DNA of 43,597 nt from positions 1 to 43,597 of the forward strand of contig CAIJED010000264.1 of the NCBI GenBank assembly GCA_903819595.1, written 5' to 3'. Shown here piece after piece: positions 1-43,597 of this stretch; position 1 is the first letter of the stretch; the number at the start of each line of letters is the position of its first letter. The stretch comes from an uncultured Methanomicrobiales archaeon. GTDB taxonomy: Archaea; Halobacteriota; Methanomicrobia; Methanomicrobiales; Methanospirillaceae. The notes under the pieces are model-generated. The model was not told the origin of the DNA, ran no database searches, and saw nothing but the letters and a program-made list of their open reading frames with translations. A program made the position numbers and the translations under genes.

Positions 1-1075
1 CTACTGAAAGCATCAATGGTTCGTTATGTTTTAATGGTTCGATCGATAACTCGCTGGTCGCCCCGACCACACGCTCCATTAACAGAACCCTGAATTTTAA
101 TTTATCCCAGACCGGGGGCAGGAATCCTACATGACCTGCGACTTGTCCTGCAAGTGCATCACTTTTCGTCAGTGCCGGGTCTAACTTGGTGGCAATCCCG
201 AGAAGCCCGCCTGGAGAAGCCTCCATGACTTTCTTGGAGCCGGCATTGATCGAGGTGATTTTTGTTTCAACCGGGTCCCACCGTATCCGGTTCTCGACCT
301 GTTTCTGGCGGCCGGGGCGGATCTCGATATCATCGCCCTCCTTAAACTCACCACGGATAAGCGAACCTCCGATCACACCGCCCTTCACTTCTTTCCAGTT
401 GCATCCGGGCTTATTGATATCGAATGACCGGGCGATCAGCATCATTGGCTTTGCATCCGGGTCCCGTTCCGGTTCAGGAATTGTCTGGTCCAGTGCTTTG
501 ACCAATGCCCCGATATTAATCCCTTTCTGGGCAGATACGGGAATTACCGGTGCATTTTCTGCGATTGTACCCTTGATAAATTTTTTAATCTGGTCATAAT
601 GGGCCCTCGCCTCTTTTGCACTGACCACATCGATCTTGTTCTGTACAATAACAATGTTCTTGATTCCCACCAGTTCCAATGCCATCAGGTGTTCTTTGGT
701 CTGTGGCTGCGGGCAGATTTCGTTTGCGGCGATAACGAGCATCGCACCATCCATCAGGGCCGAACCGGAAAGCATCGTCGCCATCAGGGTCTCATGTCCC
801 GGTGCATCGACGAATGAAACCGAGCGGAAAGGGACTGCTTTTGAGCCACATACGGTACATACCGGTTTTGGAGAAAATGCATCCGGGCCTTCGCAAACAG
901 GGCATTTATAGAACGTCACGTCTGCATATCCGAGACGGATAGATATACCTCGTTTTATCTCTTCGCTATGCCGATCCGTCCAGGTATCAGTCAGCCCATA
1001 CACAAGAGTTGTCTTCCCATGATCCACATGTCCGACAACCCCGATGTTGACACTTGGAATTGTTATATCACGCAA
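1..1075 (-). CDS. Translation initiation factor aIF2 subunit gamma (3' end outside window)
   Basis: GTPase subunit of archaeal initiation factor 2, which brings Met-tRNAi to the small ribosomal subunit. Reading on the minus strand, the N-terminus has IPSVNIGVVGHVDHGKTT (G1 P-loop), a zinc knuckle with CxxC pairs (CPVC and CTVC), then VDAPGH (G3) and QNKID (G4). The last visible residues, EPLKHNEPLMLSV, fit the beginning of domain III. About 358 codons are present, so some 50 C-terminal residues are missing. No ATG or GTG lies ahead of the conserved start; TTG at 1075 follows GGGAGG by about 11 bases and is the best start. Family assignment is secure from the GTPase motifs plus the zinc knuckle. 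Confidence 0.93.
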   Translation of the reverse strand, partial: MRDITIPSVNIGVVGHVDHGKTTLVYGLTDTWTDRHSEEIKRGISIRLGYADVTFYKCPVCEGPDAFSPKPVCTVCGSKAVPFRSVSFVDAPGHETLMATMLSGSALMDGAMLVIAANEICPQPQTKEHLMALELVGIKNIVIVQNKIDVVSAKEARAHYDQIKKFIKGTIAENAPVIPVSAQKGINIGALVKALDQTIPEPERDPDAKPMMLIARSFDINKPGCNWKEVKGGVIGGSLIRGEFKEGDDIEIRPGRQKQVENRIRWDPVETKITSINAGSKKVMEASPGGLLGIATKLDPALTKSDALAGQVAGHVGFLPPVWDKLKFRVLLMERVVGATSELSIEPLKHNEPLMLSV

Positions 1076-1123
1076 ATGTGATCAAACCTCCCTATTGAAT
1101 ATATAACACAGGATTGTAGCAAC

Positions 1124-1133
1124 ATTATATACA
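1124..1133 (-). promoter_or_regulatory. TATA box of the aIF2 gamma gene
   Basis: Minus-strand TGTATATAAT lies about 53 bases ahead of the TTG start. That leaves room for a leader of roughly 25-30 bases carrying the GGGAGG ribosome binding site. Confidence 0.55.
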
Positions 1134-1548
1134 TCCAATACTCGATTATCTGAATTGGTTAAGATATGTCCCTTGATATAATAAAAAGTGATCTAACTGC
1201 CACAATCTCAAAGTAATCTCTTCCTAAAGAAGATGCAGGATTAATTATCCGGTTTATTGCAGAATTAAAGGCATAATGCACCTGCCTGATACATCGGCAG
1301 ACACTGAATGTGAAAGTCTCGTACCCGAAAATATGTACCTCTCTCCAAAAGGCCACCATTCCGGATATCCATAATGCCGAAGCAGAACCGGGCGACAAGA
1401 TGGTGTACATAACCGGGAAGTCGTCAATGTTGATGGATGTATCACGAACCGATGGATGACCGACCGGGATATCAGATGGGAACTGTGATTGTAAGATTTT
1501 AAGGCCCGATATCGGTTTTTATCCAGGTCTGGAAAAAATATGAGTTGT
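1134..1548. other. Gene-poor interval between aIF2 gamma and the DUF2098-like gene
   Basis: No convincing gene. A 49-residue plus-strand frame from GTG 1310 to 1459 (includes DIHNAEAEPGDKMVYITGK) looks protein-like and could be the remnant of a lost gene, but it has no ribosome binding site and I recognise no family. Minus-strand frames in 1159-1445 look random. Confidence 0.4.
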
Positions 1549-1842
1549 TTATCCTCCGCCTTCGCAACTCTGGTCGATATTTTTAATTGATTCCTGAAAC
1601 CCTGAGCCAGAAATAAATTCCCTCTCGTCGTTTAATGTTTTCTTCATATCTTCTCGTTTCAGGTGTCGCTTTTCAACGGCTGCATCGACCGGAAAAAGTT
1701 TATCCGTCAGGTAAAGAAGGTGTGTCGTGTCAATTTCCGCGTATTCCTTTCCGTCCTTCCGCTCGAAACGGATAACGGTTCCGGTTGTCCCTGTCCCTGT
1801 ATATCGGACCTGCATCCCTGCCTCTATCACTTCACCTACCAT
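1549..1842 (-). CDS. Small conserved archaeal protein, DUF2098-like
   Basis: A 97-residue protein. Its first 55 residues form a compact beta-rich stretch (GMQVRYTGTGTTGTV, then KDGKEYAEIDTTHLLYL). This resembles the methanogen family DUF2098, in which a short barrel-like domain has the pattern VRYxxTGTxGxV...WAEID/ST. The C-terminal 40 residues are charged and probably flexible. ATG 1842 follows GGTGA by six bases. Function is unknown. It stands alone between aIF2 gamma and the MCR activation operon, all on the minus strand, but the 176-base gap to mmp7 argues against cotranscription. The family name is from memory of the pattern. Confidence 0.7.
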   Translation of the reverse strand: MVGEVIEAGMQVRYTGTGTTGTVIRFERKDGKEYAEIDTTHLLYLTDKLFPVDAAVEKRHLKREDMKKTLNDEREFISGSGFQESIKNIDQSCEGGG

Positions 1843-2018
1843 GTGTGTTCACCAGATACAATGTAATACGCCTGGAATATCAAATTTTGTATGATAACAG
1901 AGCCTTTTTTTGCCGGGTAGAATATCTTTGAAATTATCAACAAAGTTCAGAGGATCCCCCCAGGTCCGGACTGACGGAAAAAATTGGGCATTGCGGGAAA
2001 TATCGCAGTTCTTGCGGA

Positions 2019-2957
2019 TCAGACAACGAGGTTGGTATCAGAAAACGGTTTGATCCGGACCAGAATATAGTCCCGCATGCGTGAGGGCATGACATCCGCA
2101 ACAGCCCCGATCGTGATACCGTTTTCGATCTCGCATTCCCTGACCGATCCTGCAAACATGTCGTACGGTAACTTGATACGGAGCCCGGCCACCTGGACCG
2201 TTATCGGGGTTGGTGATGTTACGTCCTGAATATCCGGGATCTGTTCAGTAATGATATCCATGAGGCGTGCAGGGGAGACGGAGAGCGGGTCTTTCGCAAT
2301 CTCCTCCCGCCGGATATCAAGGACGCGGGTGATTTCTGCCACGATCTCTTCCAGTTTTTCAATCTCGTCCGATTCCTTTGTCCTGTGCATAAACCTGCCC
2401 ACATTTCCCACGTAACCTGAAACCGGTGGATCAATGATTTTTTGAAGTGCCTCCTTTGAAGGGCCACCGCAGACCACGATCGGTACATCAATGCCTCTCC
2501 TCAGGACAGGCAGTTTCTTTTCAATGCACATCTCAAAATTGCCAAGCATGAAAATTGCCAGGTCGTGCTCGTTGATTACATCGCGCTCTTCGTCATTCAA
2601 CTGGGCAATCCGCTTTCCAAATCCCCTCGCGAGTCCGACCATGTTGGTCTTCGCACCATTTCTCCTGATATATTCCGCCACGTCGCAGGAGGCATGGGGG
2701 AGGTGGTGGATCTCGAGACTCATGGTGACAACGGCGATTTCGGTCCCGACCAATGACGCCGGGATGATATCGCCCATCAGTGGCTTTCCGATGGCCCTGA
2801 TCAGTTCGATATCATCCCGTGGGACAAGTGCCTGAAGGACGACTTCCTGGGCAACAAAATGTTTCTGGATGATGTAGCCGCCGACATCCTCGATCAGATC
2901 AACAATCTCGTCATGGCGGTATATTCCACCCTTGTAGGTCACCGGGACCAGGATCAC
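2019..2957 (-). CDS. mmp7: Methanogenesis marker protein 7 (MCR activation complex subunit)
   Basis: 312 residues, the last gene of the marker operon. Recognised by its N-terminus (PVTYKGGIYRHDEIVDLIED), the LEIHHLPHASCDVAEYIRR segment and GAKTNMVGLARGFGKRIAQL, all typical of Mmp7. In the purified MCR activation complex described for Methanococcus, Mmp7 sits with McrC, Mmp3, Mmp17 and the A2 ATPase around MCR, where ATP-driven electron transfer reduces the nickel of F430. Translation starts at GTG 2957, overlapping the mmp17 stop by four bases (GTGA), so the two are probably translationally coupled. Conserved Cys residues (SCD, FEMCIEKK, VVCGGP) are possible metal cluster ligands; that is inference. 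Confidence 0.93.
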   Translation of the reverse strand: MILVPVTYKGGIYRHDEIVDLIEDVGGYIIQKHFVAQEVVLQALVPRDDIELIRAIGKPLMGDIIPASLVGTEIAVVTMSLEIHHLPHASCDVAEYIRRNGAKTNMVGLARGFGKRIAQLNDEERDVINEHDLAIFMLGNFEMCIEKKLPVLRRGIDVPIVVCGGPSKEALQKIIDPPVSGYVGNVGRFMHRTKESDEIEKLEEIVAEITRVLDIRREEIAKDPLSVSPARLMDIITEQIPDIQDVTSPTPITVQVAGLRIKLPYDMFAGSVRECEIENGITIGAVADVMPSRMRDYILVRIKPFSDTNLVV

Positions 2958-3535
2958 AGGCTCTCCCCCATTAATCTGAACTTTTCAGAAAGGAGCGGGT
3001 TGATCTCCTCATCAAGAGTATTTTCGCTTGCAACGTAGTAGAACTTCATGTTCCCATAATATTGCCGCCGTACTTTGAACCCTTCCGGGGCAATTGCCTG
3101 CATCGCATAGATCAGATCTTTATAGAGAGCTTCACTGGGGTCACTCACAACCACGTCAGGCAAGCCCTCCGACTCGTCCCGTTCGAGCGGCATGATGATT
3201 GTCAGCCTGTCCGGCTGGTCAACCCTTGCCTGCCCAAACCTATCCCAGAGTATTTTGAGCAGCGGTGCAAGGTATGCCTCATTGGCGATGGAGATTGTCA
3301 CCTTGTGGTCTTCGATTTTCAGATCTGAAAAGTCCCTGATGCTGACAAGACCTGGTAATTTCCGCGTGGTTCCCGTGGCAACAAATATCGGTACAGCTGG
3401 GTCAATGAACACGTGGATCTTCGCGACGACTCTGACGAGATCATGGTCCTGGAGCACCGTGGAAACGATCCGCTGGTAGTACTCGCCTCCGAGCGGTTCC
3501 GGGCATTCCACTACAAAATAATCAAGCGCCCCCAT
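2954..3535 (-). CDS. mmp17: Methanogenesis marker protein 17 (MCR activation complex subunit)
   Basis: 193 residues, normal length for the family. Recognised from MGALDYFVVECPEPLGGEYY, VFIDPAVPIFVATGTTRKLP and the basic C-terminal KVRRQYYGNMKFYYVASE. It belongs to the set found in the Methanococcus MCR activation complex, next to Mmp7 and Mmp3. The ATG at 3535 directly abuts the mmp15 stop (TAGATG), and its 3' end overlaps mmp7, so it is embedded in a continuously translated operon. No membrane segment or signal peptide. A role as scaffold or cluster carrier comes from the family, not from a motif I can read. Confidence 0.92.
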   Translation of the reverse strand: MGALDYFVVECPEPLGGEYYQRIVSTVLQDHDLVRVVAKIHVFIDPAVPIFVATGTTRKLPGLVSIRDFSDLKIEDHKVTISIANEAYLAPLLKILWDRFGQARVDQPDRLTIIMPLERDESEGLPDVVVSDPSEALYKDLIYAMQAIAPEGFKVRRQYYGNMKFYYVASENTLDEEINPLLSEKFRLMGESL

Positions 3536-4774
3536 CTACTTCTCCTTAATGAACCCTGACGAAAGGAGTGCGGCACCCACGGCTCCAATATACTGTGAAT
3601 AGGGGGGCACGACAATATCCGTCTGCAACAGTTCCCCCATCGCAAATACAAGCCCCTCGATCAGGGAGGTACCACCCACCATTATCACGGGTTCCCTGAT
3701 GTCCACCTCCTGCAACTGCTGCTCAAACACCTGTTCTGCAACGCTGTGGCAGGCAGCAGCGGCGACATCTTCTTTTGAACTTCCCGCTGCAAGGGCATTC
3801 ACGAGACTCTGGGTACCAAACACAATACAATAACTGTTCATCGCGACCTGAGCGGACATCCCTTTGAGTGCAAGGGGCCCGAGCTCAGTGATATCAACAC
3901 CGAGGCGTTTTGCGGTCATTTCAAGGAACCTTCCACTGGCCCCGGCACAGATACCGCCCATGGTAAATGTCCCCGGGATGCCGTCCTGTACACTAATTGC
4001 CTTGTTATCCATTCCACCGATATCGATTACGGTGGAAGGCCCGTGCTGGCAGTCTGCCAGGAATACTGCTCCCTTGGAGTTAACAGTCAGTTCTTCCTGG
4101 ATGAGGTCAGCTTTGATTTTTTCACCGACAAGGAACCGCCCGTACCCGGTAGTGCCGACCGCCTCGATCTTCTCCCGGGTGACTCCTGCCATATCGAGTG
4201 CAAGTTGTATAACGGTCGTCGCACTTTCGAGTACATCGGTGGTCGGTAACCACCCTGTGCCGATAATTTTGTTATCTCTCATCACGACGGCCTTCGTGGT
4301 GCTTGAACCTGAATCAAGCCCGAGTGTAAGCCCTACCTGTGTCTCCCTCGCGAGGAGGGCTCTTCTCCGGGCGATAGTGGTCAGGGCTTCCATCCGGGTG
4401 AGTAGAGTTCCAGCCGTAGTCCGTTCGGTAAATGAATAACTTACGACCGGAAGCTTGGAATTCTCATGGATGAACCTCCTGAGTTCGTTCCGGACAATCG
4501 CGGCCTCAGCGCAGCGGAAACAGGTAGCGATAAAAACGGCGTCTGCTTCGACCCGCCCATCAACCAGTGCTTTGGCCCGTGCAATCGCGAGCTTGAGGTC
4601 CGGGCTGCGGACATCCAGGCCGAATTTTGTAAAATCCCGTTTAATATCTGCGAGACTGATATCCGGGTAAAAAATCTCTGCGTCAACTGCCTTTGCGGCC
4701 TGGTCAATCTCTTTCTGGACACCACTGTATTCAGGACCGCATGAGAGTTGCGCAATCCGTACAGGTGTGGTCAT
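3536..4774 (-). CDS. mmp15: Methanogenesis marker protein 15, ASKHA-family activase-like ATPase
   Basis: 412 residues. Residues 1-145 are a family-specific N-terminal domain with a CFRC pair (Cys85, Cys88). From about 147 comes an ASKHA ATPase domain of the BadF/BcrA/HgdC type: phosphate loop [13 protein letters not shown] (152-164), [10 protein letters not shown] near 249, CAGASGRF with Cys276, SYCIVFG with Cys316, and adenosine motif [11 protein letters not shown]. In HgdC-type activases the two matching cysteines hold a [4Fe-4S] cluster between two subunits, and ATP hydrolysis drives low-potential electron transfer. A similar role for Mmp15 in MCR maturation or activation is inference. ATG 4774 overlaps the mmp5 stop (ATGA) and follows GGAGGTG. 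Confidence 0.93.
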
Positions 4775-5217
4775 TTCACACCTCCAAGTCTGGTCAGAAA
4801 ATCCCTGATCGCGGCAACGAACTCTGCCCCTTCCTCATCATTTACAGGATAACTCAGTTCCAGCAGGGGAATATTGCGTTTCTTCAGCAGGAATACGATC
4901 AGTTCGTTTGTCCGGGCGCAACCCATACAGCCGAAGGCGAGGTCGGCATCGTGGATGATGATCCCGGCGTCGGCGTCCTCAATCATCGGGCCGTAAAGTG
5001 ACATCCTGCCCCGGACACCTGAAGGGACTTCAACTGCCGCATATTTAAGGCCTTTTTTCGGGTCTTCCGGGCTGATCTGGAGTGGTGGGGATTCAAGGCC
5101 TGCCGTCTGAATATGTTCCCGTATCGATTGCGCCGCACTCAGGGGAGTATGGCCAAACCGGGCAACAAGGTCTGAGAGGATCAGGCTGGTAGCGGGATAA
5201 ATAAAAACTTTCGCCAT
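4771..5217 (-). CDS. mmp5: Methanogenesis marker protein 5
   Basis: 148 residues. Family recognised from [18 protein letters not shown], the central [19 protein letters not shown] and the strongly conserved [14 protein letters not shown] with a CxxC pair that could bind metal or be redox active. Soluble. Biochemical role unknown; occurrence is restricted to organisms with MCR. ATG 5217 lies one codon past the mmp6 stop with GGAG eight bases upstream. It overlaps mmp15 downstream by four bases. Its place between mmp6 and the activase-like mmp15 suggests a part in the same assembly or activation pathway. Confidence 0.9.
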
Positions 5218-5220
5218 TAT

Positions 5221-5679
5221 TCAGGGCTCCTGTGCGTCGAGTAGTTTTTTCAGTTTGTCTAAATCCAGTTTCTTTTCGGTACTGGGTGATGGTGGGTGAG
5301 GGATGGACGTTTCGTTCCGTCCCGTTAGCGCGTGGAGCCCGTAAGAGACGTGACGGATAAGGGAGATTTCAAACTCGTGCCCAAAAAACCCGGGCCTTGC
5401 CCCGCCGAGGTTCGCCCGGCAACGCCGTGGATCTCCTGGTGGGAACCCCCTGTCTTTTACAAAAATATGATCGGGATCTAGCTCCCGTAAAGCAACGATG
5501 ATCTTCCCGACTTCATCTGCAGTTCCTGTGACCTGGAGCCCGAAGCAGGTCTCCTTGATCATCGCGCCTCCCGAGATCTCATATGCCCTGACCGCGAGGT
5601 CCTGTGGAGTCATCTCCGGTGACTCCACAAATATGTATTTTGTCACCGACCCCTGGTAACGGGGGATATATTCGCTCAT
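5221..5679 (-). CDS. mmp6: Methanogenesis marker protein 6
   Basis: 152 residues. Recognised by TKYIFVESPEMTPQDLA near the start and the conserved FVKDRGFPPGDPRRCRANL followed by GGARPGFFGHEFE. Residues 17-80 look like a small alpha/beta ferredoxin-like fold; the last 30 are a charged helix. No catalytic motif visible. The start overlaps the mmp3 stop (ATGA) with GGAGGTGA upstream, the mark of tight coupling. Function is unknown beyond strict co-occurrence with methanogenesis genes. Confidence 0.9.
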   Translation of the reverse strand: MSEYIPRYQGSVTKYIFVESPEMTPQDLAVRAYEISGGAMIKETCFGLQVTGTADEVGKIIVALRELDPDHIFVKDRGFPPGDPRRCRANLGGARPGFFGHEFEISLIRHVSYGLHALTGRNETSIPHPPSPSTEKKLDLDKLKKLLDAQEP

Positions 5680-7202
5680 CCCTTCACCTCCCTGATAAAC
5701 ACGATATCTTTCTCCCTGATATTTTTCAGTAGTCCTGCATTGATGACCTTGCCGATAATATTGGTCCCTTCGAAGGGTTCGGATGTAGGTCCGAACTCCT
5801 TGTGTGATGAGACTCGTATCCCGACGAGTCCTGCCCCTTTCCTCGCTTCATTGGTAATTGCAAGAGTACCTCCCGGGACCTCGTCTTTCGGTGTATTTTC
5901 AGGAATAATTTTTACACCTGTTGGAATTACCGGTTTGAAAAGGTATACGTCGTCAAAAATGAAAAACGCCGGTAACTGCCCGACATCATGGGACCAGAGC
6001 CCGGTAAGGAAACGGAATATTTCACAGGAATCCGGTGCATTTGCATCATCGAGGACGATGTCAATCACCTTTGAGAGCGATTCAGTGATCAGCGATACCG
6101 TTCCGCCGGCAAGTACCTCGAGTGTTGTCCCCGGGTCCTGGCCAACAACCACACGATCCCCTGCCTGGTTATCCACCAGTGCATTTACACCTCTTGCTAC
6201 TGCAATCTGCAGTGCTTCACCAAGTGGAAGCCCAATCAGGTCGAACCGTGCCGGAGATGCTGTTATACAGAATATATCGTTTTCCTTCGCAAGCCGGGCA
6301 ATCTCAATCCCGTGGACCACCTGGGCCACGACCGTATGGGTGGGAATACCCGGGACATCAGTGGTGTAAATATAAACGGCGCCTCTCGACTGGCCTTTTG
6401 TCCGGACCGTTACGGTCCCTTCCCTTCGTGGTCCTTTCAACTCCGGGGGTACATCAACCTGTGTCCGGCGGCCATCAAAAATATGGGTGCTCGCGGCCCT
6501 GCCCACATGAAACGTCCCGTTTTCCAGCGCCAGGAGCAGATGTTCGACACTTGCTGCGCAATCTGTTGCAATATGTCCATCGTCATATCCCTGGACTGCG
6601 AGATCAACATGGGTGACAATCTGCATCCCCTCTTCGAGCAGAATATCCGGGTCAGTTGTTGTGAAAGAACGGGTGGTGTCGGCCCATGCGATAACGGGGA
6701 TTATTTCTGTTACCTTGTCTCCTGTGCTCCAATGGTCAAGCACTCCGCGGCCTGAAACCACTCTTCCAATCACACCCCCGTTTTCACCGGCGCCATGGTC
6801 AGCAGAATGCCGCATCCTTGAAAAGACAAGGTATGAAAGTTTCGGGTCGTAACCTCCGCACCCGAGGATCAAGTCCCCCCGCTCGTACAGGTGTGGTCTC
6901 CTGTCCGGAACAATAGCTGAAGGAAACGGTCCGAAGGCAGCACTATACCGGTCTTCCCAGTGTAACTTCAGGCTGTCGATAAAACCGGTGCCTCCCAGAG
7001 ATACACTGCCAGGTGCAGGGATCTCAACCCGGATCTCTCCTTTCGTGGTCAGGACCTGAAGGTTTTCGGTTGTTTCCTTTTCCTGCAAGCCAGGCCGTAT
7101 CACGGCAACACAACAGAGTGGGTTCCATCCTGTGACCACCGACGCGAGTCTGCTCCCCTCTGGCACATCGAGGTGCTCTCCGTCGATACGGACCGTAACC
7201 AT
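5676..7202 (-). CDS. mmp3: Methanogenesis marker protein 3 (UPF0288; MCR activation complex subunit)
   Basis: 508 residues. A beta-grasp-like N-terminal module (MVTVRIDGEHLDVPEGSRL) is followed by the body of the UPF0288 family: GDLILGCGGYDPKLSYLVF, NGGVIGRVVSGRGVLD, a segment with HVGRAASTHIFDGRR, and a C-terminal unit with GTLAITNEARKGAGLVGIR and FGPTSEPFEGTNIIG. Parts resemble cyclophilin-type folds, but no prolyl isomerase catalytic set can be read. The Methanococcus homologue is a subunit of the MCR activation complex. ATG 7202 is six bases after GGAGGATG; 17 bases separate it from atwA. Confidence 0.92.
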   Translation of the reverse strand: MVTVRIDGEHLDVPEGSRLASVVTGWNPLCCVAVIRPGLQEKETTENLQVLTTKGEIRVEIPAPGSVSLGGTGFIDSLKLHWEDRYSAAFGPFPSAIVPDRRPHLYERGDLILGCGGYDPKLSYLVFSRMRHSADHGAGENGGVIGRVVSGRGVLDHWSTGDKVTEIIPVIAWADTTRSFTTTDPDILLEEGMQIVTHVDLAVQGYDDGHIATDCAASVEHLLLALENGTFHVGRAASTHIFDGRRTQVDVPPELKGPRREGTVTVRTKGQSRGAVYIYTTDVPGIPTHTVVAQVVHGIEIARLAKENDIFCITASPARFDLIGLPLGEALQIAVARGVNALVDNQAGDRVVVGQDPGTTLEVLAGGTVSLITESLSKVIDIVLDDANAPDSCEIFRFLTGLWSHDVGQLPAFFIFDDVYLFKPVIPTGVKIIPENTPKDEVPGGTLAITNEARKGAGLVGIRVSSHKEFGPTSEPFEGTNIIGKVINAGLLKNIREKDIVFIREVKG

Positions 7203-7219
7203 CTACATCCTCCGGTTGA

Positions 7220-8833
7220 TCAGGGTAACGCCGGCTTGCTCATCACTTCACGCTCTTCTTCTGTCAGAATTGCAAGCACATCTGCTGTTTTTCCAATGGA
7301 AACAATTTTTCCGCCCCTCATCAGGGCCAGCCTGTCACAGACGTCCCTGACAAATTCCATGTCATGGGAGACCACGATAAAGGTCTCCTCCATTTCGTCC
7401 CGTGAATGAAGGATTGAATGTTTCACATCAAGTTTTGTTATCGGGTCCATGGTCCCCGTGGGTTCGTCCAGAACGACCAGTCGTGGTTCACGGATCAGAA
7501 CCTGGGCGAGCGCTACCCGGTGACGTTCTCCCTCGGAGAGCTGTGAAGGGTACCGGTCCAGGATCTCCCTGCTCTTCTCATCTGAAAAACCAGACATTTT
7601 AAGCGTAATGACGGCTTTCCGTATGGCAAGTTCTTTCGGGAACTCAAGCCCGATTGCATCGGTCAGGTTGTCGAGCACCGTGCGGTGTGGGAAGAGGTCA
7701 TATTCCTGGTGTAACAACCCGATATAACACTTGGCCCGTCCCCGGTACTCAATACCGGGCTTTGTCATATCGATCCATTCATCCCCGATCCGGATGTTCA
7801 TCTCACCTGATGTTGGTTCGATAATCCCCGAAATAATCCGTGAAAGCGTGGTCTTCCCGGCACCGCTCTTACCAATGATACCGAATATCTCCTTAGTAAA
7901 GACGTCGAATGACACTCCGTTCACAGCCCTTACAACCCCGCGGTCAACAGAAATATACCGTTTGATCACGTCCCTGGCAGAGAGGACAAGTTCTCCGATT
8001 TCGGTGGCCTCAAACTCTTCCTGGTCATGGTAATCTTTCATAAACTGTTGTATGACCTCTGCAGGAGTGCCCAGTGCCGTGATCTTCCCATCTTCAAGGA
8101 GCAGGGCCCTGTCGGCAACATCCTGAATGACCTGTGAGAAGTGGGAGGTCACTACCATGCCCATGTTATCAGTTTTTGCTGCCTCGAGGAGCATCGCATG
8201 GACGACTTTGGCGGTACCGGGATCCAGCGTACCGGTCGGTTCATCCGCAAAAAGAACGAACGGCTCCTTCGCCAGCTGGCGGGCAAGGACCACCCGCTGT
8301 TTTTCACCGCCTGAAAGGTCACGGGCGATATGCATCATACGGTGGGAGAGGCGGACCTGATCAAGGAGGTCGGCTGCACGGTTGATGGACTTATCAGTGG
8401 GATAATCAATATCATCCAGTGCATGAAGGACATTCTCAATGACCCGGTCGTCCCCGTAGAGTGCAAAGGTCCTCTGGAACATGATTGCCGTACGGTTCAT
8501 AATACGGCGTTTTATTGCACTATTGGCTTCATTCCAGAAATCCACATCGAGTGACCTGAGAAATCCTCCACACTTCGGACAGATCTGGCCATTTTTGCTC
8601 GGGACATCCAGGTAATCGCAGCCTTCACACGCTGCAACATGATAGGTGATCTTCCCGCTCGTTGGTGGGATCTCCACCCCTCTCATAAGTTGCATCAGGA
8701 CCGTCTTTCCTGCGCCGCTCCTTCCGATAATCCCAAGGATTTCTCCCTCTGAAAGTTCAAAAGAAATTGTATCGAGGACTCGTTTTCCGTCAAAATCCAT
8801 GCACAGATTTTCAACGGTGATCAGTGGGGCCAT
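7220..8833 (-). CDS. atwA: MCR activation component A2, twin ABC ATPase (AtwA)
   Basis: 537 residues with two soluble ABC ATPase domains and no membrane part. Domain 1: Walker A GRSGAGKT (37-44), signature LSGGEKQRV, Walker B FADEPTGTLDP. Domain 2: Walker A GKSGAGKTT, signature LSEGERHRV, Walker B VLDEPTGTMDP. Domain 1 carries a zinc ribbon insertion with Cys69, Cys72, Cys85 and Cys88, typical of A2. A2 supplies the ATP hydrolysis that lets MCR be reduced to active Ni(I). It is the first gene of the operon: ATG 8833 follows GAGGTGA, behind a strong TATA box. Sequence, domain layout and neighbours all agree. Confidence 0.96.
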   Translation of the reverse strand: MAPLITVENLCMDFDGKRVLDTISFELSEGEILGIIGRSGAGKTVLMQLMRGVEIPPTSGKITYHVAACEGCDYLDVPSKNGQICPKCGGFLRSLDVDFWNEANSAIKRRIMNRTAIMFQRTFALYGDDRVIENVLHALDDIDYPTDKSINRAADLLDQVRLSHRMMHIARDLSGGEKQRVVLARQLAKEPFVLFADEPTGTLDPGTAKVVHAMLLEAAKTDNMGMVVTSHFSQVIQDVADRALLLEDGKITALGTPAEVIQQFMKDYHDQEEFEATEIGELVLSARDVIKRYISVDRGVVRAVNGVSFDVFTKEIFGIIGKSGAGKTTLSRIISGIIEPTSGEMNIRIGDEWIDMTKPGIEYRGRAKCYIGLLHQEYDLFPHRTVLDNLTDAIGLEFPKELAIRKAVITLKMSGFSDEKSREILDRYPSQLSEGERHRVALAQVLIREPRLVVLDEPTGTMDPITKLDVKHSILHSRDEMEETFIVVSHDMEFVRDVCDRLALMRGGKIVSIGKTADVLAILTEEEREVMSKPALP

Positions 8834-8874
8834 TCTTCACCTCTTTTAGATCATGCAACGTACGGACATATTAC

Positions 8875-8886
8875 TTTTTATATACA
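8875..8886 (-). promoter_or_regulatory. TATA box of the atwA-mmp operon
   Basis: Minus-strand TGTATATAAAAA, a near-consensus archaeal TATA element, sits about 47 bases ahead of the atwA ATG. This leaves a leader of about 20 bases with GAGGTGA. The element lies just past the stop codon of the upstream HAD gene, so the operon has its own promoter. Confidence 0.75.
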
Positions 8887-8892
8887 GATATG

Positions 8893-9717
8893 TCAGGATC
8901 CGGTATACAGGAGTTTTCTCACGATCTCGACAACTTCACTCACGTTTTTCACTACATGCCCTGCAGTCTTATATAACTCGTCGGGTTTTCCTCCAGACTG
9001 TTCCTCTGTGAGGATTGCAATATCGGCTTTTTTCATTGCACACAGGTCGTTGATGCTGTCACCGACCATGACCACCTTATCGAATTCGCACTGGAGGTCT
9101 GATACGATCTGTGCCTTCATGGAAGGTGTCGCCACCCCGTACACACGGTCACGCGGAATCCCCAGGTAATCTGCCATCCGTTCGAGTTTAGCGACCCGGT
9201 CACCAGATGCGATGTACGTGGGGACCCCCATCCTGTGAAGGGTGGATATGGCTTCTTTGGCCCCCTCAAATGGTCGTCCGCCGGTGGTAATCGTAAACTC
9301 AATGCCTGGTAATGCCATGTTCAGGATGACCCCGCTGTTCATGGTTACCACCGCTTCGCGGCTGCAATTTCTCCATACATCACGAATACACTGCTGGAGG
9401 TCGCCAACCGTTGCATGGGTGTCATTATACAGAGTATCGCCCACCTCCTCCGCAGCGACGACCTTCCTCGTGCAACTAATACCAAACCCGATATTGCCCT
9501 CAACCAGGAACTCCGACAGAAGTTTACCCGGAGGCATGTCCATGACCTCCCTCGAATGGAGGTGCATCACGACAAGTACACGTTCAGGAGAACTGAAGGT
9601 AAGCATCGTGGTTTCAATACCGGGTAACAGCAGGTTGTTAAGCACATCCTTTGCCACCCGGTACGTATGGAGCAGGGTTCCGGCACTATCGAAGACTACC
9701 GCGACTGACGTTGCAAT
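8893..9717 (-). CDS. HAD superfamily protein, soluble P-type-ATPase-like phosphohydrolase
   Basis: HAD-fold enzyme with nucleophile motif VFDSAGTLL, motif II SGD near residue 175, lysine motif KAQIVSDL and motif IV VGDSINDLCAMKKADIAI. The second position of motif I is Ala, not Asp, as in P-type ATPase-like or phosphonatase-like HADs, so a simple phosphatase is unlikely. The first GTG (9657) would cut off the nucleophile Asp, so translation must begin upstream. In that frame an in-frame TGA directly precedes ATT at 9717, which gives the N-terminus (I/M)ATSVAVVFDSAGTLL. No ATG, GTG or TTG is available, so ATT initiation, or a sequence error, is implied. Substrate unknown. It lies between the MCR operon and the RuBisCO genes and is divergent from the latter. 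Confidence 0.8.
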   Translation of the reverse strand: MATSVAVVFDSAGTLLHTYRVAKDVLNNLLLPGIETTMLTFSSPERVLVVMHLHSREVMDMPPGKLLSEFLVEGNIGFGISCTRKVVAAEEVGDTLYNDTHATVGDLQQCIRDVWRNCSREAVVTMNSGVILNMALPGIEFTITTGGRPFEGAKEAISTLHRMGVPTYIASGDRVAKLERMADYLGIPRDRVYGVATPSMKAQIVSDLQCEFDKVVMVGDSINDLCAMKKADIAILTEEQSGGKPDELYKTAGHVVKNVSEVVEIVRKLLYTGS

Positions 9718-9765
9718 TCACTCCCCATAAACTCTTTCTACTTATTTATCCTTGAATGAAGTTAG

Positions 9766-10722
9766 ATGGTCCTTACTGATACCGCAGACAAGATAAAGAG
9801 CATGGAGATCAGAGGGGCAGGGCGGATTGCCAGGGCGGCCGCGCTTGCATTATCGGAGCATGCGGGATCCATTGAGTCGACGGATATTGCCTCATTTTCC
9901 AATGAGATGAAGCGTGCTGCGGACCTTATCGCAGGGACAAGGCCAACCGCTGTCTCGCTACCGAATGCAGTAAATATTGTCATGGCGTCAATGGCCCAGG
10001 CGACGACCGTGGCTGAAGCAAAAATGGCGATTGGTTCAAAAGCATTTGAGTTTGTTCAGTCCTCAAAAAATGCGGTTGAACGCATCGGAAAAATCGGGGC
10101 ACGCAATATAAGGGACGGGGATGTCGTCCTCACCCACTGCAATTCAGAGGCTGCACTCGCATGTCTTATCGAGGCCCGGAGGAGTGGTAAGGATTTTACA
10201 GTTTTCGCAACGGAAGTCAGGCCAAGGAACCAGGGACTTCTCACCATTCGCGTGCTTAATGAAGCTGGAATTAAAACGAATTTTATTGTTGATTCTGCAG
10301 TTAGATCGTTTATCAACGAGATTGACCTGGTGATCACCGGTGCAGATGCGATAACAGTAAACGGTGCCGTGGTCAACAAGATTGGAACCTCTCAGATTGC
10401 ACTTGCGGCACATGAAGCACGGACGAATTTCATCGTGGCCGCAGAAACCTACAAATTTGCACCACGGACAATCCTCGGCGAGCAGGTCGAGATCGAAGAA
10501 CGTCCTGCTAGTGAAGTGCTCCCGGACGAGATGGCGAAAAACCTCCCGTATGTAACGGTACGGAACCCGGTGTTCGATGTGACCCCTGCAGAGTACGTCG
10601 ACCTGATTATTACTGAATCAGGTGCGATTCCACCGCAGATGGCCTATATTATCATTCGGGATTACCTCGGCTGGGACATATCTGAATTTGGAAAGGAATT
10701 TGATATAGACCACCATGATTAG
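9766..10722 (+). CDS. Ribose 1,5-bisphosphate isomerase (eIF2B-related)
   Basis: 318 residues, family related to eIF2B alpha/beta/delta and methylthioribose-1-phosphate isomerase. It converts ribose 1,5-bisphosphate to ribulose 1,5-bisphosphate, the RuBisCO substrate. Visible motifs: GDVVLTHCNSEAA with Cys125, FATEVRPRNQG, TGADAITVNGAVVNKIGT with Asp194, and YKFAPRTILGEQVEIEERP. Cys125 and Asp194 match the catalytic Cys/Asp pair proposed for the Thermococcus enzyme. The RuBisCO start overlaps or abuts its stop, confirming the role. No clear ribosome binding site precedes ATG 9766, so the message may be leaderless, with a TATA-like TTATTTAT nearby. A translation factor role is unlikely given the neighbour. 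Confidence 0.92.
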   Translation: MVLTDTADKIKSMEIRGAGRIARAAALALSEHAGSIESTDIASFSNEMKRAADLIAGTRPTAVSLPNAVNIVMASMAQATTVAEAKMAIGSKAFEFVQSSKNAVERIGKIGARNIRDGDVVLTHCNSEAALACLIEARRSGKDFTVFATEVRPRNQGLLTIRVLNEAGIKTNFIVDSAVRSFINEIDLVITGADAITVNGAVVNKIGTSQIALAAHEARTNFIVAAETYKFAPRTILGEQVEIEERPASEVLPDEMAKNLPYVTVRNPVFDVTPAEYVDLIITESGAIPPQMAYIIIRDYLGWDISEFGKEFDIDHHD

Positions 10723-10735
10723 GAGAGAAACAAGC

Positions 10736-11935
10736 ATGTCAGATGTCATTGCATCATACTACTTCAGGCCAAGGGGAGACACCACTCCGGAAGAAGCTGC
10801 ACAAGCCCTTGCCGATGAGGAGACCACCGGTACGTGGACCGGCGTAACAACACGAATGGAATATGTGAAACGCCTCGACGGGGCCGTTCTTGATGTTAAA
10901 CCTTCAGGAAATGGATATATTGCTCGGATCAGTTATCCTGCGGATGTGTTTGAGCCGGGTAATGTTCCACAGTACCTGTCGGTCGTTGCAGGGAATCTCT
11001 TTGGCCTCTCGAGGCTGGAAGTCGTGAGGTTCCTTGATTTTTCACTTCCGGATCAGCTCGTCCCGTTCAGGGGGCCAAAATACGGGATCGTGGGTATAAG
11101 GCAGATGATGGGTACGACGAAGCGGCCTCATATCGGGACCATCATAAAACCTAAAGTGGGGCTCACACCGGATGACACCGCCTCCGTCGCCTACCAGTCA
11201 GCGATTGGCGGGATTGATCTCATTAAGGATGATGAGACCCTTACCGACCAGAAATTCTGCCCTATTGAGGAACGGGTGCCGAAAGTGATGGCAAAACTCG
11301 AGGAGGCAAGGGAGGAGACCGGGCACCAGGTCCTTTATGCGGTCAATATTACCACACGTGGGGACCAGATCGTCGAGCGTGCGGAACATGCCATAGCACT
11401 CGGGGCAAACATGATCATGATCGACGTGATTACTGCCGGGTTCGGTGCACTTCAGGCACTAGGGGAAGCGTCGGGAATCCGGGTTCCGATTCATGTCCAC
11501 CGGACAATGCATGCGGCAATGACAAGAAATCCCGAACATGGCATCGCAATGCGGCCCCTCGCACGGCTGGTACGGATGCTGGGAGGGGACCAGCTGCATA
11601 CTGGTACCGTAAGTGGAAAGATGGCACACGCCGCGGAAGAGGTAACTGGTGATAACCGGGTACTGACCGAACCGGCATTTGGAATGAAACAGACATTTCC
11701 TGTGTCAAGCGGGGGTCTCCACCCTGGCAAGGTGGAGATGGAGCTCTCAACGCTAGGTACTGACATTATCCTCCAGGCCGGTGGGGGTATTCATGGGCAT
11801 CCTTCAGGAACTGCAGCCGGTGCCCGGGCTATGCGGCAGGCTGTAGATGCATTCATGGCTGGGATCCCGGTCCGGGAATATGCAAAGGATCATTTCGAGC
11901 TGGAGCAGGCACTCAGGTTATGGGGTACCGCCTGA
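10736..11935 (+). CDS. rbcL: Form III ribulose-bisphosphate carboxylase
   Basis: About 399 residues. Carboxylates ribulose 1,5-bisphosphate to two 3-phosphoglycerates, either in AMP/nucleoside breakdown or in the reductive hexulose-phosphate cycle reported in Methanospirillum. Active site elements are all present: TTGTWTGV near 31-37, GTIIKPKVGL (Lys138), GGIDLIKDDETL with carbamylated Lys164 plus Asp166 and Glu167, HVHRTMHAAMTRN, GGDQLHTGTVSGKM (loop 6 Lys), SSGGLHPG and QAGGGIHGHPSG. ATG 10736 is preceded by AGGAGA at the right spacing. An upstream ATG at 10715 lies inside the isomerase gene and is less likely. No small subunit is present, as expected for form III. Confidence 0.95.
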   Translation: MSDVIASYYFRPRGDTTPEEAAQALADEETTGTWTGVTTRMEYVKRLDGAVLDVKPSGNGYIARISYPADVFEPGNVPQYLSVVAGNLFGLSRLEVVRFLDFSLPDQLVPFRGPKYGIVGIRQMMGTTKRPHIGTIIKPKVGLTPDDTASVAYQSAIGGIDLIKDDETLTDQKFCPIEERVPKVMAKLEEAREETGHQVLYAVNITTRGDQIVERAEHAIALGANMIMIDVITAGFGALQALGEASGIRVPIHVHRTMHAAMTRNPEHGIAMRPLARLVRMLGGDQLHTGTVSGKMAHAAEEVTGDNRVLTEPAFGMKQTFPVSSGGLHPGKVEMELSTLGTDIILQAGGGIHGHPSGTAAGARAMRQAVDAFMAGIPVREYAKDHFELEQALRLWGTA

Positions 11936-11955
11936 TTTCCAGGGAGGTGCATACC

Positions 11956-12777
11956 GTGGAGATAGAATTTACAAAGTTACATGGCAATGGAAATGATTTC
12001 ATCCTGGTCGATGAGTACGAACAGGTGGTAATTCCGGACCTGATGAAGGGAGATTTTGCTGAATCATTTTGCGATCGGCATTTTGGTATCGGGGCCGACG
12101 GTGTACTCTACCTTTCAAAAGCGAAATCTACAGGCGATCTGATAATGCGCCTGTTTCAGCCGGATAAAAGTGAAGCTGAAATGTGTGGAAACGGGATCCG
12201 CTGTTTCGCAAAATATGCGTATGATCGTGCTCTTATCGGGGAGAACTGCGTCATCGAAACACCGGCAGGCCTGTTGCCCGTTCAAATGAACTATACTGGA
12301 GAAGATTTTATGGCAAAAGTCCTGATGCCGGAACCGAACTTTGAGAGGAAAGACATACCGGCAACCGGCACTGGTGTATATAATGAGCAGATCGGTCAAT
12401 ATGAAGTGTTTGCGGTGAATACGGGAGTTCCACACGCCGTCATTTTTGTCCCGTCGGTGGCAGCAGTGGATATTGCCTTGGAATCACCAGGGATCCGGCA
12501 CCACGAGACTTTCACTGCCGGTGCGAATGTAAACTTTGTCGAAAAGACCGGGATTGATGCGATACGGATACGGACATTTGAGAGGGGTATTGAAGATGAG
12601 ACCCTGTCCTGCGGGACCGGTGCCACCGCATGTGCCGCCGTGGCGCACAAGCTCGGGTATGCGGGAGTCACCATCCATGTGGATACAGAAGGAGGTCCCC
12701 TGAATATCTACCTTGGAAAGGACACGTTTATGGAAGGTCCTGCAAGTACGGTGTTCACCGGGACCATCAAATTCTGA
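11956..12777 (+). CDS. dapF: Diaminopimelate epimerase
   Basis: 273 residues. Converts LL- to meso-diaminopimelate for lysine synthesis. Both catalytic cysteines are present: Cys77 in EAEMCGNGIRCFAKY and Cys219 in DETLSCGTGATACAA. The N-terminal FTKLHGNGNDFILVDE and RHFGIGADGVLYL are standard. GTG 11956 sits just after GGGAGGTG, so I prefer it to an ATG at 11920 inside the RuBisCO gene. It follows rbcL by 20 bases and is likely cotranscribed, although lysine synthesis has no direct link to RuBisCO. A T6 run follows the stop. Confidence 0.95.
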   Translation: MEIEFTKLHGNGNDFILVDEYEQVVIPDLMKGDFAESFCDRHFGIGADGVLYLSKAKSTGDLIMRLFQPDKSEAEMCGNGIRCFAKYAYDRALIGENCVIETPAGLLPVQMNYTGEDFMAKVLMPEPNFERKDIPATGTGVYNEQIGQYEVFAVNTGVPHAVIFVPSVAAVDIALESPGIRHHETFTAGANVNFVEKTGIDAIRIRTFERGIEDETLSCGTGATACAAVAHKLGYAGVTIHVDTEGGPLNIYLGKDTFMEGPASTVFTGTIKF

Positions 12778-12783
12778 TTTTTT
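12778..12783 (+). terminator. T-run after dapF
   Basis: Six T residues directly follow the dapF stop, consistent with an archaeal oligo-T terminator for the isomerase-rbcL-dapF transcript. Confidence 0.4.
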
Positions 12784-12899
12784 CTAAACTCCGGGTATAC
12801 GGATACTCAACATATTGGAGATACGATGCAACCCCACCATCTACCCGGGGTTCTGACTAGTTAAATCAACTCTGCATAAAAGAAAGAACGCAGGATCCA

Positions 12900-13556
12900 A
12901 TGCCCGGTAAACCTGTGCTCCTTGAATCGCCACCAGGAAAGCGACTTTTTGTGATCCATGTTGCGATCGCGTCGTTCATGGGTACCCTTGATTACACCAT
13001 TGTGAACCTCGAACTCCCCGTAATCGCTGATTACCCTGGTATCAGCATTACTCTCGTCTCATGGATCCCGATCGCACACCTGTGGATGCTTGCGTCAGTT
13101 CTCACTTGCATTCGGACACTTTGCTGACATTCATGGCTACCGGAACCTGTACGTTGCGGCGTTCGCGGTATTGACGCTTGCTTCGTTCCTTTGTGCTACT
13201 TCCCCTTCTATCCAGGTACTAATCGCAAGCCGCGTCAACCAGGGGCTTGGGGCAGCGATGCTCCAGGCAATTAGGGGGTGATGATCGTCATCTATCTACC
13301 CATGCGGATATGGGGGTGGGCATCGGGCATGTTCTTAACGTTCGCTGTCATCGGAGTCGCCAGCTTCTCGATGGTTTTTCTGCTGGTATCAGGAACTGTA
13401 TCTGCAGAAGGTGTATTTGCTCCCGGCCAGCCGGATGACGGATTCCATGCCGCATTCCTTTTCGGATTTGCGATCTCTTTCGTCGTCCTCGTAACAGCAA
13501 TATTTTCACGCGGGAAGAAGGAAGAGGCAGACCAGGGCATGGACAACCATGGATGA
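12900..13556 (+). pseudogene. Decayed MFS drug transporter (EmrB/QacA type)
   Basis: Three reading frames carry successive pieces of a 14-helix major facilitator. 12900-13127 encodes the start and helices 1-2 (HVAIASFMGTLDYTIVNLEL). Near 13095 the frame shifts and continues with FGHFADIHGYR, the MFS motif A, and helices 3-4 to a stop at 13281 (GAAMLQAIRG). 13278-13556 then encodes what reads as the C-terminal helices and a charged tail (FSRGKKEEADQG). The middle of the protein, some 300 residues or more, is missing. The start has a TATA-like GCATAAAAG and AGGA. With a frameshift and a large internal deletion, the gene cannot make a working transporter. Confidence 0.85.
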
Positions 13557-13634
13557 GAATGGTCACCGTTTAACTTCACAACACGTGAAAATGTCCCGGA
13601 CGTGATAGATTTCCCGTCTGTTCATGTCAGAAGA

Positions 13635-13680
13635 CGTTCCATCTTGCGGTAAGATGAACGCATGGTAACAGCGTTAACGC
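13635..13680. repeat. Bulged hairpin and perfect palindrome between convergent genes
   Basis: 13635-13660 can fold as CGTT-C-CATCTT, loop GCGGT, AAGATG-AACG: ten base pairs with one bulged C. Ten bases further, 13671-13680 is the perfect palindrome GCGTTAACGC. Both lie between the MFS remnant (plus) and radB (minus). A transcript end structure or a protein binding site are the likely options; the sequence alone does not decide. Confidence 0.5.
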
Positions 13681-13708
13681 CATGGGGTACTGAATGATGG
13701 AGTCTGAT

Positions 13709-14416
13709 TCAATGGTCTTCCGATTTTGGCGGCTGTTCCAGTGAAGGTTCCTTTACGTTTTGTATACCTGGCCCGGTGATCACGAAATAAAAGAAATTTC
13801 CTGCAGGGAGTGAGCGGTGTTTTATGAGAGTTGCACGGCGCACCGTTCCCTGTTCCCGGTTGAATCGGATTATTGTCTTCGAGATATGTTCGAGTGCCGT
13901 GCCCCCAAGACCCGAGTAGACATTTTTTGCCATGTCCATGTAGACCTGATTGGTCACGACGACCGGGATTCGGTATCGTTTTGCAAAACCAAGGAGGAGG
14001 ACGATTTGCCGGGTGAGTTTCTGCATGGCGTCCCGTCCCTTCTCAAGATTTGTCCGGTAGAGTGCCGTAGCAGAATCCACGATGACCAGGCCGACGTTCC
14101 GGGTCCGCACCACGGTATCCAACCCGGCGATCATGACCCCCTGCTGGTCGAAATCGGTTGGTTCGTAAATGTACAGGTGCTCGGCAAGAGTTGCGGCATT
14201 TTCACCGGCGATCTGCCGGAACCGTTCGATGGAGAAACCCTCTGTATCAATGAAAACGACGGATTTCCCTGATACAAGACAGTTAACTGCGGCGAGAATG
14301 CAGGCAGAACTTTTCCCGCTTGCCGGTTCCCCAAAGAACTGGGTGATGGTCCCAGGTTCAAGTCCCCCGTTCAGTAACTGGTCTAGGTCAGGGCTGCCAC
14401 TCGGTATTTTCCCCAT
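13709..14416 (-). CDS. radB: DNA repair and recombination protein RadB
   Basis: 235 residues, a RecA-fold paralogue of archaeal RadA that lacks the N-terminal helix-hairpin-helix domain. Walker A is GEPASGKSS (about 29-37), Walker B region NVGLVIVDSATALYR, with VVVTNQVYMD and GGTALEHISKTIIRF further on. RadB binds DNA and assists RadA in homologous recombination. I start it at ATG 14416 (MGKIPSGSPDLDQLL), with AGGTGA about 11 bases upstream; the frame is open further up, but that part reads through larC and has no family similarity. It overlaps the 3' end of larC by 29 bases, so the two are cotranscribed. Confidence 0.92.
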   Translation of the reverse strand: MGKIPSGSPDLDQLLNGGLEPGTITQFFGEPASGKSSACILAAVNCLVSGKSVVFIDTEGFSIERFRQIAGENAATLAEHLYIYEPTDFDQQGVMIAGLDTVVRTRNVGLVIVDSATALYRTNLEKGRDAMQKLTRQIVLLLGFAKRYRIPVVVTNQVYMDMAKNVYSGLGGTALEHISKTIIRFNREQGTVRRATLIKHRSLPAGNFFYFVITGPGIQNVKEPSLEQPPKSEDH

Positions 14417-15617
14417 GTCCACTGGCATCACCTGCCGCAGATCCCGGGAGGGTCTTCCAGGCATGTTCCTCAATACGTCGGATGAGTTCTCTTGCTGGGA
14501 GTCCCAGTTTTTGGGCCTGGCCCTGTGCTTCATCAAATTCAGCCTTCAGTGTGTAACACCGGTCCCCCACCCACCCGTACTTTACCGGGACTTCAATCAC
14601 CGTCCCCTGGATATCAAGCCGGACCTTCTCAATTGTGCGCATCGCAATAAAACGGTGGACTGAAGGAGTGCAGCGGACACCGAGCGTCCCAAGTTCCGAG
14701 GCCATCACTCCCGCAAGTCGTGCAGAATCCTCTTCCCTGCAGATCACCCGGGCGAGATAGCCGCCACGGCCCTTTTTCATGATGCAGGGGATCGCACTGG
14801 CATCCCGTGCACCCGCCTTCATGAGCACCGAGATGGCGTTCCCGATGATCTCTCCGGTGACGTCATCAACATTCGTCTCCAGCACATCAACGAAATCCGG
14901 ATTTAATTCATCGGTTTTCTCGAACAAAGTTGCCCGCAGGACATTTGGAATACCGGGGGGATCCCGGCTTCCTGCACCATATCCGATACCGGAAACGTTC
15001 ACCGGGCCAATTCGCTCCAGGCTTATCGTTTCAAATTCTGAAAGGAGCGCTGCCCCGGTTGGTGTGCATAGTTCACCGTCCGCCGGGGTTCCAAGCTTGC
15101 ATGTGAGTCCTGATGCTTTTAGTACTGCCATCGTCGCGGGGGCCGGGACTGGCATCATTCCATGGTCCCCTTTCACCATCCCGCCACCGACTGCGACAGG
15201 TGTTACGGCAACACCATCCGGTTTAAGGAGGTCCAGGGCGGTGCAGGCACCAATTACATCTGCAATCGCATCATCGGCACCAACTTCGTGAAAGTGGGTC
15301 CGGTCCCCGTGGACGGATTGTTCTGCGTCTGATATCCTCCGGAATACCCGTACCGCCATCCTGATGGCAGGTTCAGGTGCCTGGGCATTCTTAATCCGTG
15401 TGATGACTTCCTCAAGTGTCCGGGAACATGGTGTTGCATGGGTCTCTACCCGGATCGCCTGTATACCTGCCCGGTTGACGATAGAAAAAGAAGGGTCTGT
15501 AACAACCGAACGCATCGCATCTGCCACAGTATCCTTGTCTGCACCAAGAGAGAGCAGGGCACCGGTGACCATGTCCCCGGCGGCACCATGGAACGGTTCA
15601 AAGAGGAGATATCGCAT
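14388..15617 (-). CDS. larC: Nickel pincer cofactor biosynthesis protein LarC (DUF111)
   Basis: 409 residues. LarC family proteins insert nickel, in a CTP-dependent step, into the pincer nucleotide cofactor of lactate racemase. Recognised from LLFEPFHGAAGDMVTGALL at the N-terminus, THFHEVGADDAIADVIGA, VAVGGGMVKGDHGMMPVPAPA, TPTGAALLSEF, and the C-terminal LETNVDDVTGEIIG. His and Asp residues in these motifs are plausible nickel ligands. ATG 15617 starts the family-typical MRYLLFEP; a longer frame exists but is unsupported. No larA or larB is in the window, so the target may be another Ni enzyme or a LarA-like protein elsewhere. Confidence 0.9.
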   Translation of the reverse strand: MRYLLFEPFHGAAGDMVTGALLSLGADKDTVADAMRSVVTDPSFSIVNRAGIQAIRVETHATPCSRTLEEVITRIKNAQAPEPAIRMAVRVFRRISDAEQSVHGDRTHFHEVGADDAIADVIGACTALDLLKPDGVAVTPVAVGGGMVKGDHGMMPVPAPATMAVLKASGLTCKLGTPADGELCTPTGAALLSEFETISLERIGPVNVSGIGYGAGSRDPPGIPNVLRATLFEKTDELNPDFVDVLETNVDDVTGEIIGNAISVLMKAGARDASAIPCIMKKGRGGYLARVICREEDSARLAGVMASELGTLGVRCTPSVHRFIAMRTIEKVRLDIQGTVIEVPVKYGWVGDRCYTLKAEFDEAQGQAQKLGLPARELIRRIEEHAWKTLPGSAAGDASGHGENTEWQP

Positions 15618-15630
15618 GATTCTAACAGTA

Positions 15631-15640
15631 CATATAAATT
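15631..15640 (+). promoter_or_regulatory. TATA box of the VAT/Cdc48 gene
   Basis: CATATAAATT has its centre about 28 bases ahead of ATG 15664, and no ribosome binding site is visible before that ATG. This spacing predicts a leaderless or nearly leaderless message. The element is only 14 bases from the divergent larC start. Confidence 0.55.
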
Positions 15641-15663
15641 CCCGCATATATGATCTTTCTGGG

Positions 15664-18084
15664 ATGCCTGAAATTCACCTGAAAGTGGACAGTGCCTACC
15701 CTGGTGACCAGGGGGGCGGAAAGGCCAGGCTCGACCCGGAGACGATGCTGTTTTTAAAAATCTCTCCCGGTGACCTTGTGGCTATTGAAGGAAAGCGAAG
15801 GACTGTGGTGAAAGTATGGCGTGCACTGCTCGAAGACTGGAACCAGCATAAAGTCAGGATCGATAATTTTTCACGGACGAATGCCGGGGTCAGTATCGGG
15901 GACACCATAAAGATCTCAAGCCTTAAAGAAGAGATCGAGGCAAAAAGAGTCTTATTAGCACCCCCTGAAGACCTTCCCAAGAATATCCAGGTCTCGAATA
16001 ACCCCCACGTCGTCAACAGCCTGATCGATTTTCCTGTGGTAAAGAATGATCAAATCCCGATCATGGTGGGCCTGCCCTTTATCCAGCCCCAGATTGTTGC
16101 CTATAAAGTGGTCGATATTGAGCCGGAACAGGCCGTTATCATTACAAAAAATACGATTATTGAGTTCTCTGAAATGCCGGCGGCAGGATTCGAAGGGTTG
16201 AAACGGGTTTCTTACGAAGATATCGGGGGCCTTAAAGATGAGCTCCAGCGCCTGCGGGAGACAATTGAGCTCCCGATGCGTCACCCGGAACTATTTCAGA
16301 AGCTCGGGATAGAACCCCCGAAAGGGGTACTGTTATACGGCCCCCCCGGGACCGGGAAAACGCTGATTGCCAAGGCCGTTGCAAGCGAGAGTGGGGCCCA
16401 CTTTATCTCAATCGCCGGTCCGGAAGTGATCTCAAAGTATTACGGGGAGAGTGAACAGCGGCTCCGCGAGGTATTTGAAGAGGCCCGGCAAAATGCCCCG
16501 TCGATCATATTTATCGATGAACTGGACTCAATTACCCCAAGAAGGGAAGAAGTGACCGGGGAGGTCGAACGGAGGGTCGTTGCACAGCTGTTAACAATGA
16601 TGGACGGTCTCGAGGAACGGGGACAGGTAGTCGTCATCGGCGCGACGAACCGGATCGATGCGGTAGATCCAGCATTGAGAAGGCCCGGGAGGTTTGACCG
16701 GGAGATCGAGATCGGTGTCCCAAGTGAGCTTGACCGTATTGAGATTATGAAGATCCACACCCGTGGGATGCCGCTTGCTGAGGATGTGAAGCTCGAGGAC
16801 CTTTCACAGCAGACCCACGGGTTTGTGGGCGCTGACCTGGCAGCGCTCGCACGTGAGGCAGCTATCCGGGCGCTCCGCCGGTACCTCCCCCACATCGATC
16901 TGGATGCAAAGGAGATCCCGTCTGAGATCCTCGATACACTTCACGTAAAGGCTGCAGACTTCAGGGGTGCTCTTCGTGACGTCAGCCCGAGTGCGATGCG
17001 GGAAGTCATTGTTGAAGTATCCCATATCAGGTGGCAGGATATTGGTGGGCTTGACGCAGCCAAGGAGGAAGTCCGGGAGACCGTTGAATATCCGTTAACT
17101 GACCGGCAGCGGTTTGATGACCTCGGGATCCAGCCCCCGAAGGGGGTACTGCTATACGGGCCCCCCGGGACAGGGAAAACGCTGATTGCCAAGGCAGTTG
17201 CCAATGAGAGCGGTGCCAATTTCATTGCAATCAGGGGGCCGCAATTGCTCTCGAAATACTGGGGGGAAAGTGAACGGGCAGTCCGTGAGATTTTCAAGAA
17301 GGCCCGGCAGGTAGCGCCGGCCATTATATTTTTCGATGAGATGGATGCCATTGTCCCACACCGCGGGGCAAACCAGAACTCCCATCTCCTGGACAGTGTC
17401 CTGAATCAGATCCTCACTGAAATTGATGGGTTACTGGAATCAAAAGATGTCATTATCATGGGAGCGACAAACCGCCCGGACATGATAGACCCGGCACTGC
17501 TCAGGGCCGGAAGGTTTGACCGCCTGGTGTATATCGGTGAGCCAGGTCTTTTAGACCGGCAGAAAATTCTTACAATCTATCTCCTGCAGATGCCGGTCGA
17601 AGGATCCGTGCTGTATGAAGTTATTAATATCACGGATGGCCTTGATGAACCGGCAATTGAATTCCTGATTGAAAAAATGGGCACCAGACAAACGGTTACC
17701 CTCGGTGAGATACGCGCAATTGTTGAGTCCATCGAGAACAAAGAACGGGCGTCACTCGATCGGGGAACACGACGGAAACTCCTGTGGGAAATGATGAAAC
17801 AGAACGGGCTCTCCTTTGAAGATCAGAATTTGCAGGAATTTATTCATCAACTGGCGATAATGACTGAAGGTTATGTGGGATCAGACCTTGAGCTTCTGTG
17901 CCGTGAAGCAGGGATGCTCGCACTCCGGGAGAATAGCAGCGTTGTCGCACTGAAACATTTTGAACTGGCCAAGCAAAAAATTCACCCGACAATGAACCAG
18001 AATATCAGGGAATGGTATAAAAGGATCCAGGATTCTTTCAAAGGCGGCCTGCCGAAGGAAGGGCAGCCCCCTGAATACCAGTAA
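15664..18084 (+). CDS. VAT/Cdc48 AAA+ unfoldase with an insertion in D2
   Basis: 806 residues. Unfolds proteins, feeding the proteasome or dismantling complexes. Order: double-psi barrel N-domain (1-180), D1 with GPPGTGKT (226-233), Walker [10 protein letters not shown], arginine fingers in [10 protein letters not shown]2 with GPPGTGKT (499-506), [19 protein letters not shown]. In D1 the step from [13 protein letters not shown] to [16 protein letters not shown] is short. In D2 the matching step from LQMPVEG to [16 protein letters not shown] contains about 70 extra charged helical residues (about 651-720). The C-terminus ends EYQ, with Tyr in the penultimate place as in proteasome-docking HbYX tails but lacking the hydrophobic residue. 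The frame is open upstream of 15664 only because it runs antisense to larC. Confidence 0.95.
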
Positions 18085-18315
18085 TTCATCTTTTTCATTG
18101 CAAAAATTATCGTGGCTCTTTTCCTGATGTGAATAGTGAATTCAGTGGCTCTATCCCGCAGGTAGCTCAAAAAAGCCTCTCGCGTGGTTCATCCGGGGTT
18201 ACCAGTGCCGGTTTATATCCTGCCCATGGAAGAACCTTCAGATGGTCAGTCGAATAATGAACACCTATATATGGCCGCATCAAAACCTGTGTACCAGGAC
18301 GTAACGGCTTTCATC

Positions 18316-19845
18316 ATGTCGAACCTTACCACTCTCCTCGATGCCAGAAGTGTCCCATCAGAGAAAACTGCGCTGATCTGCCCATCCAGAGATAGTACGC
18401 TGTCGTACGGGTTTCTGCGGAGTGAAATGAACCGTGTAGCCCTTGGACTCTCACAACTTGGGATCCGAAAGGGAGACCGTGTATGCATCTATCTTGACAG
18501 TTCCCCCGAATACCTGATCAGTTATTTTGCGATATGGCGGATTGGTGGCGTTGCCGTACCCACGAATATCGTATACCGTGAGGACGAACTATCCCATGTG
18601 GTCGATGATGCAGGGGCGTGTGCCGTCATCACTGATCATCAGGGTGCTGGTATCATTGAACGTATCCGGGAAAAACATCCACAGGTCTGTCATGTTGTCA
18701 GCACCGGGGCCGGGGGTCCGGGCGTTGTGGGGTGGAATTCTTTTCCGGATGCACCAGTCCAAATGCGGGCAACCAATTGCTACCTGGACGACCTGTGCCA
18801 CATCCAGTATACTGCAGGAACGACCGGACAACCAAAGGGGGCGATGCTTTCGCACGGGAACTGGATTACCGCCCTTGATGCGGAACGCGAGGCTATCAGG
18901 ATAACTCCTGATGACATCTATCTCGGAATTTACCCGATGGGCCATGTCGGTCTTTCATGGGGGCTGGCCATGCTCCGTGCCGGGGGCACCTATGTGATGA
19001 TGGAGCGGTTTGACCTTGAACAGTACTGTGCACTTGCGAGCAGGTACAAGGTAACAATCCTTGCCGGTATGCCTCCTGTGATCCACTCCCTGGTGCACTG
19101 TCCCCCTGGTACCGAACGACAGCTCAATAGTGCCCGCGTGATTATTTCGGGAGGAGGACAACTCCTGCCTGCGATATGGGAAATGTTTGATCGACGTTTT
19201 CATATCCCTGTTGCAAATTCGTATGGTCTTTCAGAGACGATCGTAATAGGGTCAGGTACCACCACATTGCCCGGATACCCGCACCTTACCCGTGGTTACC
19301 AGAGTGTTGGTGTCCCGGTTGGTTATACTGAAGTGATGGTGGTGGATCCGGATAACCCTGGTCTGGAGCTTGGGCCAGGAGAGACCGGGGAAATTGCTCT
19401 CCGTGGTCCGTCCGTTGCGCAAGGTTACTGGAACATGTCCGGGGCAACGGCTGATGTTTTCAGGCCGGATGGCTGGTTCCTCACCGGAGACATCGGTCAT
19501 ATTGACGAAGAAGGTGTCCTTTTCATCACCGATCGGAAAAAAGATATGATCATTATGTCCGGCTGGAAGATCTATCCAACCGAGGTCGAGAATGTCATTA
19601 TCCAGCATCCGGCGATATCCGATGTTGCAGTCTTTGGCCTCCCGGATGAACGAAAAGGGGAACTGCCTGTGGCAGCAGTAATTCCTATGTCCGGGAGCCA
19701 TGTCACAGCACAGGAACTCGACAAATTCTGCCGTAACCATCTTGCCGGGTATAAGGTCCCCCGGAAATTCATCATGGCGGATGACCTTCCCCGGGTGAAC
19801 GGCTGGAAACTTCTCCGGCGAGCTCTCCGCGAGAAATATCGGTAA
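18316..19845 (+). CDS. AMP-forming acyl-CoA ligase / adenylate-forming enzyme
   Basis: About 509 residues in the class I adenylate-forming family: a carboxylic acid is activated as an acyl-AMP and usually passed to CoA. Motifs in order: P-loop YTAGTTGQPKGAMLSHGNW, NSYGLSETIV, GYQSVGVPVG, GWFLTGDIGHIDEEG, hinge ITDRKKDMIIMSGWKIYP, and the catalytic lysine in LPRVNGWKLLRRAL. Substrate cannot be read; medium or long chain or aromatic acids are possible. ATG 18316 (MSNLTTLLDARS) matches the usual family start, with a TATA-like CTATATAT about 50 bases upstream. Starts at 18184 or 18271 would add residues without family similarity. It is a single gene with no obvious pathway partners. Confidence 0.85.
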   Translation: MSNLTTLLDARSVPSEKTALICPSRDSTLSYGFLRSEMNRVALGLSQLGIRKGDRVCIYLDSSPEYLISYFAIWRIGGVAVPTNIVYREDELSHVVDDAGACAVITDHQGAGIIERIREKHPQVCHVVSTGAGGPGVVGWNSFPDAPVQMRATNCYLDDLCHIQYTAGTTGQPKGAMLSHGNWITALDAEREAIRITPDDIYLGIYPMGHVGLSWGLAMLRAGGTYVMMERFDLEQYCALASRYKVTILAGMPPVIHSLVHCPPGTERQLNSARVIISGGGQLLPAIWEMFDRRFHIPVANSYGLSETIVIGSGTTTLPGYPHLTRGYQSVGVPVGYTEVMVVDPDNPGLELGPGETGEIALRGPSVAQGYWNMSGATADVFRPDGWFLTGDIGHIDEEGVLFITDRKKDMIIMSGWKIYPTEVENVIIQHPAISDVAVFGLPDERKGELPVAAVIPMSGSHVTAQELDKFCRNHLAGYKVPRKFIMADDLPRVNGWKLLRRALREKYR

Positions 19846-19874
19846 TCGTGCGATTCTAAAAAGACTTATAATCC

Positions 19875-19882
19875 TATATAAA
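19875..19882 (+). promoter_or_regulatory. TATA box of the KaiC-like gene
   Basis: TATATAAA has its centre about 25 bases ahead of ATT 19903, the proposed first codon, consistent with transcription starting at or just before that codon. Confidence 0.5.
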
Positions 19883-19902
19883 CCAATAATCAATACGGGG
19901 GA

Positions 19903-20496
19903 ATTCCTTCTCTGTCCAGGGAAAACAAAAGGTCTACTGGTATAAATGGTCTGGATCAGGCACTGGAAGGTGGTTTTCCTGTGGGTACGACGGTTCTGGC
20001 GATGGGTTCCGCAGTGTCCGGGACGGATCTCCTTGTCCGGCAGTTCTGGCAGTCTGAAGGTGAGGAGGGGACCTACATCATGCTTGATGCAGAGGTGCAA
20101 CCTGGCATGGTGGATGGCAGGGGATTTACCCTCGATGAATTCATCTCAAATCTGAAGGGGCAGAAACTTGTTATCGACTCTCTCTCATCACTTATTCTTA
20201 AATTGGGGATTAACGCGGGTGTACAATGTATTCTTGCTGCAAGGGATATTGCAGTAACACGGAAGGCAAATGTGGTGTTTACGTTCTACCCCGAGCTCCA
20301 TCCGCGGGTGGAAGAAGTCCTTGTGATGAGGGCTGTGGATATTATCCTTGAATTAAAAGAAGTGATTTTCATGAACGAGATCGAACGTCAGCTGGCGGTT
20401 CACAAAATTACCGGTATGGCTGTCCCCAGGCGGCTGATACCGTTTCTCATCAATGAAAAGGGGATCGAACTCTCGACGACTTCGAGAGTTGTGTAA
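19903..20496 (+). CDS. KaiC/RadA-like ATPase homologue with a degenerate P-loop
   Basis: About 197 residues in the RecA/KaiC/Rad55 superfamily. The N-terminus has the KaiC-type entry STGINGLDQALEGGFPVGTT, but the P-loop is MGSAVSGTDLL, without the Walker A GK(T/S), so ATP hydrolysis is unlikely. Walker B is partly kept in KLVIDSLSSLI. The C-terminal VPRRLIPFLINEKGIEL is typical of archaeal Rad55-like proteins. The conserved N-terminus lies upstream of the first GTG (19981), and an in-frame TAA sits at the TATA box. Between them there is no ATG, GTG or TTG, so ATT 19903 (reading (I/M)PSLSREN) or CTG 19912 must start translation. A GGGGG stretch just precedes the ATT. A regulatory or scaffold role is inference. 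Confidence 0.75.
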   Translation: MPSLSRENKRSTGINGLDQALEGGFPVGTTVLAMGSAVSGTDLLVRQFWQSEGEEGTYIMLDAEVQPGMVDGRGFTLDEFISNLKGQKLVIDSLSSLILKLGINAGVQCILAARDIAVTRKANVVFTFYPELHPRVEEVLVMRAVDIILELKEVIFMNEIERQLAVHKITGMAVPRRLIPFLINEKGIELSTTSRVV

Positions 20497-20754
20497 TCTG
20501 CCTGCAATAATACTTAATTTTCGGGATACCGTCCTGACCTTTTCATCCAGAGTTGTTTATGAACCCGTGGGGTTATTTGCTCCCTCACCTGGCCGTCAGA
20601 GATCGCCTGCACTCCTGCCCCGGTCCACTCTTTAACGGATGTGGAAAATAGTCGCGGGGGGAGATCAAAGGGTATCTAAACCGGTTGAACTTCCCACCAA
20701 TGCATCACTGCCCACCACGTTCAAGGGAGGCAGTACACCGCAGGGATCTTTTTT

Positions 20755-22047
20755 TTATGGTACAAGCCGGTGACGATCCCGTGGGAATAATACGGCCTCA
20801 CGGATATTGGAAAGGCCAAGCATCGTCATCACCAGTCGCTCCGCACCAAGCCCCCATCCTGCATGGGGTGGCATTCCGTACCTGAAGGGGTTTAAATAAA
20901 ATTCAAAGTTATCTGAAGATAGGCCCTTCGCGCGTATCTGGTGGACCAGCTGATCATGCTGGTGGACACGCTCTGCGCCGCTTGAGAGTTCCATCCGCGG
21001 GTGCATGAGGTCGAAGGCCTTACAGACTGAAGGGTCGTCATCGTATGGCAGCGCATAATAGGGTTTTATCGCGGTCGGCCAGTCGGTGATAAAATAATGT
21101 ACTCCCATCTCCTCCCCGATAGCCTTCTCCGAGACAGTACCGATGTCGTCACCATATTGGATGTCCTCCCCGGTTGCTTTCTTCGCAATTTCAATTGCTT
21201 CCGGATATGGAAGTCTTGGGAACCCAGGTTCCGGAATGGTGAAGTCCTGTATTTCAAGGGCTGCCAACTGCTCGCTGCATTGGTCGGCGACCGTTTTATA
21301 GGTCATGATGACCAGCTCTTCGAGAACCGTCATTACCTCGAGATGGTCAGCAAATGACATCTCCATATCGATGGATGTGGCCTCGTTGAGGTGTTTTGTC
21401 GTGTTATGTTCTTCAGCACGGAATATCGGGCCGATTTCAAAGACCTTCTCAAATCCTGCGGCCATCATCATCTGCTTATAGAGCTGGGGGCTCTGGTTGA
21501 GGAATGCCTCTCGCTCGAAATATGCAATCGGGAAGAGTTCCGTCCCGCCCTCTGTCGCGGTGGCGACAATTTTAGGAGTCGTGATGTTGATAAACCCCCG
21601 TGTGAAAAAGAACTCGTAGACTGCACGTGTAACCGTACTCCTGATCTGGAATACTGCACTGACACGCGGGCGGCGAGCATCGAGGAACCTCGCATCAAGC
21701 CGGGTATCAAGTTCTGCGGGAACTTTTTCTACCACATCGAGTGGCATCGGGCTCCTGCTCAGGCTGATAATCTCGAATATTTCCGGGATGAGTTCCCTGC
21801 CTCCGGGTGCCTTCTCGATTGGCTTCACCTGGCCTGCCACCCGGACGATGGACTCGCGGGATACCGCCTTAACTGCGCCAAGAACTGATTCGGATGCCTT
21901 CTTTTTTACTATTGTGGCCTGTATGATGCCGGTTCTGTCTCGTATCAGTAAAAAGGTGAGGCCGCCGAGGTCACGAACTTCATGGACCCAGCCGATAATC
22001 TCTGCCTGCCCGATATCCGGATGTACGGCATGTATTGGTATACGCAT
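20755..22047 (-). CDS. aspS: Aspartyl-tRNA synthetase, archaeal type, probably non-discriminating
   Basis: 430 residues. An OB-fold anticodon domain (1-100) is followed by a class II catalytic core: [28 protein letters not shown], motif 2 [17 protein letters not shown], motif 3 [16 protein letters not shown]. In discriminating archaeal enzymes such as that of Thermococcus the anticodon domain has GWVWEV, with Trp26 reading the tRNA; here it is GWVHEV (His22), and the nearby Lys85 region is replaced by a Pro-containing KAPGG loop. These are the features linked to enzymes that charge both tRNA-Asp and tRNA-Asn. If so, Asn-tRNA is made by an amidotransferase. ATG 22047 begins the standard MRIPIHAV. 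Confidence 0.95.
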
Positions 22048-22184
22048 ATCAAATCCAGTACAGATGGAACGGGCGAGGTAATTGTTTTTGCGGGGTCGCG
22101 AGGGAAGCCTGCCAGGAAAGTATCGTGGCGATTATTTTTTGCCGTTCTCCCCGGGCAGGGTCCTGTTGGGATGAGACACCCGGA

Positions 22185-23162
22185 TTATCCAGTAAAGATT
22201 TTCTCCAGGACCGACTCCTCGATTGACCCCTGTTTTTCAATTGCTGATCGCCAGTGGTCAGGTTTTTCCCAGTGGTACCAGTCCTGCATCGCCATCATGA
22301 CCAACCATCGGTTGGTCACATCAAGACCGCACTGGTAGAGTTCAGAGAACAGATCAGGCCCGTCATTTTTATTGAAATCCGTAGTGAGGCAGAGCTTAAG
22401 AATATTGGACATCGCATCGCCGACAACTTTGGTGTGGTACCAATGAGAACGGCTCCAACGGCTGTCCATCATCTCTTTCATATCAAGTGTCCGGAACTGC
22501 TGGAGTTCCGGGATGTTGATCATGGGGTTTAACCGGTACTCGGACAGGATATAGGCAAGGAGCATGTCCCGTGCATAATAGATCGCATTATGCATCACAT
22601 AATACCGCTGGGGAAGGCTCTGGTTTGCCTTTTCGAGGGCATGCATCTCGTACATACTCTCCCTCATCAGGAGGTATACCTGCGAATTTCGCATCACCGG
22701 GAATTTATTCGAGATGTAGATATTTGATAAAATAGACCATGGTACTTCTGAAAGCGTATTCCGGAAGAGTAAAAAGAGGTGGAATAACAGTTTTTTCCGT
22801 TGTGCGATCTCAAGTTCCCTCGTATTTTCGTCCTTTAATACATCCAGGTAGATCTGTTTCATCCCTTCGCCTGCAGATACTTCGTCAAATGAAAGTACCT
22901 TAAACCCGCCATTTTTTGCCGCAATCCCCTTGAATATTAACTCAATGCAGTTTTTTGTAATGACAAAATCTTTCAGCATCCCGAGTTCACTGCTCGAAAA
23001 CAGGATCATATTATTCCCGGTTCCATAGGTGTAATCATCGATCAGGATACCCTGGTCCGGGATGTCATCCTGTCGCTTCAATGTGATCCTGATCCCGAGC
23101 AGTTCCTCTGCATGGGCAAGCAGCTCAGTTAGTTCATCCGAGAGATTGTAGGTACTGCTCAT
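22185..23162 (-). CDS. Unrecognised conserved-looking protein
   Basis: 325 residues, soluble, mixed alpha/beta at the N-terminus and mostly helical after residue 110. I do not recognise a family. Visible points: an acidic stretch DDIPDQGILIDDYTYGTG, a helical segment rich in Leu and Phe (KKLLFHLFLLFRN), QRYYVMHNAIYYARDMLLAYILSEYRLNP, and an aromatic C-terminal part (RWSRSHWYHTKVVGDAM, DWYHWEKPDHWR) unusually rich in Trp and His. The His residues could bind metal, but no standard hydrolase motif is formed. ATG 23162 gives MSSTYNLSDEL. It lies 137 bases ahead of aspS and 320 bases downstream of the MNT-HEPN fusion, on the same strand. Codon use looks like that of its neighbours. Confidence 0.7.
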   Translation of the reverse strand: MSSTYNLSDELTELLAHAEELLGIRITLKRQDDIPDQGILIDDYTYGTGNNMILFSSSELGMLKDFVITKNCIELIFKGIAAKNGGFKVLSFDEVSAGEGMKQIYLDVLKDENTRELEIAQRKKLLFHLFLLFRNTLSEVPWSILSNIYISNKFPVMRNSQVYLLMRESMYEMHALEKANQSLPQRYYVMHNAIYYARDMLLAYILSEYRLNPMINIPELQQFRTLDMKEMMDSRWSRSHWYHTKVVGDAMSNILKLCLTTDFNKNDGPDLFSELYQCGLDVTNRWLVMMAMQDWYHWEKPDHWRSAIEKQGSIEESVLEKIFTG

Positions 23163-23482
23163 GGAGAATCACGCCCGGAGTCCGGGGTAGCGGGGTCCTG
23201 ATCCATAGGGTGTATAACGGGCATTCAGGGAAATTTTAAGCCTGACTTCGTTATTCTTTCTATATCCTTTTCGTGTAGAATAAATCTTTCATCCGGCGGG
23301 GCATTTTTTATTCTATTCAGGTTTTTTAGAAAAAGTCTGGCCGACCATGTAAGAATACATTGTCCGGCCGAGAGTATATTTTGTGTTTGGAAGAAAATCT
23401 CAAGGCCCTGGTGTTGCAGAACCAGATTTCAGGGTCTTATATGAGTAATATAGTGATGATTCGCAGAATACCGGCCGAGCAT
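23163..23482. other. Intergenic interval without a supported gene
   Basis: AT-rich, with T-runs near 23307-23312 and 23323-23328 and a TATA-like CTATATCC. Probably holds the promoter of the unrecognised gene (minus) and the transcript end of the MNT-HEPN gene. No coding frame is convincing. Confidence 0.35.
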
Positions 23483-24196
23483 CTATATTTCGGGATTCGC
23501 AGTGCCGGAGGAGGACATCTCCGTATCCTGATGGTGATGACGGGCACCTGCCTGGATGGCGGACCGGACGACCTGGATAAATCCCGGGACTTCAGTCACG
23601 ATAAAATGCCAGAGCAGGAACGGGTCAGCACCGAAACGTGCCTCTGCAATACTCTGGCTGATCCCTTCAACCTCTTTCCAGGGTGCGCCCGGGTACATCT
23701 CTTTCCGGGGAGCTGAGATCCTCGTGATTGCAAGGCTGATGATCTGAAGGCTCCTTTCACATGCCCGGCGTAGTAATGACTCCCTCGCAAACGACTCGTA
23801 AGCCATCCCCTTGCACCGTACCTGGAGAAATTCAAGTTCGCCGAGTACCTGCATCAGTGCTTCCTGGTCAACCTCCCCCATTTCGGGATCGAATGATGCG
23901 GCTGCGGGAGATTCCGCTAGCACACGGGTCGTGATGAGATTGATCTTCGTTGAAAAATACTCCTCAAGGTGCCATTTAAGACCGAGGTAATGCCGGTATG
24001 TTTCAGATCCGGGTGAAAACTCGACCATCAGTTCAACCGTATCGACAGGAATTGCATCTCTCCGTGCAAATGCCCCGAACATCCCGATTTTTTTAACCCC
24101 ATACATCCCTTTGATGATTGGAAAAATTGTGTTAAGCCCGATAAGGACTTCCTCAGCCATTGAAACATCCGGCGCCCGTATTCCTTGTTTGATCAT
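23483..24196 (-). CDS. Single-chain MNT-HEPN fusion with both active sites degenerate
   Basis: 237 residues. Residues about 19-105 follow the minimal nucleotidyltransferase pattern: IGMFGAFARRDAIPVDTVEL and MVEF align with the usual LFGSFARGEA...SDIDLLVEF. The Gly-Ser is Gly-Ala, and the two metal-binding Asp are Thr53 and Glu55. Residues about 115-215 follow the HEPN (DUF86) pattern: SLLRRACERSLQIISLAITRI, PWKEVEGI, ARFGADPFLLWHFI. The RNase/AMPylation motif RxxxxHxY is replaced, with Ser, Glu (185) and Arg (187) in the key places. Normally MNT antitoxin and HEPN toxin are separate proteins. A dead fused pair suggests a structural or regulatory role. ATG 24196 follows GGGGG. Domain calls rest on pattern alignment by eye. 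Confidence 0.7.
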   Translation of the reverse strand: MIKQGIRAPDVSMAEEVLIGLNTIFPIIKGMYGVKKIGMFGAFARRDAIPVDTVELMVEFSPGSETYRHYLGLKWHLEEYFSTKINLITTRVLAESPAAASFDPEMGEVDQEALMQVLGELEFLQVRCKGMAYESFARESLLRRACERSLQIISLAITRISAPRKEMYPGAPWKEVEGISQSIAEARFGADPFLLWHFIVTEVPGFIQVVRSAIQAGARHHHQDTEMSSSGTANPEI

Positions 24197-24331
24197 GCAT
24201 CCCCCGTGTGAGAACCACTTTTTAGTTATAACAACTTAAATCCTCTATTCGTGTCAAGTGGATCCCGGGTGGGTATCCGGACAGGAGGACCGTGTTCCGT
24301 CGCAACGCGCACCCTTCATGGAATTTACCAT

Positions 24332-25240
24332 CTATCCGGTATGCGCTGGTAATATCTTTAATATCCCTTCAGCGAGTCCCCTGCACTTTTCTTCATTAGT
24401 CATCATGGTATCCAGACAGGCCGCACCCGGGACTGTCATCGTGTCCCGTTCGTCCTGGATGAACAGGTCGAGGAAATCCTTGTACAATTCATAAGTGCCC
24501 GATGATGACGGGGAGAATCCTTTCGCTTTCATAAGTTCCCCTGCAGGACCACTAAAGGGGGCATTCCCGATAAACGGGCTCACCGCAACGACATATTGTC
24601 CCCGCAATGCATCCCGGACTCCCTGGCATTCCAGGATGGGAAGGATACTGGTGACCGGATTACTCGGACCGATTATCACGGCATCTGCTCCTGTAATCGC
24701 CTCGATAACGTCCTTTGTTGCAGCAGGTGGCGATTCTGGTTCGCGTTTTACTGCATCAATCGGCAGGGAACCCTTGCAGCGTACCCAGTACTCCTGAAAA
24801 TGGATGTAGTTCCCTGATGACCGGACCAGGGTAGCAACCGGTGAATCGGTCATGGGGAGCACCCCTGCCCGGACACCCATGTTCCTGCATAGGATGCTGG
24901 TAGCAGCGGTAAGGGATTTCCCCTGGTTGAGGAGATCACCTCGTGCAATCTGGACTGCACGGTCACGGTCGCCGATGGCAATATATTCATCGGTTCCCAG
25001 ATCGAGGAGGGCCTTGTGAGTAAGAAATGAGTCCCCGGAAATCCCCCACCATGTGTCAGTGTTGAGGATCCCGGCAAAGAGGTACATCACCGTATCGATA
25101 TCCGGTGACATGTGTCCCCCTGATATCCAGACATCTTCTGCGGTGTTTACCACGACATTGATATCCTGGTCATCGGAATAACTCCGGAAACCACGGAGGA
25201 GTTTTGGTGTGCCTGTCCCGCCGGAAAGAAAGGTAATCAT
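24332..25240 (-). CDS. cofD: 2-phospho-L-lactate transferase (coenzyme F420 synthesis)
   Basis: 302 residues. Transfers a phospholactate-type unit to the deazaflavin FO, making F420-0 or its dehydro form. Family marks: [17 protein letters not shown] at the N-terminus, [55 protein letters not shown] and [11 protein letters not shown]. The mobile C-terminal part and length are normal. No ribosome binding site precedes ATG 25240, and a TATA element is centred 25 bases upstream, so the transcript is probably leaderless. It is divergent from the HD gene and shares that promoter core. The partner cofE is 15 kb away in this window. Confidence 0.95.
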
Positions 25241-25259
25241 TACTCAATAGGTTTATCTT

Positions 25260-25269
25260 CTCTATATCA
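25260..25269. promoter_or_regulatory. Shared divergent TATA element of cofD and the HD gene
   Basis: The core CTATAT reads as a TATA box on both strands (CTCTATATC on plus, TTGATATAG on minus). Its centre is 25 bases from the cofD ATG and 29 from the HD gene ATG at 25294. Neither start has a ribosome binding site, which fits two leaderless messages from one element. Confidence 0.5.
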
Positions 25270-25293
25270 AGATTGTCTAGTGGTTTTGAGTGG

Positions 25294-26499
25294 ATGAAAA
25301 CGATCAAAGACCCGGTCCACGGGTATATTGAGGTAGATACGCCATCCCTCACGCTCCTCGACTCGCCAATATTACAGAGACTGCGCCATATCAAGCAACT
25401 GGGTTTTTCTTATCTGGTATATCCGGGGGCGAACCATACACGGTTTGAGCACTCACTTGGGACGATGCACCTTGCAGGGGTGATGTGTCGCCAGCTCGGG
25501 GTGTCGGAATATGACCGCCTGCTGATCGTGACAGCAGCACTCCTCCATGATATCGGGCATGGACCCTTTTCGCATTCGATTGAGCCGGTAATGGAAGAGC
25601 TGACCGGCCGGAGCCACCATCGGATTGGAAATCTGCTGAAATCCGACGCTCTTGCACCCCTGCTAGAAATAATCGGGGTGGACAGGAACGAACTCGGCGA
25701 AGTCCTCACTGGGGAACATCTGCTGTCGGGGATTATCCATGGGGAACTGGATGTTGACCGGATGGATTACCTGCTGCGGGATGCCCACTACACCGGAGTC
25801 CCGTATGGGACTGTCGATGCAGAACGGCTCATCAGAAGCACACTCTTAACAGAGGAAGGGATCGTGATCCATGAGAGCGGGATCAATGCGGCAGAATCGC
25901 TCCTGATCGCGAGGACGCTGATGAGGCCGGCGGTCTATTTTCACCACGTCAGCAGGATCGCAGAGACAATGTTCAACCATGCAGTTGTACACCACCTGGA
26001 AGACAAGTCGCCGGCTGAAGCAGCCGGCATGATGAGCATGGATGATGTCTCCTGCATTCACGCGCTCCGGACATCAGACTGCAGGGTCGCAAGAGAATTT
26101 GCAGAAAGGATCTTCTGTCGCCGGCTCTATAAGAGGGCACTTTATGTGGGCCGTGAACAGGTCAATGTCAAATCAATCACAGAATCACGGGGAATTACCG
26201 AACAACAGGAGATCGCAGAAGAAATAGCCGGGATCGCTGGTGTTGACCCATCAAAGGTGCTTGTAGACATCCCCGGGCTGCCGTCAGGGATGTCTCTCCA
26301 TGTGCAGGTGAAAAACCGCCACCGTGTGGTGGAACTTGCCGAAGTATCACCGCTACTGAATACTCTCAATGATAACAGGCTGGAACAGTGGCGACTTGGT
26401 GTGTACACCACGCCGGAACTGACAGATGAGGTGGAGATCATCGCATCATCGGTTTTCCATGTAAAACCTGTTACCCTGCAGGATAAATTGCCGGTATAA
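25294..26499 (+). CDS. HD-domain phosphohydrolase (SAMHD1/dGTPase-like)
   Basis: About 401 residues. N-terminal MKTIKDPVHGYIEVD and LQRLRHIKQLGFSYLVYPGA are hallmarks of the SAMHD1/dGTPase-like HD family. Metal site: His53 in TRFEHSLGT, His85-Asp86 in LLHDIGHGPFSHS, and an Asp near 155 in GELDVDRMDYLLRD. A dNTP triphosphohydrolase activity is likely from the family, though many archaeal members are untested. The C-terminal 150 residues are less conserved. I chose ATG 25294 because the family begins there and a TATA element lies 29 bases upstream; a TTG at 25273 is possible. Divergent from cofD. Confidence 0.88.
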   Translation: MKTIKDPVHGYIEVDTPSLTLLDSPILQRLRHIKQLGFSYLVYPGANHTRFEHSLGTMHLAGVMCRQLGVSEYDRLLIVTAALLHDIGHGPFSHSIEPVMEELTGRSHHRIGNLLKSDALAPLLEIIGVDRNELGEVLTGEHLLSGIIHGELDVDRMDYLLRDAHYTGVPYGTVDAERLIRSTLLTEEGIVIHESGINAAESLLIARTLMRPAVYFHHVSRIAETMFNHAVVHHLEDKSPAEAAGMMSMDDVSCIHALRTSDCRVAREFAERIFCRRLYKRALYVGREQVNVKSITESRGITEQQEIAEEIAGIAGVDPSKVLVDIPGLPSGMSLHVQVKNRHRVVELAEVSPLLNTLNDNRLEQWRLGVYTTPELTDEVEIIASSVFHVKPVTLQDKLPV

Positions 26500-26579
26500 A
26501 TCGGCAGGACCGGGATGACCGGAAAAAAACGGAAGTCTCAATAGCGATAAAAGAATATTTCACAAGAAGGAGGTTTTTA

Positions 26580-27023
26580 GTGACCGAAGACTGGATTATT
26601 ATACTGACTGGTGTCGTCGCGGTCGCAGTTGCCATCTGCGTCGTCTACCTCTATACCAGCGGCCGTGAACGGAAACTTATCCGGGACCGTCATAAACTGA
26701 AAGTGTACCAGGAATTTTTCCACGCGGTAACAGACCTCAATACGGCAGGAAGTGATCCTGACCGGCTCATGAGGGCGAAGATGAGGCTGGCTTATATCCT
26801 CGATACCATGAACCTCGTTGCGGGACCAGGGGTCCTCAAATCTATGAATGATTTTCTCGATTTCCTGAACGAATGTGTAGATGGTGATGGTGATGTGCTG
26901 AAGGAGCTGAATATTCTCAACGCCGTAGTCCGTGATATGAGAAATGAACTTGATCGCAAAGGGTCGCACGGGCTCGATGAGTCCGAGTTCAGGTTCAGGT
27001 TCTTTATTCCGAAGAACCGTTGA
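26580..27023 (+). CDS. Small membrane-anchored helical protein
   Basis: 147 residues, no family recognised. Residues about 5-25 form one hydrophobic helix (IIILTGVVAVAVAICVVYLY) followed by a positive stretch (SGRERKLIRDRHK), so the bulk should face the cytoplasm. The rest is helical and charged, with KVYQEFFHAVTDLN, AKMRLAYILDTMNLV and VLKSMNDFLDFLNE. GTG 26580 follows AAGGAGG by five bases, a strong site that supports translation. An 80-base gap separates it from the HD gene on the same strand. A T7 run follows the stop. Confidence 0.75.
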   Translation: MTEDWIIILTGVVAVAVAICVVYLYTSGRERKLIRDRHKLKVYQEFFHAVTDLNTAGSDPDRLMRAKMRLAYILDTMNLVAGPGVLKSMNDFLDFLNECVDGDGDVLKELNILNAVVRDMRNELDRKGSHGLDESEFRFRFFIPKNR

Positions 27024-27048
27024 TACTAAAAATAACCTGGAATATCCC

Positions 27049-27055
27049 TTTTTTT
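27049..27055 (+). terminator. T-run after the membrane-anchored protein gene
   Basis: Seven T residues about 25 bases past the stop codon; a plausible archaeal terminator separating this gene from the ubiX operon. Confidence 0.4.
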
Positions 27056-27267
27056 CTGGTCCCCCAAAACCCCATCCCCTGGAATTTACCGGTTGCATAA
27101 GTTCTTTCATCCTGAAATCTCACTGTATGTAGAGCGGGGGGATGCCTTTTACCCCGGATAATGCCCCTGGATCCCGGGCTGACGGCTCCGGTTCCCTTGG
27201 GATTATGCGAGGTACCGGGAGTTTATCCCCCCTTAACGATTCAATTATCTGTCGACCGGGAGTGATT

Positions 27268-27822
27268 ATGAAACGGACATTCGTCGTTGGGGTGACAGGG
27301 GCCAGTGGCGTGATATACGCGAAACGGCTCCTTGATGTGCTCTGCAAAGAGGAGGACGTCCACCTGATAATAACAAGGATTGCACGGGATATAGCCCGGC
27401 ATGAAGGTGTCGCCCTTGACGGGTACAATGCAGTGTATCACGAGGAGGAAGGGATGGGCGCAGGAATCGCGAGCGGTTCATTCCGCCATGATGGCATGGT
27501 GATAGTTCCCTGCACGATGAAGACCCTTGCTGCCATCAGTAATGGTTTTGCGGATAACCTGATCTCGAGGGCCGCAGATGTCAGCCTCAAAGAAGGCAGG
27601 AAGTGTATCCTTGTACCCCGGGAGATGCCCCTTTCACGTGTCCACTTAAAAAACCTGCTCTCCGCAAGTGAAGCGGGAGCCACGATCATGGTCGCAAGTC
27701 CCGGGTTCTATCACCGCCCGAAGACCATCGATGACCTTGTTGATATGGTGGTCGCAAGAATTCTGGACCATTTGCTCGTTGAGCATTCTCTGTGTTCCCG
27801 TTGGAGTGGTTACGATGCGTGA
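27268..27822 (+). CDS. ubiX: UbiX-like flavin prenyltransferase
   Basis: 184 residues. Joins a dimethylallyl group to FMN to make prenylated FMN, the cofactor of UbiD decarboxylases. Marks: FVVGVTGASGVIYAKRLL (FMN binding), SGSFRHDGMVIVPCTMKTLAAISNG, DNLISRAADVSLKEGRKCILVPREMPLSRVHLKNL and ASPGFYHRPKTIDDLVD. ATG 27268 follows GGGAG by six bases and gives the family's usual N-terminus; the upstream in-frame ATG at 27142 adds a Pro/Gly-rich stretch without similarity. It overlaps the UbiD gene by eight bases. An archaeal methanogen lacks ubiquinone, so the role is supplying UbiD. Confidence 0.94.
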   Translation: MKRTFVVGVTGASGVIYAKRLLDVLCKEEDVHLIITRIARDIARHEGVALDGYNAVYHEEEGMGAGIASGSFRHDGMVIVPCTMKTLAAISNGFADNLISRAADVSLKEGRKCILVPREMPLSRVHLKNLLSASEAGATIMVASPGFYHRPKTIDDLVDMVVARILDHLLVEHSLCSRWSGYDA

Positions 27823-29050
27823 ATTTATTGAATTAATGCGTGAAGCGGGAGAAGTCACCGATATCGATCAACCGGTCGATATCCGGTTTGAAGCGCCAAA
27901 AATGGCGGCAAAAACCGACAAACTACTCTTCTTTCACAATGTGGCAGGCGACAATGCCGTGATGAATGTGACCGCCACCAGAACGGCACTATCCCTTGCA
28001 CTTGGGATAAAAGAGTCAGAAATCGTTCACTCTTTATCGATCATGGAATGTGGTGGCCGTGTTATCGAGGAAAAGGACCTGAAGATGAAGAAGGCAGACC
28101 TCTCTTCGATCCCTGTAATGACGCATTTTCCGAAGGATGCAGGCCCCTATATTACGTCAGGAATTGTGTTCTCCCGGTACGGGGATATTGAAAATGCGTC
28201 TATTCACCGGATGCTAGTACTTGACAATGACCATGTTGCGGCCCGTCTTGTTGAGGGGCGACATACCCATACGCTTCTAAAAAGAGCACTTGCTGAAGGA
28301 AAAGAGCTCCCTGTGGCCGTGGCGATTGGTGTCCACCCCGCTGTCACCTTTGCCAGCTGCTCCCGGGTCGCATGGGGTGATGAACTTGCATTTGCTGCGA
28401 CACTGCTCGGAGGCGAGATCGGGGTTCAACGGTGTTCGAACGGGGTGCTGGTACCGGATGCCGAGATCGTGCTGGAAGGTTATATCGGAAGTGCGCGGCA
28501 TGCGGAAGGGCCATTTGTTGATATTACCGGGACGTACGACATCGTCAGGAACGAGCCGGTAATCCGGTTTACCGGGATGAACATTGCGAAAGATCCAATT
28601 TACCACGGGATCCTCCCTGGCGGGAACGAGCATAAGCTCCTGATGGGGGCTCCGTACGAGCCAAAAATCTATCACGCCGTGGCAGGTGTAACAGAAGTAA
28701 AAAATGTCAGTCTGACCCGTGGCGGGTGTGGCTATCTCCATGCGGTGATCCAGATAAGGAAAAATACCGAAGGAGATGCGAAAAATGCGATAATGGCCGC
28801 GTTTGCCGCGCACACCTCGTTAAAACATGTAGTGGTGGTCGATGACGATATTGACATCTTCAATCCGGTGGATGTTGAGTTTGCGATTGCCACCAGGGTC
28901 CGCGGGGACAAGGACCTCATGGTGATTACCGGTGCCCGGGGTTCTTCACTTGACCCGTGCAGGCTTGAAAATGGGACGAATGTTAAGATTGGCCTTGATG
29001 CGACCATGGAAATGGGCAGGGAAACAAAATTCGTCAGGGCCGGGTGGTGA
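27815..29050 (+). CDS. UbiD-family decarboxylase, probable anhydromevalonate phosphate decarboxylase
   Basis: 411 residues, shorter than bacterial UbiD (about 490) and close to archaeal anhydromevalonate phosphate decarboxylase. UbiD marks: VTATRTALSLALGI, PVMTHFPKDAGPYITSGIVF, IHRMLVLDNDHVAARLVEGRH, HPAVTFASCSRVAWGDELAF and AEGPFVDITGTYD, and the acidic stretch VVVVDDDIDIFNPVDVEFA. In archaea the enzyme decarboxylates trans-anhydromevalonate 5-phosphate to isopentenyl phosphate with prenylated FMN. ATG 27815 follows GGAGTGG and overlaps ubiX; the next gene overlaps or abuts its stop. The AcnX neighbour makes the mevalonate role more likely than an aromatic acid decarboxylase; substrate remains inference. 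Confidence 0.9.
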   Translation: MREFIELMREAGEVTDIDQPVDIRFEAPKMAAKTDKLLFFHNVAGDNAVMNVTATRTALSLALGIKESEIVHSLSIMECGGRVIEEKDLKMKKADLSSIPVMTHFPKDAGPYITSGIVFSRYGDIENASIHRMLVLDNDHVAARLVEGRHTHTLLKRALAEGKELPVAVAIGVHPAVTFASCSRVAWGDELAFAATLLGGEIGVQRCSNGVLVPDAEIVLEGYIGSARHAEGPFVDITGTYDIVRNEPVIRFTGMNIAKDPIYHGILPGGNEHKLLMGAPYEPKIYHAVAGVTEVKNVSLTRGGCGYLHAVIQIRKNTEGDAKNAIMAAFAAHTSLKHVVVVDDDIDIFNPVDVEFAIATRVRGDKDLMVITGARGSSLDPCRLENGTNVKIGLDATMEMGRETKFVRAGW

Positions 29051-29055
29051 ATAGT

Positions 29056-30219
29056 ATGGAGCTTGACCGGGAAGATGAACTCGTCCTGAACGGAGAGTTC
29101 GGGGAGACAAGAAGAATGATGATGGAGATCCTGGTCACCCTTGGTAAAGTATTCGGGGCCGAACGACTGATCCCCATCAGGAGTGCCCAGGTGAGCGGTG
29201 CTTCCTATAAGACCATCGGGGAATACGGGCTCCAGTGGCTCGGGGGACTTCATGCCCGCGCGGCTGTCCCCGCTATTCTGAACCCGGTCGGAATGGACCG
29301 TGACCGGTGGCGGGAGATGGGGATCTCACCTGAATTTGCAAAAAAACAGACTGAAGTGGTATCGGCCTACGAACGCCTGGGTATCCGTCTTGACTGCACC
29401 TGTACCCCGTATTATCTCACAATTACGCAATATGGTGACCACATCGCGTGGTCGGAATCATCGGCGGTGGCGTACTCAAATTCAGTCATCGGGGCACGGA
29501 CCAACCGTGAAGGTGGCCCGAGTGCACTTGCCGCTGCGATAATCGGAAAGACCCCCTGTTACGGGTTACATATTGTTGCAAACAGGAGACCCGGGTTGGT
29601 TATAGATGTGGAGGGGGCAGGAACGTATGATGCTTCATGGTATGGTGCACTCGGGTACATCGTCGGGAAGGAAGCGGGGAACCGGATCCCTTATTTCAGG
29701 GGAATACGTCCTGAGCGTGACCAGCTAAAGGCACTTGGAGCAGCGATGGCCGCGAGCGGGGCCGTTGCCCTGTTCCACGTGGAAGGTATCACACCTGACT
29801 CGAGGGTGTTCTCCTATGACTTGCATGGCCTTGATATAATTCATGTGAAAGGGGAGGAAGTCCGCGACATCTACAAGGACATCCCGGTGGACGCGGTAGC
29901 AATCGGATGCCCCCATTGCTCACCGGAAGAACTCGGAGCGATCGCTCACCTGCTCGAGGGGAAACATGTGAAAAAACCCCTGTACGTGTTTACTTCGAAA
30001 GCCGTAGCTGGGGACTCACGCGGCTATATCGAGACTATTGAGCGGAGTGGTGCACGTGTATATGCCGATACATGTATGGTCGTCTCGCCCTGCATGGATC
30101 ACTACAAGGCAGTGATGGTCAACAGCGGGAAGGCCTTTACCTACGTTCCGAATATGTGTGGTGCAGCATCACGGATCGGTACGCTTGAAGAATGTATTTT
30201 CGTTGCATGTTCCTGGTGA
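29056..30219 (+). CDS. Aconitase-X catalytic subunit, probable phosphomevalonate dehydratase large subunit
   Basis: 387 residues, DUF521/AcnX catalytic domain. Family marks: ELDREDELVLNGEFGE, IPIRSAQVSGASYKTIGEYGL, DCTCTPYYL, ARTNREGGPSALAAAIIGKTP, VAIGCPHCSPEELGAI and NMCGAASRIGTLEEC. Cysteines in these segments are the likely iron-sulfur ligands. In archaea AcnX plus a small subunit dehydrates phosphomevalonate to trans-anhydromevalonate 5-phosphate. ATG 29056 is preceded by GGGTGGTGA; GTG codons at 29044 and 29047 are alternatives. The small (DUF126) subunit is not in the window and must lie elsewhere. Placement right after UbiX and UbiD supports the pathway assignment. Confidence 0.9.
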   Translation: MELDREDELVLNGEFGETRRMMMEILVTLGKVFGAERLIPIRSAQVSGASYKTIGEYGLQWLGGLHARAAVPAILNPVGMDRDRWREMGISPEFAKKQTEVVSAYERLGIRLDCTCTPYYLTITQYGDHIAWSESSAVAYSNSVIGARTNREGGPSALAAAIIGKTPCYGLHIVANRRPGLVIDVEGAGTYDASWYGALGYIVGKEAGNRIPYFRGIRPERDQLKALGAAMAASGAVALFHVEGITPDSRVFSYDLHGLDIIHVKGEEVRDIYKDIPVDAVAIGCPHCSPEELGAIAHLLEGKHVKKPLYVFTSKAVAGDSRGYIETIERSGARVYADTCMVVSPCMDHYKAVMVNSGKAFTYVPNMCGAASRIGTLEECIFVACSW

Positions 30220-30300
30220 GGGAGTCGTCGACAACCCTCCCGTCTTCATCCTGAATGGAAAATGTCGATAGTATACCCGATAGTCATCAAATGTGAGTAT

Positions 30301-31425
30301 CTACAAGCCGATAAGGAATGAGGGGATGAAGATGATCACAAAATAGATCATCATCGTAACAATCCCTACCGGAATGCCAATCCTTGCCCACTCCTTACTA
30401 CTAATTCCAATTTTTCCCGCGGAAATGATATTCGGGATGTTCCCAGGGACCAGCATGCCCCCGGCGATGACCAGTCCCATGAGGGCACTTTTTATCTGGA
30501 GCTCCGAAAGGACGGGATTAATCTCGGCAGCTGTAAGAGTCGCGTTGTCGAGCACTGCAGATATCATGTTCACCCAGTATAACCCCGCAGGGGGAATAAA
30601 TACAACATACTGCACGATAATGGGCTTGAACCCCTCGCCGAGGATGATCAGGGCCATAATGAAAATATAGACTTTTATTGCCCGGATTGCCACTTCCACG
30701 AGTGTGTCCCGCCGGAGCTCACAGGTCAGTGCCTCCTCCGGTAATCCGCTGCGGTGAAAGAGGATCATCCCGAAAATACCGAGGACAATGACACCCGGGA
30801 TGATGTAGACTCCGAGAAGTGTTAACAGGAAATCAAAACCGGCGTAATAGGGCGGCCCGGAAAGTTTTGATATGGCAATGGTAGAGAGTGGTTCTCCGAA
30901 CGGTGTGAGTGAAGCCCCGAGTCCGATTGAAAAACAGGCAACCACGGTGAGACTGATCTTATCCCCACGGTTGATCGGAAGTGCACAGACCATTTCAACA
31001 AGGATCAATGCAGCGAGGATGGCGGAGATCAGGCTGGAGACCAGCCCGAGAATGACGATGATCGAAAATATGAATACCGGGACAGAGGTGTGGGCGACAA
31101 TCCTGGCAATTGCCTTGTGCACTGTGTTGAAAAAGAGATATAAAAACAGTCCGAAAATAAAAACGATCTGGACAATTCCCACGGGGACACCAGCAATCGT
31201 TGTGACCAGAAGTGGTGCTGTCAGCGCCTGTGTCACCACACTGGCGGTCCAGCCAAACGTATAGCCTTCCAGGGTAACAAAACCGGAGATAGTCAGGGCG
31301 ATTACCCCGCAGCCCAGGAGGAAGAGTTCAAGGTTCTGTTCAACCAGCCTGAAACGGAACGGGCAGATTAATACAACCAATAGTACTCCCAACAGCCCGA
31401 TACCGGCGAGTAACGTCCCATTCAT
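30301..31425 (-). CDS. DUF1646-type predicted cation transporter
   Basis: 374 residues, with about ten hydrophobic helices across the protein. Residues 1-20 form the first (LLAGIGLLGVLLVVLICPF). Pore-like segments are ACFSIGLGASLTPFGEPLSTIAIS and ALMGLVIAGGMLVPGNIPNII, reminiscent of the paired helix hairpins of the ion transporter superfamily (NhaD/ArsB-like); AVLDNATLTAAEINP also fits that group. Probably a Na+/H+ or other cation antiporter in the cytoplasmic membrane; ion not known. It is convergent with the AcnX gene. The family name DUF1646 is from memory of the motif pattern. Confidence 0.75.
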   Translation of the reverse strand: MNGTLLAGIGLLGVLLVVLICPFRFRLVEQNLELFLLGCGVIALTISGFVTLEGYTFGWTASVVTQALTAPLLVTTIAGVPVGIVQIVFIFGLFLYLFFNTVHKAIARIVAHTSVPVFIFSIIVILGLVSSLISAILAALILVEMVCALPINRGDKISLTVVACFSIGLGASLTPFGEPLSTIAISKLSGPPYYAGFDFLLTLLGVYIIPGVIVLGIFGMILFHRSGLPEEALTCELRRDTLVEVAIRAIKVYIFIMALIILGEGFKPIIVQYVVFIPPAGLYWVNMISAVLDNATLTAAEINPVLSELQIKSALMGLVIAGGMLVPGNIPNIISAGKIGISSKEWARIGIPVGIVTMMIYFVIIFIPSFLIGL

Positions 31426-31781
31426 GTATTAATAACCCCCCCACAACATGATGGCCTGTCCCGTACATTTGTCTTATGACAAATTATGGTCTCCTATACG
31501 CCGCTCCGCCATGTTACCGGGGTATTTCCTGTATCATCTAAATAGCCGGGTCTTTTTGCCTCGCTCCTTTTATCACGTCGAATTCCCTGCAAATGTTTCA
31601 GATGCCAGGGAAAATCCCGATATCGTAATGGGATGCAAACTTGTCTTTGTTTTGGGAGAGATATTTTAAACCATGGGACTCCTGATTTTATTAGTGTCTC
31701 CGCTTGTCATTCAGCTGGCACAGAGCGGGTCACCGGTTTCGTGAAAGACGTTTCATATATCCGGTGTCAGGGACAAGGGAA
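31426..31781. other. Promoter region between the transporter and the first HEAT protein
   Basis: No convincing gene. A 73-residue plus-strand frame (31448-31669) lacks a ribosome binding site. Near its end CATATATCC (31754-31762) lies about 25 bases before the HEAT gene GTG and may be its TATA box. Confidence 0.4.
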
Positions 31782-32639
31782 GTGAATAGTATAAACTTCG
31801 GGGTTTGGAGGAATATCCGGAATAGAATACTTTCGTATTCGAATGTGGAAGACCTCCGGAAGGAGAAGGATCTTTCCGGGCTCATCATGGCTCTGGAGCA
31901 TTCGGAGCTGGATGTCCGATACAAGGCGGTTGAGGCGATAGGGGACCTGCAGGACTCCGCCGCAGTTCCACCCCTTGTAACCCTGTTATCAGGAGACCAG
32001 TACAGTGCAATCCGGTGGAAATCTGCGGAAGCCCTTGCAAAAATTGGGAAAGATTCGGTTGAGCCGCTGATCGTCCTCCTGGGTCACCCGAATGAGGACG
32101 TCCGGTGGAAGGCTGCCATTGCACTCGGGGAGATTGGGGATGTCCGCGCCATTGACCCGCTAATTGGTCTCCTGAGTGACCCGGACCGTTATGTCAAGGG
32201 GAGAGTGGCGGTTGCACTCGGGATGATTGGGCAGCTGGCCGTTGTACCTCTGATCAAGGCGCTTAGCGAGGGTGACGGGAGTCTCCGGTGGGGTGCGGCG
32301 ATTGCCCTCGGGCGGATCCGTGACCCACGTGCCATTATACCCCTTGTCCGGGTGCTTGGTGACAAGTATGAAAATGTCCGTTCAGAGGCGTTGGTATCGC
32401 TGAAAGCAATGAAAAGCAGGGATATCAACATCCTTATCCACCTGTTGAATGAAGTTGGCCATCAGGAAACCGGGGATGATGTGGGTCCTCTCTCACCGGA
32501 TGATTGGCCTGACCAAACCCGTGATAGAGACTTCTCTGAGTCTATTGATAAGGATATGCGGGAGAGGCTGCTCTCAGCCCTCCTGGACCTTGGTGACCCG
32601 GACTCCGGGCCATTGACCAATGACGATTCCGGCGAGTGA
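31782..32639 (+). CDS. HEAT-repeat (PBS lyase type) protein
   Basis: 285 residues. From about residue 30 on there are five or six repeats of about 31 residues with the pattern VRWKAAIALGEIGDVRAIDPLIGLL; each is a helix pair, giving a curved protein-binding solenoid. The last 75 residues are acidic and probably disordered (DDVGPLSPDDWPDQTRDRD). HEAT proteins of this kind are scaffolds; the partner is unknown, and phycobilin lyase activity is not expected. GTG 31782 (VNSINFGVW) has a TATA-like element 25 bases upstream, suggesting a leaderless start. It is followed by T8 and then the DUF432-MscS pair. Confidence 0.88.
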   Translation: MNSINFGVWRNIRNRILSYSNVEDLRKEKDLSGLIMALEHSELDVRYKAVEAIGDLQDSAAVPPLVTLLSGDQYSAIRWKSAEALAKIGKDSVEPLIVLLGHPNEDVRWKAAIALGEIGDVRAIDPLIGLLSDPDRYVKGRVAVALGMIGQLAVVPLIKALSEGDGSLRWGAAIALGRIRDPRAIIPLVRVLGDKYENVRSEALVSLKAMKSRDINILIHLLNEVGHQETGDDVGPLSPDDWPDQTRDRDFSESIDKDMRERLLSALLDLGDPDSGPLTNDDSGE

Positions 32640-32659
32640 AAAAAATAATGTGACCGCTG

Positions 32660-32667
32660 TTTTTTTT
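32660..32667 (+). terminator. T8 run after the first HEAT gene
   Basis: Eight T residues about 20 bases past the stop codon, a strong archaeal oligo-T terminator candidate that would separate this gene from the DUF432-mscS unit. Confidence 0.5.
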
Positions 32668-32867
32668 GTCAGGACCCGAAGGCGGAAAATAGAAAGGCCG
32701 TCCCTGCCATAAAAATGAGTTATTGCAGACATTTCAGGGTTTCACGGTCGTGCTCTGTCGCCCGTTGGGTACATGCCGGTTTTATTATGGTTGTGAAGTC
32801 CGGCTCTTCCGGTGATGAATGGGCAGAAGAATTAATTATATGTCCTGCGACAGTGATTCAATTCATC

Positions 32868-33644
32868 GTGTACGGGACGTATGATTACTCATGCCACATC
32901 AGGGAGGACGAGATCTCGGTAGATGTCGAACGCTCCGCCAGCTATCTCACCTATAAAAGAGTGTGCAGGGGTGAATCAGCAGAACGGACAATTGCCTCTG
33001 AAAACGGGGCAATCACCATTAACCCCGTGGAACCACTGAACCTGCCAAAGGAAGTGACCCGGAACCTTGAGGTCCATTTCAAACCTATATTCATTGAACC
33101 GGAGGTAACGCGACAGTTCTTCCTGACATTTCCGGTAGAGATTGGTGTGTTTATCAGGGCGAAGGGAGATTATGACCTCCTCGACGTGTTCTCCCCGGCA
33201 AAGCCGAAGTATTCTCTGTACGGGCCTCCTGATTACGGCTGCGTGACCCGTTGGCACGAGAGTGCAATCCACTCTGGCATCCCTGATACCAATCCTCTCC
33301 GGGAAGGGGTGCTCGATCTGACCATCGTAAACGAGGGAAGGACCTGGATTGAGGTATCGAGGGCGGTTTTTGTGAATGCGGGTATGACCATCTGGTATGG
33401 GGACTATGTCTGGATGTCAGCAAGGATGGAATTGTTTTCAAATATCGTCGCTGAAACTAAGATCCTCCAGGCACCTGAAAAACCTGGCATGACCCGATCG
33501 CTGCCTGCTTATTCTGCCAAGAAAGTATCGGTCGTCGAGATGGTGAACCAGATCCCATTTTATTCTACAAGAAAGGCATTTTTACCTGAAAAAACAGGGT
33601 TCCTGATGGAATTCGGGTTGGGTGACAAGGATGACGGCCTCTAA
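32868..33644 (+). CDS. DUF432 family protein, partner of MscS
   Basis: 258 residues from the preferred start. Beta-rich, soluble, no catalytic motif. The family, DUF432, is typically archaeal and often next to MscS channels; the N-terminal YGTYDYSCHIREDEISVDVER, central LTFPVEIGVFIRAKGDYDLLD, FSPAKPKYSLYGPPDYG and GVLDLTIVNEGRTWIEVSRAVF fit it. The frame is open upstream, with ATG at 32715 or 32787 and GTG at 32853 possible. I prefer GTG 32868 because the family similarity begins there and AATTATAT lies about 30 bases upstream. Its 3' end overlaps mscS, which implies coupled expression and a joint role in osmotic response. Confidence 0.78.
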   Translation: MYGTYDYSCHIREDEISVDVERSASYLTYKRVCRGESAERTIASENGAITINPVEPLNLPKEVTRNLEVHFKPIFIEPEVTRQFFLTFPVEIGVFIRAKGDYDLLDVFSPAKPKYSLYGPPDYGCVTRWHESAIHSGIPDTNPLREGVLDLTIVNEGRTWIEVSRAVFVNAGMTIWYGDYVWMSARMELFSNIVAETKILQAPEKPGMTRSLPAYSAKKVSVVEMVNQIPFYSTRKAFLPEKTGFLMEFGLGDKDDGL

Positions 33645-34497
33645 CGGCACGGCTGATATAGCGTCGGTATTCGCCGATATCAATCTGTACGATATCCTTG
33701 CAATTGCGGTTATCCTGCTGATAGCGGTCATCATTGCAAAAATTGTCACCACCTTCATGAAGCGTAAGTTCTCTGACCGGATGGAAAAATACGAGCTCAA
33801 CATGATTATTGGGGTAATCTGGTGGGTGATTATCCTGATCGGGATTTTTGTTGCGTCACCCCATTTCAAGGTCGACCTGTCAGGGCTCCTTGTTGCCGGT
33901 GGCATTATTGCAGTCATTATCGGGTTTGCCAGCCAGAGTGTTGTGTCCAATCTTGTATCAGGGATATTTCTAATTCTTGAACGGCCTGTTAAAATCGGTG
34001 ATAATATCAGTATCGGGGATGTGAATGGGAATGTGGAGCATATTCAAATCCTCTCAACAATTGTGAGGACATTCGAAGGGATTTATGTGCGGATTCCGAA
34101 TGAAAAGGTCTTCACCTCAAATATTACGAATTTTGTCTCGAATGTCGCCCGGAGATTTGAATACAAGATTGGGATCGGATACCATGAGGATGCCGGTGTA
34201 GCGATCAGGATCATCAGTGAGGTGATCCTGGAGGAGCCGTTTGCCCTGAAAAACCCCGAGCCACAAGTTTTCGTAGACCGGCTTGGAGACAGTACTGTTG
34301 ACCTTACCATCCGAATATGGGCCCCATCAAAGGAATGGTATGATGTCCGGATGTCCCTGCTGTTGAAGATTAAAACAGCGCTTGAAGCCAACGGTATTGA
34401 GATTCCTTACCCGCAACGGGTGGTCACAGTGCAACGGGCACCATCTGGCGAAAGGAGATATGGGAATTCCGGGAGTTGGAAGGATAATGATAGTTAG
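33622..34497 (+). CDS. Small-conductance mechanosensitive channel (MscS family)
   Basis: 291 residues. Helices at about 23-43, 60-78 and 85-115; the last is the pore helix (LLVAGGIIAVIIGFASQSVVSNLVSGIFLI, shown here in part: GFASQSVVSNLVSG), with the Gly/Ala packing of MscS. The beta domain follows with ERPVKIGDNISIGDVNG, IRTFEGIYVRIPNE-type residues and VFTSNITN, then the alpha/beta domain and a polar tail. Opens under membrane tension to release solutes. The start is GTG 33622 or ATG 33631; both overlap the end of the DUF432 gene. Confidence 0.93.
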   Translation: MTRMTASNGTADIASVFADINLYDILAIAVILLIAVIIAKIVTTFMKRKFSDRMEKYELNMIIGVIWWVIILIGIFVASPHFKVDLSGLLVAGGIIAVIIGFASQSVVSNLVSGIFLILERPVKIGDNISIGDVNGNVEHIQILSTIVRTFEGIYVRIPNEKVFTSNITNFVSNVARRFEYKIGIGYHEDAGVAIRIISEVILEEPFALKNPEPQVFVDRLGDSTVDLTIRIWAPSKEWYDVRMSLLLKIKTALEANGIEIPYPQRVVTVQRAPSGERRYGNSGSWKDNDS

Positions 34498-34559
34498 GAC
34501 AATAGCGCCCGGAAGGGTCAATGTTGTTGATAATACAGGTCTGGAAGGAGGAAAAATCC

Positions 34560-35108
34560 GTGGATGATGAAGAAACCGGGACTGGTGAGACCCGCAGGTT
34601 GCTCGATGATCTTAGCAGCCCTGATATCACTGTCCGGCGCGTAGCTGCCCGGCGGCTCGGGGGGATTGGTGAACAATCAGTACACCCGCTTATCCGTTCG
34701 ATGCATGAGAATAATGACCCTGATTTCCGTTGGTATGCTGCGAGTGCTCTCGCCCTCGCCGGCGAACCTGCGGTGGTCCCCCTGGTCCATGCGATGGAGG
34801 ATGACCCTGCCCCGGGGTTCCGGAAGTATGCCGCTGCAGCACTCGGGCAGATCGGGGAACCTGCGGTTGAACCGTTGATAGAAGCGATCTCCCGTGGGGA
34901 TAAGGAGCTCCGGGAATTTATTGCACTTGCGTTATGCAGGATTGGAAAACCGGCTATCCTGCCCCTTTCGCAGCTGTTGCAGCATACAGATCCTGAAATG
35001 CGATCCTGTGCCGAACTGGTTCTCTGGAAGATGGGGGAGCCGGGTGTTCATGCCCTGGTCGATGAGTATCATCCCGGGGTTTCTGAAAATAACGATCCCT
35101 GTCCCTGA
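34560..35108 (+). CDS. HEAT-repeat protein (second)
   Basis: 182 residues. Short acidic start, then five HEAT/PBS-type repeats of about 31 residues (VRRVAARRLGGIGEQSVHPLI, FRWYAASALALAGEPAVVPLV, FRKYAAAALGQIGEPAVEPLI, REFIALALCRIGKPAILPL, and a last partial one). Binding partner unknown. GTG 34560 follows AAGGAGG by eight bases, a strong start; the frame extends upstream without support. It lies 62 bases after mscS, so it is probably cotranscribed with the DUF432-mscS pair. A 7-bp inverted repeat (35120-35148) follows the stop. Confidence 0.88.
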   Translation: MDDEETGTGETRRLLDDLSSPDITVRRVAARRLGGIGEQSVHPLIRSMHENNDPDFRWYAASALALAGEPAVVPLVHAMEDDPAPGFRKYAAAALGQIGEPAVEPLIEAISRGDKELREFIALALCRIGKPAILPLSQLLQHTDPEMRSCAELVLWKMGEPGVHALVDEYHPGVSENNDPCP

Positions 35109-35119
35109 TTAGGTTACTT

Positions 35120-35148
35120 TCACCCGTTCCTGATCTGGTGCCGGGTGA
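35120..35148 (+). repeat. Inverted repeat downstream of the second HEAT gene
   Basis: TCACCCG (35120-35126) pairs with CGGGTGA (35142-35148), loop of 15 bases. It may form a hairpin at the end of the MscS-HEAT transcript; there is no T-run after it. Confidence 0.35.
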
Positions 35149-35340
35149 ATCCCCGCACAGAACCCTTTGTTTCCAATCAGTTTCCCGATATTCCAATTAT
35201 ACCAGCGAATCCCGCCGATGGTCCTGCCAGTGGATCGGTGGTCCGGAACTTTTCCGGGCACCAGTTTTCGTGAGGAGGATATCCCGGCCCCTTCAGGTGA
35301 TTACCGAAGAGATAAATCCAACCCTGCACATGAGATTGGT

Positions 35341-38300
35341 ATGCTGAAGGTCTCACCGCTTATGGAACAATACCTCGCGGAGCTTCAGAATGGCCTGGAA
35401 GAGGCGATGGTAGTAGCACGTGCCGCGCGGGCACGGGGGCTTGACCCGAAGACCTTCCCCGAGATCCCGGTGGCAAATGACCTTGCAGACCGTGTTGAGG
35501 CACTTCTGAATATCAAGGGTGTTGCGGCACGTATCCGTGAACTGGAATCCTCGATGTCACGTGAAGAGGTGGCCCTCCGTATCGGTGATGATTTTGTTGC
35601 CTGCAAATTCGGAGAGACCGGCCCCCTGGAAATCCTTGACCATGCGATCCGTACTGCAATGGCCCTCCTTACAGAAGGGGTGGTTGCCGCTCCGACGGAA
35701 GGGATTGCAAAAATCGGCCTTGGTAAAAATGATGATGGTACTGAATACTTAAAAATCTACTATGCAGGCCCCATCAGGAGTGCCGGAGGGACTGCACAGG
35801 CGCTTTCGGTCCTTGTCGGGGACTATGTGCGGCGAGCACTCGGCATTAACCGGTATATCCCGCGGCAGGAAGAAGTTGAACGTTATATCGAGGAGGTCCG
35901 CCAGTATAATACGATCATGAACCTCCAATACCTTCCAAGTGAGAAGGAGATCCGGCTTATTGTTACCAACTGCCCGGTCTGCATCGATGGTGAAGGGACC
36001 GAGCGGGAAGATGTGTCGGGGTACCGGAACCTTACCCGGGTAGAGACCAATACCGTCCGGGGTGGTATGGCGCTCGTGCTTGCGGAAGGCCTGGCATTAA
36101 AAGCACCAAAAGTCCAGAAAAACGTTAGAAAGATGAAAATGGATGGATGGGGCTGGCTCGATGATCTGATTAGCGGGACAACGAAAAGTGATTTAGAGGA
36201 GACCGGGCCGGCTGGTATTAAGCCAAAGGACAAATATTTGCGGGATCTTATCGCAGGGAGGCCGGTTTTCGCATATCCTATGCGGAAAGGTGGGTTCAGG
36301 TTACGTCTTGGGAGGTCGAGGAATACGGGATTTGCCGCTGCCGGTTTGAACCCTGCCACGATGCATATCCTCGGTGACTTCCTCGCGGTCGGCACCCAGA
36401 TGAAGACCGAACGGCCCGGAAAAGCGGCAGGGATTGTGCCGGTAGATTCAATCGAGGGTCCGACGGTCAGGCTGAAGGACGGGTCCGTGCTCAGAGTAGA
36501 TGACAGTACCATTGCACAGAAGATGATGCCTGACATCGAGAAGATACTCGATGTCGGGGAAATCCTGATCAGCTACGGGGAGTTTCTCGAGAATAATCAC
36601 CTGCTGGTCCCTGCAGCCTATTGCGAAGAATGGTGGTTGCAGGAAGGGGGAAAAACCAGGCCTGAAAATGAGATTCAGGCGATAAAAATGGCAGGTTCCG
36701 GTGCCTGCCTCCACCCCGCCTATATGTATTTCTGGGATGACCTTACCTGCCTGCAGGTAAAGACACTGGCTGATTTCATCGTAGATAATGGAATGGTCGG
36801 GGAGAATGGCCTTTCCATCCCCAACGAGTTTATCTGTAAAGGCATCCTTGAGGAGGCACTCATTCCGCATACTGTCAGCTCCGACCGGATTGTTATCAGG
36901 GATTACCTTGTGCCCCTTGCCTGCCTTGGTCTCGGTAGTGACCTTACCCGTAACAAAGAATGGGCGAATGCACCAGCGGAAAATTCCCTTGCGCTTGTGA
37001 CATACCTGTCCGGGTTTGCGATGAGGTCTAAGGCAGGTACCCGTATTGGTGGACGGATGGGAAGGCCTGGTAAATCAGCCCCCAGAAAAATGGACCCCGC
37101 CGTCCATGTCCTGTTTCCGCTTGGAGAATCAGGCGGGACCCGGAGGTCCTTCCAGCAGGCGTCCACCCATGCCCTCGTTGCCAACAAGGATGGTGGTATT
37201 ATCATAGTCGAGGCAGGCAACAGGCGTTGTCCCTCGTGTAATGCCTCGACATACAAAAACCAGTGCCATTGCGGTGCCCATACGAACCCTGTGTTTAAAT
37301 GCCAGAAATGCGGGTACGAGGGCGGGGAGGCTGAATGCCCTGCCTGCCACTTAGGTATGACCTGCGCTTCCACCAGCACGATCAATGTAAAAGATGAATA
37401 TGCTCAGGCGATATCCCGTCTCGGTATCAGGGAGGACCAGGTACAGCTGGTGAAAGGGGTCAAGGGGATGATATCCCGGGAGAAGGCGATCGAGATAATC
37501 GATAAAGGGATAATAAGGGCACAGCACGAGTTATTTGTTTTCAAGGACGGGACTGTCAGGTATGATATGATCGATCTTCCTCTGACCCATTTCAGACCTG
37601 ACGAGGCGGGCATCACCATTTCACAGGCGAATAAACTCGGGTATGAACGCGACCTGTTCGGCACACCCCTGATCGAACGATCTCAGGTGATTGAGCTGCA
37701 TCCGCAGGACATCCTGGTATCTGAGTCCTGCGCCGAGTACCTGGTAAAAATTACCCGGTTCATTGATATGATGCTGGTAAAATGTTATAATCTGCCTCCA
37801 TTTTACAATGTGCAGACGAAATCCGACCTCCTGGGACATCTCGTTATGGGACTTGCCCCGCACACGAGTGCCGGGGTCCTTGCACGTCTTGTTGGTTTCA
37901 CGAAGGCGAATGTCGGCTATGCTCACCCGTTTTTCCATGCTGCAAAACGAAGGAATTGTTTCCACGGTGATACGGTTATCGAAGTTTACGATGGGCGGTC
38001 ATGGAAAAGTGTTCCGATCCGGCTGTTCGTGATCGAAAATTTTGACATCAGTCAGCCTGGTCTGGACCGCCTCGGTACCTATTACTCAGATCCGAAGTCC
38101 TGTTTCTACACAAGGGCTGTCGATACCAACGGAATACTGCATGTGCGAAAGATCACATCCGTATCAATTCACCGGGCCCCTGCTGCACTGATCAGGTTCG
38201 AAACAAGGCGGGGCAGGAAAATTGTGGTGACCCCCGATCATGCCATGCTCGTCTGGGATCTTGGGTACCTCCGCAAAATTAAAGCGCTGGAGGTAAAACC

Positions 38301-39207
38301 CGGGGACCCGCTGCCAGTACTGGAGGGGATGAACATCATTACCGACTACGTGAAGGACGCCGACCCCGTCCCTTCACCGGAAGACCGCGTCTTTTGCGTA
38401 ACGGTGGCAGAAGATCACACGATCCTTGCCAATGGAGTGTTCACAGGGCAGTGTGATGGTGATGAGGACTGTATTATGCTCCTCCTGGATGGCCTCATCA
38501 ATTTCTCCCGGTCATTTTTACCTGAAACCCGGGGTGGTTCGATGGATGCACCACTAGTCCTGACGACCCGTATCGATCCCGCTGAAATCGACAAGGAAAG
38601 CCTCAATATCGACGTTGGAGCCTCATACCCCCTAGAGTTATACGAGGCTGCACAGCAATACACACACCCGAAAGATGTGGAACACCTGGTTGACCGGGTG
38701 GAACGCCGCCTCGGGACCCCTGCCCAGGTGGAGGGTTTCTTCTATACTCATCGCACGAGTAACATATCCGCGGGGCCTGCCGAGTCCACGTATACAAGGC
38801 TTGGGTCGATGCTTGACAAGCTGGATGCAGAACTGAAACTGGCTGAGGAGATAAAAGCGGTTGATGAGGACGATGTTGCCGAGCGGGTGCTGAACACGCA
38901 TTTTATCCGTGATCTCCAGGGTAACCTCAATGCCTTCTCAAAGCAGAAATTCAGGTGTACAAAATGCAACCAGAGCCACCGTAGAATGCCTCTTGGGGGC
39001 AAATGTATCAAGTGTGGTGGGAATATTATTCCTACAGTCCATGAAGGGTCAGTGAAAAAATATCTCGTGATGTCACTTGATATCTGCAAAAAGTACCAGG
39101 TATCAGAATATACAAAGCAACGCGTAGAGGTGCTTGTTATGGCGATAGAATCAACGTTCGGGACTGAAAAGGGCCAGCAGATGGGACTTGCCGATTTCAT
39201 GTCATGA
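35341..39207 (+). CDS. polC: DNA polymerase D (II) large subunit DP2, with intein
   Basis: 1288 residues as translated, about 1123 after intein removal. Catalytic subunit of the euryarchaeal replicative D-family polymerase; works with DP1, not in this window. Marks: [26 protein letters not shown] in the N-terminal region (in part), a zinc module ([32 protein letters not shown]) near residues 625-680, the catalytic RRN/CDGDEDC site split by the intein (873-1037), and a C-terminal zinc finger (CTKCNQ, CIKCGG). ATG 35341 ([16 protein letters not shown]) matches the family; the frame is open 58 codons further up without similarity. A GATAAATC element 26 bases upstream suggests a leaderless start. 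Confidence 0.96.
37957..38451 (+). other. Mini-intein in DP2, C-terminal Gln
   Basis: 165-residue in-frame intervening sequence. Block A starts with Cys1 ([10 protein letters not shown]), block B has [15 protein letters not shown] with Thr and His, block F has [13 protein letters not shown], and block G is GVFTGQ followed by Cys+1 of the extein. The terminal residue is Gln instead of the usual Asn and the penultimate is Gly instead of His. The Pyrococcus abyssi PolII intein is a known Gln-ending example at the same polymerase. There is no room for a homing endonuclease. Removal rebuilds the invariant AAKRRN-CDGDED catalytic segment, so splicing is essential. Confidence 0.93.
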
Positions 39208-39502
39208 GGGAAATTACACGAATCATTATTTTTTTTGGATGCATTACTCGTCAAGGAGGTTTGACGATATGGGATTCTCGGGGAATTTCCGGCCATTTAA
39301 GAATTTCTCAATTTTTATTCCGCATCTTCCGGCAGTGACCCTGGGTTTTTACCGAATGGGCGGTGATGACGAAGTAAAAATTGATCTGAAAAACCGGGAA
39401 GTCCCGCGGTGGTTGTTCCGCCGCGACCAGTGGATCTGCAATGGGACTATTGTTCAGACCCATTTCAAAATGAGGGACCTCAAAACCTTTTACCCCCAGC
39501 GT
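39208..39502. other. Interval between polC and tRNA-Leu
   Basis: Apart from the T8 run after polC I see nothing supported. A plus-strand frame (39188-39613) includes GGDDEVKIDLKNREVPRW but runs through the tRNA and is very unlikely to be a gene. Confidence 0.4.
39229..39236 (+). terminator. T8 run after polC
   Basis: Eight T residues about 22 bases past the polC stop; a likely archaeal terminator. Confidence 0.5.
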
Positions 39503-39511
39503 CCAATATAT
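39503..39511 (+). promoter_or_regulatory. AT-rich element just before tRNA-Leu
   Basis: CCAATATAT precedes the tRNA by only seven bases. It resembles a TATA box but is too close for a start at the mature 5' end, so its role is uncertain. Confidence 0.3.
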
Positions 39512-39517
39512 CTTTGC

Positions 39518-39600
39518 GCGAGGGTATCTAAGTGGTCAACAGAGGCGGACTCAAGATCCGTTCCCGAAGGGGTTCGCGGGTTCAACTCCCTCCCCTCGCA
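39518..39600 (+). tRNA. tRNA-Leu (anticodon CAA)
   Basis: 83 bases, class II tRNA with a long variable arm. Acceptor GCGAGGG (39518-39524) pairs perfectly with CCCTCGC, followed by discriminator A at 39600; CCA is not encoded. D-loop AGTGGTCAA, anticodon stem GCGGA/TCCGT with loop CTCAAGA (anticodon CAA), variable arm TCCCGAAGGGG, T-loop TTCAACT. The T-stem GCGGG/CCCTC has one C-U mismatch. No intron. Confidence 0.95.
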
Positions 39601-40109
39601 TTCAGACAGATAGTTCGTATTCTATTCCAACACTAAATATTTTGGAAAATTAAAAATGGATGCTTCAATTTTTCCCTACCTGAACTGCGGACCTGCCTCC
39701 TGCCGGCTTGCCTGGAGGGAAATGGCCTATCCCACATATTCCCGGTGAAATAGACTTGGAGCTATAGATCATCAGTTGCTGTCAAGTCATAACCTTTTTT
39801 GGAATTGTGTGTCCCCGCCGGTCGGGCCTATTCGTGTCCTGCGCATAACTCTATCGTCTCTTGCACCGCATCCTTTGCCCGGAATTGACAGAATAGACTG
39901 GAGAAGTGAAATCCTTTGCATCAGGCACATATCCGGCCACGCAGGATGAAGCCTTTGTTTTTGTGTGTTTATCACCAGAATTTCGCCTCCATGAGATCCA
40001 TTAGCACTACCGGTTATCAGATGAAGAGCAGGTTGCAATTCATGTTTTTAGAGAATTGGATATATCTCATATAACAATTCAATAGTATCTTCAGTATCAG
40101 GAAGATGCC
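39601..40109. other. 509-base interval without a supported gene
   Basis: AT-rich in places. A 30-codon plus-strand frame from ATG 39656 has no ribosome binding site. A minus-strand frame at 39787-40038 is low quality. There is a GC-rich imperfect inverted stretch around 39689-39721 (CCTGCCTCCTGCCGGC and GGAGGG nearby). No copy of the tRNA 3' end was seen, so no sign of an integrated element. Confidence 0.4.
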
Positions 40110-40531
40110 ATGAATTTTGTGAATGTTGAAAACATGCGCTCGCTCTTCGCAAGTCTCGAGAGGGTAATTCAGAAGCATTTTTTCACCATGTAGCTCCGAA
40201 CGTAAACTGGACAGTCATGGGAACTCATCCACTGGCCGGCACATACCATGACAGGGATACTTTTATTCACGGAACTTTCTGGCGGCTTAACAAGGTGCTT
40301 AAAGATGGTGTACGGCTCAGGGTGACGAACATTATTACAGCTGATGACACCGCAGTCGTTGAACTGGAAGCTCTCTCTGTAGCTCTGAATGAGGTCCCCT
40401 TTAGAAACCGGTATTGTTGGATTTGCAGGTTTGACCAGGGGAAAATCGTTGAAGTGAGAGCATATCTTGACTCAGCCCTGGTCCAGAGATTGCTCGATGA
40501 GAATGAGCCAGGTGAAAGGAAATCTCCATAA
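40110..40531 (+). pseudogene. Frameshifted SnoaL/NTF2-like protein
   Basis: ATG 40110 follows AGGAAG and encodes MNFVNVENMRSLFASLE; it then runs into AGAGGGTAATTC and stops at TAG after HFFTM. The second frame continues the family pattern: EGNSEAFFHHVAPNVNW, VMGTHPLAGTYHDRDTF, FRNRYCWICRFDQGKIVEV and RAYLDSALVQRLL. Removing one GA from GAGAGGG (40158-40164) joins the frames as ASLEGNSEAFF. This is a SnoaL-like ester-cyclase-fold protein of about 140 residues, broken by a two-base duplication. It could be a sequencing error or a true recent knock-out. Function would be unknown in any case. Confidence 0.75.
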
Positions 40532-40852
40532 AAATCAGGTACCAGTCCGTGAGATGGGATAATACTGAATATTTTTTGCTTGATCCAACAAGGGAGCCAA
40601 TTTTACGGACCCGATTTTCAACTTCTTTGATTATTCCCGCTTTTGGATGGTCTTAAGTCTCAATTGCTACACCGGATAGATGAACGTAAACGGCTGGAAT
40701 GGTACTTCAGGGGTCCTGGACAGAGGGTCGATCAATTCCGATGCGTGTATACCCTCCGGGATCTGATCCGTATCCTGGTACGACCCCGATAATATCATGG
40801 GGATGAAAAAAACCAAATAAATATCTGCGTGTATTCGCAGAAGGTGATGATC
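40532..40852. other. Interval ahead of cofE
   Basis: No supported gene. AAATAAATAT near 40815-40824 is a plausible TATA box for cofE, 25-35 bases ahead of its start. Confidence 0.4.
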
Positions 40853-41611
40853 ATGACAATAATCATTGAACCCGTAACCGGGCTCCCACTGGTCCATGAG
40901 GGTGATGATCTGCCCGAAATGATTGCAGGACGAATCAGTATTCGTGATGGTGATATCCTCTGTATCGCGTCGTCAGTATTTTCAAAATCAAAGGGCTACA
41001 CTCGCAGGCTTATTGATATTACGCCATCAGAAAGGGCGATAAGAATCGGAAAGATGACCGGGGAAGACCCCCGTTTTCTGCAGACGGTACTTGATGCGTC
41101 GACTGACATCCTTCTTGAATACCCGTTCATCCTGTCCGAAGTCGCGGGTGGGCATATCGGTGTCCGTGCCGGGGTCGACCAGAGTAATGTGGATGATGGA
41201 ATGGTCATTCTCTTACCTCCCGATTCAATGAAGGCAGCAGAAGAGGTCAGAGAACGGATCAAGGGTCTCAACGGGAGTGATATCGGGGTCATCATTACCG
41301 ATACGGTGGGAAGAGCCTTCAGGCGTGGACAGACGGGAAATGCAATCGGTTGGAGCGGCATGTCCGCCATACGGGACTTCCGGGGAGATACTGACCTTTT
41401 CGGACACATACTGAAGATCACGGAAGAGGCAGTCGTCGACGAGATTGCCGGGTTTGCAAATTTTATTATGGGTGAGAGCAATAATGGCGTACCAGCCGTT
41501 ATTTTTCGGGGATGTGAAAAATGGAAGGGGCATGATGATCTCTACTACCATGCAGATGAGGATATTATCCGTAAGGCACTAAGTTCACGGGGGCAGCCAT
41601 CACCAGGATGA
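40853..41611 (+). CDS. cofE: Coenzyme F420-0:L-glutamate ligase
   Basis: 252 residues. Adds one or more gamma-linked glutamates to F420-0 using GTP. Marks: VHEGDDLPEMIAGRISIRDGDILCIASSVFSKSKG, shown here as two parts (IRDGDILCIASSVFSKSKG), LEYPFILSEVAGGHIGVRAGVDQSN (part: HIGVRAGVDQSNVDD), VIITDTVGRAFRRGQTGNAIG and FGHILKITEEAVVDEIA. Acidic and basic residues in these match the metal and nucleotide site of the family. ATG 40853 follows AAGGTGAT; ATG 40847 is an alternative. It stands alone, apart from cofD. Confidence 0.93.
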   Translation: MTIIIEPVTGLPLVHEGDDLPEMIAGRISIRDGDILCIASSVFSKSKGYTRRLIDITPSERAIRIGKMTGEDPRFLQTVLDASTDILLEYPFILSEVAGGHIGVRAGVDQSNVDDGMVILLPPDSMKAAEEVRERIKGLNGSDIGVIITDTVGRAFRRGQTGNAIGWSGMSAIRDFRGDTDLFGHILKITEEAVVDEIAGFANFIMGESNNGVPAVIFRGCEKWKGHDDLYYHADEDIIRKALSSRGQPSPG

Positions 41612-41811
41612 TACCGGTAACCAGACTCTTGACCCACCACTATTTTTTAGGCTAAGAATGACTCATCCAAATGCCTTCGCACGAGAATAACTGGATGAAA
41701 AAGGTTTGATGGATATTTTCCTCCGTTGTCATTCACTGTAAATACCCGCCCAATCGGTAATCTTAATGTACTAGTATGACATATGTTAACAATTGACATG
41801 GGAGATTGCAG

Positions 41812-42540
41812 ATGCTCGTCGCACATCATGTGAAGAAACAATTCGGGGGTCTTGTTGCGGTACAGGATGTCGACCTCACCCTAAAAGAAGGTGAGATCCT
41901 TGGACTGGTTGGTCCCAATGGAGCGGGGAAGACGACGCTCCTCAATATCATATCGGGTCTCTATCAACCTGATCATGGTACAATTCATTATAAAGGAGAT
42001 AATATTACCGGACTCTCCCTGAACAAGCTCTGCAAAAAGGGGATTTCCAAGACATTCCAGCACCCGCAGTCCTTTCCCGGCATGATGGCTGCAGAAGCTG
42101 TCATGGTCAGCGCGATCTTCGGTAACCATCACAAGGTGGGTATGAAGGATGCCCACAAAGAGGCAATTGACCACCTGGAATATGTAAGTTTTCCTAAGGA
42201 CAAGATTAATGCTCCACTTTCCCAGCTTAACCTGATGGAATTGAAGCGTGTCCAGCTTGCCCGGGCCCTCGCGTCCAGGCCAAAATTACTTCTCATGGAC
42301 GAACTCACCACCGGGCTCAACCCGAACGAGAGTGACGAGGCAATCGGGTTGATAAAAAAAATACGTGACGACGGGACCACCATCATGTTGATAGAACATG
42401 TGATGAGGGTTATTACCGGAGTATCCGACCGCATTGTTGTGCTGGACCACGGTGAAAAAATAGCGGAAGGTACACCCCTTGATGTCCTCAATGACCAAAG
42501 GGTAATAGATTCATACCTGGGCGAAAGATATACTAACTAG
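41812..42540 (+). CDS. livG: Branched-chain amino acid-type ABC transporter ATPase (LivG)
   Basis: 242 residues. Walker A GPNGAGKTT (about 34-42), Q-loop KTFQHPQSFPGM, signature region LSQLNLMELKRVQLARALA, Walker B LLLMDELTTGLNP, and H-loop IEHVMRVI. The DEL in Walker B instead of DEP and the absence of LSGGQ place it in a LivG subgroup that often has DEV/DEL. Powers import of branched-chain amino acids, amides or urea across the membrane. ATG 41812 follows GGGAG; a TTG at 41806 is less likely. livF follows after 10 bases. Confidence 0.9.
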   Translation: MLVAHHVKKQFGGLVAVQDVDLTLKEGEILGLVGPNGAGKTTLLNIISGLYQPDHGTIHYKGDNITGLSLNKLCKKGISKTFQHPQSFPGMMAAEAVMVSAIFGNHHKVGMKDAHKEAIDHLEYVSFPKDKINAPLSQLNLMELKRVQLARALASRPKLLLMDELTTGLNPNESDEAIGLIKKIRDDGTTIMLIEHVMRVITGVSDRIVVLDHGEKIAEGTPLDVLNDQRVIDSYLGERYTN

Positions 42541-42550
42541 AGGTCATTTT

Positions 42551-43246
42551 TTGCTCAGGATCGAACATCTTGATGTCTGCCACGGTAACCTGCATGTGGT
42601 CTGGGACCTTTCCCTGGAAGTCCCCAAAGGTGAGATAGTCACACTCCTCGGACCAAATGGTTCAGGAAAAACGACATTCGTCGAGACCATCATGGGGCTT
42701 AACCGGAGTGCCCGCGGTTCCATACAGTTTCTGGGCGAGGAGATACTGGGACTCAGGACCTACGAGATTGCGAAGAGAGGCATTGCACTCGTCCCGGAAA
42801 AACGGGAACTCTTTCCAAAAATGACAGTACAGGAGAACCTGGACCTGGGTGGTTATCTGGACGTGAAAGGCAGAGGGGACCCCCAAAAAATACTTGATAT
42901 GTTCCCGGTCCTCAGGGAGAGGCAGGGCCAGCTGGCCGGTACGTTATCGGGAGGCGAACAGCAGATGCTGGCAATCGGTCGGAGCCTGATGCTGAATCCG
43001 AAACTGCTGGTACTTGACGAGCCATCACTGGGTTTGTCACCCCTTTTTGTGAAAAGTGTGCTTGAGTCGGTGGCAAAACTGAATGAATCCGGTCTTTCTA
43101 TCCTGCTGCTCGAACAAAACGTGATGCATGCCCTTGAAATTTCACACCGCGGCTATGTCCTTGAAAATGGAAGAATCACGATCCAAGGCACCGCACAGGA
43201 GCTCCTCGATAATCAGGAGATTCAGGCCTGTTATCTCGGGCTATAG
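42551..43246 (+). CDS. livF: Branched-chain amino acid-type ABC transporter ATPase (LivF)
   Basis: 231 residues. Walker A GPNGSGKTT near 34, signature LSGGEQQMLAIGRSL, Walker B LLVLDEPSLGLSP, H-loop LLEQNVMHAL. LivF pairs with LivG to drive a LivH/LivM permease. The start is TTG 42551 with GAGGTCA five bases upstream. The gene follows livG closely, so both are one transcript. A T6 run at 43268-43273 lies after the stop, in the gap to the convergent permease gene. Confidence 0.93.
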   Translation: MLRIEHLDVCHGNLHVVWDLSLEVPKGEIVTLLGPNGSGKTTFVETIMGLNRSARGSIQFLGEEILGLRTYEIAKRGIALVPEKRELFPKMTVQENLDLGGYLDVKGRGDPQKILDMFPVLRERQGQLAGTLSGGEQQMLAIGRSLMLNPKLLVLDEPSLGLSPLFVKSVLESVAKLNESGLSILLLEQNVMHALEISHRGYVLENGRITIQGTAQELLDNQEIQACYLGL

Positions 43247-43267
43247 GTCAGGATGAGGATCCCCTGA

Positions 43268-43273
43268 TTTTTT
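43268..43273 (+). terminator. T-run after livF
   Basis: Six T residues about 20 bases past the livF stop, a possible terminator of the livGF transcript. Confidence 0.35.
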
Positions 43274-43378
43274 AAATCTTCAGAAGAACCGCCTGGTATC
43301 AGAAGGTCTGATTCTCATGGAACCTTTTTCTGATGGTTAAAAAAGATTTATTTTGCGTGATCAACTACACCCACTATA

Positions 43379-43597
43379 TCATTTTGGGAACAGTTTAGTC
43401 AGTCCTGCCCTCCATTTTGGCACCCGTTTTTTAATCTCTTCCGGCAGTGAGACAAGGCCGCGTGGCAGGAAGATTACGACGAGGACAAGGATGACACCAA
43501 TAATAATAAAACGGGCATATGTCATGCCTATTGACTGGAGGCCATCCCAAAGGAGTGTAATCACGATTGTCCCGATGATCGGTCCTGCGAGCGTACC
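43379..43597 (-). CDS. livM: LivM-like ABC permease, C-terminal part only
   Basis: About 73 codons of the 3' end on the minus strand. It reads GTLAGPIIGTIVITLLWD, a typical LivM segment, then a hydrophobic helix ARFIIIGVILVLVVIFLPRGL and a charged cytoplasmic tail ending in LTKLFPK. The rest lies beyond the window. It faces livG-livF convergently, unlike the usual head-to-tail liv operon. Confidence 0.85.
   Translation of the reverse strand, partial: GTLAGPIIGTIVITLLWDGLQSIGMTYARFIIIGVILVLVVIFLPRGLVSLPEEIKKRVPKWRAGLTKLFPK

Follow-up and report, generated by a model that had tools for sequence, protein, structure and literature searches.

The window, a stretch of 43,597 nucleotides from an uncultured Methanomicrobiales archaeon, encodes a protein of 237 amino acids (positions 23483 to 24196, minus strand) in which a minimal nucleotidyltransferase (MNT) and a HepT-like HEPN domain are fused in a single chain and both active sites, by sequence, have been lost. 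This protein is probably a domesticated descendant of a toxin–antitoxin system that has turned into a pseudoenzyme and works without catalysis, by binding or as a scaffold.

Domain structure and active sites of the window protein

The open reading frame (ORF) of the fusion contains no internal stops. Its MNT half (residues 13 to 100, positions 23897 to 24160, minus strand) is recognized by the PADLOC PDC-S09 models (residues 15 to 93, E-value of 1.7e-14), by the family alignment and by a structural match to the MNT protein 1wot. The window sequence alone is too degenerate in this half for any Pfam match; in a family-level Pfam scan, the NTP_transf_2/Polbeta models matched 16 of 23 orthologues. 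The HEPN half (residues 112 to 214, positions 23555 to 23863, minus strand) matches the HepT-like family PF01934 in Pfam (residues 120 to 211, E-value of 3.7e-6, 27.1 bits against a curated cut-off of 23.5), and the NCBIfam search of the fusion protein gave 0 matches. The AlphaFold2 model has a pLDDT of 82 and a pTM of 0.55, at which the arrangement of the two halves relative to each other is uncertain. Its relatives in the PDB, as found by Foldseek, include 1wot for the MNT half, the HEPN toxin 7ae8/7ae6 for the HEPN half, and several two-domain nucleotidyltransferases, with modest E-values (none below 0.001) and a probability of 1.00 for the single-domain matches. When compared to known structures, the family profile matched 1wot with an E-value of 4.3e-11 and the MntA antitoxin with an E-value of 0.006. 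The intact fused chain of the original prediction is thus supported by the ORF and by the HepT-like, PDC-S09 and fold matches, and the structure prediction proposed as a check recovered both folds.

The MNT motif GSx10DxD reads Gly41-Ala42…Thr53-x-Glu55 in the window protein, with Ala42 (positions 24071 to 24073) in place of the Ser residue and Thr53-x-Glu55 (24032 to 24040) in place of DxD, and the third metal-binding Asp is replaced by Asn86 (23939 to 23941). In the HEPN half, Ser180…Glu185-x-Arg187 (23636 to 23659, all on the minus strand) replaces the RxxxxHxY motif. The original prediction had listed these substitutions correctly (Ala42, Thr53, Glu55, Ser180, Glu185 and Arg187), missing only Asn86. 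A precedent for such changes comes from the MntA protein of S. oneidensis, in which mutation of DxD to ExE suffices to abolish adenylylation while HepT binding is retained (PMC7641770). Sequencing error as the cause of these losses is ruled out, because three further genomes of the genus share them. Both halves of the protein are near neutral in charge, which makes RNA a less likely target.

Location, inheritance and selective constraint

When the order, class and phylum were searched, orthologues of this gene with the two domains in one ORF were detected in ∼34 Methanoregulaceae genomes. They score above ∼210 bits and are all confined to one part of this family; outside of it, the phylum sample contained no fused form above that score. 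In nearly all of the weaker full-length matches elsewhere in the phylum, a stop separates the two halves, and these matches represent two-gene pairs, the exception being a single low-scoring unbroken match (genome G151 of family f5) at an unrelated locus. The genus of the window, referred to here as g1, is represented by four genomes, namely the window's own and three congeners obtained from a contig scan that are labelled Methanoregulaceae or Methanomicrobiales.

Wherever the contig extends to them, the fusion gene is flanked by cofD, which encodes 2-phospho-L-lactate transferase (TIGR01819; positions 24332 to 25240, minus strand, in the window), on its upstream side and by aspS, which encodes aspartate–tRNA(Asn) ligase (TIGR00458; 20755 to 22047, minus strand), on its downstream side. 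Since this location is constant and relatives that lack the fusion, such as those in g6, can have cofD directly adjoining aspS, the fusion is a settled gene and not a mobile pair. The gene tree of the fusion broadly matches the species tree. A loss of the fusion in the g2 genome G137 was ruled out, as that assembly lacks aspS and cofD as well and simply has a gap. Another g2 assembly, G146, carries two fusion loci, one of them on a g5-like contig with aspS and cofD (C125, L042) that is nearly identical to G167; this contig probably stems from contamination, and the counts of active-site states do not include it. In g2 and g14, a HEAT-repeat-like protein, recognized by eye (L045:4194-5456), is encoded between cofD and the fusion; ORFs of similar size occupy this place in g7, g10 and g15, and g1 and g5 have no such gene there.

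The four g1 genomes show a synonymous divergence of 0.4 to 0.6 per site, with no frameshift or stop in the fusion gene. The dN/dS ratio is 0.06 to 0.14 for the whole gene, 0.02 to 0.06 for the MNT half and 0.04 to 0.16 for the HEPN half; in the same genomes it is 0.04 to 0.08 for aspS and 0.11 to 0.17 for cofD. Only the C-terminal tail (the last ∼20 residues) is less constrained, with ratios of 0.2 to 0.5. As the g1 values are no higher than those of the fusion in catalytically intact g2/g14 pairs (0.09 to 0.28), the constraint has not been visibly relaxed after the loss of catalysis. Upstream of the gene, a TATA-like, promoter-like block (24224 to 24250, minus strand) has a core, TTTAAGTTGTTATAACT at 24224 to 24240, that is identical in all four g1 genomes, and the DNA farther upstream diverges. 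An imperfect inverted repeat, AGTT…AACT, spans the TATA-like element and could possibly represent an operator.

These patterns bear on the view that the gene is a pseudogene-to-be, a functionless toxin–antitoxin remnant that drifts and has been kept by chance. Repeated loss of active sites across the family and the fast-evolving tail could be taken in its favor, but it is already contradicted by the pattern of selection: the frame is intact in four genomes at this synonymous divergence, the dN/dS ratio is similar to that of cofD, the MNT half is as constrained as aspS, and the promoter-like block is conserved. Drift is therefore a very improbable explanation. The expectation of the original prediction that the losses do not reflect random decay agrees with the low dN/dS ratio and the four intact copies, and that ratio, the fixed location and the conserved promoter-like block are the behavior of a domesticated, vertically inherited gene.

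The original prediction also proposed that the fusion might work together with the adjacent gene (22185 to 23162, minus strand), whose 325-aa product is an orphan with no match in Pfam, NCBIfam or PADLOC and no meaningful fold match in the PDB, despite an AlphaFold2 model with a pLDDT of 89.7 and a pTM of 0.89. Members of this orphan family are found in 57 of the 199 genomes of the order, and contig C379 of the window's genome carries a second copy. The gene adjoins the fusion on the same strand in g1, g2, g7, g10, g14, g15 and g39, as would be expected of a two-component system. However, several g5 fusions (those of G073, G129, G167, G187 and G195) come without a detectable 325-aa gene, which in turn is present without the fusion in g4, g6, g8, g9, g12 and other genera. 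Moreover, in the four-genome alignment of g1, the 325-aa gene has a conserved upstream block that is likely its own promoter (23244 to 23292, minus strand), located ∼190 to 240 bp beyond the end of the fusion gene and separate from the promoter-like block of the latter. Because each gene occurs without the other and the upstream blocks are separate, an obligate partnership is unlikely; the proposed partnership thus finds no support, a two-component system appears quite improbable, and the 325-aa protein is best regarded as genomic context.

Active-site losses across the family

Homologues with intact active sites, the observation that the original prediction named as speaking against it, do occur, but only in other genera; they represent the ancestral state, and the loss in g1 stands. 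Both sites are intact in g2 and g7, with Lys replacing Arg in g14 and in part of g2. Considered separately, the GSx10DxD motif is intact in g2, g7, g14 and most of g5, and RxxxxHxY is intact in g7 and most of g2 (with Lys for Arg in some). In g5, the MNT site is retained but the HEPN His residue has been lost in 10 of the 11 genomes counted, with different replacements in two subclades. The MNT site is dead in g1, g39, g15, g10 and a single g5 genome (G187); its metal-binding positions have changed together in all these lineages, g10 retaining one Asp. In the marker-gene tree, constructed with FastTree, this amounts to ∼4 independent inactivations of MNT (3 if g15, whose position is weakly supported, is misplaced), and the HEPN His residue has been lost independently ∼4 times.

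The fates of the two HEPN residues differ. Tyr is absent from 7 of the 8 MNT-dead sequences and from none of the 25 MNT-live ones, 10 of which have lost the His residue; Fisher's test yields 1.9e-6 in the case of Tyr and 0.42 in that of His, values that were calculated per sequence from non-independent sequences without correction for phylogeny, the real events numbering three or four. Since g2 and g7 keep both sites, the family started out as a competent MNT–HEPN pair. Because loss of the Tyr residue tracks the death of MNT and loss of the His residue does not, the comparison suggests that the ancestral fusion was conserved for its transfer of AMP to the Tyr residue, the RNase activity being dispensable.

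Comparison of the genera shows that the fusion took up its place between cofD and aspS in an ancestor within the Methanoregulaceae and was passed on vertically thereafter. The ancestral form had both active sites, with the Tyr acceptor tracking the MNT site, and was probably a switch that AMPylated itself, its MNT half adding AMP to the HEPN Tyr residue either intramolecularly or within a dimer. Several lineages, including g1, lost the MNT residues and then the whole switch but kept the chain. The g1 protein would act only by folding stably and binding a protein or a small ligand, for which it would be a constitutive adaptor or scaffold, and the properties under selection would be its fold and a surface.

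A more specific binding role, whereby the dead fusion neutralizes the active two-gene HepT toxins of the same genome without any chemistry, is improbable. The window's genome does contain a few other MNT/HEPN genes, and catalytically dead MntA still binds HepT (PMC7641770). However, dead or HEPN-dead fusions are found without any other detectable MNT–HEPN genes in G101 (98% complete), G035, G073 and G129, and likewise without a second detectable MNT–HEPN in the drafts G187, G191 and G200 and in most of g5; besides, the fusion shows low similarity to the resident genes of the window's genome (25% for the best other match). Given that G101 and most g5 genomes lack a second detectable match, resident pairs are unlikely to be the general target of the fusion.

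It is also unlikely that g1 has evolved a new catalytic or metal-binding site, for example in the MNT helix with His69, His76 and Tyr80 or at His197 of the HEPN half. Such a site would be in line with the 25 positions that are conserved in MNT-intact relatives and fixed to a different residue in g1, three of which (N69H, Y76H and L80Y) apparently cluster in a single MNT helix of the predicted model. In g1, His69 and His76 have been gained and fixed and His197 is conserved, and it has been proposed that HEPN domains can be active with alternative residues (PMC3710099), but the proposed new site has no known catalytic motif.

Extending the pseudoenzyme reading to the whole family, one could tentatively envisage that, on several parallel occasions in a single archaeal family, a switch that AMPylated itself became a module of purely structural or binding character and took on a new, housekeeping-like role in methanogens, g1 perhaps having a new His-rich site in the MNT helix; this broader scenario is possible but rather doubtful.

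Comparison with known MNT and HEPN systems

The closest characterized counterparts are the HepT–MntA pairs, such as SO_3166/SO_3165 of S. oneidensis (PMC7641770), which have the same two folds with MNT first and whose GSx10DxD and RxxxxHxY motifs are retained in the g2 and g7 orthologues (with Lys for Arg in some of g2). However, HEPN/MNT systems consist of two adjacent genes, are mobile and patchily distributed, and have the adenylylating and RNase residues, whereas all members of the family described here are encoded by one ORF, the gene is fixed in a housekeeping neighborhood, and both sets of residues have been lost in g1. Kanamycin nucleotidyltransferase, ANT(4'') and AadA, weak Foldseek matches with overall TM-scores of ∼0.25 to 0.35, have a HEPN-like domain at the C terminus and share the order of a nucleotidyltransferase followed by a helical bundle but are active antibiotic-modifying enzymes, in contrast to the window protein, which has no active site.

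Within one syntenic family, these genomes provide a natural series, with a toxin–antitoxin fusion that is fully competent at one end and a pseudoenzyme that is dead at both sites at the other, which makes the vague idea of a domesticated toxin–antitoxin system testable step by step. The series also indicates that the two activities are separable, the AMP-acceptor Tyr following the MNT site and the RNase His being lost freely.

Makarova et al. (2009) treated MNT–HEPN as mobile pairs and referred to a fusion carried by a plasmid (PMC2701414). Anantharaman et al. (2013) observed that the RNase residues are usually missing from HEPN domains fused to MNT and proposed that such proteins are domesticated, MNT-driven regulatory enzymes (PMC3710099). 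A literature search of incomplete coverage found no description of a doubly dead MNT–HEPN fusion. The fusions of Anantharaman et al. share with the window protein the domain fusion, the loss of the RNase motif and the domestication reading, and their description fits most of g5, where the fused protein has lost the RNase residues and kept an intact MNT site. They differ in that their MNT domain was taken to be an active enzyme, whereas that of the window protein is dead too, and in that some members of the window's family still keep the RNase motif. Accordingly, MNT–HEPN fusions without RNase residues were already known; what is new is a fusion that has lost the nucleotidyltransferase site as well and is nevertheless under selection.
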